DNA of 64,000 nucleotides. Source: Ascochyta rabiei (Eukaryota > Ascomycota > Dothideomycetes > Pleosporales > Didymellaceae). The notes beneath the pieces were generated by a model. It searched no databases. It was not told the origin of the DNA and was given only the letters and a program-made list of their open reading frames with translations. Location: assembly GCF_004011695.2 (NCBI RefSeq), contig NC_082419.1:1364001-1428000 (forward strand). The letters are read 5' to 3'. The position numbers were made by a program, and so were the translations under genes. This document shows, piece after piece, positions 1 through 64,000 of this stretch. The first letter of the stretch is position 1. Each line of letters begins with the position of its first letter.

Positions 1-1330
1 TTCTCATTCTTTTTTAGCAACATATTCAGAGTACCTTCTATAGCCCTCAGAGCGTCATCCTCACGTGTTAGATCGCGTCCACTGTACTCAGTGAGACTTC
101 GTATGATCCCTTGCAGTGGGTATTTTCGAGAAGTGCTCCGAATCGATGTTGTATTCCTGTGTCTGGGTGGGATCCATCCATCTAGGTTTGGCACCTCAGT
201 ATGATCCAACTCAACTGGAGACTCGTAGAAAACATCGGTGTTGCAAACAAATATGACTTGTCGATTGGTGAATATCAGACGCCGTCTGGAACTAAATCCT
301 TCTTGAAACGTCCAAGCTCGAGAAGCCCATTTCGAGTCGGCGATATCTGCGAGGTTGCGCATCGCTGGCAAAGCTGACAAGCAGAACGAATCGATAGTCT
401 CATGGTATATATCCTGACTAGGTCGTAGGTGGGGTCTTACACCAGGAAGACCGTGCGCAGGATCAGCCCCAGCTGCAGCAATGATGGTGAGTTGGGCTGC
501 CTTGTAGATGCTGGCCATCTGCGATATCTGTCTAGCCTTATCCTCTACATCTTCCTGCACAATGCACTAAGCCACGTCAGCGCAGTCTACCAAGCAACCC
601 ATTTACCACTTACGCATCTATCAACCCACAGGTACTTGTACCCTAGATCGAGCGTGGTCGATATGCTTTGCTGAATTGTCCGAGGTTGTTGCTGCAAGTT
701 TACTGTGTCTTGGACACCAGACTGAGTTTTTGGATCACCCCAGACGTACGACAATGCAACAAACTTGCACTTGGTTGGAGCGTTGATGACGATTTGCCGC
801 TCACAGTCGATGACTCTCAGATCTGAAAGATGTGGATACTCGTCCAACCTACACTGCCCGTGGCAGTCCTCGCATGCTTTGATCCAGTTCTTTATACGCG
901 ATATGGGCACTTCTGGTGGCGAGAGGTGTTGAAAGGCACTTGTAGCCGTGGTGGGGTCGAGACGAGAAATCACTATTAACCCCCTCGCGTTATGCGGTAA
1001 GGTATGTGAAGATGTTGTAGCCTGTATCTCAAAGGAGCAAACAAAAGATGACTCAAGTCCAGGTCCCAAGAGCCTCTCATCCTTACACGGGCTAGTCTTC
1101 AGGACAGCTTCGTTCGGGAAAGTTGAGCCGAAGTTTGAAGATAGAAATCTAGTTAGGAAGCGACAGATGCGACAACCCTCGACGAATGAAATAACATGAA
1201 ACATTTGATGATCGGTACTGTAATCGCTAATGAATTGACTGGATTTCGATCCATCCCATGCTATACTGCGGCAACGCTCGCAGACGCCGTCGATATCGAC
1301 CAGGGAGTCATCGTTGTGCTCGGCATCCAT
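1..1330 (-). CDS. HET-domain (heterokaryon incompatibility) protein, 3' part cut by window edge
   Basis: HET-domain proteins trigger programmed cell death when genetically different hyphae fuse. ATG is at 1328-1330. Exon 1 runs 614-1330, a 47-nt intron lies at 567-613 (donor GTAAGT), and exon 2 is open from 566 to the left edge, so the C-terminus is missing. A Cys-rich N-terminal region (CERCRSIAW, EGCRICRFL) precedes the HET core: FVALSYVWGD in exon 1, then YLWVDRC joined by the splice to CIVQEDVEDKARQ, then IYKAAQLTIIAAAGADP. Later family signatures are also present: SRAWTFQEG and YSGRDLTREDDALRA. It lies in tandem 344 bp downstream of the Ecm16 gene. The specificity partner cannot be told from this part. 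The family call is firm; allorecognition activity is inferred, since most HET-domain paralogues are untested. Confidence 0.88.
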
Positions 1331-1673
1331 CCGTACTGGAAAATCCGTGAGTAGGCACCGAGCTGATTGTGGTAAAAAAAATTAAATGAGAGTGTGTGAA
1401 TGAGGAGTCAGAAGCGGGGGTAAGCAGGACCTAAGTCAGCAGGACCCAGGTCAGCAAACCAGGCAACGGCCAACCTGCGCCAACACGGCACAGCAGCGTA
1501 ACCACGTGACAACCGAGAGGGCGAGGTACGAAATGGTGTCGGCATTTATTCGCTCTGCGTTTTAAAGTTCTGTTTGAGGCTGAGAACTGTGAGAAGGGAA
1601 GGGTATCTGTAATACAACCACAACAGCAACAGCAAAATGCTCTCTATCGATCCTTAGGTGCGCATCTCCTTAT
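1331..1673. other. intergenic, HET promoter side / Ecm16 3' flank
   Basis: These 343 bp lie between the stop codon of the helicase gene and the start of the HET gene, both on the minus strand. No gene is visible. A CAGCAGGACC-type direct repeat occurs near 1426-1456 and a CAACAGCAACAG stretch near 1620-1635. No clear TATA box was seen. Confidence 0.5.
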
Positions 1674-4600
1674 TCAAGCAAGAACCTTCTCAACCACCCA
1701 CCCCCTCCCAGCACCCTCCTTCCGCTGCACCACCTTCCTCACTCCCAATCCCCAGCCTTGACTTCCCTTCTCGCCAAGGAGCGACATCTCAACCTCGCAC
1801 TCCCGTCGCTCTGGCGCACCGCTCGTGCGCGGCAACTCTGCGATCTTGCCCTTTGGCTTCGAAGCCTGCAGCAGCGGTGTCCCGAGGGCAATGTTGATGA
1901 GCTGGGGCCGCGTGACAGGCGTGAGCGGGTGCATGCGTGTTTTCGGCGTCTTTGCGCCATTGATGACGGATGTAGATGCGCGCTGGAGGTGCGAGTAGAT
2001 GATATATCCCGGCAGCTTTGCCGGCGGTGTTCGTGCGAGGAGAGTCGAGGGGTGGAGATAGACGTATTTCTCGTTGGGGTCGTCGCTGCGTGAATCGTTG
2101 GATGAGAAGAGGGTGATGTAGGGGACGTCAATGGCGGTCTTGGGCTTGCGAGACAGCTCCGGTGGTACGGGAGCGAGATCTGCTCGCATGGCGACTTGGT
2201 CGATGAAGCCTGCTGCGCAGATCTGGATCAGTAGGCTGATGCTCTTCTCTGATGGAGCCGGAAGCTTGGGCTGGTATGCGCCAATTGCAGTCGGGCGATG
2301 CGTGCGTACGATGCTGGTCAGCTGCTGGCGGAGCTGGCTGGCTTCATGCATGGCTTTGGCGTTGAGAAACATGTCCTCGCAGAAACGCTGTGGATCGCTC
2401 TCGTACGCGTAAGCGCAGACAGCGTTGCTGAACTTGATGCAGTCGCTTTGCTTTGCGTTGACACTCAACTTGGCGAGGGCGGCGTTGTAAGCCTTACGCA
2501 ACTGAGAACGCTCTTCAGCCTCAATATTGTCCTGTTCTGTGCGAACAGCATCTGGGTCTTTAGGGGGTTCCCGGAGGCCGAGCTTGTTCTCTGGAACGAC
2601 AAGCTCTGGTACGGATAACGCAGCTACCAGAGCGATGGTCTCAGCCGTGAGGTTCTGAGCAACACCCATAGCTAACATCCGCGCAAAACGGGGGTTGAGA
2701 GGGTACAACGAGAGCTCGTGTCCCAGCTTGGTCACCTTGCCGTCGGACGACAGCGCTCCGAGGTAGGAGAGAAGGTTTTCAGCGCGCTGAAGGCTTTCTC
2801 GGTCTGGCGGTGTAGGGAATGGAAAGTTGACCACAGGCGCACCCATGCTCTTCAACTGTAGGACCACTCCCTCTAGAGGCGTTCGAGAAATCTCTGGCGC
2901 TGCATACTCTTCGAAATCACGTTCGAAGACTGCGGATGAGTATAGACGGTAGCAGTGACCAGGACCGGTACGACCAGCACGACCAGCTCTTTGATTGGCG
3001 CTTGCCTTGCTGATCCAGCCGATTTCGAAGCTCTGTACACCCGTAATGAGGTCATACTTCTTCTCCTTCGCTCTTCCACAGTCGAAGACGTAACGAACGC
3101 CAGGGATCGTCAAACTCGTTTCCGCTACATTAGTCGCCAAAACAATGAGCCGAGATCCCTCCGGGGGCGGTTCAAAGACGCGCATTTGCTGGTTCGTAGG
3201 AAGTTGCGAGTAGAGTGGCAATACGTGCACATTCATCACAGTGTCCTCAGGCTTCTCCTCGTCAATATCGAATTCCTTATCCTCTTCGTCGTCATCCAAA
3301 CCCATGATGACAGAGTCCTCGGAGTCAGAACCATCGTTGTCCTCATCGTTGTTCTCTGCGCCGAACTCGAGGTCTTCAGTCTCCACGGGCGCCTCTGCTG
3401 GATTGATCCGGACCTTGCCGGTCTTTGCGTCCTGTCCTTGTGTCGATGGGAAGGCTTGCTTCAAGCGCTTCGCGAGGTTCGCGATCTCGCCTTGACCCGT
3501 GAGGAAGACTAACATTGCTCCTTGTGGCAGCTTACGATGTCCTCTGACGACCTTGCGATACATCTCCTCGACGTAGTCGCGCTGGGTCTGGCGGGCAAAG
3601 TGGTTGGTGACTGTGTACTGGCGACCCTCCGCCTTGAGTAAAGGGGGTGGTTCACTCCTGAACAGGCGCTTGTTCTCAGTGAAATCTGAGATTCTGAGTG
3701 TGGCCGACATGATTACCAGCTTCAGAGGCTTGACTTTAGGGTTTTCTTTTGCCATCTCAGCTCGCAGATCCACGATTCTGCTGAGCATACCAATGAGGAT
3801 ATCAGTATTGACACTGCGCTCGTGGGCCTCATCGATAACGATGGCGGAATACTTTGATAGTATGAAATCCTGTGTGATCTCGCGCAGAAGCACACCATCT
3901 GTCATGAACTTTACCGCAGTTTTCGCGTTCGTCGTGGTGTCGAACCGAATCTGATGGGCAACCTTCGAGCCGTGGTCGCCGAGCTCATCACCAACGCGCT
4001 TCGACATGCTGACTGCAGCGACACGTCGTGGCTGTGTGACACCAATCATGCCTGGTGTAGGCCCATCTGGCGCACCATAGCCTGCCTCGAAGAGGAACTG
4101 CGGCACCTGTGTGGTCTTACCACTACCAGTAGCTCCCCAGACCACGACCACGTCGTTGTTGTGTATCGCCTCCATAATCTTCTGTTCCTCGGCCACTACT
4201 GGAAGCTGCATCCTAGCCTCTTGAATCTCCGGTGATCTTTCCACAGCGACGCTGTATGCCTTTCTTGTCGCGTCGGTCGCCGTGTTCGTCTGAAGCTCCC
4301 GGGGGAGGGGATCTTGCTCGGGCGCTCTCGGTGTGAAGTTGATAGGCTTCGCTGGTATCGTGTGTTCGAGTTGGTTCGTCGGTACGAAGCCAACTTGTTC
4401 ATTTCTTTGGCTCGTGGCCCATGCCTTGAAGGCTGATGTCCGCTCTTTTCGAGCGATCTTGCTTTCCTCGTCGAGGCTGCTTTCGCTGTCGCTATCACTG
4501 TCTTCTTCTGAGTCCTCCTCTTCTGACCCTTCCGAATCCTCTGATCCAGAGTCTGTGCCCTCCTCGTCTTCTTCAATATCTGATTCTTCTGTCGACTCTG

Positions 4601-5405
4601 CTGCCTCTACGCTATCAGCGTCAGCCTCTTCGGCTTCTTTCTCGTCGGAGCTGAATCCTTCCCACGCCACCTCTTCCTCAATGGCGATAGGCTTGCCCTT
4701 TGCCTTTCTGCGCTTTCTGACCTGGATGACTGGCTTGCCTGATTCGTCAACCTCGAGCGGCCGCTTGAGACCGCCTCCAAACAGACCAAAGCTGCCGACT
4801 GACGTGGTTGCAGGCTCAGAGGGCGCCGAGTAAGTCGGTTCGGGTGACTTCGAAAGCGACCGACCCCGTTTCCGTTGTGAGGTGGTAGAGGTCTTCGTTG
4901 ATTTCGAACTCGTCCTAGGCGCGGCCTGAGTGTTGTTGTCGTCCTCCGACCCCGAGCTCTCAGCTTCTGGTTCTCGAACAGTGTGCTCCTCGAACAGCAG
5001 TCCCTCGTTCTTCTCCACATCTATGCCAGCTCGACGCTCGGCCAGCGCTCGTCTGAGAGCTTCACGCTTGGTGTCGCCGCCACTACCCAGCTTCTTTGAG
5101 CTCTGGAACAGACTGGTGTCGACCTTGTGCGATTGCGAGGCTAATTTCTTGAGGAGCTCCAGGTTTTCTTCCTTCTTGAGCTTCGTATCGATGTATTTGT
5201 CCAGGCGCTTCTTCTTCTTTCCGCTCATTTTGCTCTGCGACTCGCGCACCAGGTCATCTTTCATAGCGCGCCGCCTCTCATCACGCTCTCGCTGCTCAGC
5301 AGGCAGGATTTGCTCCGTGTTGGCCTCACTGGGCTCATCATTGTGAGCAGGCTTCTGGCGCGCAACCACCTTGTGTTTACGCTGTCGCGGAACGAATTTG
5401 GGCAT
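1674..5405 (-). CDS. ECM16: DEAH-box ATP-dependent RNA helicase Ecm16/Dhr1 (DHX37 type)
   Basis: This 1243-aa protein is encoded by one exon. The family acts in the nucleolus, where it unwinds U3 snoRNA from pre-rRNA during 18S rRNA maturation in the small-subunit processome. A basic, disordered N-terminus (starts MPKFVPRQRKHK) and a long Ser/Asp/Glu tract (about residues 245-330) come before the helicase core. The core shows motif I GATGSGKTT (about 423-431), motif II DEAH (about 525-528), motif III SAT (about 566-568), and motif VI QRAGRAGR (about 804-811). An acidic insert between the two RecA lobes (near residues 700-750) is typical of Dhr1. The HA2 and OB-fold regions follow, and the C-terminal tail is longer than the yeast one. 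The start is the only Met before the conserved basic N-terminus. It is divergent to the Pac3-like gene. Paralogues such as Prp-type DEAH helicases are excluded by the N-terminal region. Confidence 0.93.
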   Translation of the reverse strand: MPKFVPRQRKHKVVARQKPAHNDEPSEANTEQILPAEQRERDERRRAMKDDLVRESQSKMSGKKKKRLDKYIDTKLKKEENLELLKKLASQSHKVDTSLFQSSKKLGSGGDTKREALRRALAERRAGIDVEKNEGLLFEEHTVREPEAESSGSEDDNNTQAAPRTSSKSTKTSTTSQRKRGRSLSKSPEPTYSAPSEPATTSVGSFGLFGGGLKRPLEVDESGKPVIQVRKRRKAKGKPIAIEEEVAWEGFSSDEKEAEEADADSVEAAESTEESDIEEDEEGTDSGSEDSEGSEEEDSEEDSDSDSESSLDEESKIARKERTSAFKAWATSQRNEQVGFVPTNQLEHTIPAKPINFTPRAPEQDPLPRELQTNTATDATRKAYSVAVERSPEIQEARMQLPVVAEEQKIMEAIHNNDVVVVWGATGSGKTTQVPQFLFEAGYGAPDGPTPGMIGVTQPRRVAAVSMSKRVGDELGDHGSKVAHQIRFDTTTNAKTAVKFMTDGVLLREITQDFILSKYSAIVIDEAHERSVNTDILIGMLSRIVDLRAEMAKENPKVKPLKLVIMSATLRISDFTENKRLFRSEPPPLLKAEGRQYTVTNHFARQTQRDYVEEMYRKVVRGHRKLPQGAMLVFLTGQGEIANLAKRLKQAFPSTQGQDAKTGKVRINPAEAPVETEDLEFGAENNDEDNDGSDSEDSVIMGLDDDEEDKEFDIDEEKPEDTVMNVHVLPLYSQLPTNQQMRVFEPPPEGSRLIVLATNVAETSLTIPGVRYVFDCGRAKEKKYDLITGVQSFEIGWISKASANQRAGRAGRTGPGHCYRLYSSAVFERDFEEYAAPEISRTPLEGVVLQLKSMGAPVVNFPFPTPPDRESLQRAENLLSYLGALSSDGKVTKLGHELSLYPLNPRFARMLAMGVAQNLTAETIALVAALSVPELVVPENKLGLREPPKDPDAVRTEQDNIEAEERSQLRKAYNAALAKLSVNAKQSDCIKFSNAVCAYAYESDPQRFCEDMFLNAKAMHEASQLRQQLTSIVRTHRPTAIGAYQPKLPAPSEKSISLLIQICAAGFIDQVAMRADLAPVPPELSRKPKTAIDVPYITLFSSNDSRSDDPNEKYVYLHPSTLLARTPPAKLPGYIIYSHLQRASTSVINGAKTPKTRMHPLTPVTRPQLINIALGTPLLQASKPKGKIAELPRTSGAPERRECEVEMSLLGEKGSQGWGLGVRKVVQRKEGAGRGWVVEKVLA

Positions 5406-5841
5406 TTTCGGTCGAGGTCCTGCACTAGGACTTGAGGCTGCTGTATTCTATCAACCTCCAAAATTTTGGCGGGGATCGGCGAGTCGGAGAACGCTAGTGC
5501 AAGGCGGTGAGCGGCAGAATCGCCGAGCCTACCTAGGTAGACCTATGCTTCTTTATATATGTGTGTGTGAGTGGCTCAAGATTGCAACCATTCCACTTAC
5601 CGCTGACTGATTGTAGTGTAAGTAAGATTGGAAGCTTCAAGGTGCTGGTTCAAAATGTCCACTGAAGAAGCAAAGTGCTCTTGCATCCCTGCTCCAGCTC
5701 AGAGACCAATAGCGCTAGTCGTGTCCTTCCCTGAGCTCGCTGTCTCCACCAATACACTTGGCCCCTCCAAAGCAACATAGCAGCCATCACCACAAACTCA
5801 AATCGTAACTTGCTTGGCACTTCCAGTTCCCAGATCTAATC
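5406..5841. promoter_or_regulatory. divergent promoter region, Ecm16 (-) / Pac3-like (+)
   Basis: These 436 bp separate two start codons that point away from each other, so they must hold both promoters. A TATATATG stretch is near 5554-5561 and a CCTACCTAGGTAGACC palindrome-rich stretch near 5528-5543. A GTAAGT at about 5620 could be the donor of a 5' UTR intron of the plus-strand gene, but I could not fix an acceptor. Confidence 0.4.
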
Positions 5842-6379
5842 ATGGCGACAACAACAGAAGGATACCCAGTAACACCAGCACCGTTTCCAGCGCGCTCAAA
5901 GTCTGCTTCGTCAAGCATACAGGGCATGGAAACAACAGCAACGTCCATGTCATTCGCTGACAAGATCCTCATCACAGTCACCCAGCAAGGGCGCCTGGCC
6001 CATTGGGTTCGTTCTTGCCTTGCTTTCCAGCCGCAGTCTCCAAAAGCACCAGTTCTGACATGGCCAGGTCCACGTGCCACTCGACATCTCCGCGACCGAC
6101 GCTTCGGTGACATCACAAGCCTACCTCGACCGTGACGATGAAGACCCAGCGTCCGATCTGCTTCCTATGCATCATCTCACCGCGACGACGATACTGGGCG
6201 GCACAATACCAGAGCTCGAAGTTCTTGGGCAGACCCTCGCGACGCAGATCGCCAGTGCGATTAAGACACAGAACGACAGGGAGACACGCATGGTAGTGCT
6301 CGGCATGGGTCTGGACAAAAGCATGAGTGGGAGGACAGAGTTTAGTGAATTGGTGGGGCTGGTATTGGAGGTATTGTGA
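5842..6379 (+). CDS. proteasome assembly chaperone 3-like protein (Pac3/Poc3 family)
   Basis: The protein is about 158 aa in two exons: 5842-6006 and 6068-6379, with a 61-nt intron at 6007-6067. The splice joins RLAHW to VHVPLD in phase 0. Family features are the N-terminal strand region with ITVTQQGRLAHWVHVPL, then LGGTIPELEVLGQTLATQIA and the C-terminal block MVVLGMGLDKSM. Pac3 homologues pair with Pac4 and help order alpha subunits during 20S proteasome core assembly in the cytosol. The first ~25 residues (TTTEGYPVTPAPFPARSKSA) are a typical fungal extension. It is convergent with Fes1, whose stop codon is 215 bp away. The family call rests on recalled motif resemblance of a small protein, so an unknown small paralogue remains possible. 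Confidence 0.75.
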
Positions 6380-6594
6380 GCCGTGTATCTGGAAGTCCCG
6401 ATAAAGAGACTGGCCCTTTGCTCGAGAGAAGCTCTCGATCGCACGCAAATACTGCGCAGCTCGCAGATGGATTCACCGCGCCATGGACAGTATGTCTACC
6501 TATCCTTTCCCATATCGTCGTGACAAACGCCGTCATCATGCTGACCCATATCTAGAACCGAAACGCCAATGCAATGCAAGCCGTAGCCATCGTC

Positions 6595-7265
6595 TCACAA
6601 ACTCTCCCGGAGCTTGTTGATCAGAATATCCACCGAGTCCATGTCGTTGGCATCTAGCTTTTCCGAAGGCTTGAAGTCTGCGGGCACGTGCGATACGGCG
6701 TCGTCGAGGGCGGGCTGGAAGTTCCTGACCGAGGAGGAGAGCGCCGTGATGGCCTTTTTCTTCACTTTCGTCTCATCATCTCCCGTCGCCAAGCGTACTA
6801 GAATTGGGATGGCACCCAGCACGAGGAGCTACCCAATGTCAGCGACCACTCGCGCGAACTAGGAAGAACCATGCTTACCTTTTCTTGCGTCTTGATGTTG
6901 TTCTGCACTGCGGTACCGATGCACCAGGCAGCAAACCTCCTCAGCTCCGCTTCCTTGTTCTCCAGCTGTTCGATCAGCGGGATCCAGAGGCCCAGCGATT
7001 CGAGGTTGTTCGCATTGTCGAGGTTCTCGATGAGCTGCTCGAAGTTGTCGAATGCGATGAGACGGTCCTCCATGTCGCAGTCCTCCCTCTTGATGACCTC
7101 CATGTTGTCCTTCATCATCTGTGCGTCTGACTTTTGATTGCCTCCAAACAGAGCTGCGAGAGCCTCTGGGCTCAGGGTCGTCTTCTTTGGCGCCTCTGCG
7201 CCTTCGGAGACGTTTGAGTTCTCGACACCCCACTTGAGGAGCGTGTTCAGATTGGGGTCGTTCAT
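6595..7265 (-). CDS. FES1: Hsp70 nucleotide exchange factor Fes1
   Basis: The protein is 206 aa: exon 1 at 6879-7265, a 50-nt intron at 6829-6878 (donor GTAAGC), exon 2 at 6595-6828. The N-terminus [17 protein letters not shown] is the Fes1 signature. Armadillo-type helices follow ([24 protein letters not shown], then [31 protein letters not shown]). After the splice comes [18 protein letters not shown]. Fes1 and HspBP1 proteins promote ADP release from cytosolic Hsp70 and help send misfolded clients to the proteasome. The length matches fungal Fes1 (about 200-215 aa). The ATG at 7263-7265 is the only start that gives the conserved N-terminus; a reading that extends further upstream passes through non-homologous sequence. 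It is divergent to actin. Confidence 0.93.
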
Positions 7266-8083
7266 GGTGATTGGTGCGCGAAGTTTGATTGGGGGTATAC
7301 GGTGTTGTAGAGCAGCAAGAGGGATTGGTATTTGTACAACTGGAGTAATTTTTGGCGGGATGACGCAGATTCGGTTTTGCGCCGATGCTGCGGGAAGGTA
7401 CGACCAGATTCGCGCGCCTTCTACACGGCGGGCAGCTGTCAAACAACCACAACACGATTGCAACAGAACTGGATCCAACCATTGACGAACGTTTGCAAAT
7501 GCAGTGCAAACCAACGCCGATCGAGAGACTGCAACCACTGCCTACGTCGCATGCCAACGCAGCCGCCGCATTCGAGGTTCACACCAACGCAGTCCCGCGA
7601 TGCCCCTCACCACGTGACACGCCCCGTTTTTTCTGGCGGGGATGTTGGGAGTTGGCGGTGAGGCTTGAGCGGCTGTGGATGGCTGGGGATCGCATGGCTC
7701 GCGCAGCTTGATGCCAGTGGCGGTCTGGCACTGGCACGAGCACTCGCTGCCGCCCAAGCCCACGTCGTACGCAGTGCGTTGGAGCATTGCAGCATTGGAG
7801 CATTGGAGCATTGGAGCATTGGAGCATTGGAGCATTGCAGCATTGCAACATCGAAGCATTGCAGCATTGCAGCATTGTCACCATTGCAGCATCGAAGCAT
7901 CGCAGCATCGTCAGCATCAGCAAGCCACGGTCGAGCTCGATTGCCAAGCAGTCAAAAGCGCTGCCTTGGGGTCGACGTGCGCGTACAGACGTAGCATGCT
8001 CAGGGTGTGGCGGGAGAGCTTGCGTACACCAGCAAGAGGGAAACTGTGATGCCTAGAAGCAGTGCAGTGCAGTGCAGTGCCCG
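7266..8083. other. intergenic between Fes1 (-) and actin (+), distal part
   Basis: No gene is supported here. The stretch contains the Fes1 promoter side (7266-7600) and an 8-bp tandem repeat array (7784-7920, listed separately). A short (AGTGC)n run lies at about 8057-8080, just before the actin TATA box. Confidence 0.5.
7784..7920. repeat. 8-bp tandem repeat (GCATTGGA/GCATTGCA type), about 16 units
   Basis: The unit GCATTGGA recurs head to tail with variants GCATTGCA, GCATCGAA and GCATCGCA. The 5' units are nearly identical and the 3' ones progressively diverged. Because 8 is not a multiple of 3, all three frames read as an 8-residue peptide repeat, which creates false open frames on both strands. 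Confidence 0.9.
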
Positions 8084-8473
8084 TATAAAATTATAAAATA
8101 CTCGGTGCAGCTTCTTGCTTGCCAGAGAGCGTGTCGCTGTCACTGCCTGCACTTCTGTTGGATCTTGCCCGTTCGCGCAAAGCCCCCTTCTGCTTCACCA
8201 ACCTCGCCGCTCCTTCTGTCTGGGCAAGGCCGGCCCGCTTATTTCAGCAGTGGGCACCCACTCGCCTCGCGCACTCTGCAAGACCTTAACCACCACCACC
8301 ACCACCGCACCGTAAGCTCCCCGGCATCCGCGCTTCTATCTAAAGCCCGACCTACCCCTACCGCACACCTGTCCTCCCCTTGCTGACTCTCCCTCCTGCA
8401 GAGAGTACTCATTGCACTCCGCCCGCACCACCACACCCACGCCTACTCCTAATCTACCACCGAATCAGCCAAC
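8084..8473 (+). promoter_or_regulatory. actin core promoter and 5' UTR with probable UTR intron
   Basis: TATAAAA occurs at 8084-8090, about 385 bp before the actin ATG. It is followed by pyrimidine-rich tracts, as expected of strongly expressed fungal genes. A likely 5' UTR intron runs 8312-8401: donor GTAAGC, branch-like CTGAC near 8383-8387, acceptor CTCCTGCAG. The TATA position and UTR intron are inferred from sequence only. Confidence 0.55.
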
Positions 8474-10066
<1,593 letters not shown>

Positions 10067-10067
10067 G

Positions 10068-10121
10068 GTACTGCCACTCCCGCGCCGACACGATCCCACC
10101 GACTGACGATTTTCCTTCCAG
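10068..10121 (+). other. probable 3' UTR intron of the actin gene
   Basis: The donor GTACTG begins two bases after the TAA stop (10064-10066). A CTGAC branch-like site lies at about 10102-10106 and a TTTTCCTTCCAG acceptor ends at 10121. The length of 54 nt fits the other introns here. Splicing is inferred, not shown. Confidence 0.5.
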
Positions 10122-10827
10122 CGTCTTCCTGCGTACGATTCTCGAAATTATGACAAGCCTGGTAGCGGAGGCAACGTTGTATTGGCGCTCTGTTACACCG
10201 GGGTTTCATGCTTGACGGTTGTTCACAAAAAGGCAAAGCTGGCGAGCGATTGGGTGTTTACGTTATGGAGCAGCTTGAGCTCATGTGCGGATGTGATGGG
10301 ATTTTAAGATTGTAGCTTAGAACCTGGACATTTTCACGTCTTATCCCAAATTGCCTGTGACTGGATGCCCTACGTGACGCGATGACAGGCCTGCAGGACG
10401 TTTTCCGGCAATCTATCCAGAGGCATTCCGCTTGTTTCTCAGTTCAGGACAATGACGGCTCAATCTTCACGCTCCATAGATGGTTGACAAAACAGTTCAG
10501 GGCCTTTCCTCTACGAAACGCACTGGACGTTGAAGCTAACTGCCCGATCAGGAAAATCCGTGCGCTAGCTAGCGCGTTGACGATTGCGCCATTGTTGGAC
10601 TCGCATCCTTCCATACTCGGTATATAATCTTGATTCAGTTACTTTTCTCAATTCTTGTGCCAATCGACTGGCTGGCTCTCTCTGCATAGATCGACCTTAC
10701 CGTGACCTTGCCAACCGCGCATTTCATAAGGTAAGACGCACTCGGTGTAGGCTCGTCAGGTCCATGTGCCCTACTTTGAGCTGGGAACGAAGCACCACCA
10801 CCTCAAGTTCTACTGCCACACTTCACA
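10122..10827. other. intergenic, actin 3' flank and MFS promoter
   Basis: No gene is supported in these ~700 bp. A TATATAA stretch near 10620 lies about 205 bp upstream of the MFS start. A GGTAAG near 10731 might be a 5' UTR intron donor, but no acceptor was fixed. Confidence 0.4.
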
Positions 10828-12398
10828 ATGTCCTCCACAAACAGACAGGTCGTCAAAGCAAGCGACGAAACAACGCCATTACTCGCTTCTGTAGAAATCG
10901 GTCCTAACGCGGAGCCGATCGACCCCCCAACTCAGGAGACTGCCATCACAGAGGGAGCGCATGCAGACGATGGAAATGCGCCACTACCACGAGCCCAGAT
11001 CTTTCTGCTATGCTACACCCGCGTCGTGGAACCAATAGCCTTCTTCTCCATCTTCCCCTACATCAATTCCATGATCGAGCACGTAGGCGGCATCGAGAAA
11101 GCAGATGTTGGATTCTACTCTGGACTCATCGAGTCCCTGTTCAGCTTCACGCAGATGTGCGTTATGATCTTCTGGGGCAAGGCGTCGGATCGCTATGGGC
11201 GGAAACCCGTGCTTGTTTTCAGTCTGCTGGGCATTGCGGTTGCGACGACGCTGTTTGGCATGAGTCAGAGTATTGCGCAGATGATCGCTGCGAGGTGCTT
11301 TGCGGGTGTTTTCGCAGGGACGGTCGTCACGGTCAGGGCGATGCTTAGTGAGAACAGTACAAAGCACACGCAGGCTAGGGCTTTCAGTTATTTTGCTTTT
11401 GCGGGGAATTTGGGCATCTTTGTTGGCCCGCTTCTTGGTAAGTAGTATGGTTGTAAGATAGTAGTGTATGTGGCTAATCGTTGTATAGGCGGTGCTTTGG
11501 AGAGGCCGGCTGAGAAGTACACTCGTGTATTTGGATACCAGTTCTTCCGAGACTACCCATACGTTCTTCCTGGGCTCGTCACCTCTCTGGTGGCTCTTTC
11601 AGCAGCCATAACGACGATGTTCTTTGTCAAAGAGGTATGATCGTCGTTCCATCACCTCAAATTCACACTGACCATACCCAGACCCTCAACATCCACGAGG
11701 ACAAGAGGAAGACCGTCAAACCCCCAATGACAATCTGGCAGCTCATCAAATCCCCCGGCGTAGCCCGAGTCCTCCTCATCAACAACTACGTGATGCTCCT
11801 AGCCTTCACATTCACCGCCGTCAACCCCGTCTTCCTCTACACCCCCATCCGCCTCGGCGGCATCGGCTTCCCACCCGAACTCATCGCCGCCACAATCGGC
11901 CTATCCGGCGCCTCGCAAGCAGTATGGCTCCTTCTCATCTTCCCCTCGCTGCACAAACGCGTGGGAACGGGCCAAATCCTGCGCTTCTGCGCACGAGCAT
12001 GGCCCATATTCTTCGCCATCCATCCCTGCTTTAATCTCCTCCTGCGCCACGGCCAGAAGACAGCATTTTGGACCCTCGCGCCGCCCGCGCTGGCACTCGG
12101 TAGTGGAGTCGCTATGGCGTTCACGGCCGTGCAGCTCGCTGTTAACGATATCGCGCCCAGCCACGAGACGTTCGGAACGCTGAACGCGATCGTGCTTGCC
12201 CTCATGAGCGGATTAAGGGCTGTCGCGCCTGCGGTGGCCACGAGTGTATATGCAACGGGTGTCAAGTATCGCATCATGGACGGTCAGTTGTTTTGGGTGC
12301 TTAATATTGCGTTGGCGATGGGGTTGCTGGGCGTGTTGAGGTTGCTACCTGAGAAGGCCGAGGGGAGGGCGGGGAAGGTGGATGGTGTGGATGCGTAG
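10828..12398 (+). CDS. major facilitator superfamily transporter (ZIFL / YCR023C-like)
   Basis: The protein is 490 aa in three exons: 10828-11437, 11489-11634 and 11682-12398, with introns of 51 and 47 nt. The hydrophilic N-terminus contains the acidic-dileucine motif ETTPLL, often a vacuolar sorting signal. TM1 begins near AQIFLLCYTRVVEPIAFFSIF. The MFS motif A loop reads GKASDRYGRKPVLVF between TM2 and TM3, and RCFAGVFAGTVVTVRAMLSE matches the TM4 region. The second half gives six more hydrophobic segments after the spliced FFVKE/TLNIHED loop. This subfamily resembles plant zinc-induced facilitator-like and yeast YCR023C proteins. The substrate is unknown; vacuolar or plasma-membrane location is inference. 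It is convergent with the MDR oxidoreductase. Confidence 0.85.
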
Positions 12399-12477
12399 AG
12401 TGGGTTTGTTGGAGTTGGACGCGTGGAAGTGTACACTGGTTACCGTGCAGATAAGCTGAGGCTTGTCTAATCTTGAT

Positions 12478-12850
12478 GAAGCGCCTTAATAACAATGCCT
12501 AGACACGTCTAGCGGTATAAGGGGGGGGGGGGGGGGTTCTCAGATACATAGAAAAAAGGGCAGGTGTCTTAGTACCTACACGTCTGTAATATCTCGCTAA
12601 GCTCTGAGTACCTTTTGGCATTTAGTAAGACTAAACGCTTGCATAAAGATTTATCACTCTACACCTTAAAACAACCTTAACAATAATACCTAGATATATG
12701 TAGCAGTATACAGGGGGGGTCTTAGGTACATAGAAAGATAGGCAGGTGTCTAAATACCTTGACGTCTGTAATATTTTATTAAGCTCGAAGTGCCTTTCAA
12801 TATTTGGTCAGACTAAACGCTTGTATGAAGATCCATCACTCCGCAACTTC
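12478..12850. repeat. two-copy direct repeat of about 185 bp with RIP-like divergence
   Basis: Copy A (about 12478-12668) and copy B (about 12669-12850) align throughout. Both carry a CCTAGA-G-run block, ACATAGAAA, GGCAGGTGTCT, ACGTCTGTAATAT and AGACTAAACGCTTG. Differences include many C/T and G/A changes (for example ATCTCGCTAAGCTC against ATTTTATTAAGCTC). Copy A has a G homopolymer of about 16 at about 12521-12536; copy B has 7. The repeat occupies the convergent intergenic space 12399-12885, which otherwise holds no gene. Confidence 0.8.
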
Positions 12851-12885
12851 AACACGATATTCAACCACAATCTTATCCCGCATCC

Positions 12886-14004
12886 TCACGACTTACTCTC
12901 GACCCTCACAACAATCTTCCCCCTCGCCCGACCCGTCCTCAGCTTCCTATACGCCTCATCCACACGCTCAAACTCAAATACCTCATCGACAACCGGTTTC
13001 ACCTGGCCCTTCCCCACTAACGCCGCCAGCGCCTTGTAGTCGTCGAAATTCGCCGACGTCAGACCGAATGAGAACGGCGTCTGTCCGCCGCCTAGCCAGG
13101 TAGGCACCATGAACCTGAAAGCGAGGTCGTAGATGAACCCCAGGCTGACCTGCGAGCCGATTTGAACATACTTGGCGCCCGGGCGCGTGAAGGTTGGGGC
13201 GTCCCAGTAGAGGGCTGCGGGGGAGCCGATGTTGTCGAGGACCATGTCGAATTTGGATGCGCTGGTTTGGAGCACGGAGGGGAAGTTTTCGCCAAGGTAG
13301 TCGAGGACTTGATCTGCGCCGAGGTCTTTGCACAGCTGGATGTTTCGCGCTGGATGAAATCGTTAGTAAAACGCAACACGCTCATCGAATCAAGAAGATG
13401 GGATTCACCACCCACCAGAACACGTCGTCGTGACCCAACACCCCAACGCCTTCGCAATCTGTACTGCAAACGTCCCCGTCCCGCCGCTCCCGCCGTTGAT
13501 CAGCACTCTATCCCCCGCCTTGACATTCTGCACTAGACACTGATACGTAACCAGTCCGCACACGCCCAGCGTCGCGCCCTCTTCAAACCCCACGCCGTCA
13601 GGCAGCGGCACAGTCCCTGCCGCAGAGCCGATCACGTACTCCCCCAGCGTGCCGACCTGCTGCTTGGGCTCTAGCTTGCCGAAAATTCGCTGGCCGACTG
13701 AGAGCGTGGACGTGGGTGAGGTGCGTACCACGACGCCTGAGAAGTCGGGTCCGGGCGTGGCGGGCTTGGGGATCGCGAGGCGGCCGACGAGCGGCAGCTC
13801 GGCGAGCTTGTAGTCTACGGGGTTGAGGGATGCGGCGTGGACTTTTACCAAGGACTCTCCTGGAGCGAGGGGGCGGGTTGGAGGGCTTGCTGAGGGGTTG
13901 CGTGTCAGGGCGTCTTCGAGAGTCGTGGTGCAGGTGCTCCATTGCCAGGCGCGCATTGTTGTGGGGAGGTCGGTGGTGGCGGATGTTGCTGTTGATGTGG
14001 CCAT
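12886..14004 (-). CDS. MDR-superfamily NAD(P)H oxidoreductase (quinone reductase-like, zinc-free)
   Basis: The protein is 350 aa: exon 1 at 13416-14004, a 66-nt intron at 13350-13415, exon 2 at 12886-13349. The splice joins TTCS to ARNIQLCKDLGADQV. The GroES-like N-terminal domain has SLVKVHAASLNPVDYKLAE and TPGPDFSGVVV. The Rossmann cofactor site is VLINGGSGGTGTFAVQIAKA. The C-terminal half has QIGSQVSLGFIYD and ends GKIVVRVES. No structural or catalytic zinc cysteines are visible, so it resembles quinone oxidoreductase and RTN4IP1-like reductases more than true alcohol dehydrogenases. Substrate is unknown. The 585-bp divergent space to the next plus-strand gene would hold its promoter. Confidence 0.87.
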
Positions 14005-14583
14005 TTTTCTTATGTAGGTGTTGAGAGTTACGGTTTAGTATCATAGTCTCAGAACTTGCGAGCGCTGTCTCTACATCTATATGGCTGGCAGGTGTCGATG
14101 GAAGACGTCGTACTGCCCTGGCATGGAGCTACTGGTGTAAGATTCGGATCCCCGCGCCGGACGATCTTGTCTTGGGAAGTCCGCCATCTCAACTCCTCAG
14201 AAGATCGACTGGATAGAGTAGCCGTGCTCTGTGGTATCTGATATAGTCACAATAGCAGGAAAAGCGCTTAAGCTTGAGATCCCAATGGATTGCGTGTGAG
14301 ATAGAATGTGTTGGTGAGGAGAAGTTGAGCACAGCGTTACTGTTTCAACTTGGTCGATCGACACGAAGACTGTACAAAGTGAGTAAGCCATGATCGATGC
14401 ATCTATTCCCAAGTACGAGATTGTCTTGAGCAGATGCCCCGTCGCCTGGTGACATGGTTTCGAAGGTGTGACGCTGAATGAGGTTGAGAGCGCCCGCCCC
14501 ACTTTCAGCCTCGCGTGAAGATCGGCGCCGGGACCCCAACCTCAATCCAACACCTCGTCCAAGCTACTGCCAAGTCCTGCAAC
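14005..14583. promoter_or_regulatory. divergent intergenic region, MDR reductase (-) / membrane protein (+)
   Basis: These 579 bp hold the promoters of two outward-facing genes. No further gene or repeat is seen. An ATG at 14478 opens a different frame that runs into the downstream gene and is not homologous to it. Confidence 0.4.
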
Positions 14584-15732
14584 ATGATGAAGATCTCGCC
14601 TGGGCGAGCCTTGAAGCTGTTCTTGAAGTTGTTGTTCTGTTTCTCGTTTGTCCCACCCACTGTTTGGTTGGCGCTTCCCTTTACTACCGTCTCGGTCGAA
14701 GAACGGTCGACGTACATTCAAAACGCTCTCGCATCCGGACAGACAGTGGTTACTGCCTGGGATGCAAAACCATTTATAAAAACGGACGAGGATGCTCTCG
14801 ACGAGGGATGGTGTTCTGAGTGCACTTCTGTCTTGTTTCATTGGCAGTTTGCTCGTGTTGGCGATGAAGTCCATTTATTTCTGGCACCACGCCACACAGA
14901 CAATGAACACAGAGCCTTCGAGCTACGAGCACATTTCAAATCTGCGAGCGAATGGAACCAACGCGCAAGTGGTGGTCATAACGAGAGCTGGTCTCCATAC
15001 TTTGCTGATCTCTGGTCGACGCCAATCACCCTTGCTGGTGCACGAGAAGACAAGCGCATCAGCCAAGGTTGGTTCCACGAGATCGACCGCCACCTAATTC
15101 AACATACGCTTCTCGGATGGACAACCAAAGTCGATATCCGCGCCGTCCTTCCAGCGCCTGGCCGTATTGAGTTCTGGAGAGGCGTGGCTATCGACCGCGC
15201 GTCCAACCACATCTCTGATGACTGGGACGAAATACTCAACAAGAATAACGTACTTCAAAATCATACTCAGGCAGTTGAGGTATACAACCAGATGAAGCGT
15301 GCCGAGCGGGACGTAGACCTCGTGGCAGCATTCGAAGCCTTCGAGATTGCCGACGCCAGGAACATTGTGGTCAAGGAACTCAAAGGCGACCTTCCATCAC
15401 GAACCTGGCCCTTTCGCAAGGAGCTATTAACATGGGTACCTCGCTTCATCGTAGGACCCGTCATGCTATTCAAAGCCGCGGATGATGTCCTCGCTCCTCG
15501 CTTTGCGGGCTTTCTCATTTTCTTGATGACCTTTCCGCTCATCTACGTTGGGGTCGTTGGCTGTTGCTGGATATCCGCTGGAGGTCCGAATATTGCCAGA
15601 TGGGTCTCGAGATTCTGGATGACCCGATATCTGGTGCCACACAGACTGCGGAGAGCGCCTGACACCCATCAGATCTGGGGAGCATCTGGACCTGTTGATT
15701 CGGTCTTTGATGCGGGGAAGTCTGAGGGATGA
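14584..15732 (+). CDS. unrecognised integral membrane protein
   Basis: A single-exon frame of 382 aa. I chose the paired Mets at 14584/14587, because upstream codons in frame reach only a GTG at 14515. A hydrophobic segment close to the N-terminus (LFLKLLFCFSFVPPTVWLAL) looks like a signal anchor. A large, Trp-rich soluble region follows, with segments such as WSPYFADLWSTPI and WFHEIDRHLIQHTLLGW. Near the C-terminus lies a strong TM (about FAGFLIFLMTFPLIYVGVVG) preceded by a weaker one (FIVGPVMLF). The C-terminal tail of about 45 residues is basic. I do not recognise the family. An ER or plasma-membrane protein with a lumenal or extracellular domain is inferred. Codon use and the unbroken length support a real gene. 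Confidence 0.7.
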   Translation: MMKISPGRALKLFLKLLFCFSFVPPTVWLALPFTTVSVEERSTYIQNALASGQTVVTAWDAKPFIKTDEDALDEGWCSECTSVLFHWQFARVGDEVHLFLAPRHTDNEHRAFELRAHFKSASEWNQRASGGHNESWSPYFADLWSTPITLAGAREDKRISQGWFHEIDRHLIQHTLLGWTTKVDIRAVLPAPGRIEFWRGVAIDRASNHISDDWDEILNKNNVLQNHTQAVEVYNQMKRAERDVDLVAAFEAFEIADARNIVVKELKGDLPSRTWPFRKELLTWVPRFIVGPVMLFKAADDVLAPRFAGFLIFLMTFPLIYVGVVGCCWISAGGPNIARWVSRFWMTRYLVPHRLRRAPDTHQIWGASGPVDSVFDAGKSEG

Positions 15733-17649
15733 AGGAATCTGATACGCTATAAATCCTAAAAACCCCCAGCAGCTACGATCTTTACACGTTAGTCTAGTAG
15801 CTAGCAAGGGTGATGATATTGTGGGGTTCGTTACTAATAGCAGAAAGGATGCAGAGGTTTCATCAGTCATTGATTCCCTTTCGCAACAAGTTTATGCTAC
15901 TAGGAAGGTCTCCAAGCAATATAAGAACACCTGGAGCCTAGTGTTAGATTTTCGAAAGACGGTAAAGGTACCTCACCACGTTATGGTAAAATCGTCTTCC
16001 TGCCGTGTCCGGCGAGGATACAGATTTCTTCTTAGTAGGGTCCTAGAAGTAAGCTGTACCGGCGGTTGGTAGCGATGTGCGGTGTTGGAGGAGATATTAT
16101 AAGAGTATATATGCTAGAAGACCAGCAAGTCTGAGAGTTGAAGGTGGGAGAATCTAGGGAGGTAACAAGTTTTAGTAGGGATGACGCAGAAGTTGACTTT
16201 ACCTAGACTTGCTGAGCAAGTCTAAGCTTAGTAGGTAGAGACAACAGGCGGCGACATACAGGGAGAGGAGCACTAAAATCAACTTCACGTAGACTTGAGA
16301 AGCAAGTCAAAGCTTAGTAGGTAAGACTATATAACACATAATATTTACATACTACATATATATCTTAGACGTGCGCTACAGTATGTATGCTATGTGCCTA
16401 GATGTAGTGCCACACAATTGGTAGAGCACATAGCGGTTCTGCACATATTAGACCTACCTATAACAGCCTTGAAAAAGAATCGTATACGGCCTATAGCTTT
16501 CCTATCTTTTAATTAATGGAATTTCTACTGTCGTCATCAGCGCTATATTAACGGCGCTTATTGCCAAATTTAGCCCTATATGGCATGATACAAGATTCGT
16601 CTTTGTTGTGTCACCACCTCACGGTATGGTGTGCGCGTCAGCTACATCTCTATACCTGCAAAGAATGCGATAAATGCGATCGTGACTTGGTTCGTGATGG
16701 CATTCCATTCTGTATTTTGCTTACCTTGGGCGTTTCGCTGGCGTACAATCATCCACCTCGTACGCCGATCTAGAACCCTCCATGAACTAGCTCTACTTCG
16801 GCCTTGGGTCCATATCACCTGTAGTCAGTTTGCAGAAAATACTGTTCGCCAGTCTCCAGCAATTCGACCTGATGTTTAATGGTCAATTCTCTTGTTCAGT
16901 CTATCTCGATGGCGGTACAACGTTTCTTCTGGCAGCGCAAGCAGTCTTCCTGTGCGTACTGTTCCTCTGCTTGGACAGGAGACTCAAGTACCCACCACTT
17001 CGATCGCGCTTATCTGCCAGCGATACAGAGGAAATGGAATTGTTCAAAGCAGACTTCATGAATGAGAGGCGGACAGCAATTCTGAATACTGAGCTCTGTG
17101 TTGAAGATGTTATCACGGCTTTCGGGCGAGACTTGGTGGTAGTCAGCGTCGAGCTTTGAGTGCAGCCCTCCGAGGTCTTCGTAATCTTGGGACCTGACAC
17201 GTTCACATTGTGTCGCGCTCTGTGCGGCGCACCACGATCCAAGGAACTGCAGACGATGAATGTGGATTGATTGCACGCTCTCTTTGGCTACGGTCAGTCG
17301 TGAGATGCAAGGCGAATAAATTCGGTTCAAGGTCCTGGTTGCAAGCTTGATTGGGATTCTTGTGGGGACGAAGGAGTGCTTGGGTGTGGAACTATATAAG
17401 GCCACGCTGGGTGATGTGTTTGAGAAGATTGGTAAACGACCTGCTCGTGGTGAGGGTATATAAACTTGGTTCTTGTCTCCAACCAGGGTAGTTTTGAAGA
17501 AGACTATATGTTGTCTCTTGTACTGGTTTACCTTAATGATTTAACTCAATCTTTCAATGTCCGCACCTCTCCGTATCCCCACTTCCGCTCGCCGAAGGAC
17601 ACAAGCTTGAGTATCGCTACTACGCGACCAATCTCGCTCAGAGCAAACC
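15733..17649. other. gene-poor, AT-rich intergenic region
   Basis: About 1.9 kb without a supported gene. It holds a short direct repeat with palindromes (16188-16325, listed separately) and AT-rich stretches at 16330-16560. Between 16830 and 17159 there is an open plus-strand frame with reasonable codon use but no recognisable domain (see the rejected list). Confidence 0.5.
16188..16325. repeat. two-copy short direct repeat carrying a palindrome
   Basis: Copies at about 16188-16237 and 16276-16325 share AGTTGACTTTACCTAGACTT/AATCAACTTCACGTAGACTT, then CAAGTC-AAGCTTAGTAGGTA. The first copy has a near-perfect hairpin, AGACTTGC-TGA-GCAAGTCT. The differences are mixed. It may be the worn end of a transposable element; no element can be named. 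Confidence 0.65.
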
Positions 17650-18345
17650 TCATACATGGAACCAACGAGGCTCAGTAGTGCGTTGTTCCGGGAAGAAGTA
17701 TGCCACACCATATGCAGCAAAGGACGTGCATGGCGGAATCGCGGTAACGAGGCCACTCTGCAAAGACGACTGCTGAACAAGCGCCACCATACACATACAC
17801 AGACTCGCCATGGCAATGGTCAACAGTATGTATCTGAAGTTACGTCAACACAAGTTACGACAAAAGACTGGGTATGCGACTTACAATGAATGGCTCAACA
17901 AAGGATAGCGTTGAATGACGAGATAGAGCAACATCAGCAACCCCCAGGCGCCAAAAACCCTACACCACTCGTTAGTTGCGCCACATCGATGTGGTTGGTC
18001 TGCTACTTACATCCAGGAAAGCTTCGCTTCAACGGCTGCATCATTCCGCATAACAAGCCACAACACACTTGTTATACCCATCGACGGGCCAATGAGTGAG
18101 CCAGTCATAGTGGCAATGTAGTGAGTGGCTAATAGGATAGCGGTCACGACTGCATAGTAATCAACGCCCCGCGCGTCAGCATCGGGTAAGGCTGTGACAG
18201 GCGTTGCCAGGAATAGGACCGCCAGTGCAAAACTTAGCCATGCCGGGAGTGGTGCACGTGTTGTGCATGTGTAGCCGTGCAGAATGTTGGCCCACATGAC
18301 CGGGGACAATGTTTGCCTCCCAAACTTCATAGTGGATGAGGACAT
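17650..18345 (-). CDS. small multi-pass membrane protein, three-exon model
   Basis: Modelled as 197 aa: exon 1 at 18011-18345, intron 17960-18010, exon 2 at 17885-17959, intron 17834-17884, exon 3 at 17650-17833. Both introns are 51 nt with GTAAGT donors and CAG or TAG acceptors, and the frame is kept across both. Hydrophobic segments appear in order: WLSFALAVLFLATPVTA, YYAVVTAILLATHYIATMTG, then (exon 2) VFGAWGLLMLLYLVI and (exon 3) YILLTIAMASLCMCMVAL. That every exon adds a TM-like segment is the main support. If the second intron is not spliced, the protein would end at a TAA at 17881-17883 after 136 residues. I do not recognise the family. It lies alone inside a gene-poor, RIP-marked region. 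Confidence 0.5.
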
Positions 18346-19470
18346 GTGCTGGGAAGTTTGTTATTTTGATACTGGTCTTATACCTCAAGGCTTGCAAAGA
18401 GCAAAGGCTTGAAGGGTAGTGTGAACGTTAGGTGTAGAAGGGATAATTGAAACCAGTCTAGCAGGTGTAGGCGTCTGGACACGGTTGATGGATACAATCC
18501 GCAAGACCTCTAAACGATCCACCAATTTCTATATCAGCTTATGAATGGATGCTCTGCATGGTCTGCTAAAAGGCAACCAAACTGAAAAGAAGGCAGAATG
18601 GAGTGTATGGCTAGCTATGCAAGCCACCTGGCCCATCCGACGTCGATTGGACATCGCCCTGCGTCACTTCCGAAATTTTGCGTGCCTCAAAGGCCATTGG
18701 CTATATCCAATCCAGCGCGAGACTGCACAGCCTTTGTTGCACCATCGAAATCTGATCGTGTGTATGAGGAGGATGCTCAAGAATCCCGGTCAAGGAGCTT
18801 AGTTGCAATGCGGCACACGAACATGTCGAAGCCGTCATCAGAAGACTTTCAGCCTTAAAACATACTTGCAAGTGTACGTATGACACGAGATTCCGACTTC
18901 TACAGAGAAAATCGGCGCCACGCATTCCCGATCTAACCTTGCCACCACCCAAACTCTACACCCAAGGACATGCACTGCACCTGATAATTCACAACGACTC
19001 TCTTAACAACCTTGAAAGATCCAATCGCTAGTATATTGAGTAAATCATGTAGCTGTGCCTCAGAGACTTCGTCTCTCAAAGACTTTGTCTCTCAAAGACT
19101 CCGTCTCTGTGCAGATGTAGATGCTGAACGAAAAAGAAGGAAAGAAAAGGACTGGCATAGACCGACCCATCGTAAACGACCATGGCCATTAACAGTAAGT
19201 GCCATCGCATACATAGGGCGGTCTCAGCCCAGAAATACAGTGATTTATCCGAGCCTGTGATCAACTTCCTGCCTCTTCCCTACATTTCGCTGTACGATTG
19301 CTACGCCTCTCTGCTCGCCTACTTTGTCCAGTAAACCAAGCAGCAGCTTTAGAACGCTAGAAGTACAAATGTTATGTACTATGCTGTTGCAAGGTAAATC
19401 CTATTAAATTACTTCTTGTACTTTAAGAAACAGTAGTCCGTTACAACCTACAAACTCTAGTAATTTAAAC
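18346..19470. other. gene-poor intergenic region
   Basis: No gene is supported. The stretch includes a three-copy 16-bp repeat (19062-19110, listed separately) and becomes AT-rich after about 19360, leading into the VTC-derived array. Confidence 0.5.
19062..19110. repeat. 16-bp repeat, three copies (CAAAGACTTTGTCTCT type)
   Basis: Three tandem units vary as CAGAGACTTCGTCTCT, CAAAGACTTTGTCTCT and CAAAGACTCCGTCTCT. Each unit is itself nearly palindromic (AGAC...GTCT). The size and symmetry suggest a small hairpin-forming repeat of unknown origin. Confidence 0.75.
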
Positions 19471-19474
19471 TCTA

Positions 19475-20690
19475 GCCTACTTACACCATCCTAAACACTA
19501 AGTATACATCCTACTTCACTCTTTAAACCCTTACTTTATCTATTTGTGGAAGCAAAAGACTAGCCTCTTGCTCCGCGAATAAGTAGGTATTTACTGCGAC
19601 ACTAATTAACTCTACTATATACTAATAAGTAGGCTACTATAGTACTATAAATAACACAAGTAAGGTATACATCTAACGCAATCTCTAAACCCTTAGCTTA
19701 ACCTACTTAGTGCTAAATAATGCGTTCCTAACTACGCCTATAAGCCTATGCTTGTGCTTACAGCCCTGCTAAATAAGGGTATAGTACTTAAATATAAAGC
19801 TAAGATATAGAGTTACTATAAGTCCTAGTATAATAATAAGTAGGCTACTATAGTACTATAAATAACACAAGTAAGGTGTATATCTAACGCAATCTCTAAA
19901 CCCTTAGCTTAACCTGCTTACTGCTAAATAATACGTTCCTAACTATGCCTGTAAGCCTATACTTATGCTTATAGCCCTACTAAATAAGGGTATAGTACTT
20001 AAATATAAAGCTAAGACATAGAGTAACTATAAGTCCTAGTATAATAATAAGTAGGCTACTATAGTACTATAAATAACACAAGTAAGGTATATATCTAACG
20101 CAATCTCTAAACCCTTAGCTTAACCTGCTTAGTGCTAAATAATGCGTTCCTAACTATGCCTATAAGCCTATGCTTATACTTATAGCCCTACTAGATAAGG
20201 GTATAGTACTTAAACACAAAGCTAAGACATAGAGTAACTATAATCCTAGTATAATAATAAGTAGGCTACTATAGTACTATAAACAACATAAGTAAGGTGT
20301 ATATCTAACGCAATCTCTAAACCCTTAGCTTAACCTACTTAGTGCTAAACAACATGTTTCTAACTATGCCTATAAGCCTGTACTTATACTTACAGCCCTA
20401 CTAAATAAGAGTATAGTACTTAAATGTAAAGCTAAGATATAGAGTAACTATAATCCTAGTATAATAATAAGTAGGCTACTATAGTACTATAAATAACACA
20501 AGTAAGGTGTACATCTAACGCAATCTCTAAACCCTTAGCTCAACCTGCTCACTGCTGAACGACGCGTTCCCAACCACGCCCGCAAGCCCGTGCTCGTGCT
20601 CGCGGCCCTGCTGAACAAGGGCATGGTACTTGAACGCGAAGTTGAGACACAGGGCGACAGCAAGTCCCAGCGCAACGACGAGCGGGCCGG
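19475..20690. repeat. tandem array of ~211-bp units derived from the VTC gene 3' end, RIP-mutated
   Basis: The landmark TAGGCTACTATAGTACTATA starts at 19630, 19841, 20052, 20262 and 20472, giving periods of 211, 211, 210 and 210 bp. The fifth unit is the living gene: its first 55 bp are the VTC 3' flank and the rest (20527 to about 20690) is the last ~54 codons of VTC, including its final TM helix. In units 1-4 the same bases appear mutated, for example gene CTGCTGAACGACGCG against CTGCTAAATAATGCG-type sequence. Nearly all changes are C to T or G to A; a few are not (a shared T to C and rare transversions). A worn sixth partial unit is visible at about 19475-19560. All coding capacity in units 1-4 is lost. 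Confidence 0.92.
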
Positions 20691-22715
20691 TAAGTGCGTC
20701 AAAGTCCTTGCCGCTGCGCTCGCGGATCAGCTTGCTGCGGTACCAGTACATGCCGTAGCCCCACGCGAGGGTGAAGACGGCGATGGAGGTGTAGACGACG
20801 GCGAGGGCGCGCGCGATGTTGTTGCCCTCGCCGGCGGCGTTGTAGAGGCCGAGGGATAAGCTGGCGAGGAGGACGGAGACGTGCTGCCATTTGATAAAGG
20901 TGCGTTGGTTGGCGAGCCATACCTTGGCTTCGACGCGCAGGGGGCCTTGGTCTTTGATCCAGACGCCGGGGGCGGAGACGCCGGGGGGCAGCTGCACGCG
21001 GCGCTGCTGCTTCTTGGCGTATTTGGAGGTGGAGAAGGAGGGGAAGAGGTTGGCGAGGCGGCTGGATTTGCCGTTGCCGTTGCCGTAGGGTGCGGCCAGG
21101 GCTGTGGTGCCTTCCTCGTCCGAGTCGGGCTCCTCGGCGGCACGCTCTTCCCGGTGCGGATCGAGTCGCGACACAGGGAGACGCGTGGCGGGCATCGAGT
21201 GGGCAGCGGCGCTGGGGGCGACCTGCGCGGCGCTACCTCTCTTAGGAGCCGAGCGAGCTGCGGCCGGCGAGCCGACGGGGGAGGCGACGCCGCGGCGGAA
21301 CGAGGGGCTGGCGGCTGTGCCGAAGAGGGAGCCGACAGCAAACTCGTCCTCGGCGGCCTTGCGTCTGCGCTCCTGCTCGTCGTCAAAGGCCTGCTCGGGC
21401 TCCTTGCGGATGTCGTCCTCGACCTCGCTGAGCCAGAAGGGGAAGGTGTTGACGTTGTCCTCGAACAGCTTGGCGACGCCGTGGACAAACTTTGAAAAGC
21501 GCGGGGCTTCCTTGACGAGGTGCGAGTGGATGAGGTCCTCGACCCACTCGTACTTGTTCAGGCCCTTGACCTTGATCTCGAGCAGGGCAAAGGGGAACTT
21601 GTGGAGCTCGCCCTTCTTGAGCGCCTTGAAGGGGAACTCGAGGTTGCCGGTGTCGATGTCGCGCCTGTGCCAGTCGTCGGGCTCGCGGCACGGGCGGTCC
21701 ATGTCCAGGGCGTCCTCGCGGATCAGGGCGAGGTTGGTGTCGAGCGAGATGCGGACGCTGTCGTTGCCGGGGATCTGGAAGGCGGTGCGCGTGTAGTTTG
21801 CGCGCAGGACGGGCTGCAGGTCCTTCTCCTTGACGAAGCCCTGGATGTCGTCGACGGCGGCCTTGAAGCTGTCGATCTTGGCCTGGTCCCTGTTCGGACG
21901 GTACTCGAGCTTCTCGATGCTCTTCTCCATGTGGTACTTGTCTTCGAGGAAGGGCTGGATGTACTTTGCCTTGATGGGGAAGCGCACCTCCTCGCTGGCG
22001 TTGCCCTCCTTGATGACCTTTTTCTCGAACATGATCTCGGGCTTCTCGTCGAGCTGGCCGTACCAGCGCAGGCGCAGCGACGCGGCATCCTCCTTGCCGT
22101 TGACCTTGTCCGAGTAGAGGGAGAAGTTGGGGTTGTCGAAGTAGATGGAGGTGATGGTGGGGTCGCGCTGGGAGCCCTCTGCGACGTTGGCCGACTGCGG
22201 GTTGTAGACGAGGACGGGCAGGCGGCGGAGGATGACGGTCTTGACTTCGAAGAGGTTGTCCATGTGGACCCAGACTGCGTTGTTAGCGTGGACGACGGAG
22301 TGGTGGGAGGCGGCCTACATTTGTGCGACGTGAAGCCCTCGCCGGTGGTGCTGCCGTCGGAAAAGGACAGGGACTCCTTGGACTTGCCCTCGAGGCTCTG
22401 GCGCACAAACGAGTACAGGGCAGACAGGCGGTACAGCAGCGGCGAGGCGTCCTCGGTGTGCAGCGGGTGGCGGGCAATGCGGGCGTCGATGAAGGGGCGC
22501 AGCTTGTACGACTTGCCGCGCAGCTTGTCGTGCTTCTTGGTGGCCTTGATGATGGCGGTGAAGTTGATGCGGCTGAAGCCCTCGAGCTCCTTGACCTCCT
22601 TGGTGACCTGGTCGAGCTCGAGCAGCACCTCGTTGAGCAGCTTTTCGCGCTCCTCCTGGCTGGGTTCTGCCTCGCCATTCTTGACAGCGTTGTTGTTGTT
22701 GTTGTTGTTGTTGTC

Positions 22716-22762
<47 letters not shown>

Positions 22763-23156
22763 CCTTGTCCTTGTCCTTGTCCTTGCCGTCCTCGTCGTTC
22801 TTGCTGTCCTTGCCCTCTTTACCCTCCTTACCCTCCTTACCCTCCTTGCCCTCCTTACCCTCCTTGCCCTCCTTGCCCTCTGCATCGTCCGCCTTGGCAC
22901 GGACGGCCAACGGCTCGAGTCTCTTCTCGCACTTGGTCGTGCGATCCCTCAGCCGCTGCGCGACGTCGAGGATGAAGCCGTGCACCTTCTCGAGCTGCAC
23001 GTTGGCCAGCTCGTCGACAAACGCGCTCTCGTCCTCGGCCGTCCAGCTGTCGTCGTCCTCGTTGTCCTTGAGCAGCTTCTTCAGCTTGTCGTAGTCGATG
23101 TACTGCGCCTTCCAGGGCGGGTACACGCTCCTGCGGAGGGTGGTGCCGAACTTCAT
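20527..23156 (-). CDS. vacuolar transporter chaperone (VTC) complex subunit, Vtc2/Vtc3-like
   Basis: The protein is 861 aa: exon 1 at 22319-23156, a 44-nt intron at 22275-22318, exon 2 at 20527-22274. The VTC complex makes polyphosphate from ATP and passes it into the vacuole. The N-terminal SPX domain, which senses inositol pyrophosphates, begins MKFGTTLRRSVYPPWKAQYI and ends near YKLRPFIDARI. It is interrupted by low-complexity (KEG)n, Asp/Lys and Asn runs at about residues 95-160. The splice creates HKFWVHMDNLFEVKTVILRR, the start of the VTC central domain. That domain contains LRLRWYGQLDE, FEKK, LQPVLRANYTRTAFQIPG and HSHLVKEAPRFSKFVHGVA. Three TM segments (DUF202-like) close the protein. 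The YPPWKAQYIDYDKLK start and the DIRKEPEQAFDDE region look like Vtc2/3 rather than catalytic Vtc4, but Vtc4 is the alternative. Its 3' end is the parent of the decayed array. Confidence 0.88.
22683..22880. repeat. coding microsatellites inside the VTC gene (Asn run and KEG repeats)
   Basis: A (GTT)n tract with interruptions (about 22690-22757) encodes Asn runs on the minus strand. A following tract near 22764-22790 encodes Lys-Asp repeats, and a 9-bp CCTCCTTAC/CCTCCTTGC repeat (about 22815-22880) encodes eight KEG-type units. All repeat lengths are multiples of three, so the frame is kept. The insert lies within the SPX domain. Confidence 0.85.
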
Positions 23157-24495
23157 GGCGGGCGTGCGTGCGTCTGCGGCGGGGTGTGGCGGGGTGTCGC
23201 TGCGTGGTGCGACGACTGCTGCAGCGTCTGTTGCGTCGTGTATTTGCTGCGCCGTGCATTTGCTGCGGACGTCGGCAGTCGGTTGCCCATGCCTAGGACG
23301 CGAACGTCTAGCGCGCCAGCATCCAACACGGCTCCCCTACAAGCTCCTACAAGCTCCCCTCCAAGCTCCCCTCCAAGCCCCCCTCCAAGCCCCACTCCAA
23401 GCCCCACTCCAAGCTCTACAGACTACAAGGCGCACGAGCTTCAAGTCGACGTGTTGGTGTTGGCGTAGGAGCAGCAGCCAGTAGCAACGACAACGACAAG
23501 AACAGCAGCAACGACAATGGCAAGTGCGATGGCAGAAACACAAGCGTGGGACTCTCCCCCTTCCTTCCTTCCTTCCTTCCTTCTTTTCCATTTCCATTTC
23601 CTTATCCTTCCATCTTATTTCCTTCCTTGGCCTCGTCTTCATTCCCCTGCAAAGCCTTCATGCCTGCAAAGCCTCTACTGCCCAATCCCTGCAATTCGGT
23701 TAGCAGGCCTGCCACGAAAGCTGAGCCAATCAACGATTGCACGTGCCGGCACCTGCCTGCACACGTAAGCACGGGAGGGCCGATGCATGGGGAAAAGCGC
23801 CGGATTCCTGCGTGGGCGGGCGCCGAATCATGACTGGAAGACGAGCCGAGCCCTCCACTTCACTCTCCACGTGCAGATGAGGGTGGGAAGCTTGACTGGG
23901 ATTGGCTTTTTTTTTTCTTTGATGGGTTGGTTGGTTGGTTGTTGGCGGCTGTTGTGCATGTCTGATGGCGGCTGTTGTGCATGTCAATCAACGTCTTGTT
24001 CACGTCAATCAACGTCTTGTTCATATTTATCAATGTCTTAATTATGTGTATTAACTTCTAGTGTATGTTGATTAACATCTTAATTGTGTAAATAAACGTC
24101 TTAATTATATAAATTCACTTCTTATTTATGTGTATTAACTTCTAGTTTATGTTAATAGACGTCTTGTTTATATCTAATAGACATCTTATTTGTGTTAATA
24201 GACGTCTTGTTCACGTCAATGGAGGTCTTGTTCATCTAAATGCCCTTCTTGTTCACGTCAGTTGACGTCTCGATCATGTCAATAGACATCTTGTTTATCC
24301 CAATTAACGTCATATTTACATTTATTTACGTCCTAACTATACTAATTAACGTCTTATTTACATTTATTTACGTCTTAATCATGTTAATAGACGTCTCCAT
24401 CATGTCAATAGACGTCTCCATCACGTTAATAGACGTCTCACGGTATCCTGTCTACGAACACCGTCCATGCACCGCGTTTGAGTAAGCGCTTGCCA
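23157..24495. other. intergenic between VTC (-) and MYND gene (-)
   Basis: No gene is supported in this 1.3 kb. It includes the VTC promoter and three simple repeats. These are a 12-bp AAGCTCCCCTCC-type repeat (about 23336-23420), a CCTT run (about 23561-23583) and the long 21-bp array at 23978-24442 (listed separately). Confidence 0.5.
23978..24442. repeat. 21-bp tandem repeat array with ACGTC core, about 22 units
   Basis: The consensus is close to GTCAATAGACGTCTTGTTCA plus one base. The outer units are the best kept; the middle ones (24020-24170) are AT-shifted. Because 21 is a multiple of three, one frame reads as a seven-residue repeat (for example INVLFTF, IDVSIMS), giving an open frame of 81 codons that I do not consider a gene. 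Most units keep GACGTC or AACGTC. Confidence 0.85.
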
Positions 24496-25726
24496 TCAAG
24501 ACTGCAGCAGCTCCTCCACCGCCTCCATGGCCCCCTTCGTCTCGGCCCAGGCCTGGTGGTTGGCCCTCAGCACGACTTGCATCTGGCCGGTGTCGCCCAA
24601 GCCATGAACCACAGGCCTCGCCTCCAGGTGGCTCCCAGGCCGGAGCAGCGCGGGCCAGAAGTGCGCGTTGCTCTGGCGCACCGCGGCGAACAGCTGCGCG
24701 ACGTGTTTGCGCAGCATCGTCGTGTTCAGCGTCTGCTCCTCGCGCTCCAGCTCCCGCCGCTGGGACTGGATGATGGAGCTGGTGCAGTGCACGAATCCCT
24801 GGTCCGTAATCTCCGAGGGCAGCTTTGGCGCGGCAATCTGCCGGTCGCGCTGCAATGCAAGCAGATCCATGAGTAGACGCAGCTTGACCAGCGTGACGCT
24901 CACAGCCAGCGACAGCGATACCGTGGCATCGCGCACGAATGCCCTTGGATCCTCAAACACATCTGCATCTTGGGTATCCAAGTAGCGACTGGTCTTGTCG
25001 GCCCACCCGTAGTCTCTCTCTCGTCCAGCCGTGACCCACCACTTGCAGAAGTCGTACGCTTGCTGATCTCTGCGTAGGCGTAGAAACAGCGCCGGCACGA
25101 CATCGCGCATGCCCATGGTGTCGCGGCGACTGAGCTGCAGCATGGCCAATACATGGTCGAGCGCCGCACCGACCGCCGTCTCCGTGTTGACAAGAAGGAG
25201 GCTCTCGACGAGGGCAAACCTCGCTCGCATGTACGGCTGGCTCGCACCGGTATTCCAGAACCTCGGTAGCTCTTGCCTCAACACGTCGTCGCCTTTCTTG
25301 TCGCACAGCTCGCGCTCAGCCTTCTCATATGCAAGATTCGCTTTCTTGATCGCGCTGCAGGCTTCCTTGTGAGCAGGGCGGTCGGCGTGCTGATGCTCGC
25401 GTCCGCAGTACAATGCCACCCTACAGCCAGTGCAGCGACTGAGTCCGTCTAGTGTGGTTCTGTTGCACCCCGGCGTCCTACAGCCTGAAGCAAGCCTTCT
25501 CGAGATACGAAAAGGCACCGGCGCTCCTTGCTGCCTCACGTCGGGTGATCCATCCCTGCGATGGCTGTTCGAAGGCTGGCTCCCAACCGAGGCTTCCAAG
25601 TCTGCAGCTTCCCAGGCCTCGTCTTGCTCCACGTCTGAGGCTGTCAGTGCGAGCCAAGGGTGGTCATCTGACGCATGGCGTACCTTCAGCTTGTACTCGA
25701 CCGAGACGATCCACGACTTCTTCCAT
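24496..25726 (-). CDS. MYND zinc-finger protein
   Basis: The protein is 393 aa: exon 1 at 25684-25726, a 49-nt intron at 25635-25683 (GTACGC...CTCAG), exon 2 at 24496-25634. Reading through the intron stays open, but it has no ATG (only GTG at 25732). The spliced model instead starts at ATG 25724-25726 and gives MEEVVDRLGRVQAEDVEQDE. The MYND finger lies at about residues 66-107: CRTPGCNRTTLDGLSRCTGC, then RVALYCGREHQHADRPAHKEAC. The sixth ligand is His in place of Cys. MYND domains usually bind proline-rich peptides. The rest is helical and resembles the many fungal MYND proteins of unknown role; no SET domain is present. It is tandem with Sec16. Confidence 0.8.
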
Positions 25727-26122
25727 TGTGACACGACGGCTTGAGTGTGTTCGTGTGAACAAGGGACGAAGGTCCAGGTAGACTCATATCAGTCATCCCA
25801 AGAAATGAGAAACATCAAACTTTGGTAGCCGCGCGTGCTTGGCTCTCACTCTCTGGGTCTGAGGGCGAGCTCGGGGAAGGCGCTAACACACCAGGCAGTG
25901 TCTATGATGCGCCCCGAATACGCATGGAACGTCTTTTCCTACTGTCCATTCCCTTTTGAGCTATCCTTCCACATCACAAGGCGAACAGGTTTACGTTGTC
26001 GAATAAGAATGGTATTACAGCTTCTTATACAAGCGCCTTGCACATCCTTCACCGTCATCGAGTACTCTATACAACCCATACAATCCAAAACGCCGGTTCA
26101 TGCACATGCCTTCGTTCTCTTC
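25727..26122. other. intergenic between MYND gene and Sec16 3' end
   Basis: These 396 bp hold the MYND promoter and the Sec16 3' UTR. No gene or repeat is seen. Confidence 0.45.
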
Positions 26123-29100
26123 TCAGTTGCCCTGCGCCATAACATCGACATAACGACCGCCCTTCTTCTTCTTCGCCCCTGGTCCTTTCCGGGGCTGCGC
26201 CGCGCCGAGCAAATCGTCGATGCTGCTCGCATTGCTCATGCTGGTGCCGGGTCGCGAGGGCGGTCCAGAAGCAAGCGGTGGTCGCCCAAGTACCGAGGGC
26301 TTGGGTGCACTCTCGTTGTCTGATGGAACACCAGGCGTACTTGCGCGAGACGGTATGCCCATGGGTGGCGGCATCGACGAGCTCCTTGGGGGCATCGAAG
26401 TCGGCGGCCGCAGACCAGCTGACGGAGGCCCCGCTGGGGGCATACCACCCGATGCGCTCCTGGAAGCCGATGGCGGCCCACTCCGGGGTGGAGGAGGCGT
26501 TGCAGAGGGCTTGCCCGTGTCCACAGACCCGGCCTTCTTGTTGATCCACTTCTTGAGCTCAGGATCGTAGACGAAGCTGTTCTCTTCGCCGAGCTTGGCC
26601 TTGATAGGACCTGGGCCTTGCTGCGGCATGTTGGGGTCTTTCTTAAACCAACCACCAAACCAGCCCTTCTTGTTTGCACCAGCTTCCTTGTCGCGCTTGG
26701 CATCCGCCTCGGCTGCTTTGCGGAAAGCCTCGTCTGTTGCACGGTCTGCGTCTGACTTGCTGCCTGATTTACCGCTGCTTATCTTGAGCGCTGAGGCACG
26801 AGCCGCAAGATCGTCATCATCGTCGTCGTCCATGAGAGGCTTCTTCTTCGGCTGCGACTCCTTTGCGTCGTCCTCCTCGGGCTCCGGCTCGTAGGGCGTG
26901 TAAGATGGCGCCTCGAACGAGCTTGTTGGAGGTTCGTAGCTTGTGAAGGGCTGATAACCGGCCGAGGGCTGCTCGTTGTCCGCAGCCGCTGGATCGTCAA
27001 AGCTGGCCTGGGGAGGCTGGTACCCGCCAAATGCTGGCGCGGAGGCAGACTCCTCCACTGGTGGACTGGATATATACGGGCTGCCGTACGAAAGAGCAGC
27101 ACTGGGCTCGGGTCGGAGAGGAGAGTAAGACTGAGTCTTGCCCTGCAACCGCTGGCTGGTCGGGATGAGCATCGACTGGCCTGGAGTGTATGGACTTGAA
27201 GGCTGCGACGCAGGCATGTAGGCATCTGACACGGAGCGAACAGAGTCCATGGATGGTCGTCCCTCAGGCTCGTATCGCAAACGCTGCTGCTCAGATGAGC
27301 TGCGTGGTGCGTATGCGCTCGAAGCGTTTGAAGGAGCATAGCGCGAGTTGGAAGGTGCTGGAGGCTGAGCCGCAGGGGCTCCGTAGCCAGCGTATGCACC
27401 GTACAGGTCTGCACTCGATTGCGAGGGCGTGATGCTCGGGCTGTTGCCGGCGATTTTGGCAAAAGGGCCAACTTCTGCAGCCGCAGATGGGTCGCTGGAG
27501 GCTTCATCGTCTCCGGCAATGAAGCTGTTGAACTTTGACAGAAGAGAGCTACCCACTTTGTCCATGCTCGGCTTTGAAATCCAAGAGGATGAGCCGTCTC
27601 TGGGCGATTGAGACAAACGTCTACTCAGCTCATCCAAGCTCCCAAGGAAGCTTGCATTGTAGTAGGGCGAGAGCTTGGTGGTCGCCTTCATGCTCGAAGC
27701 GATGGCGTCGCAGTACGCCTGCGCCTCGGTCCTGTACCCATATTCGGCCAGTCGGTAGGCGTGTGCAAGCTTGTAAGGCTGTAGATGGGGGAATGCAAAC
27801 GTTGCCGTTGGTGCCGAAAGCGACAAAGCGAACTCGTACACCTCGGTCAGCAGAACTGGTTCCATCTCGGTGCCAAGCTCTAGAGGGTTCTGCTTGTGAT
27901 CTGCACCAAGGAGAACAATGTCCACCTGTGCATCGTCTGCTCCACTGACAAGAGCTACGGTGCGTGCGAAGAGGAAGCAAACATGTGCAGCCTCAACACG
28001 GTTGTATTGTGCCAGAAGCCGGCCGAGGGATAGCAAAGCCGCAGCATCACCGTCACTGCGGTTGTTGAGAATCAACGCTACAGTCTCGCGCCATCTGTCC
28101 AATCCCTGCAAAGCGTTTTGTGTTGCGCCGGCACCGTCCGCGCTGACCATCTGGAAGCCAGCACGGGCCGAGGCTGGTACGAGCTCATCGATGCAGTCCT
28201 CGTGGTTACCTGCAAACACCTCGTACAACACTGCCAGAGCCTGGTGGTTGGAGCCCACCTTCTTGACCTCTTTGCGGACGAATTCCTGAACGACCTGTTT
28301 CCAGACATCTTTGCCGAGCGTCGACGAGAGAAGCATGGCGTGGCCCCACAGCCTCTGGTCAACTGCATGCCACACAGCCTTCTCACGGTCGCCCTTTGTG
28401 AGCAGCTTCTGGAGGTCCTCGATCGTGCGTGGGTCTATGGGGTCTGCCTGCAGCGTGTTGGTTCTGGAGCGGCCAACAATGTCTGCAGCAGTCGAAAAGG
28501 ACCCCTCAGCATCTGTTGCATCACCCTCGTCGAAGGCTAGTGCCTTCTTGACAGCTGCTGCAGCAGGGCCCTCCAGACGACCATCGTTGTCAACCATCAC
28601 CTGCAATACCTTCCAGAGCAGAGCTTTGTCTTCGAGGCGCTTGTGCTCATCCTCAGTCAGAGAGTGCTCGAATCCAGATTCTTCTCGTTGGCCTTCCAGA
28701 AGTTCAAGCTTACGGCCAAGCCAGGCTGAAATATCCTTCTTCTTGCCCTTTGGCTTGAGCGGACCTGGAAACTTTGTGAAATCCTCAGACTCGGGCAACA
28801 CCTCCTTGGCAGCCTGCAACCTGATTTCACCGGGGCTACGCTTGACCATGGGCGCCGATGTGCCGCCACCGTAGCGAGGTATCTGTTTGGGGAACGTAGT
28901 CACTACAGTACCCCCTAGACCCCAAGTGAAGATGGGGCTGCCCTTCCACTGCTGCAAGGGATCGGCAGCCCGCTCGTCGGCAGGGGGGATGCTTTCATAC
29001 TCGACCAGAAGCGATGTCTGCCTTCGGTGGGGTATGGTGTTTGTGGGTTTCTCTACCATTGGCTGCTCATTGTAGGTAGGGGCAGGGGGCGACATGAGTC

Positions 29101-31912
29101 CAAAGGTGGAAGCTTGATAGTCCGACGAAGCCGTTGCCGTCCGTGTGATTGGTTTCATGCTCGCTGCGGGTGACAGTGTATCCGATCTCGGAGGCGACGC
29201 TTGGTACTGCGGCGCGTAGTTTCCTGCTTTTCTGGGCGAGCCAATTGTAGACGATGGATGACTTCTCGGAGGCGGTGTACCAGACCTGCCAGGGAAAGGG
29301 GGTTGAGATGGCGGCGCCGTCGTGCGTTCTTCCGCCTCACTGACGCCTTCCAAAGGACTCCTGAAGGGGGCGCGCAGGGGGATCTCGAGAGATTGTGTTA
29401 CGTGGTGACCTGAGGCAGGGTCAAACGATGCTTCTGCCTGCGCGGGTGGCTCCTGTTGACGAGATGTTGCAGGGAACGCGAGGGGGCTAGAAGTTCGCGG
29501 CGCGTAAGGCTGGGATGCCGGTCGTGGTGGGCCCGCAGGCGGTTCAGATCCGTAACGAGCATGGGCGGGTCCCTGAGCGCCAGGCGGGGCGGGTGAATAT
29601 CTAGAGTTGGCTGCTGGCGCAGAAGGAGGTGCGGGCGAGTAGCGGGCGTTCGCAGGTGCTGCTGATGGAGGCGCGGGAGAGTATCTCGAGGACTGCGGAG
29701 GAGCCGCCTGCGGGACCGGCAAGCTGTTTGTGCGTGCAAGCACTGAAGGTTGCGTAGGGAACATTGGCAACTGCTCGGGCTGTCTGAATGGGACTGGCGC
29801 TGGAGCGTTGCCTGAGTCTGGCAGTACCTCATTCCGTAGACCTGACCAGGAAGGTGTTCGTTCCTTCAAAGGCATCTGCGGGGGTCCCTGTGGAATCTGC
29901 GGGGGTCCCTGTGGCATCTGTGGAGGGCCTTGAGACATTTGTGGTGGTCCTTGGTGTACCTGCGGCTGAGCCTGGGCATGCGGCTGTGGCGTGTAGCGTC
30001 CGGAGGGTTTGGGTTTGGTGGTCACAGGAAGCTCAGCGAAGAAGTCTGAAGTCTGTGCCCGCACTGGTGCTGAAGGTTTGGGGGGTGCCATTGGCGGCAG
30101 ACCGGTCATCTGCGGCTGTGTCGAGTGGCTTGAAGAGGGCGGCGACATGCTCGCGACTGACATGTTGGACGGTGGAAGCGTGGGTCTTGGAGGTCCTGCA
30201 GGTCCAGCATTGGAAGAGATACTACTGCTTCGCGGCGGCGGAGGCGGAGTAGGCTGCGCAGCCGGAACGGTAGCTCGAGGTGCCGCTCGTCTCCGAGTCG
30301 TGACGATTTCGTCTGGTAGATCGTATGGCGATGCATACCCTCCTTTGGACTTGTCTGCAAAGCTCTGTCCCGAACTTGCCATAGGAGGTCGAGCTGTCTG
30401 CTGGTGGGACACGGGCTGGCCAAAGCCATTGTAGAGGGTGCCAGTCGAAGTCGCAGGCGTCTGTTGTGTGGCTGGTGGGGAGTTGGTAAACTGGAGGCCT
30501 GCAGGCGCATAAGGGTTGGCGGGTAGTGTTGGCGACGCTGCAGCCTGCGCAGCCTGTGGGGCGTATCGATTTGTGGTGCCTGACACAGACCTCGCTGCCG
30601 GTGCGGGCGGTTGAGGGGGAGCGGGGGGCTCATCCTCGAGGAATCCAGCGTCATCGTCGAGCTCGAGTGCGAGAGGGTCCTCGGCGTCCGGCAAGAATTC
30701 ATCGTCCAGATCCAGATCGAGGTCCCATTCGTCTCCAGCGGCTGGCGCAGGCCCCGATGCTTGCACCACGTGGGCGCCCGGCGTGTCAGCCTCGGTCGGC
30801 GCAGACTCGATTGGTTGTGAAGTGCGGCGGGCAAAGAAATCCTCTTGCTCGTCCGTGTTGCCCCAGTCGATGTCGTCGCCAGCGTTGCCGCCAACAGTAG
30901 TGTTGCCGATGACGTCGTCGCCCACTGTCGTTCCCACGGCCTCGGCGAGAGGAGTGTGCAAGGGCTGAGGTGCGCCAAGATGGAAGCCATGCTCACAAGA
31001 AGCCGGCCAGTCGTCAGAAGCTTCGGTGTCTTCTACCAGGGGCACGCGTACACTCTCGCTCATGGCGTCTTCCAGCACGGTTGTCTCTCCCTGGTGCTCA
31101 TAGTTCTCGGCGGGGCGCTCCTGCGAGGCAGTGTCTTGTTCAGAGTCGTCCTCTTCCTCTGACGAGCTCTCTTCCTCCGACTCGGACGGCTCTGCGGGGC
31201 CCCGGCCTACGTGTGTTGGCGTTTGTTCGTGGATGTTGAGCGCCTGTGTGGCATGGACAAGGGTGTCTTCTTGTTTCGGCGTGGCCGGCTGGGGTGGGAG
31301 GATGGAGCTCTGTGTGGCCGTTGCAGGTGCCTCTTCCTCGTCTTCTGAATCGTCTTCTGAGTCGTCTTCTGAGTCGTCTTCTTCCTTGTCCTCTTTGTCC
31401 TCGGACGTGTCCTCGCTAGAAGACACGGGCGCAACAGGAGCAGCTGGAGGAGCAGCTGGAGGAGCAGCTGGAGGAGCAGGCGCAGGCGCAGACGTGGGCG
31501 CTTTCGTGGGTGTTGGCGGCGCTACCTCGTCTTCGTCGTCTGACTCCGACTCTTCCTCTTCAGACTCCTCCTCCTCGTCGTCGTCTGATTCATGCTGGAC
31601 TGGTATTTGCTGGACTGGTGTTTGCTGGACTGGTGTTTGCTGGACTGGTGTTTGCTGGACTGGTGTTTGCTGGACTGGTGTTTGCTGGACTGGTGTTTGC
31701 TGGACTGGTGTTTGCTGGACTGGTTTCTGCTGGACTGGTTTCTGCTGGTCGGGCGCGTGTTGTGTCGGTGGCTGCGAGGGTGGTGATGTTGCTGACGAGG
31801 TGTCCTCTTGTGTCTGGTGGGGTCGCAGGGCGGGATTCCACGAGGCGGCCGGGGTCGAGGGCCGCCTGTCGCCGTAGGCGTAGGAGAAGTTGGGCCCGTC
31901 TTGGTCGTGCAT
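26123..31912 (-). CDS. SEC16: COPII coat assembly protein Sec16
   Basis: A single exon of 1929 aa. Sec16 is the scaffold of ER exit sites and organises COPII coat assembly with Sec23, Sec31 and Sar1. The long disordered N-terminal half is rich in Pro, Ser, Glu and Gln. It includes ten (V/D)QQxP units (about residues 55-105), acidic Ser-Glu-Asp blocks, repeated GPPQMP and RYSPAPP motifs, and the dense acidic WDLDLDLDDEFLPD. The central conserved domain starts at WGLGGTVVTTFPKQIPRYGG. The ancestral coatomer element follows with DISAWLGRKLELLEG, helical solenoid and LGRLLAQYNRVEAAHVCFLF. The C-terminal Sec23-binding region ends with KKGWFGGWFKKDPNMP and FVYDPELKKWINKKAG. Length fits filamentous fungal Sec16. 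It shares its promoter with Neo1. Confidence 0.93.
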   Translation of the reverse strand: MHDQDGPNFSYAYGDRRPSTPAASWNPALRPHQTQEDTSSATSPPSQPPTQHAPDQQKPVQQKPVQQTPVQQTPVQQTPVQQTPVQQTPVQQTPVQQTPVQQIPVQHESDDDEEEESEEEESESDDEDEVAPPTPTKAPTSAPAPAPPAAPPAAPPAAPVAPVSSSEDTSEDKEDKEEDDSEDDSEDDSEDEEEAPATATQSSILPPQPATPKQEDTLVHATQALNIHEQTPTHVGRGPAEPSESEEESSSEEEDDSEQDTASQERPAENYEHQGETTVLEDAMSESVRVPLVEDTEASDDWPASCEHGFHLGAPQPLHTPLAEAVGTTVGDDVIGNTTVGGNAGDDIDWGNTDEQEDFFARRTSQPIESAPTEADTPGAHVVQASGPAPAAGDEWDLDLDLDDEFLPDAEDPLALELDDDAGFLEDEPPAPPQPPAPAARSVSGTTNRYAPQAAQAAASPTLPANPYAPAGLQFTNSPPATQQTPATSTGTLYNGFGQPVSHQQTARPPMASSGQSFADKSKGGYASPYDLPDEIVTTRRRAAPRATVPAAQPTPPPPPRSSSISSNAGPAGPPRPTLPPSNMSVASMSPPSSSHSTQPQMTGLPPMAPPKPSAPVRAQTSDFFAELPVTTKPKPSGRYTPQPHAQAQPQVHQGPPQMSQGPPQMPQGPPQIPQGPPQMPLKERTPSWSGLRNEVLPDSGNAPAPVPFRQPEQLPMFPTQPSVLARTNSLPVPQAAPPQSSRYSPAPPSAAPANARYSPAPPSAPAANSRYSPAPPGAQGPAHARYGSEPPAGPPRPASQPYAPRTSSPLAFPATSRQQEPPAQAEASFDPASGHHVTQSLEIPLRAPFRSPLEGVSEAEERTTAPPSQPPFPGRSGTPPPRSHPSSTIGSPRKAGNYAPQYQASPPRSDTLSPAASMKPITRTATASSDYQASTFGLMSPPAPTYNEQPMVEKPTNTIPHRRQTSLLVEYESIPPADERAADPLQQWKGSPIFTWGLGGTVVTTFPKQIPRYGGGTSAPMVKRSPGEIRLQAAKEVLPESEDFTKFPGPLKPKGKKKDISAWLGRKLELLEGQREESGFEHSLTEDEHKRLEDKALLWKVLQVMVDNDGRLEGPAAAAVKKALAFDEGDATDAEGSFSTAADIVGRSRTNTLQADPIDPRTIEDLQKLLTKGDREKAVWHAVDQRLWGHAMLLSSTLGKDVWKQVVQEFVRKEVKKVGSNHQALAVLYEVFAGNHEDCIDELVPASARAGFQMVSADGAGATQNALQGLDRWRETVALILNNRSDGDAAALLSLGRLLAQYNRVEAAHVCFLFARTVALVSGADDAQVDIVLLGADHKQNPLELGTEMEPVLLTEVYEFALSLSAPTATFAFPHLQPYKLAHAYRLAEYGYRTEAQAYCDAIASSMKATTKLSPYYNASFLGSLDELSRRLSQSPRDGSSSWISKPSMDKVGSSLLSKFNSFIAGDDEASSDPSAAAEVGPFAKIAGNSPSITPSQSSADLYGAYAGYGAPAAQPPAPSNSRYAPSNASSAYAPRSSSEQQRLRYEPEGRPSMDSVRSVSDAYMPASQPSSPYTPGQSMLIPTSQRLQGKTQSYSPLRPEPSAALSYGSPYISSPPVEESASAPAFGGYQPPQASFDDPAAADNEQPSAGYQPFTSYEPPTSSFEAPSYTPYEPEPEEDDAKESQPKKKPLMDDDDDDDLAARASALKISSGKSGSKSDADRATDEAFRKAAEADAKRDKEAGANKKGWFGGWFKKDPNMPQQGPGPIKAKLGEENSFVYDPELKKWINKKAGSVDTGKPSATPPPPRSGPPSASRSASGGMPPAGPPSAGLRPPTSMPPRSSSMPPPMGIPSRASTPGVPSDNESAPKPSVLGRPPLASGPPSRPGTSMSNASSIDDLLGAAQPRKGPGAKKKKGGRYVDVMAQGN
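31596..31745. repeat. 15-bp coding minisatellite in SEC16 (QQTPV units)
   Basis: Ten head-to-tail units of GTTTGCTGGACTGGT type encode VQQTP on the minus strand. The seven central units are almost identical; the flanking units encode VQQKP, DQQKP and VQQIP. The low divergence points to recent expansion. Confidence 0.92.
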
Positions 31913-32151
31913 TGTGCAAGATTAATGTGGGGTAAGATGGGTATAGGCAAGTCAGCAATGGGCAGCGAGGGCGAGGGGCATGGCGCGTGCAATTCGTCGT
32001 CGTCGTCGTCGTTGATGTCGTTGTTGTCGGCGTTGTTGTCGGCGTCGTCGATAGGCTAGCAATGGCGACGAAAGGGACAGCTGTCTGGCCTCGATGGACT
32101 CTCGAGTCATGCCGCACACCCTGGCCTCTTCCGCGACTCGCCGTCGGCCAC

Positions 32152-32275
32152 TCATCCACTCAGCCACTCATCCCCTCAGCCACTCATCCCCTCAGCCACT
32201 CATCCCCTCAGCCACTCATCCCCTCAGCCACCCATCCACGCCTGCGCCACCCATCCACGCCTGCGCCACGGCTTG
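32152..32275. repeat. 16-bp minisatellite plus a two-copy 19-bp repeat
   Basis: The unit CAGCCACTCATCCCCT occurs about five times, the first copies varying as CATCCACT. It is followed at about 32226-32268 by two copies of a 19-bp unit, CACCCATCCACGCCTGCGC. Confidence 0.88.
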
Positions 32276-32405
32276 GAGACGTGACGCCAGGTAGACATCT
32301 GTGCTTCCTGTTTCCTGTGCATTCGCCTGCAAAGACGCCTCCGTTGAATCCGGGCAGCCACAGGCCTCCCAGACAGACTGGACGGTGTACGTCACTCGCG
32401 CTCGT

Positions 32406-32443
32406 CCACACACACACACACACACACACACTCTCTCTCTCTC
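32406..32443. repeat. (CA)n(CT)n microsatellite upstream of NEO1
   Basis: About 12 CA dinucleotides are followed directly by about eight CT dinucleotides. The tract lies in the promoter or 5' UTR of the P4-ATPase gene. Confidence 0.9.
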
Positions 32444-32656
32444 TCCACCCATTCAGAGCACGACATCTGGCCGCCGTACCGACTACAGACACCCCCGGAC
32501 AAACACCCCCGGACTGGCCGCGGACCCCCGAACGCACCTCCCGCCACAACAGAACCGCACCCAGCAGTCGCACATGGGGCTGCCATAGTCTCTGCCCCGC
32601 TCCAACACGCCGGCGCTTTCTTTTTCTTTCTCCACGATCCCATGACCCCGTGAGCC

Positions 32657-35600
32657 ATGTCCGCTCCCCATGAATACCACCAGCCAAATGCGCCAGACGA
32701 GGACTCGGACCTCGAACTCGACCTCGAAGAACTCGACCCTCTCGCCGGGCGCCCCCACCCCGCAGCCTCGTCGCCGCCGCGCCGCCAGTCGAAAGAGCAG
32801 CGACGGCCCTACCACGAGCTCGGCGCAAGGATTCCCCTCCGCAACCTGCGTGCAGGCAGACTGCGGGGGGATCGGAGGGGAGAAGAGCGCGAGGAGGAGG
32901 ACCTGCGCGGCCTGATGGACGACGACGACGACGACGACGACGAGAGGGAAAACCGCAACTCGGCCGGCAGCTTTGGCCGTTCGGGCGACGACGACGCCCC
33001 GCTGCTGCCCGCCAGCACCGACCCGCGCCGACCAGGCCAGCGCAAGCCGAGCGCCTTGTCCAAGCTGAGCGCTGCCCTGCGTCTGCCGAGCTTCCTCGCA
33101 AAGCAGGACGTCGGCGCCATACACCTGCGCGACGGTGCGGGCGACAACGACGCCGACAACGACGCCGACGAAGAACACGACCCTACCACCCAGCGCACCG
33201 TCTCTGTCGGCGCGCTCCAGACATCCCGCTTCCCCGCAAACGCTGTTTCCAACGCCAAATACACCCCCTGGAGCTTCTTGCCGCGCACCTTGTACAACGA
33301 GTTCTCCTTCTTCATCAACATGTATTTCCTGCTGGTAGCCGCTTCGCAGATGATAAAACCCCTCCGCCTTGGCTACCTCTCCACCTACATCGCCCCGCTG
33401 GCTTTCGTCATCACCATCACGCTGGGCAAAGAGGCCCTGGACGACATCGCGCGGCGGCGGAGAGACGCAGAGGCAAACTCGGAAGCCTACACGGTGCTGA
33501 GGTTCGAAGAGAACAGCGTGGGCAACGGTCTTGCGCCAGGACAAGCCTCCAGCAGGAAGAAGAGGTCGCGAAAGAGCAAGAGCAAGAGGGAGAGGGAGAC
33601 GGGCAGCCTGGCTGACATGGCCGACGAGGAGCAACGGTTGTCCACCAAGGGACTGGCCACCTGCACCTACTTCGAGCTAGTCAAGCCGTCCAGGAACTTA
33701 AAGGTGGGCGACGTCGTGAAGCTCGGCAAAGACCAGCGAGTGCCCGCAGACATGGTCGTGCTCAAGAGTCTGGCTGCCGACAACGCACCCGCGTCCGCAG
33801 AGCCGACTCGAAACAACCAATCAGCTTTGCCCATCGACGGAGAGGACGGCGATGCGTCCCAAGCCGAGACTGCAAAGCTGGAAACCGCCGTTTCAACAGG
33901 TCCCTCGGGTGAAGCTTTCATTCGCACCGACCAGCTCGACGGTGAGACGGACTGGAAGTTGCGTTTGTCTTCGCCTCTGACGCAAAACCTCAACGTTGGA
34001 GAATACACCCGCCTCCGCCTGGTTGCCGGCAAACCAGACAAGAAGGTCAATGAGTTTTATGGCACCGTCGAGCTGCAGCCGAAGCGTCCACAGCAGTACG
34101 ATCCCCACGAGGCCGAGCAGTCGTCCAGCGACGAGGTTCAGTCTGCGCCCCTCGGCATTGACAACACCATCTGGGCGAACACGGTGGTGGCCTCAAGCTG
34201 CACTCTGCTTGCTGTGGTCGTCTACACGGGCCCGCAAACACGACAGGCTCTGTCCACATCGCCTTCACGGTCCAAGACGGGGCTGCTGGAACTCGAAATC
34301 AACGCGCTTACCAAGTGGCTGTGTATCTTCACTCTCTCGCTGTCTTTCATTCTCGTCGCTCTCGCCGGGTTCAGGGAGATTGAGGGCCGCGTATGGTACA
34401 TCAACATGATGCGGTTCCTGATTCTCTTCTCTACCATTGTCCCCGTCGGTCTGCGCGTCAATCTCGACATGGGCAAGTCAGTCTATGCGTGGTTCATCGA
34501 GCACGATGAAAGCATCAAAGGGACCGTCGTCCGAACGAGCACGATTCCGGAGGATCTAGGACGAATTGAGTATCTCCTGAGCGACAAAACGGGTACTCTG
34601 ACCCAGAATGGTATGTCTATTGGGAACTGTTGACTAGACCAAACTGACGGTCTACAGAAATGGCAATGAAGAAGATCCACGTAGGTACGGTGTCTTACGC
34701 CAATGAGGCCATGGACGAGGTCTCTTCGTACGTCCGACAGTGCTTTACACCACCTGCAGGTGAAGCACCGTCCCTGGTAACCCCGTCCTCAGCCTACACT
34801 GTACCCCTCACTTCGGCCACCCGCACACGCAGAGAGATAGGATCCCGAGTCCGCGATGTGGTGCTGGCGCTGGCCCTATGCCACAACGTCACCCCGACCA
34901 CCGAGGAGGAAAACGGAGAGATGATCACCACGTACCAGGCTTCGTCTCCGGACGAAATTGCCATCGTTCGCTGGACCGAGGCTGTCGGGCTGAAGCTGCT
35001 CCAGCGCGATCGAGAATCCATGACACTGCAGTCTTGCGACAGCGGCAATACCGTTGTGCGGGTGCGGATCCTCAACACATTTCCCTTCACGTCAGAAGGC
35101 AAAAGAATGGGAATCGTAGTGAAGTTCTACCACGGCCCGGCGTCGTCGGCTTCAGATGAGGATGGTGAGATCTGGTTCTACCAAAAAGGCGCCGACACGG
35201 TCATGACCTCCATTGTTGCCGCCAATGACTGGCTCGACGAGGAGACTGCGAACATGGCCAGAGAGGGACTTCGAACTCTAGTGGTGGGACGTAAGAAGCT
35301 CTCCGCTCAGAGCTACCAAGACTTTTCCAGCAAGCTCGCACAGGCCTCACTAGCCTTGCAGAACCGCGACGCAGGTGTAGCAGATGTGGTCAGCGAGTAT
35401 CTGGAGCGCAACCTCGAACTTCTCGGCGTGACCGGTGTCGAGGACAAGTTGCAGAAAGATGTCAAGCCCTCGCTCGAGCTTCTACGTAACGCTGGCATCA
35501 AGATCTGGATGTTGACCGGCGATAAAGTCGAAACCGCTCGCTGCGTGGCCGTAAGCTCCAAGCTCGTCGCACGAGGCCAATACATACACACCATACAGAA

Positions 35601-36726
35601 GCGTACGTCTCCCTTCTTCCGCACAGCACACCTCACTCTCCACAGCAGACCTTACTAACTCACAACAGTGAAGCGTAAAGACCTCGCTCATTCGTCCCTC
35701 GACTTCCTCCGCGGCAAGACTGACGCCTGTCTGCTCATCGACGGCGAATCTCTCGCGCTCATGCTGACCCACTACCGTCAAGAATTCATCGCCATCGCAG
35801 TCCAACTCCCCACCGTCGTCGCCTGCCGCTGCTCGCCCACTCAAAAAGCCGACGTGGCGCGCCTGATCCGCTCCTACACCAAGAAGCGCGTCTGCTGCAT
35901 CGGCGACGGCGGCAACGACGTGTCCATGATCCAAGCGGCTGACGTGGGCGTGGGCATCGTCGGCAAAGAAGGTCGCCAAGCCTCGCTCGCCGCCGACTTC
36001 AGCATCGAGCAGTTCTGCTACCTCGTCAAGCTGCTCGTCTGGCACGGCCGCAACAGCTACAAGCGTAGCGCCAAGCTCTCGCAGTTTGTCATCCACCGCG
36101 GCCTCATCATCTCCATCTGCCAAACCGTCTACTCCATCGCCACCGCCTACGAGCCCAACGCCCTGTACAAGGACTGGCTGCTCGTCGGCTACTCGACCAT
36201 CTACACAATGATGCCCGTCTTCTCCCTCGTGCTCGACCGGGACGTAGACGAGAGCGTCGCAAACCTCTACCCAGAGCTCTACGCAGAGCTGAAGACCGGC
36301 CGCAGCCTCAGCTACAAAACCTTCTTCATCTGGGTCGCCGTCTCCATCTACCAAGGCTCCCTGATCCAGGGGCTCTCGCAGCTCCTCGTCGGCGTCGGCC
36401 CGGACAAAACCCTGGTCTTCAAACAAATGGTCGCCGTCTCCTTCTCCGTCCTCGTCCTCAACGAACTCGTCATGGTCGCCATGGAGGTCACCACCTGGCA
36501 CTGGCTCATGGTCGCCAGCATCCTCGGCACGGGCGGTATCTACGGCGCCTCGGTTCCCTTTCTGGGCGGCGCAGATGGGTATTTCGATCTGAACTACGTC
36601 GCTAGTCTGGCGTTCTGGTGGAAGGCGGCTGTCATCGCTGCTGTTTCCCTTTTGCCGCCCTACGCGGTTAAGATCCTTGGGCGCACGTTGAAGCCGCCTA
36701 GTTATCGCAAGGTGCAGGGCGTCTAG
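32657..36726 (+). CDS. NEO1: P4-type phospholipid-translocating ATPase, Neo1 type
   Basis: The protein is 1318 aa in three exons: 32657-34610, 34658-35602 and 35669-36726, with introns of 47 and 66 nt. P4-ATPases flip phospholipids to the cytosolic leaflet. Neo1 acts in Golgi and endosomes, needs no Cdc50 subunit and supports retrograde traffic. The long N-terminus is acidic and disordered, with a poly-Asp run. TM1-2 lie near 33300-33440 and the actuator loop has DGETDWKLR. The phosphorylation motif DKTGTLTQN (Asp about residue 643) ends exon 1, and the splice restores TQNEMAMKKIHVGTV. Later motifs are MLTGDKVETARC and GDGGNDVSMIQAADVGVG, followed by six TM segments. The lengths of the actuator loop and N-terminus exceed those of yeast Neo1. 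No inactivating change was seen. Confidence 0.92.
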
Positions 36727-36807
36727 ACCTCTATTTAGCTTTGGTATTGTTGTTTTATCTAGTTTGTATGTAGCGTTGCTTAGCGTTCTTTATTCTATTA
36801 TTTTACC

Positions 36808-36885
36808 TCTTCTTCTTCTTCTTCTTCTTCTTCTTCTTCTTCTTCTTCTTCTTCTTCTTCTTCTTCTTCTTCTTCTTCTTCTTCT
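36808..36885. repeat. (TTC)n microsatellite, about 26 units
   Basis: An almost uninterrupted TTC/CTT run starts about 80 bp after the NEO1 stop, in its probable 3' UTR or flank. It is a polypyrimidine mirror-repeat-type sequence on the + strand. Confidence 0.95.
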
Positions 36886-39800
36886 CTCTTATATACTAGA
36901 TCCTTTCTAACTAAATATTCTTAAACACTATACTTATAAAAACATTACTAACTACTTAATACAGTTAGGATTCTAGAGAAGATAGTTATACTGCAGTTTA
37001 CATTTATATACATACTAGCTAGGGCTGTAACCTCTACAAGTCTTGGTACTGCAGCGCGTACAGGGCACTTTTGCTGCTACCTTAGCCCTTGCGTGCCCGT
37101 TGCCTGCTAGGGCTCTCTTATAGTCGAGGTCTCCAAGTAAGGGGGTATACCTTTTATTTTCGCAACGATCGCTAGGTTTGTTGCCGTCACGGTTGGACTT
37201 CTCTATCGATTGAGCTTTGCATAGACATCCGTGGACACGGAATGGTGCGGGTTGGAGTTTGCTTTTGGTTGCTGCCCCACCGTCTGATATGCGTGAGAGA
37301 GATTGGGGTCTGCCGCTCGAGAGGGGCGGACAAGACGTAGCTGTAAGAGCGAAGAGTTGCTGTTAGCGAAGAAGAAGAAATCACATACAACAGAAGAGCA
37401 GAGGCGCTGGCTACCAGAGGTTCCTTCTGGCTAGACTGGCTTGTACAGCCTCAGTTCGACCGTGGCTCCGAGCCAGCCAAAGCCAAACGCGAAAAGACGC
37501 AGTACTAAATGCTCGCCTGCGCCGCCCACAACAACACTCAAAGACACTTCGCTTCGTAACAAGGGCTCAGAGACCGGTGATGATCATCTGTCGCCTACAG
37601 GATGTTCCGAGGTCCAAACCAAGTGAAGGTAGCCTGTTGGGGTTGCGCGGAGCGAGCATAGCCAACGCGGGACGACGTTTATGGTCAGAGGCTTACAGGA
37701 TCGTCGTTGGTGGGGGCCTCAGTGTCTTAACAAGGGCCCGAGGGTGTCTTCATTCCACCCGCCTTGGAGGGTTCCAACACTGTGCACCGTCTTAGAACAG
37801 TGCAGACAGCATGATCGTGGTCACAGGTGCCGGCGGTGGCCGTTGAAGATGGAGATGAAGCGAGTGGCGAGGGCGAATGGGAGACGCGTTTACTAACGAC
37901 CTGGGGGCATGTTTGGAGAGCTGGATCTCCAAATCAGTACACGTGGAGTTCTAGTAGATTGGGATGGACACAGAGTTGACGGAAAGCAGTGGTGGGTTAC
38001 GATAGAGTGGGAAGGAGGTTGGAAGTAATGTATCGCAATGAGCTTGACGTCGCTGTAGCCGTAGTTGGTTGACCTCCGAAGTGGAGTGATCGTGTCAAGG
38101 CAGTCTGTTAGGTGGAGCGGCAAACGGGTATGCCGCGTTGGGATCGTAGAACTGTTGGGATTGGGAGCGGCGAACTCGATGGAGTCGCACGTGAGGCAAA
38201 TCCGCAATGGTCTAGGCCCCAAGTCCATGCGACCACGAGGGGATGGTGTGAAGGCTCGAACTGGGTGGATGAGGAAGAGTAGATGGACAGCACGGGGCTA
38301 AGTGCAGCTTCAAATGGTGCAGAGTAACCTCTGGCAGATACCTCGCTTCCTCTCCTCGAACTGTCTTCCTTCCAAGAGTTGCATTTCGCAGGCCCAGTCT
38401 CATTTTTCTAGAAAGAGCGCATCGTGATAGCTAGCCTAGACTACCCAAGAGCCAATAACGCTGGGCTTCAAAAAGTTCCCGGCCGGCAAGATCCCGTGCG
38501 TCTGTAAGATATAACTGTAAAGACTCATGATCGGCTTGATAAGTTCAAGAGATGCTTGTGATTGCGTTATCAAGCAGGATGCGAGCACAGCTGGATAGCA
38601 CTTGCACTGCAATCAATGTTGTAGAATACCTTTTTGTGCGAAATTTAGGCTTCCAATTGTTCATATGTTTACCGCAGATATAACACGTGTCAGCCATCGA
38701 GAGCCTGCTAACGAGTCTGATTGTTGTGACTATCGTGGGCTTTGGGAGGTCGAACTTTCGGAGCCAGCATTAAACAGCTTCTTAACAACATTCGCTTTGA
38801 GTCGGGCCTTTTCTACTTGTTGTCTGTTATTGGTGTTTGTTTGTTGAGAGAGTCAGACGAAGAGAGAGACTATCAGGAAAGTTTGCATCCGTGGGTAAAT
38901 TCGGTGGGGTAGTGGTGACACCACTACAAGAGGGGCAGCATGAGCGGGAAGTATTAGGTGGTCACGATAGCCGTTGTCGGTAGCGGTCCTCGATGCTAGA
39001 ATCTTGCTCGAGTAGCAAAGCTAGTGGACGGCTGGCTGAATTGATGCGCTCACAGCATTGTACCGGCTGGCGTTGTGTCATGTTCGGTACACTCCAGGCT
39101 CCTCGTGAGCTGTTTCGTCGTTTGCGTGCTGTTTGTTCGGTCTTCGATTCCATTGGACAGTGCTGCATGGCTGTGTGTAGTCAACAAGGGCGCACCGTTC
39201 GCAAGTCTTCCCCTCTAGGCGACACAAGATGAGCTTGATGTTCACGCTCCTGATCCTTCACGCTTCCGCCGCGATGGACAGCTGTACGTCGCTAAGACGT
39301 TCATGCTCGTTTTAAGCGCTAGTGACGGACCCTGTCTGCGGCACGCCGTAGCACAACCTCGTGCGAGGCTAGGACACGGATAAAGTTGCTTGGGTTACCA
39401 TCGTACAAGCGGCAAGACTTTTCAATCCCAACCACACAAGCGGTGTTCTCGTTGTACCTTCAGTTGATCTCGCTATCTATGTAAGGGATTGAGGACCATG
39501 GTCCTTCCAGAACCCTGCCACGATGCTAACACGCCGTGGCCTCCAGCCACCCAGGCGGAAGTCGGCTGCAGAGTTTGGTCACGACTCGTGTTGGCAGCTT
39601 CGCGCGTCAGGAGGTGGAGGTGGCGAGGTTGGTTGAGGCGTGACAACGATGATCGTTGTGCGTGTCCCGAGAACATCGCAATCACAACTGAGGGTCGCAG
39701 ATACGGGCTCTTTGATTGCGCATGAACAAAGCGTGATTGCAGTCAGACAAGGGTATTGTTGCGCAGTCGCGCAATTGGGTACTGTCCAGATGAAGTTTTG

Positions 39801-40910
39801 GAATACTGAAATCGACCTTCGGAGGTGAGCACGATTGACGACTCTTAGCACCAGGATGTTGGACAGCAGCGGACTGTTGAGCCACGGTTGAGCTGGTCGC
39901 ATGAGTCTTGGTGGAGCATGGAGCGGTGGCAGGAGGATCTGCATGCAAGCTTTAGTGAAACCCTCCAGGGCTTGGCAATGCACTCGCCTCTTCCTTTTCG
40001 AGCATCTCTGGCCACCCGTCAGACCCGCACAGCCGACGTCAATGCGAGCGAGTGACGCTTCCTACGAGATGCTGTGAGCTCCCAGCCTGCCACCAAGCAG
40101 AAGCTTGCGTCCGTGGGACAAAGCCTTGTGTCTATTGTGCTGATTTTTTTTTTCAGCGGTGCGCCGTCTTCCAGTCGGTCTTCGTTGACGTTTTACCTGC
40201 ATAAGACTGATGTCTAGACGGCAGCGTACCGGTGTGCGACTCTCTCACGGCAGCTAAACTGCCACTTTTTGGGGCTGGGAGTCCCACTTTGGTGCTTCGA
40301 CGCGGACAAGGTACAGATGTGATTGGTGTCACCGAATCGAGTGCACGTTTGTGCTTGGCCTGACGGCCTAGTGTACGCACTGTTACCCATAGGATGGGGA
40401 TGATCAGGGCGGTGCGCCATTACATTCACGGTTTGCTGGTGTGAGTACTTGTACTCGGGTATTCCTTCGTTGCGTCACGCCTGTCAATCGATTCAGTCCC
40501 ATAATTTTTAGTGTTTGTTGTCTAAAGAGTAAGATGAGCTTTGTGCCCGTCGTACGCAAGAACTGATACTCACCACTACGATCTGGAATCACTCGTACCC
40601 GGAGCAAGGACTCACCATCACAGATTTGAAGGAACATAACTGGACGAATGAAAAGAGTTGGGATCCTTGGACTCGCCGTTTGTTTGCCAACGACCCGCAC
40701 GTGACCGTGCGTTTGCTCCTTCCTGCTCGACCTTCTTGAGGTCACCGATACCGTACAAAAAACCTCGACCGCCCACACACTCTCTTTTCTTCCGTCACCA
40801 GCTGGAGCCACTCCTTTCATTTCCGGCTGCGACGCTTACTATCGTTCGGGATCGTTGATCCATTATTTTCAGTCCTTCACACCATCAACAGTGTCTGTCG
40901 ACGCTACGTC
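36886..40910. other. 4-kb region without a supported gene
   Basis: I found no frame with fungal-like codon use, domain similarity and splice signals. 36886-37170 is AT-rich; the rest is of mixed composition, with many short frames broken in all six frames. A (T)10 run lies at 40144-40154. It could hold non-coding RNA or worn gene remains that cannot be judged by eye. Confidence 0.45.
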
Positions 40911-43236
40911 ATGCAGACTTTTGCTCTACTTGCCCTGACGGGCTTCACATCGCTCGTTCAGTCGACTCCAGTGGCCCCCGCGCAACCACGCTCGCTCCCT
41001 CAAGCCAGACCGCACATCCAGACTCGACAGGCTAACAACTCGTCGAGTCCTGCGTGTGCTCAGGTCTCGCAAGCCATCTACGGAGATGGAACCACAGTTG
41101 CCAACCAGGTCGTGCCCGCTGGAATCGCATGGGACTGCATCAACAGCGTGCCGTTCAACGCGACCTCTGGCAAGCTCCTCATCGAGTCTCTCAAGCCCTA
41201 CATGGAGTGGCAGAGCACCCTCACGGTCTTGAAGAACCCACCTGCGGAGTACGTCGACAAAGTCCAGCCTGCAGTCGACATCATGGGCGGTCTTGACCAG
41301 ATCGCCAGCGACATCGACGCTGGTAAATTCACCAACGAATACGACTTTGGCTGGGCTCTGTACACTTTGATCCAGAGTGCTCACGACGGTCACTTCTCCT
41401 ACGTCCCGGACTCAGTCGGTGGCATCTTCCAGTGGGGCCGTAACGTACCGCTGGTGTCTGTCTCTGAGGATGGCGAGCAACTTCCTGCCGTGTTTGCCTT
41501 TGAAGATGTCCTAGGCCTCCAATACAAGAACATCTCGTACACCCCATCAGCCGTCGTCAAGATCGACAACACCGAAACAACCGAGTTCCTGCAGACTTTG
41601 AGTCAGCTCGGATCTCTCCAGGATCGTGATGCTCTGTACAACAACGTCTTCTACGAGCTTGCACAGGTCAGTCTGGGCGAGTCAGGCAGCGGAACCGGTA
41701 TGTTTACTGGCGGTGGCCGCGGTCGTTACGTGTACCCCGGCGCAACCACTACTTTCAGCTTCGCCAATGGTACCGAACGCACTATACAGAACTACGCTCG
41801 TGCACGGTACGACTTCCGGAATGTCAACACTGGAGAGGATCTTGCCAAGAGATGGTTCAGCTATGGCAGTGCAGCATCTGCGCAGGCAGCATCGCAGGAG
41901 GCCGAGACAGTATCGACAGCAGCATCTGCCGCTACAGCACCTGGATACCCCGACCCCGTCTCTCTAGGGCCGTTCAACCTCATCAACGGTTACTACATTG
42001 AAGATGCTGGATACGCTGATGTGGCTGTTCTTTCCATTCCCAACTTTGTGGGTAGCTCGTCCGCCGGTGTTCCCTTCCAGAAGACTTCGCAGGAGTTCCT
42101 CGCAAAGGCGCTTGCAGACGGAAAGACCAAGCTGATCCTCGATCTCCAAGCCAATGGAGGCGGTACCATTCTGCAAGGTTATGACTTGTTCAAGCAGCTG
42201 TTTCCTGACTACGACCCTTACGGCGCCAACCGTTACCGTGCTACCGAAGCTGCAGACTTGATCGGTCAGTCGTACAGCAAGTACGCTTCCCAGGCTCCCC
42301 GAGGGGCCAACAAATCGCTCTCGACTGCCCAGTCATCCTACTTCGACTATCACCAGGATATGACGGTAGACGCAGAGCCTTTCACATCTTGGGCAGAGAA
42401 GTTTGGTCCCCATGAGGTCAACGGAGGTGCGTGCAGTGTTGCCCAAACTCTTGCTGTGATACTGACAATCTTTAGACAAGTACACGACACTCGCGCGCTG
42501 GAATCTCTCCGACTACTACACAAGCGTCAGCTCTGGCGGCATCAACATCACCGGCTACGGACCTCTTGCCAACATCTCGGGACCGCCGAAGTTCAAACCT
42601 GAGAACATGGTCATCGTTACTGACGGATACTGCGCTTCGACCTGCACGATCTTCAGCGAATTCCTGACGAAACAGGCCGGTGTCAAGACGATTGCAATGG
42701 GAGGACGCAGCAACAAGGACGCCATCCAGGCTATCGGCGGCGTCAAGGGGGTCAACAACTACCAATTTGGGTACATTCAACAGGCCGCTCAATATGCCAT
42801 CCGATACAACCCTGCGGTCAACGAGTCGATTCTCCGCACAGATTTCGAGAGCGATATGCCGTTCTATCGCGCAGCTGGAGGCGTGTCGCCTGGAGTCAAT
42901 GTCCGCGACGGCCTTGCTCAAAACGATACGAGTGGCATCGCCTTGCAGTTTGTGTACGAGGAGGCTGACTGCCGCCTGTACTACACCCCAGAGATGACGG
43001 TCGACATCACAGCGCTCTGGAAGGCGGCTGCTGACGTGCAGTGGGGTCAGGGTGGCAAGTGCGTGGCTGGAGGAAACTACAGTCAGAAGCGCAGCCTTGG
43101 AGCCACGACGAAGCTGAAGCCTCGCCGCGTGCGTGTCTCGCAAGCTGTTGCGGTTCAGAAGGTGCAGTCGTTCGAGAACAGCTATGGTCTGGAGACGAAC
43201 TGTCACATGAAGGGAGATGGCTTCATGCACCCCTAG
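40911..43236 (+). CDS. secreted peptidase S41 family protein (CPAF-like)
   Basis: The protein is 758 aa: exon 1 at 40911-42426, a 49-nt intron at 42427-42475 (GTGCGT...TTTAG), exon 2 at 42476-43236. The splice gives EVNGG/DKYTTLARWNL. A signal peptide is clear (MQTFALLALTGFTSLVQS). The N-terminal region has FGWALYTLIQSAHDGHFSYV, a known block of fungal S41 proteins. The catalytic region includes VLSIPNFVG, TKLILDLQANGGG and VTDGYCASTCTIFSEFL; the Ser at about residue 560 is the probable nucleophile. Related fungal proteins include members of ribosomal-peptide clusters, but nothing of that kind is seen nearby. Secreted or wall-associated proteolysis is inferred; activity in this subfamily is not established. 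The gene is intact. Confidence 0.88.
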
Positions 43237-44507
43237 AGTGCACCTGATGTTGTTTGCGCAGTAGGATCATCATGTTCACATGGGGCGGCGTTTGTTCAGA
43301 GCATATCAGCCATATGCGGGCACATGGCTTGAGAGAAGGATTTCTCTCCGGTACTTATTAATCGAAATCATGCATCAATGCGACGAGTCATGGATACTAC
43401 AACAAAGTTAGCTGTGCATCACACTCCACCTCCCAACTATCGTCGTCCGTAATGGTACGGTGGTCGGTGCGTCTGCAGGCTGCAAGCAAACCCATTGAGT
43501 GTAAAAAAAATCTCGAGCATCAGCTGCTGACTCCATTCATGTCTCTCGCTTGCCCGTATACGAACCAGATGTTGATGTGCTGTGCAACTTGCCTTTTAGG
43601 GGTCCGCCTTGTTTTCCACGTCCCCCGCTTTCCAAAAATAGCATCGCCTTCTCCTATTGCTGAGACCCTAGCGCACTGACACATGCCGTTAGGGTTAGGG
43701 CAGCAGCGTCCATCCCACCTAAGGCCAGCCAACTCCACCGAAATGGTAGCGGTGAAAAGCCTTCCGCGAGCAAGAGCGCATTGAGGCGTGAGATGCTCAG
43801 ACTACTGACCTGCTGGTAACTGTCAACACCAGCTTGTCAACATTAACTGTCAGTGTCACCCACTGTAAGCTTAGCCAAGCCTGGAAGCAGACGTACCGCA
43901 ATGTCAATCAGCCGTGAAGCAACTCCATCGGCACCTGATGCGAGCAGTCCCGACCAGTCATGTTGCTGGCAGCGAAGAAGAAGGCGTTGTGCAGTCCAAG
44001 CGCACGCCGCCTCGGAGAAAAACGAGCGACCTACGTCATCAGCTCGGGCTAAGGCTATCGATAGCCCATGGCATCCGCACAGCCGCCAGCACTACGGCAT
44101 CTCCAGGCACCGGTTCGAATGCAACATTGCCTGCACCATGGTATTGCAGTGGCGCTTTCGTAGCACCCGGGCTGTCGGCGCTCCTCGAGTCCTCGAATTC
44201 TCGTGCGCGACTCGTGCGTAGCTGTGGGGTTGCAGATGCCGTCAGCTCGTAATAGCGCGGTTTAGGACCGAACAGGAAGTCAGCCGTGAGATCGACACAG
44301 GGACGCGAGATGAGAGAGCGACATTACGTGCATGGGCAGTGGCGAGTTATGTTTAGAAGAAAGGCCATGCAGGTACGAGATGTGACATGTCCGGTACTTA
44401 AGAGCCGATCGTGTCCGCATGGTTGGAAAGCACCTTCACCGTCACTATTATTCGCTTGAGCGACTCACTGAACTTGCCAACCCATCACTGCTCAGCAAGA
44501 TCTCACC
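43237..44507. other. intergenic between S41 peptidase and CBM18-AA7 oxidase
   Basis: No gene is supported in 1.27 kb. A short telomere-like TTAGGGTTAGGG lies at 43689-43700. A TACTTAAGAG near 44394 and a CAC-rich stretch lie in the last 120 bp, the likely promoter of the oxidase. Confidence 0.45.
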
Positions 44508-46436
44508 ATGAAGCTCTTCCTCTCCCTCTCCGCGGGCCTGCTCTCTGCGACCTTGGCCAGTGCTGCCGTCTCGACTGATGGATCGTGTGGTGGAACCAGC
44601 AAATTCACATGCCAGGGCAGCTCCTATGGAAACTGTTGCTCCCAGTACGGCTGGTGTGGAACTTCGACGGCTCACTGCGGAACGGGCTGCAATTCTGCCT
44701 TTGGAACCTGTACCGGCAGCACACCGACAACTTTGAAGTCATCAACCCAGGTCGCGACATCAACACGTACGTCTGCAGCTCCATCCTCAATACCCACAAA
44801 GAAAGTGTCTACCGATGCCACCTGCGGTTCCGGCAATGGCGGCGCTACATGTCTGGGCAGTTCCTTCGGCAACTGTTGCAGCGGGGCCGGGTGGTGCGGT
44901 TCGACGACAGACTATTGCGAATCCGCCTGTCAACCGGGATACGGAAACTGTGGCACTAACAATCCATCAGGCACAAGCTCGACAAAACCAAGCGGCACGG
45001 CATCTGCATCCGCGATACCGTCAGCATCCGGCGGCGTTCTCCAGTGCCTCAACGGCAAGAATGTGCCCTACAAGATGACCTCGGACAGCGACTATGCTGA
45101 GCTGATTGAGCCCTACAACCTGGCTCGTGCGTTCAAGCCATCCGTTGTTGTCCTTCCTCAGACCCAGCAGAACGTTCAGGATGCCGTCGTTTGCGCTGCC
45201 CAGAACGGTATCAAGGTCCAGGCCAAGTCTGGTGGCCACTCGTACGCAAGCTTCAGCTCCGGCGGCAAGGATGGCTCGATGATGATCAGCCTCCAGCCCT
45301 TCCAGAAGGTTGAACTCGACGCAAGTACCGGCATCACCAAGGTCGGCGGAGGTGTTCGTCTCGGCAACCTTGCTGACGGCATCTACACCCAAGGCCAGAA
45401 GGCACTCTCGCACGGAACCTGCCCTGGCGTCGGAATTGGCGGACACTTCACCCACGGCGGTTACGGCCACACCTCGCGTCACTGGGGTCTTGCTATGGAT
45501 TCCATCGTCGCCGCCGATGTAGTCCTGGCTGACGGCTCGCTCATCAAGGCTTCCGCAACCGAGAACTCGGACGTTTTCTGGGGTATCCGTGGTGCAGCTG
45601 ACTCCCTCGGCATAGTCACCAACTTCTACCTCCAGACCCAGGCCGCGCCTTCCAGCATCACCTACTTTGCTTTTTCGTTCAGCACCATGTACGACTCCAA
45701 GGCCACCTTCACCGACTCCTTCCTACACATCCAGAACTTCGCAAAGAACGCTTCAGTCGTTGACAACAAGATCTCGTTCGGAATCTACATCGACAACTAC
45801 GGCACCTACAGCGTGAGCGGTGCTTACTTCGGTACTGTTGACGAGTTCAACGCAAAGATTAAGTCTGAGTTCCTCCGCACTTTGCCCGCTCCAGCCTCTA
45901 CCACCGTCAAGGCCTACAGCTGGTACGATTACCTCGTCCTCGTTTCCGGCAAGACCGCCATCAAGGAGCCTACAACCGGCTACGATGAGCACGAGAACTT
46001 CTTCGCCAAGTCCATCACCGTCCCCGAGTCGACCGGTCTTACCACCAGCGCCCTGAGCGCCTGGTACGACTACATCAAGGGCACCTCCACCGAGTACTAC
46101 ACCATTGTCAACCTCTACGGCGGCCCCGGTTCTGCAATCAACTCCAAGGACACCGCATTCTCCGCCTACAACGACCGCGACAGCCTGTGGGTCTTCCAGA
46201 ACTACGGCTACACTACCGGATCAACAAGCTTCATCAACGGCCTCAACGACGCCATCACAAAGGCTCAGCCCCAGACCACCTTCGGCGCCTACTTGAACTA
46301 CGTCGACCCCAGCCTCGATGCCGCGACCGCGCACAAGCTGTACTACGGCGACGCGCTGTACGCCAAGCTGCTGACGCTGAAGAAGAAGGTCGACCCCAAC
46401 AGCGTGTTCTGGAACCCTCAGGCGATCGGCGCTTAA
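44508..46436 (+). CDS. secreted FAD-linked oxidase (AA7) with two chitin-binding CBM18 domains
   Basis: A single exon of 642 aa. The signal peptide ends near residue 20 (MKLFLSLSAGLLSATLASAA). Two hevein-type CBM18 domains follow at about 27-68 and 106-148, each with eight Cys and a GNCCSQYGWCG or GNCCSGAGWCG core. A Ser/Thr-rich linker leads to the FAD-binding PCMH domain. KSGGHSYASF (His about 244) and HGTCPGVGIGGHFTHGGYG (Cys about 305) are the two sites that bind FAD covalently in AA7 enzymes. The BBE segment near the C-terminus ends LKKKVDPNSVFWNPQAIG. AA7 enzymes oxidise the reducing end of oligosaccharides and release hydrogen peroxide. With CBM18 domains, chitin or chito-oligosaccharide is the likely substrate (inference). 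The protein would be secreted and bound to fungal walls or chitin fragments. Confidence 0.92.
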   Translation: MKLFLSLSAGLLSATLASAAVSTDGSCGGTSKFTCQGSSYGNCCSQYGWCGTSTAHCGTGCNSAFGTCTGSTPTTLKSSTQVATSTRTSAAPSSIPTKKVSTDATCGSGNGGATCLGSSFGNCCSGAGWCGSTTDYCESACQPGYGNCGTNNPSGTSSTKPSGTASASAIPSASGGVLQCLNGKNVPYKMTSDSDYAELIEPYNLARAFKPSVVVLPQTQQNVQDAVVCAAQNGIKVQAKSGGHSYASFSSGGKDGSMMISLQPFQKVELDASTGITKVGGGVRLGNLADGIYTQGQKALSHGTCPGVGIGGHFTHGGYGHTSRHWGLAMDSIVAADVVLADGSLIKASATENSDVFWGIRGAADSLGIVTNFYLQTQAAPSSITYFAFSFSTMYDSKATFTDSFLHIQNFAKNASVVDNKISFGIYIDNYGTYSVSGAYFGTVDEFNAKIKSEFLRTLPAPASTTVKAYSWYDYLVLVSGKTAIKEPTTGYDEHENFFAKSITVPESTGLTTSALSAWYDYIKGTSTEYYTIVNLYGGPGSAINSKDTAFSAYNDRDSLWVFQNYGYTTGSTSFINGLNDAITKAQPQTTFGAYLNYVDPSLDAATAHKLYYGDALYAKLLTLKKKVDPNSVFWNPQAIGA

Positions 46437-48789
46437 ATCTCACATATAGTGGGATGTGGAATCGTGGGTTTAGAGGCCTTTGCATCAGCGATCTGGCGTT
46501 TGGGACTAGGATTTTGCTACCATTTGTAGTCTTTCTTTTGTACATATTTGAACAAATCATGATACCGATCCTCTGGATTTTTCTTAGCTATTGCCTTCGG
46601 TTGCGACGTTGTGCTTGTGGCGTTGTGACTCTGTTTGCACACCTGCTGTCGTGGCTTTATTGGTACTCAAGCCCTCTTTCGACGTGGTACATTTGGAGTC
46701 TAGCGTTTGGGACTTGCTACTGTTCAGTAAACATCCTCCCACACCTATCTTAACCAAGCAGAACACTAATCCTCTGCGGGCCTTTTCAGCTCTCCTCGTC
46801 TACTTCTACCAACCCATCCTTCTATCGTCTTAACACTATTCACACATCTACCCCTCACCCCTCTTCCTGCTACCTAAATCCACCTGAACCCCTCTTCACT
46901 TTCTATACCGTCAAACAACTCTCCCAAGAGCATACCACCGTTTTCGAACAGGAGCGATAGATACAGTGTCTACACCACACCGCATCCCACCAGCCCGGAG
47001 CAGATCCCCAGCGAAACAAACAACCAAGAACACTAAGCAGGGAAACCCTGTAGACCAGCTCCGACCTTCCTCAAAAGCACATCGTTGCTCGTCGTGCATG
47101 CGGAGCGAGGCTTCCGCAAAGCCAGGTGGTCAGGAGTGACAGGCTACTGCGCCGCCGGCCATGCGTAGGTGGCTGAGTGCGGAATCGGCGTGTGCTTGCG
47201 TGGAGCTGGGGGTTAGTTTGTTTGAGATACACAGCAGGTGGTGGGGCTGATTGGAGGCGTGCGAGGCCGGTTCGGGAGGATGTCGCGTGGGATGGCATAT
47301 CGACGAGGGTTGCGAAATGAGGGGTCGGGGCGGAAGCTACGGGGTGGAGAAGAGGCGGTGGGGTGGTGCAAAGGTGGACTTGCACAGTAACGGTTCCCCC
47401 TGTGGGTTTGTCGGTCGAGTTGCTAGGGCCGGTGGGCTGTGAATGGGATCGCGGAGATGAGTGGCGGCTTTGCTCGACTTCTCTTGGGAGGAATTCGAAT
47501 ATTTTCATCAGCTACTCTGGGCCTCGGTGACTGCGTTTGGAGGTCTTGAGGAAGTTCGGAACCATGGGTTACTACGGTCTCCGGCAAAAGTAGAGTCCCG
47601 TGGCCAGTGCAATGTGCAGGAAAAGCAGAGGCTAGGCAAGTACGACTTCCGAGGTTTTCTTGGCTTTACCTCAGCGGACACAGGTATCTCTCTTGGGCAT
47701 CTGTAACAGCATCCGTGCGCGCTCGTTATAAACATTGATAGGCGTTTCTGCACAAGACCCACCGCACTGGCCATGGGACTGCACTCTTTCTGGAGATCGT
47801 AGTATAAAAATGCCAAGAGCGGTGTAATCTTCTAACCGTCTATTAAAGTGGAGCTGGTAATCGCACCTATCCTGCCTAGCTCCTGATATTCGGGGATTTG
47901 AGGTCTAAGGGGTTACTTGTCGTGCGACACACAAGGCTCTGACCGATTTGTTCGAGTGCAATACGACGTCTCATGTGCACACGCCTCGATGACCGAGCGC
48001 TAATATATAGACATAATTTGTCTCCAATCAAGAAATTTGGTTTGTACAGGTTCACGGTGTTGATGTGCGACTGTCGTTGCACTTGGACGGACTGTAACAG
48101 TAGTATAATTCAAGCACTCGATACCCTAATTAGGCTACAATTTTTTTTACATAGACAAGACTTGAGAGAGAAAAATTCATTGCACGATATCGTGTCTAAG
48201 AGTATTGCAGTTGTGACTAATGAGTTGGTCCATTTCTTTTGAAGGTGAAGAGCTAGAGGATTAAGTCGAGTATGGTTTCGCGATGCATGCGAGTTCGGCT
48301 TTGTGTCAGATGTAACGGTTGAAAGCCCCGAATTCTGTGGTAGTATTTATCCAGCGTAAAGATTGCTATCAAGTGGCACACCAAGGAATTTCTGGCCTTG
48401 TCGGGCTTGGACTGTGATTGCGGATGCCATCAGTAACAACAGGTAGTGACTTTTAGTTGAGTGACAAAATCACCTATGAAACCAAAGTGTGTTCGGATAG
48501 ATATACGCCCCATTGCTTTTGTGGGGAGTTCTAAGGAAAAGAAATGAACATCGCGGAAAGAGATCACTATATCGTAGCGCAGGTCAGGCAGGTGCTCCTG
48601 CGCGACTACTTGACTTCTTGAGTGATCTTGCTACAGTGTCAAGGCCTTACTACCCTGACTGTACAGTTCGCATGATAGGTGCACATAAGGAAGAGCGATC
48701 AGATGTAGAGTAAGAACAACCTTTTTGGGTCGCGATTCTACGAACATTGGTTCAACATCCGTCGAGTAATCTAGAACAAGGTTTGCATC
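46437..48789. other. intergenic region without a supported gene
   Basis: About 2.35 kb with only short frames. 46780-47070 is C-rich on the + strand, and 47100-47450 is G-rich and opens a minus-strand frame of 145 codons of low complexity that I do not accept. From 47850 to 48780 the sequence is AT-leaning and broken in all frames. Confidence 0.45.
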
Positions 48790-49155
48790 CTAATGATGCG
48801 CAGATGTTTCCATCCCAATGTCTTGCACCTCATGCCCCTGGTCAGGACTGAGGGCTTCAGCTAGACATTCGTAACCCGGCAGGGCCAACCAAAAGATAGT
48901 AGTACGTTCTACTGGGAGAAGACAGCAGCGTCTCCGATAGTTCTCGAACGCAGCATTGAGTACTTGTTCTACGCTGTCCGATCCAGAGTACAGATATATC
49001 ACGCCTTTGTGCTCTTTCATGATACTGCTCAACCGAGAGTTATGCACGGGTTTGCCGAAAGAGCCTATGTGATAGTTGTCCTTTTCCCAGAAACCTGGTA
49101 GCGTGTCGCTCCATTGCGTGCGATGGTGTGCGTGCTCGCCGTACCAGGCGATCAT
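48790..49155 (-). CDS. hypothetical protein, 121 aa, start uncertain
   Basis: The frame is open upstream to 49272, but the first ATG is at 49153-49155, so I begin there. The sequence looks protein-like: MIAWYGEHAHHRTQWSD, GFWEKDNYHIGSFGKP, GVIYLYSGSDSVEQVLNAAF, TIFWLALPGYECLAEAL. It is rich in Trp and Tyr, with mixed codon use. I do not recognise it. The open frame before the ATG (with KTGRFALLKAFEIVLD) also looks protein-like, so the true start may lie in an upstream exon that I could not place. It overlaps the start of an opposite frame, and one of the two may be spurious. Confidence 0.35.
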   Translation of the reverse strand: MIAWYGEHAHHRTQWSDTLPGFWEKDNYHIGSFGKPVHNSRLSSIMKEHKGVIYLYSGSDSVEQVLNAAFENYRRRCCLLPVERTTIFWLALPGYECLAEALSPDQGHEVQDIGMETSAHH

Positions 49156-49666
49156 GTCGAGAACGATTTCAAACGCCTTCAACAACGCAAACCTGCCAGT
49201 CTTCAACGTGGGTCCACGGGGAAGTTTCCGAGTCACCCGTAACAAAGCCGAATCTTTGATAGGTACTACCAAAGAGATAACTACCGAACGCTATGAAGCT
49301 CCGCCGTCATACTCCATCCAGGTCGAGCCATATTACGTCCAAGCACTGCGTGGGCCACCCAAAGCCCAGCCTTCACCATGCAGAACGCAACAGCTACAGC
49401 GCTACGTGCTCGAGATTATCTCAATCACATTCAACGCCAATTTCGACAAGTTCAACGCCGCATTACACAAAAGAACCATGACTACCAGGACATCCTCTAT
49501 ACTCTCCGACCAAGAGCGCGAGGATCTGTACAAACTGTCAGTCCTCGTCCGCAAGGTGGACAAACAATTCAGCGACCGAAAAATCAGCACTGTAAACGAG
49601 GAAGACGAAAGCACACTTCGCAAAGCCATCTTCATACCCACAGTGGACATCACCGGCGGTGCATGA
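49154..49666 (+). CDS. hypothetical protein, 170 aa
   Basis: Starts at ATG 49154-49156. The codons are C-ending and fungal-like, especially 49400-49660. The sequence includes TTERYEAPPSYSIQVEPYYV, then a helical stretch with YVLEIISITFNANFDKFNAA and a charged segment SDQEREDLYKLSVLVRKVDK, and ends FIPTVDITGGA. No domain is recognised. An in-frame TTG-started extension reaches 49076. It is head to head with a minus-strand frame whose ATG overlaps this one by two bases. I favour this frame slightly on codon use in its second half. Confidence 0.4.
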   Translation: MSRTISNAFNNANLPVFNVGPRGSFRVTRNKAESLIGTTKEITTERYEAPPSYSIQVEPYYVQALRGPPKAQPSPCRTQQLQRYVLEIISITFNANFDKFNAALHKRTMTTRTSSILSDQEREDLYKLSVLVRKVDKQFSDRKISTVNEEDESTLRKAIFIPTVDITGGA

Positions 49667-50023
49667 AACTTCTAGTGTGTTTTTGTATGCGGAAATTTTA
49701 TCGTTACCGCAGTTCAGAGAACGTGTTTCCTGGTACGATTTCCTGCCTCGAAGCAAATGTGAAGAAGTCAAAATCTCTGAATCAATGAGCATTATTGATC
49801 TAATAGATTCTAAGACCTATTCTTGATTTTACAGCCGAGCATGAATCCATCATTGAAATTTAATATAATGTATACATTAGCAAAACACTGTGTGATCGTC
49901 CGTTCACTCACAAAACTACAAGGGTCGAAAAGATTTAATCTGACTGACCCCGTAGTTGCACGTTCACACAATGTACATCCTTTCAACCTCAAATCAATCA
50001 TCGAGAACTAAATTCCCCACCAA
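49667..50023. other. intergenic, 357 bp
   Basis: AT-rich convergent space between the 170-aa frame (+) and the repeat-module protein (-). No gene or repeat is seen. Confidence 0.45.
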
Positions 50024-51586
50024 TCATTGCTCACCACCCTTCTTCCGCCCCAGCACAGTCCGCAGCCACTTCCGCACGCCCTTGCTTTTCTTCTTGTCCT
50101 TCGTAGTCCCCTCACCTACGTCCCACATTTCAATGCGCTGACGCTCCTCTGCGCGACGGCGCTCATCTTCGACCAGAAACGCCATCGCACTGATCTGTTC
50201 AGGCCAACGATTCACGCGACCCAGTGTTGGGGAGTCCTCTTCGCCAATAGTGTAAGTAGTCTGAGTCTCAAGATCTACATTCCGGAGCAACATGCTCGGT
50301 GTCTCTGTGGCTTGGAGCGGGCTTGAGCCATGTAGAAGGGTAGGTGTGCCGACCGTGAAGCCGCGAGAACGCGTATTGGATCGCGTGTCAGGAGCTGGTG
50401 GGAGCGGCTTGTCTCCTATATCGTGTGGGGCGTGAGAAGACTCGATGCCGGTCGGTGAGGAACACAATTCATCTCCCAACCAACGTCTTTCTTCCACTGT
50501 CGGCCCCGGTCCATTTCCTAGCTGCGGTTCCTCGACAACGACGGTAAGACGGCTCGAGCGACGGCGCTTCTTCCGCGCAAGTTCTTCTTCGTCACTGTCA
50601 TCGAAAAGAAACTTCCAGCCTATGTTTGTCGGAGTCTGTGGTAACTCATCATGTGTTGGGCTGCGTCGCTGTAGGGGATGCAAGCTCTGCATAGTCTTGT
50701 TGGCCCATTCCTCTCGCAGCACGTCGTACTGATCACTTAGTCGAATCAACTTTGGATGTGAGTTGCCGTAGTTCAAACGCTTCTGTTGTTCGCCGAAGAA
50801 GATACCCTCGTTTTGAAGCATTTTTTGAAGAACCTTCAGATCCGACCAGAGGTTGCTTTTCGAATCTTGCTTGACTTCGTGGCCCGTGAAGAACATGTTC
50901 CACTGCTCATCGTACATTACGCCAAGGCGAAGCATCTGCTCAAGATCTGCATTTAGCGGTGGATTCCCATAGGTCAACATTTCGCCTTCAGCTGTGAATG
51001 TAGTTCCCATCTCCTGGAGGCGACCGCGCAGGTGAAGGATGCTGCTGAGGTCTTTCAGGGTGGGTGTCTGTTTCGAGTCCCGACGAAGGGTGAATTCGAT
51101 CTTCTTCTGGTCCGTCTGTTCTTGGACGAGCATTGTGTTGCGCCCAAAACGACGGCCAGTATCGGTCTCGTCATCTTGGCTGTAGGTCGAGTCAGAAGAC
51201 GAGCTACTCCTAGAGACAGAGAATCGCGAGTTCATATTCACGGTGCGGCTGCCCAAGAACGGTGGGCCAATACCACCATGATTTCGGCCTGATGGACGCA
51301 ATGGCGAACGTGAAGGGATTGGAGGAAGTGGCCAGTCCGGTGGTGAAGACAGCTGTCCCATTGAGCGAAGACGAGGCAGTGATTGTTCTTTTGTGGCTGT
51401 CAGCTGACCTTCTGAGCGCATTCGATAGAGGGGATGTATTGACCGGGCATCTCGAGGTGTCCTTGACCGGTTGTGGTGCGCCATTGTGATAGGATTCTGG
51501 GTTGGCTGTAAGACGAGACTTCCCAAGCTTTGTTTCGAGAGGTTGATGGGTTCAGATTGAAAGCCTCGTACAGGGCGTGGGGTCAT
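50024..51586 (-). CDS. hypothetical protein with two related helical modules, 520 aa
   Basis: A single exon; ATG at 51584-51586 (a second Met at residue 35 is possible). The N-terminal ~170 residues are disordered, rich in Pro, Ser and Arg. Two related modules follow. Module 1, about 178-229, has LSSILHLRGRLQEMG, EMLTYGNPPLN and YDEQW. Module 2, about 247-295, has LWSDLKVLQKMLQNEG, KRLNYGNSHPK and LREEW. They share the pattern L..L..L...LQ..G..F......L.YGN followed by a helix ending EQW/EEW. The C-terminal third is disordered with an acidic DDSDEEE segment and a KKRRR cluster, a possible nuclear signal. The tail is highly basic (KDKKKSKGVRKWLRTVLGRK). I do not recognise the family. Codon use supports a real gene. 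Confidence 0.75.
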   Translation of the reverse strand: MTPRPVRGFQSEPINLSKQSLGSLVLQPTQNPITMAHHNRSRTPRDARSIHPLYRMRSEGQLTATKEQSLPRLRSMGQLSSPPDWPLPPIPSRSPLRPSGRNHGGIGPPFLGSRTVNMNSRFSVSRSSSSSDSTYSQDDETDTGRRFGRNTMLVQEQTDQKKIEFTLRRDSKQTPTLKDLSSILHLRGRLQEMGTTFTAEGEMLTYGNPPLNADLEQMLRLGVMYDEQWNMFFTGHEVKQDSKSNLWSDLKVLQKMLQNEGIFFGEQQKRLNYGNSHPKLIRLSDQYDVLREEWANKTMQSLHPLQRRSPTHDELPQTPTNIGWKFLFDDSDEEELARKKRRRSSRLTVVVEEPQLGNGPGPTVEERRWLGDELCSSPTGIESSHAPHDIGDKPLPPAPDTRSNTRSRGFTVGTPTLLHGSSPLQATETPSMLLRNVDLETQTTYTIGEEDSPTLGRVNRWPEQISAMAFLVEDERRRAEERQRIEMWDVGEGTTKDKKKSKGVRKWLRTVLGRKKGGEQ

Positions 51587-52185
51587 GTAAAAGGGAATTA
51601 CAACTGGATTTGAATACTTGTAGCTGAGGCCTTCAGAGATTGGATGGTGAAAGGCATCGCGTGATAGCCGTAATGGTCCAAATCATATTGTGAAAGGGCT
51701 CAGTAGATGTCACGATGGTGGCGTCGGTACTATCGTAGCGAGTCGACTTTAAATATCAAGTTCTGAGGGTCTCGACACCAGCTCTGCGGCCGTTCCACGA
51801 CTTTCTGTAAGTAATACTGAATCCTTTCCACATTGTCGGAGTCACAACGACAAACCGGGCTCATAATAATAATAGCAACATCGATATCCTCAGAAGAGGT
51901 TTGAACGACCGTACAGCTCAGCTTCGCGTGGCACAGCAGTGTTCCTTTCATTACCCCTGCGCGAAATCGGGGCCCTGTATGCTCTCAGTAATTCCACATC
52001 AATCTACCAGCACAAGCCACATCACTACCCACCGCCTGTTTCACTCCCTGCACCTACAATCGCCTCTTAGCTATCTGAGCCCTTCCGATATGGATATCTA
52101 GATAACCCCGACCGAAAGGACTTACGACTCACCCTCTCCCTATTCGCTTCTCAAGGCCGCATAACCCCAAAATCCGGTATCTGAT
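51587..52185. other. divergent intergenic region, 599 bp
   Basis: Lies between the outward-facing 520-aa gene (-) and the 332-aa gene (+), so both promoters are here. GATATGGATATCTAGATA near 52087-52104 contains overlapping palindromes. No gene is seen. Confidence 0.4.
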
Positions 52186-53242
52186 ATGTCCGACACCCCT
52201 GACACAGCCACTCACGAGTATAACACATCTGCGACGTACAGTCCCAAGTCTGGCGATAAGACAGTCGCTCAGCTCAGGCAGCACTTCGAGCAACCACCAC
52301 CGACTCAGATTGACAACCGACCTGCGCGTTCGATGTTACCGGGTCGGGGCTATCAAAAAAGTACGCCGGTTATGTCGACATTCTGGACAAGAAAGCCAAA
52401 CCGATAATCGTGCTACAGCCGAAGACAACGTATTACCTGCGTTGACCTTCGACTCTGAATCCGAGCTACCTGTAAACCGCAAGACAAGGAGCCCTTCACC
52501 CTCAAACGACCTGGAAAGTCTCCGACCGACCGTGTACATTGCCGATCATCCTGGTCTTACGATCGATGGCGCAACTGCTGAGTCGAGTCGTCGATTCAAC
52601 ATCGAAGAAGAAAACCCAACGACGAGCTCATCGAAAAACACGAACAACGTAGGACTGACCTCCCAAAAGTTCGTGTGGGTCAAGGATGGCGTCCGCGTTG
52701 TCGACTTCGCATACGCACACGCAGCGCCGAGCGCCATGTTGTCGCCAATGGCCGATGTGAAGCGCGTCCGCTTATTATCGAAGTTCGGCCATGCTCATGA
52801 GTCTGAGTCTGACGTCTCAGATACTTCGGCGCAAGCGCCTACCGATCTCGGTGAACGCAAACCGGCGCTGAAGACGAAAATTGCTGATTTCCGAGCTGAG
52901 AAGCTCAACGATAGCCAGAGTTCAAGTGAGGATAGCCTGCTACTGCTTCCTGCCTCGGTTTCTACGCCTCCAGAACGAGGGGAAGACCTCACTGATTGTT
53001 ACAGCTTGAGTACGGAGGATCTGCTGCTTTTTCCAAAGTCAGTGTATACACCACTAAGTACGGGAGACAGGGACGTGGTGCACGTATCTGATGAAGAACC
53101 CATGCTGATGTTTCTCCTCGCTACGGTCTACACTCCAGTTGATTCAGAGGTCAAGGATATCGTACAAGGGAGCGATAACCTCTCACTTGTCCATGTTCCA
53201 GCCAATTTCGGAGGGCGACATGCCCACGAGCACGATGCATAG
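52186..53242 (+). CDS. hypothetical disordered protein with C-terminal LLLxPxSVYTP repeats, 332 aa
   Basis: Two exons: 52186-52360 and 52419-53242, with a 58-nt intron at 52361-52418 (GTACGC...GCTACAG). The splice turns two out-of-phase open frames into one: YQK then TEDNVLPALTFDSES. The protein begins MSDTPDTATHEYNTSATYSP and is mostly polar. A short ordered-looking segment is QKFVWVKDGVRVVDFAYAHA. From about residue 230 a motif repeats three times: EDSLLLLPASVSTPPERGED, then EDLLLFPKSVYTPLSTGDRD, then a weaker EPMLMFLLATVYTPVDSEVK. I do not recognise a family. The pattern of short hydrophobic blocks between acidic linkers suggests repeated docking motifs (inference). Confidence 0.65.
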
Positions 53243-53733
53243 CTAGACAGCTCAAGTCGAACCGCCACTAGTGAGTATCAGTTCGGCATCGGCCATCGTG
53301 TCCCTGCCAAACGAGTCTGGCTCTATAGATCGGGCGAGTCAGATGCACCGGCTGGTCAGCATCAACCAGAGGTTACTCGTAAGCGACGCGGATCTGGGGT
53401 TAGTCAACTGGGTGTTCTGGGTTGAAGAAAATTTGGTAGGAATGACGGCGAAGAGCGCGCTGAAGTGCAGCGGCCGAAAGTCGCTCGGCTATCGTGCAGG
53501 CAAGGGCGTCTTATTGATGGGCATGGAGAACCGGTGGGCACATGTTACAGTAAATAAATGCAGGCTCCTTCGTTCAATGTAATTGGTTTGCAACGTCAGC
53601 ATTATGTTCATTGGAACATTTTTGTCAAAAGATCCTGTGGTGTCATCAAAAAAATCGTATTGTTGTTGTACATAGCCGTGATTATTCCAGTCTATTGCCA
53701 GACATCAAGGCCTTTCGATGGTAAGCGATCAAC
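53243..53733. other. convergent intergenic region, 491 bp
   Basis: No gene is supported. A plus-strand frame of about 100 codons at 53271-53582 has no ATG at its first codon and no recognisable content. An AT-rich stretch lies at 53640-53700. Confidence 0.4.
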
Positions 53734-54407
53734 CTAATTCTTCAACTTGTTCCACTCATCCTTGATGGACTGAGCAGCCTGCTGGCCGAAACCGGTGAAG
53801 TGAGCACCGTAACGATCCTATAAAGTGGTTAGCCAATGGCAACAGTTGAGGTTCTTGCTTCTCGTACCTGCTCAGAGCCGGTTGTGCCCTTCTGCGCAGC
53901 CAGGAACTTGGCCCTCTCTCGGCCATCGTGGCCCAGCCAGTGGTAGTTTGCTTTGCTGACGTCACCTCCTGAGCTGATGATGCTCAATGCCGATGCCCTG
54001 ACGGGGTCGAAAAGACCGCCGAAGTGGGCGGCGTAGCGGTCCTGCTCAGCACCGTTGCCCTTTGCGTGCAGGGCCCTCTCTGCTACTGACTTGGCCTTGT
54101 CGTAGCCAGACTGTGCCTCTGCCTTCGCCTTGTTGTACCCCGACTGTGCCTCTGCCTTCGCGGCGTTGTAGCCTGACTGGCCGACACCGAGGTGCTGGCC
54201 GAAGCGGTCCTGCTCTGCGCCGCTGCCCCGGGCATGGGTGATGTCGTGGATGCCCTCGCGGATCTTCTCGCCAGCTTGTTGCCCGATCTGGGAGAAGTGC
54301 TCGCCGTAACGATCCTGCTCGGCGCCGGAGAGGCGTGATGTGGTAACGTCAGGATTGACTGGGTGCGTCGCCAGGACGCTCTTCTCGTCGCTGCTGAACC
54401 AACCCAT
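53734..54407 (-). CDS. LEA-like stress protein with GAEQDRY motifs, 207 aa
   Basis: Exon 1 at 53868-54407, a 50-nt intron at 53818-53867 (GTACGA...TATAG), exon 2 at 53734-53817. The splice completes a fourth motif. The protein carries four copies of a G(A)EQDRYxxHF-type motif: SGAEQDRYGEHF, SGAEQDRFGQHL, NGAEQDRYAAHF and, across the splice, GSEQDRYGAHF. Between the second and third copies are three perfect-length 11-mers: QSGYNAAKAEA, QSGYNKAKAEA and QSGYDKAKSVA. These are the size and composition of LEA group-3 repeats (Ala, Lys, Glu-rich amphipathic helix). The whole protein is hydrophilic and lacks Cys. Related short fungal proteins exist in stress and conidial contexts, but the function is unknown. 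A role in desiccation or heat tolerance is inference. Confidence 0.8.
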
Positions 54408-55733
54408 TGTGATGTGTGGAGTGTGTGGAGTGTGTGGAGCGTGTGAAGGGTAATTAGAGATGGATAAGTGTTGTAGTGGTGCGATTGAGTGCGTATGAAG
54501 CTTGGGATGTAGAGATGTGGTTGGAGCTGCAGCTCAGCTGTCTGTTAAGTTACCCAGCCGCCATGACGTCAACCTCGCCAAACCCTTGCTTGCTTGGAAC
54601 GACGTGCTCGTCATGGCATGGTCACTGCGAAGCGGCTCGAAAATGCAGCAATTTTCAGCAGCATGCTCTCAACAGCCTAGAGTTGTTCAGGAGATTGCAG
54701 TGATGGCCTTGATGTTGTTTCTGCAGCTCTTAATCCTCATGCCTGTCTCATCACCTGCGCCTAATGCGGCTAGTGCTTGCACCTTTGCATTTATTCTACT
54801 GATCCTGTCAAAAACGACATCAAGCGCTATCCTTGCTTGGAAAATCAGCTACGCCATGTTTGATCTGTCGTTTTTCAGACATCAACTACATGCACAAACT
54901 ACATGCACTCACAAACAACCTCTTCTTTCCCCATCACGATGACCTCATTCCTTGGCGGACCCACAGTGCTCACCATCTTCACGTGTTCAAGCAACAAGTT
55001 CTCCACAACGCGGTACCGAGGTGCTGCTATATTGGACAAGTCCAGGGCAAGCAGTCGTGACTAGACGCTAGTGAGGTGGAGTATCCTGTACAAGTTGACG
55101 AATGTGAGCGCTCGGCTCGAACCCACCTGAGCCACACGGACCAAAAGTACAGTAATCCATCAGATGGATTGACTGGGGTTCGAACAGTATGAATACCCGT
55201 GACAACGAACCTGTGTCGAACTGATATTAAAATCGATGCTAGCACTTGTGGTCTGTGCCTGAGATTGTACACAGAATTACAACAAAGCCTGCGGATTGCG
55301 CCCACTTCGGCAGTTCCAAGAAGGACCACTGGCATGGAGGCAAGAGATGAGGTCGTCGTCAAAGCAGTAGTATTTGTCTTTGGGACGGAATAGAGGTGAC
55401 GGCTGCTTCGGCATGGTTTTACTCCAGGTCCATATTTACGATGCTTGGAAACATCATCAATTGAGTTTGTATTTCGAACAACATACTAATCTGTTCAGGC
55501 ATCCTGGTTTGAGGAGATGATACTTCTCCAGCCCTTGAATAGCTGCGTTCTTCGTACCGGTGAGAACTATGGCGTGTCCAAGAGTTGTTAATTCATACTA
55601 TATGCGTTATATCGTTACAATCCCGTTGTAGTTCAGCACAACTAGTCTCTGGGTTCGACGTCTACTGACCCCGCCATGACACAAGACCTGAACCACGCTT
55701 CACCTTCCTAGCACCCTCCTCACATCCAGGTAT
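54408..55733. other. intergenic region, 1.3 kb, no supported gene
   Basis: Includes the LEA-like promoter and the 3' flank of the oxalate decarboxylase. A three-copy GTGTGTGGA repeat lies at 54418-54450, just upstream of the LEA-like ATG. A tRNA-like B box at about 55107-55120 (minus strand) lacks a correctly spaced A box. No gene is called. Confidence 0.45.
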
Positions 55734-57232
55734 CTACAACTCCTCCTTATCGTCATCATCGCCACTCTGCGTATCTCTGATCGGGTCTCTCTCGGCATTC
55801 TCAATGGCCTTGACGAACTTCTCTCCGCTCTTGGGATCAGTCGCGAACAAGTGCTCCTTGACCATTCGCTGCGGTGTCTCGCCCATCCACTGGAACAAGC
55901 TGAAGTCCTGGAATTTGTCTGCGCGGAAGATTTCGAGAACCTCAACATCCTCGTCGTCGGAGAGGTTTTCGATGAAGTGGCCCATGTTGCGTGGCACGAT
56001 GCCGACGTCGCCAGCTTGGTAATCAAAGGTTCGCGCTGTGCCTTCAGCTGCGAAGATGGTTACGCGGGCGCGGCCTTTGATGAAGAAGGACCATTCGTCT
56101 GCATTGGCTGGAAGGGGTTAGTAGATGTATAGTATCGTAGTGAAGGGGGGAGCTTACGGTGCCAGTGCATCTCTCTGAGCGCGCCGGGCTGGATGTTGAG
56201 ATGGGCCGCCGCCACTGTCTTGGACAGAGGGAAGTTGGTTGAGTCAGTGATGCGGACTTGACCTCCTGTTGTGTTCAGGGGCTCTTGAGCGAGCATCTTG
56301 TGAGTAAACTGCAGCTTGGACTTCTTGTAGCCGGGGCTTTTGCTTGGGATTTCTTTCTCAATCGAGTCTGGGTTTGAGCCTTGGAAGATGTACTTCTCCT
56401 TCTCAGGGATGGCTCTGAAGACCTCCGGCGCGACGCGAAAGTTCTCGGCTAGCACCGATTTGGGCGTGCGTGCCACCCAGTCGGTGAGAAGGAAGGTCGA
56501 GTCTTCGGAGAAGTTTCCGTCATCGAAGATGAGGAGGAACTCGGTGCCATTGGGGCTGAGACCTTGGAGGGAATGTGGGTGGCCGGATGGAAAGTACCAC
56601 AAGTCGCCCTTCTCAAGGTCATCGACGAAGCTGCCGCCTTCTGTATCGAGGGCAGTAATACGAACGCTGCCTTCAAGGACGTAGGCCCATTCGGCCTCCT
56701 TGTGCCAATGAAGCTCACGAATCACGCCCTCGTCGAGGCGCATATTGACACCAGCCAACTCCTTGCTAGTTGGAAGCTCACGAATAGTAGTCTGACGCGT
56801 CCATCCACCTTCTTCAATGCGAATGTGAGAGTCGGCGAACGACCAGCGCATGTTGGGCATGTTGCCATGGTCGGTGCTGGGTGGGCGGACCAGATCTGGA
56901 TTCTGCCTTTCGCGCTCCCTGTTGCGAGGACCCAGCATATCCGCACCATCGCCGTTTCGCTGTTCGTTGTTAGTTGAACGTCGCCAACACTAATGCTTCT
57001 GGTGTCGTGAATCCACACCATCTGCTCAACTCACCCATGGCAGAGGATGCAGCTTGTCGGCCTGGGCATCAATCTTCTTGTCGTATGGATCGCGGCTGTC
57101 AGGCGTATAGGGATTCACGACCTTGTGCGGGCCTGCGTGGTGTCGCACATTGCCCGGCAACGGCTGCTGTTCGACAGGCGCCGCCAACGCACTGCAGGCG
57201 CCTAGCGCAATGATGAAGCTCGACAGATGCAT
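55734..57232 (-). CDS. secreted bicupin oxalate decarboxylase
   Basis: The protein is 457 aa in three exons: 57035-57232, 56158-56959 and 55734-56107, with introns of 75 and 50 nt. A signal peptide is present (MHLSSFIIALGACSALA). The first splice gives LPWRNGDGADMLGPRN and the second HWHPNADEW, both well-known blocks of this family. Cupin 1 has metal ligands in HWHKEAEW (about residues 150-157) and HPHSLQG (about 193-199). Cupin 2 has HWHPNADEW (about 331-339) and the GIVPRNMGHFIENL segment. The lid loop of cupin 1 reads SEDST (about 217-221); the Glu there is the proton-donor position of bacterial OxdC, which supports decarboxylase over oxidase. The reaction is oxalate to formate and CO2, with Mn. 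Oxalate is common in plant-associated fungi, so a role in extracellular pH and oxalate control is likely. Confidence 0.93.
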
Positions 57233-57787
57233 GGTGTCTCTTCAATCAAACTCAATTGCAGAGCTGCAGTAAGAAATGGGCAACGCTCGCTTTTTGATTG
57301 CACGTCCGGCAGTTATTTGCCTTTTGGACGACGCGCAGTCCGTCTGATCCGCGGTTGCACATAGCCATGACGACACTTCAAGCTTTCTGACAAGGGCGCT
57401 GTGTGGCTGCCCGCCTTCCACACCATTGCATCGCCAAGTCCCCCGCACTCGATTTATGAAATTCGCACTTATCAAGTCTCACCAAAGCATCACACCCTCA
57501 GCTGTATAGCTTCTTCGAGAAGGTGCGTCGCAACCATCCAGCGCTATCCTGCAATTGCCGGCACGCACGGCAGAGAAGCTTGCAAAGCTTAAGCTGACGT
57601 GTGCCTGTAGATCTACCGTGCAGCCGATGTGAGCAATGGGGGAACCGCTGGAACCTTGCTCGAACCTGTTTGGTCGTGATGTCTAGTGTATAGACTCGCG
57701 CCGTCCGGCCCGCTAGCCGATCTACATATCCAGCCGCTGGCCATCCTGCACCTCACCCTCGACGTCTCACAGGCACCTTCCAATACC
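57233..57787. promoter_or_regulatory. divergent promoter region, oxalate decarboxylase (-) / DUF1275 protein (+)
   Basis: These 555 bp separate two outward-facing start codons. No further gene is supported, and no motif can be assigned with confidence. Confidence 0.4.
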
Positions 57788-58637
57788 ATGGCCGGCCCAT
57801 CACCACGCGGCGCATCTGCGCAAGGCCTCGACGAGGAAACCCCGCTGCTCGGCCGAGTCGCAAAAATCTCGGAGCGTCCCCATCTTAGCAAACATTTCAA
57901 ACAGGACGTCAGCCGTGATTGGGCAGATGCCGTGCTGTTGTTTGGTTACATCATCACAGGACTGCTGGATAGCTCAGCTGTGTTCATCTGGGGCAGCTTT
58001 GTGAGCATGCAAACGGGTGAGTAATCGAGCGCGAGTAAGCAGTACACCACTCACAAAGATACCAGGAAACACCATATATCTCGGTCTGGGACTCGTCGCG
58101 CCCTCTGAGGGCATCAGATGGGTCAAAGCGCTCACTTCGATCATCTCGTTTTGTGTTGGCTCGTTCTTTTTTGCGCGTTTTCATCGCCACTTCTCACCCA
58201 AGAAGCGCTGGGTGCTCGTTGCATCGTACTCTGCGCAGCTGCTTCTGATTGTCGCGGCTGCAGTCATTGTCACTTTCGGCGAAGATGTAAAGAACCAGCT
58301 GCACTGGCAAGCTCTCGTTCCCCTGGCCTCTGTTGCGTTTCAGTCGAGTGGCCAGGCTGTGACGTCACGCGCGCTGCAATTTAATGGTCTGACCAGCGTT
58401 GTCCTGACGAGCAACTACTGTGATCTGTTCTCCGATCCTAAGCTGTTCGCCTGGGATAACGTCGAAAGAAACAGGAGGATCGGCGCGCCTTTATTGCTGC
58501 TCTTTGGCGGTTGTATGGGAGGATTATGGGCTCACAGCAGTGTGGGTCTTGCGGGCGCGCTTTGGACTGCGGTAGGGTTGAAGATGCTGATCGTCATCGC
58601 GTGGATATTCTGGACAGGCGAAAAGGACGAGGAATGA
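57788..58637 (+). CDS. DUF1275 (YoaK family) membrane protein
   Basis: The protein is 266 aa: exon 1 at 57788-58016, a 49-nt intron at 58017-58065 (GTGAGT...ACCAG), exon 2 at 58066-58637. The splice restores FVSMQTGNTIYLGLGL, the family's signature block. The first TM carries DAVLLFGYIITGLLDSSAVF. Further TMs follow with SIISFCVGSFFFARF, LLLIVAAAVIVTF, and NGLTSVVLTSNYCDL (second signature), then GAPLLLLFGGCMGGLWA and the last, LKMLIVIAWIFWTG. That gives six TM segments. A hydrophilic N-terminus includes DEETPLLG, an acidic-dileucine signal that could direct it to the vacuole. Substrate and role of this family are unknown in fungi. The ATG at 57788 is preferred because the upstream frame is not conserved-looking. 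Confidence 0.86.
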
Positions 58638-58987
58638 TCTTGCACTGACAGTCTCTTCAAGGACGTCCAGCTCGTCTCAAACCCTCAGTAAACCCTACAA
58701 GATTGCTGCTCCAAACATCTGCCGCCGATGTGCAATCGGCACGTACGAAGAAATCTTACATAAACCAAACAGCATGCTTCTGCAACGACTAGTGTTGTTA
58801 GAGCGTACCTTGGAGATGTCCACGGCTATCAAAACTGCTCTTTGGGCAATCTTATAGGGACTATCTTGTCTAGTGCCAACTTTTCTACCTTTCACCTACC
58901 GTCAATTTGTCTAAGGCACTCACCCTCTTCTTCACCATCGTCTTTACTATACCTTGGCATCTTCTCCACGCACTCAACTGAACCACA
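58638..58987. other. intergenic, 350 bp
   Basis: 3' flank of the DUF1275 gene and promoter of the 2EXR gene. A C/T-rich tract at about 58918-58960 precedes the next ATG. Nothing else is seen. Confidence 0.4.
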
Positions 58988-59743
58988 ATGGTCACCAACG
59001 AATCGACCTCCGTAGCCAGTGAGCTTCTCTACAGCACTAGGCGCACCCTCGACGCTTTCCATCTCTTTCCTCAGCTCCCAGCCAACCTCCGCACTCGCGT
59101 GCTACAGCTCGCCGCGTCTGGTCCACGAACACGCTTTATCGAAGTATACAACTACACAGCGCCAACCTACACACCACGCCTCCGCTATATACCCCAACTA
59201 CCTCCACTCTTCCGTACGTCACACGAAACACGCATATTCAGCATCACCCACGAAGGCGGCGAGTTGATCTACTTCCTCGGCACCACGCCGGAGAAGCGGA
59301 AATTCTACTTCAACTTCGCCCGTGATATCATCTTCCTCAGCTCCCGTTTTACGCCTTCGGGTCACAGCACTGAGGCTTTCCGCCTCCGTGAGCTGTCGAC
59401 GCTGCTCCCGCTGCAGTTTTTGGCGAGAATGTCGCGCGTCGTGGTGACCTACTCCAGCCTGGATGGTTACAAGTCTATCGGAGGGGTGCTGCGTTGTTAT
59501 GTGGGATTGGAGACGCTGTATGTTAGTATGAGCGATTGGTGGAGCGATCGTAGTGTGAAGACGAGGTTACGGAGGGGACGGCCGCAGGTGGGGTATGTGG
59601 CGTGCAAGGTGGAGACGGAATTGAAGATTGCAGAGGCAGAGGAGACAGATGATGAGAGCGAGAGCGATGGAGAGTGTGTGGCAAGATTGGAGATCAGGAA
59701 GAGTAGGAGGGTGGTGGAGTGTGAGTTGAGACTTGATGAATAA
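58988..59743 (+). CDS. 2EXR-domain protein, 251 aa
   Basis: A single exon. The 2EXR signature is at residues 24-50: FHLFPQLPANLRTRVLQLAASGPR. It is followed by the usual second block with LPPLFRTSHETRIFSITHEG. A strand-rich middle contains RDIIFLSSRF and LARMSRVVVTYSS. The C-terminus is acidic (EETDDESESDGE) and ends ECELRLDE. 2EXR proteins form large families in filamentous ascomycetes with no established biochemical role. There are no TM segments and no signal peptide. The gene is intact. Confidence 0.82.
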   Translation: MVTNESTSVASELLYSTRRTLDAFHLFPQLPANLRTRVLQLAASGPRTRFIEVYNYTAPTYTPRLRYIPQLPPLFRTSHETRIFSITHEGGELIYFLGTTPEKRKFYFNFARDIIFLSSRFTPSGHSTEAFRLRELSTLLPLQFLARMSRVVVTYSSLDGYKSIGGVLRCYVGLETLYVSMSDWWSDRSVKTRLRRGRPQVGYVACKVETELKIAEAEETDDESESDGECVARLEIRKSRRVVECELRLDE

Positions 59744-61257
59744 GTAAGATCAGTTCTCACGGCGTGAGAATGAAAGAAAGTTGGGTCTGCTAGACTTAGG
59801 GTAGCTCCGAGTACCGGAATAAGATAAAGTACACCTGTTACATCTACCAAACATGACGGGTTCAGATTCAAATTATGTGTCTAAACATCTGAAAGTTCTT
59901 CTTCATCGTCAAGGTAGACAAGTCCAGAGAGCCGCTTGTGGCATCTGAGGATGTTCAGATCTCCTGAGAAGCAGTCTGTTTGTTTTCTCGAGCCATGTGG
60001 CTGATATTGGCCTGCCCATTGCTCTAGAACATGAGGCTGCAGAAAAGTGGGGCCAGGTGTGCCCGTGCACAAGTGACCACATCTTGCGCGCTTGCACAAG
60101 CTGCACGGGAACCTTCCACCATCAACTAAGGGTCATCGCCATCAGGGGCTGTGAAGCAAGGCTTTTCAGTGATATTTAAGTACCTTGGGCCTCCCTCATC
60201 CATCAACAGCCTGCTGCGCTGCGGCGCTGCAGCGCAACAACGCGTCGAAGTACTGCTCTTCCTGACTACTACATAAGGGCCTGCGCTCTAGTGCGATGTA
60301 TTGATAATAACAGAACGTATGATCGTATCTTTATCGCTAGAATACCGCTATCCATGTTCTCAACCGTGTACTATCCGGATTTGGAGCGGCGTTCACACAT
60401 CACGGCTGTCTGACCTTGCATCGTACCCTCATATGCATGTCTGATTGAAGCTTGGATCATGAAGGTTCCCAAACCGGCTCACAGATTCTAATCGGAAAAG
60501 CTTGACTTGAACCGATCAAGGGTGTTGCAACTACGCGGATCCCGACTGTCGGTACCTGTTCGCACGATCAAACGCCTCCCTCTGGCGACCTTCGAGTGCA
60601 GTGATGAACAACTCCATGTACCTGCATTAGACCGATTTACCGTTGAGCGGTATTTTGTACCGTCTCAGAGCAGTATCTGGACTGCCATAGCTTAGATAAC
60701 GGCACACATCTCCGATCCAACCCAAACCTCGACATCCTCATCTCGATGCTGAGTGACGCCTCGCCACACCACGCCCACCAGGTGACTTTACCTTGGAAAG
60801 GTATTTTCGCCAGAGATTTGCTTTTATACAAGACTCCCAGCCACATGCTGCCTCGTCCGACCGTTCGACCAACAACATACACATGCCAAGGGCAAATCTT
60901 AGCGCCCAAGAATCCTTTCTCACGCTATCGAGCGTCAAGCTCGGCAACACCGCCGTCCTTACCAACAAGTTGCAACTGTCTACGTCTCAATTCGCCAATC
61001 AGCCGGTTTTCTTTGGGGTTTGCGGCAGTATGAGTACCTCAATGTCCATTGCCAAGGCATCCCGCGGACTTGGCTATGGGTCCAGCCTAGCGTTCTGCGG
61101 TACCACCACAGGCATGTGGAGACGAGTATAAACATTTAAACCATGAGATATATCTTGTTTCTACATTACACGAAACACTTGACCGGTACCGTCTTCTGTC
61201 ACACGCTTCCAAGACACTCACAGTCGCTACGACCAATCCGTGCAATCACATATCACA
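59744..61257. other. intergenic region, 1.5 kb, no supported gene
   Basis: Only short frames without codon bias. A GCGCTGCGGCGCTGCAGCGC palindrome-like stretch is at 60211-60230. The last 120 bp upstream of the next gene, with short CA-rich segments, are the likely promoter. Confidence 0.4.
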
Positions 61258-61959
61258 ATGAGGGTTTCCGCTGTTATTTTCACCATCGCTGCCGCCGTTG
61301 CGGCCCAGAGTAGCTACACTGCTACCGGCGTAGGTTGTGAGCCGCATGGCGACCACTGGTATGTCGTTCTCGAAATAGTATTGGCACCTGACTGACCATG
61401 AACAGGCACTGCCCGGCTGGTGTTGCTGAGCCTACTACCGCACCCGCTGCTGAGGCTTCCGTTGACACTGTCTCTGCTACCGCGAGCGGTGTGTGCGAAC
61501 CTCACGATGACCACTGGTAAATGACCTGCAGTTATACAGTGTTGCAGCAAAATACTAACACCGGCCAGGCACTGCCCATCCGGCGTAGCTGAGCCCACAT
61601 TCGCTCCTTCAGCCGCATCTGCTTTCACAACTGCCGTCTCTGGCAGTATCACCACTGCCCCCTCAGCATCTGCATCTCACAGCCACGACGATGAGGACGA
61701 CCACTCCCACGCCGTCACGGCTGCTACCTGCGAGCCGCACAACGACCACTGGCACTGCCCGTCTGGCGTCTCCGAGCCCACCACCGCCCCTGCGCAGACC
61801 CGCAGCACCTCGCAAGTTTCTAATGCCAGCGGCGCCGGCGCATCGGCATCTGCGAGCGCCCCTGTTTCGCAGTCCACCGCCGCGGGATCCGTCGTTGGCG
61901 CGAGCCAGCAGGGCGTCTTGGCCGTCGTGTTGGGCGCTGTTGGCGCTTTCTTCTTGTAA
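61258..61959 (+). CDS. probable GPI-anchored surface protein with three Cys/His-rich repeats
   Basis: The protein is 200 aa in three exons: 61258-61358, 61406-61516 and 61569-61959. A signal peptide (MRVSAVIFTIAAAVAAQ) is followed by three copies of a CEPHxDHWHCPxGVxEPT motif: CEPHGDHW/HCPAGVAEPT, CEPHDDHW/HCPSGVAEPT and CEPHNDHWHCPSGVSEPT. The slash marks introns of 47 and 52 nt, which cut the Trp codon at the same place (TG/G) in repeats 1 and 2. Repeat 3 has no intron. Ser/Thr/Ala-rich linkers and a His/Asp patch (HSHDDEDDHSH) lie between the repeats. The C-terminus has a Ser-rich omega-like region and a hydrophobic tail (VLAVVLGAVGAFFL), as in GPI-anchored proteins. Two Cys and three His per repeat suggest metal binding (inference). 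Confidence 0.82.
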
Positions 61960-63577
61960 ATTTTAGCTTTTGAGCAGCCCCCCCATGAATTCGGTCGCTC
62001 CGATGGCGCGAAGGACCAGGACTCGTTTGTTGCCTAGAGAGTCGTCTATGCGTTGGTAATTCAACGATGCTCTCTCGACCAACAAAGCTCAGCTCAGGAA
62101 GCGAAACTCCCTCTTTCCCTCGGCTACCTCGACAGAATAAGCGAAGCGTAATGCATCACGAAAATAGATGTAAAGGAACACCCTGGCGTTCGATACCTTT
62201 CTCTGACTCTCATCAAGTCGTGAAACCTTTCAATGAAAACATCACTATCCACCTTCTCCTCTCTCCTCTCCTCTCCCTCCCCACCTGCACCGCCTTGTCC
62301 GCTATCTTACGTACAGACCTGAAATTTCGAACACAGTGTCCGAGATGATCTTTGCAGTATGGTATATGTAAGGCCAACGCACGGCAGCCAAGCCAAGCAT
62401 CTCCACGCTTGGCAGCCCATCACGGTGCTCACGTACCCAAACCCCCACCTCCGCGCGCGAGTCTCGGATTTTAACGAGGTGATTGCGGAGCTTGTATGTA
62501 CTGCCTACGAAACAGCACGTCGTTGACAGGCTGCGATCATTCTTGTGCTGGGATTCAATTTCGTAGGCCGATTTCGCTTCAAGTGGACGACGTCGCGAGT
62601 GAGTAACTATGCAGCTTCAGTAATCAAGTCGACGCCCTCGTTCTGCTGTGAAGCAGCTGCTGGTGTCTAGGCTTGCGCCGGACAAGTCCTATCACGGCAT
62701 GGGGTACGGTGCAATACCATACAAGCTAGCTATATGGTTTTCGGCCACTACAGCACGTTACCTTCCATTTGACGCGTTCTTTTACTAGCATCACGGGCTC
62801 AGGATAGACGCCCGTACGGTTGCTATGGACTCCGCTATTGCTGATCTTGACGTTAGCTATTCTTAATGAACGATATAGCAACGGTAAAGCTATTAGGGTA
62901 GCTAGAGCTAGAGCAGCAGCATTACAAGCCAAGCAGATATAACAACAGAGAGAGAAAAAAAAAATGTAGCTGCTCTCAGATTTAGAACTCTGTGTATAGA
63001 GGAGCCATTGTACATGGCCGAAAACGGCCGAAAACGCTATGGGGCCGAAAACTTTAGGGTTTGGCTTACTTGCTCCTTTATAGAAGAGAGAAAATAGAAC
63101 ATGTTCTTACGTGTCTTGTTATCACTCCAATATGTCACTCTAATCTGTCACTCCAATCTGTCATTACGCGTAGCTATGCAGCAGTCTTTTCTTACGCTTC
63201 GATTCTAGTTTGGCTACTACTGCTACTACTACTACTACCATCCAGATGCTATATCCACGTAGACAGAAGTTAAACCAGTATTCCAATACCAGTGTATCGC
63301 TTCATCCCGACGGCATAAACTCCTATCCCCAACGGTAGCCATCCACTCTGCATACCGGTAGCCAAGTCGTTTCCCGGCGAAGAAAAAAGCAGGTGGGGAT
63401 GCGCGCTGTCTACCTGCTGTGGTCAGAAGGAGAGGAGACCGCTGTGTGGAAGAGGTATACGTCAGCTGAGTCCAGGACAGGGGGGGTTTCGCTCGGGCGT
63501 GCATGCAAGTGTGTCGGATGCGGGTGGGTGGGGAAAAGGTTTTGTGTGGTTTGTAATATGCTTCTGGACATCTCTGG
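61960..63577. other. intergenic with AT-rich, transposon-like remains
   Basis: No intact gene. 61960-62700 is of mixed composition and has a CT-rich tract at about 62255-62290. 62850-63250 is AT-rich with short repeats: GGCCGAAAAC three times at about 63017-63052, a 13-bp CACTCCAATCTGT-type repeat (four copies, about 63121-63165) and a (CTA)n run at about 63215-63238. These look like remains of a mobile element, but no element can be named. Confidence 0.45.
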
Positions 63578-64000
63578 CTAGTTGTTTTCATGGTGGGATT
63601 CGCTGGTGGTAGGATTCTGAATGGGAAGCTGTAGAGATGCACTGGGCTTGGACGGCGCGTATGCATCGCTGGCGTTGTCGGGGTTGGAGACTTAGATGTT
63701 GCTGTCGATGATAGGGACGTGGTAGTGTCCATTGGCGTGCAGACTCTCGATGAACTCGGAAAACGCTGCTTGAGGGTGTGTGACGTTGTTGTTGGTGAAG
63801 TCGCGGTACAGGTCGTAGATGTCGAGGTCGTTCCACAGACACTCGAGGGGAATGTTGGCCTCGCGGTAGCCGTCAACTACGCCCTGGACTACCGAGATGT
63901 TCTCGTAGCCCCAGCGGGCTTGGTGGTAGCTGAAGATCCAGTACATCTTGGAAGGTCGGCATGGTACGGGAGTTGTGGGAGAACTACACTGACCTGCATG
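63578..64000 (-). pseudogene. broken GH31 alpha-glucosidase, cut by window edge
   Basis: GH31 enzymes hydrolyse terminal alpha-glucosides and related bonds. The exon at 63695-63946 reads MYWIFSYHQARWGYENISVV, then NIPLECLWNDLDIYDLYRDF and SLHANGHYHVPIIDSNI, an excellent match to the GH31 barrel. A 47-nt intron (63947-63993, GTCAGT...CCAAG) and the last bases of an upstream exon (63994-64000) follow to the right edge. After DSNI, where the family has Tyr (DSNIY.PNP), the codon is TAA (63692-63694). The same frame then continues with family-like VSNPDNASDAYAP and QNPTTSE, until a second stop, TAG, at 63578-63580. Homology then fades. I did not find the downstream nucleophile region, so the 3' half seems lost. 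An alternative to decay is a sequence error, but two stops and a missing 3' end make that unlikely. Confidence 0.72.

Follow-up and report, generated by a model that had tools for sequence, protein, structure and literature searches.

The window analysed here, a stretch of 64,000 nucleotides of the Ascochyta rabiei genome, carries on its minus strand a gene for an SPX-VTC-DUF202 protein whose 3' end borders a tandem array of mutated copies of that same end. It is a working phosphate-storage gene of the fungus. The second exon, taken from its first ATG (20527-22263, minus strand), is an open reading frame of 578 aa with Pfam matches to VTC (2.2e-73) and DUF202 (4e-14), and the first exon (22330-23156, minus strand; exon border approximate) contributes the SPX part (Pfam SPX, 6.5e-10). 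The second exon shows 94% identity, at 100% coverage, to a protein of Ascochyta clinopodiicola. Since the top PDB match of this relative was VTC3 (1.7e-133), ahead of VTC4 (2e-90), the gene is of the VTC2/VTC3 type. The VTC domain was found in two strong genes and one weak match in the genome. The end of the gene is conserved with the tails of its orthologues. In several VTC relatives, including P0006 and P0023, the predicted protein continues past the final FK of the membrane part into what looks like an intron; at the same point the gene in the window and several close relatives are contiguous, and an intron loss in the lineage of the window gene is possible.

TRF, applied to the window, reported the array at 19618-20574 with a period of 211, 4.5 copies and 92% matches. 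Aligned in register with the gene end, it resolves into the units u1 (19635-19845, 211 bp), u2 (19846-20056, 211 bp), u3 (20057-20266, 210 bp) and u4 (20267-20476, 210 bp), listed without strand and the latter two with a common 1-bp deletion, followed by u5 (20477-20687), which is the own end of the minus-strand VTC gene. Each unit corresponds to some 52 codons at the end of the gene, its stop codon and a 3' flank of 50 bp. Because u1-u4 contain stops inside their reading and are mutated at every codon position (84/152, 28/72 and 76/148 C/G cells changed at positions 1, 2 and 3, none being spared), we regard them as dead copies. A preliminary description of this DNA had placed the unit landmarks (19630, 19841, 20052, 20262 and 20472) and the minus-strand stop codon (20527-20529) correctly, and its reading of a local partial-gene tandem duplication, with the gene as source of the units, agrees with our results: the gene end matches the orthologues and genome searches found the units nowhere else. 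Other details needed revision. The array had been given a start at 19475, a position that falls in a stretch on the left with weak alignment to the units; u1 begins at 19635. VTC codons, stop and flank are indeed copied, but the flank measures 50 bp instead of 55 bp and the alignment reaches 20687. Finally, the fifth unit had been taken for the intact gene end, which is true from 20541 on: the right part of u5 (20541-20687, minus strand) is the living gene end without depletion of 5'-pyrimidine-C-purine (YCR) sites, whereas its left part (20477-20540, no strand), consisting of 3' flank, stop and last codons, has the mutated form found in u1-u4.

Mutations were counted in the coding-derived part of the units, from 20540, with the VTC gene end as reference and the cells pooled over u1-u4. 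Gene end and units are about 67% identical. Among the substituted cells, 188/201 (93.5%) were C>T or G>A, with 44/48, 48/50, 46/50 and 50/53 body substitutions of this kind in u1, u2, u3 and u4, respectively. The bias, with few other changes, had been noted before, and its share lies above the value of about 90% set beforehand as support for RIP, the homology-triggered C>T mutation. Changes affected CpA in 75/92 and CpG in 103/128 cells, compared to 6/80 for CpC and 4/72 for CpT (CpR 178/220 vs CpY 10/152; Fisher p about 1e-50, with the cells of related units not being independent). The expectation of RIP mainly at CpA is thus borne out for CpA itself, but CpG is equally affected. A pyrimidine 5' of the C was strongly preferred, with 83/84 YCR cells changed vs 95/136 for RCR; by trinucleotide, the counts were 40/40 for YCA, 43/44 for YCG, 35/52 for RCA and 60/84 for RCG where a purine follows the C, and 0/40 for RCC, 0/20 for YCT, 4/52 for RCT and 6/40 for YCC where a pyrimidine does. 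For this fungus, the array thereby reveals a trinucleotide rule, YCR, that is sharply defined. The CpA/TpG depletion and TpA excess that had been proposed as a check were both present in the unit bodies and absent in the gene end, with TpA/ApT of 2.07-2.29 vs 1.00 and (CpA+TpG)/(ApC+GpT) of 0.35-0.50 vs 1.15.

As a control, copies of a DDE_1 transposon from the same genome were compared on both strands with an open-frame copy, at 8 loci of which two (L052 and L055) overlap on one element. In L050, 194/202 substitutions were C>T/G>A, with YCA 98/103, YCG 38/45, RCA 33/75 and RCG 20/63 changed; the corresponding numbers were 341/373, 140/144, 57/62, 63/92 and 52/110 for L051, and 77/80, 46/144, 25/64, 2/93 and 4/109 for L049. 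The longer piece of L052 gave 187/193 C>T/G>A and L056 gave 146/156, the pyrimidine preference fading at saturation in the latter (RCA 24/28), and L053 (264/460) and L054 (230/357) carried more change of other types. RIP-type mutation in this genome has a strong 5'-pyrimidine preference and hits CpG as well as CpA. Transposon copies and array are alike in that YCR is changed well above RCR and CpY remains low. Since the decayed transposon copies share the 5'-pyrimidine preference, we classify the mutation of the array, by its signature, as RIP-type and the array itself as a clear-cut natural example of a process already known. A lightly mutated transposon copy found in a one-strand search (L047) was unlike the array, with CpA 13/237 vs CpG 2/174, so CpA may lead early in mutation. 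The published account of RIP in A. rabiei stresses CpT changes (PMC4835772), and no such pattern was seen in the transposon copies examined here.

The share of C/G lying in YCR was 8716/34761 (25%) in the whole window and 0/269 in u1-u4. The flank of u5 (20477-20540) likewise had 0/21 (p = 0.002, one-sided, vs the window's 0.25), and the gene end (20540-20690) had 23/97 and the rest of the VTC gene 368/1555, 0.237 in both. The longest YCR-free run of the window measured 943 bp (19598-20541) and the runner-up, around a TCT microsatellite, 302 bp. In 80 kb of neighbouring sequence no such run exceeded 113 bp; the 943-bp run thus stays the longest in 144 kb, and the array with the u5 flank and a left shoulder is, besides the microsatellite stretch, the sole long YCR-free domain there. 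YCR depletion is a usable index and should allow RIP tracts only a few hundred bp long to be detected with good sensitivity.

The left shoulder (19340-19634, no strand; edges chosen after looking) is YCR-poor, with 3/78 C/G in YCR outside a dispersed 57-bp element. A local alignment of 19400-19634 to u1 scored 71 vs at most 51 in 500 block shuffles, and the score of a control stretch farther left was reached by 29/500 shuffles. Without the 57-bp element, the score of the shoulder was reached by 0/400 shuffles for u1, u2 and u3 each and by 3/400 for u4. Judged from these alignments, the shoulder is probably an older degenerate unit, or it may reflect a spread of RIP. The 57-bp element itself (19545-19601, no strand) is inserted in the shoulder, outside the array, and occurs with unrelated flanks at 7 places in the genome (including L065-L070). 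It begins with TGT and ends with ACA, and exact 5-bp target-site duplications were present at 4/7 places, the copy in the window matching in 4/5 letters and two copies having none. We take these ends and the duplication to resemble a solo LTR, yet the element is tiny. As RNA it folds better than 199/200 shuffles, and it carries no RIP mutation and lies within the degenerate shoulder. An Rfam search of positions 19000-21000 (E up to 1) and an NCBIfam scan gave no match.

On the 144 kb, TRF listed 20 rows with a length of 121 bp or more, which we grouped by hand into 15 places. At the 14 places other than the 211-bp array, with units of at most 63 bp and rows of at most 386 bp, YCR was retained with the exception of one row; examples are an array with 53-bp units and a length of 290 bp (33/140) and one with 24-bp units and a length of 386 bp (26/95), and the lowest other whole-row value was 9/78. 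The exception (24035-24195, YCR 2/36) lies inside a 21-bp AT-rich array upstream of the VTC gene (23975-24439). As a whole this array is not depleted (29/144), its centre (24033-24206, three tiles) has 2/41 and most of the remainder is not poor, which perhaps reflects light RIP in the centre. Among the tandem arrays in 144 kb, only the 211-bp array is emptied of YCR. This fits a length requirement and bears on the minimum natural repeat length for RIP, for which a single positive array cannot set a limit. In Neurospora assays, a perfectly homologous stretch of 155 bp can set off RIP, and one of 220 bp causes it to a substantial extent (PMC4858203); the unit here has 211 bp and the array about 1 kb.

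Since every unit is mutated at the YCR sites, these sites are uninformative on the order of events, and the history of the units was read from 34 RCR sites. Over the six unit pairs we counted 57 differences vs 86 (sd 6) for independent mutation, and 0/5000 shuffles were as low, by which independent RIP of each unit was rejected. In addition, u1-u4 share a change from Asn to Ser, with Asn present in those orthologue tails that cover the position. Together, these observations suggest that the units share ancestry after their split from the gene, although the common RCR states may in part reflect site susceptibility instead of descent. The pairs differ at 6-12 RCR sites, and u3 and u4, despite their common deletion, differ at 12, the most of any pair. 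Each unit also has private C>T/G>A changes, so RIP wholly before amplification was rejected as well, and much of the RIP must have fallen on an array that already had several units. RIP therefore appears to have acted before and after the last amplification, or homogenisation has blurred the order. The earlier suggestion of RIP on a very short duplication receives, as stated, no support from this mixture of common and private mutations: at least some of the RIP took place on an array about 1 kb in length, where the paired homology could have been several hundred bp, and a first round on a single 211-bp pair is possible.

The mutated domain ends within u5. In 63 bp, the flank of u5 differs from those of u1-u4 at only 1-3 positions per unit; the first intact YCR site is at 20541, and the sequence is clean from there onward, so that the RIP-mutated copies are u1-u4 plus the u5 flank but not the coding part of u5. 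Of the 23 YCR sites that survive in the gene end, 11 are synonymous, and at the 10 of these in the aligned part the units were changed in 40/40 cells (39 C>T/G>A and one G>T). Since the synonymous sites are not depleted, we suggest that the mutated flank was joined to the gene by an exchange, or that mutation was confined by chromatin; both an exchange after RIP and a chromatin edge explain the edge better than protein selection alone. We infer the exchange from one edge in one strain. Before a purine, third-position pyrimidines of the gene end are T in 9/23 cases vs 14/223 in the rest of the exon (p = 4e-5), with 5/20 in another 55-codon stretch of the gene. The G>A counterpart, third-position A after a pyrimidine, was found in 0/9 vs 11/58 cases. 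Given the T excess, freedom from RIP cannot be demonstrated for the gene body. The array prompts one to ask how a gene can outlive RIP directed at its own end. One tentative answer, which we hold to be possible though doubtful, is that RIP destroyed the repeat including the gene end in a sexual cycle and that meiotic exchange with a chromosome bearing an unmutated end restored the gene, so that its 3' flank and the surroundings of the stop stayed RIP-mutated while its coding part is clean. If true, chimeric edges would be a sign that duplications of essential genes can survive RIP, and their number could be compared between genomes. We consider the chimeric edge the most interesting feature of the array.

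Taken together, the likely course of events is a tandem duplication of the gene tail, RIP before and after the last amplification, and an exchange near the stop codon. A tandem duplication would have copied the last ~52 codons, the stop and 50 bp of 3' flank, and amplification, probably through unequal exchange, would have raised the number of extra copies to at least four. RIP of these repeats, some of it before and some of it after the last amplification, would have removed every YCR site from u1-u4 and the u5 flank. Close to the stop codon, either a crossover or a gene conversion would then have linked the mutated flank with an unmutated end of the gene, which at about 67% identity would no longer pair with the units. 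PF00145 matches were found at three places in the genome (contig C10, L006 and L007). The gene on C10, with relatives in Ascochyta, Ophiobolus and Plenodomus (17 matches), is by its motifs presumably a candidate RID-type methyltransferase; also by motifs, we take L007 to be DIM-2-like and L006 to be DNMT5-like.

Premeiotic timing of the mutation is likely but unproven, since a dim2-dependent process has been published for Zymoseptoria in which mitotic C>T changes at CA are promoted by Dim2 (PMC8016269). It is conceivable, if rather unlikely, that slow Dim2-type mutation in heterochromatin over the array produced a domain bounded by chromatin and ending at the start of the transcribed gene, for which an exchange is unneeded. 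The further PF00145 genes of this genome, one of them DIM-2-like, are consistent with such a process, as is the right-hand end of the mutated domain, which falls 150 bp short of the end of the homology (20541 vs 20687). The transposon-like signature cannot separate the two processes because transposons are subject to both. That the nearby tandem arrays are not emptied of YCR speaks, not decisively, for a homology length requirement and hence against the mitotic process.

It is unlikely that RIP struck all copies including the gene and that protein selection alone, with no exchange, kept the gene end clean. Both partners are normally hit by RIP (PMC3017866, PMC10294615), the u5 flank does have the mutated form, and the third-position T excess might be synonymous RIP; lost synonymous sites would escape the count, because only surviving C/G are countable. 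The 11 intact synonymous YCR sites, with change in all corresponding cells of the units, and a YCR density of the gene end equal to that of the remaining gene argue against selection alone. Ordinary CpG methylation decay would account for the many changed CpG cells and is very improbable: CpA is changed too, and 43/64 CpG cells became TpA, for which change on both strands is needed, so decay at CpG only was rejected. An AT-rich satellite captured by, or invading, the VTC gene was rejected with a probability next to nil, as it is favoured by the AT-richness of the units and nothing further found, while the gene end is conserved with orthologues and a search for units elsewhere in the genome, named earlier as the refuting case, placed 5/5 matches inside the array (among the best candidates, which alone are scored).

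The array resembles the RIP of transposons in the same genome in its C>T/G>A changes, in the involvement of CpA and CpG and in the pyrimidine before the C, and differs in its target, which is a tandemly repeated 211-bp segment of a host gene next to the living original. A natural RIP-mutated tandem duplication of Neurospora was reportedly described by Foss et al. in 1991; there, as here, linked natural direct repeats decayed by RIP, but the repeats here derive from part of a protein gene whose parent copy is intact. Stagonospora nodorum belongs to the same order as the host. In this fungus, a 275-bp subtelomeric repeat is RIP-affected, and short rDNA pieces, mostly <300 bp, are not (PMC2621366, PMC3017866). 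In Zymoseptoria tetrads, RIP was seen at LTRs of 200-500 bp, and short repeats in close vicinity were prominent targets (PMC10294615); the mutations there were observed de novo, whereas ours are fossil. The Neurospora assays of short, closely spaced repeats (PMC4858203) are similar in unit length, 155/220 bp there vs 211 bp here, but used engineered pairs and one cross, compared to several natural units near saturation. In listings and abstract openings of the open-access literature, we met no report in which the tail of a host gene forms a tandem array mutated by RIP next to the living parent. That linked duplications undergo RIP in nature is already known, and the host-gene-tail array with its chimeric edge adds to it a natural test object for RIP with an internal reference, in which the same 147 bp are present in one clean and four mutated versions.
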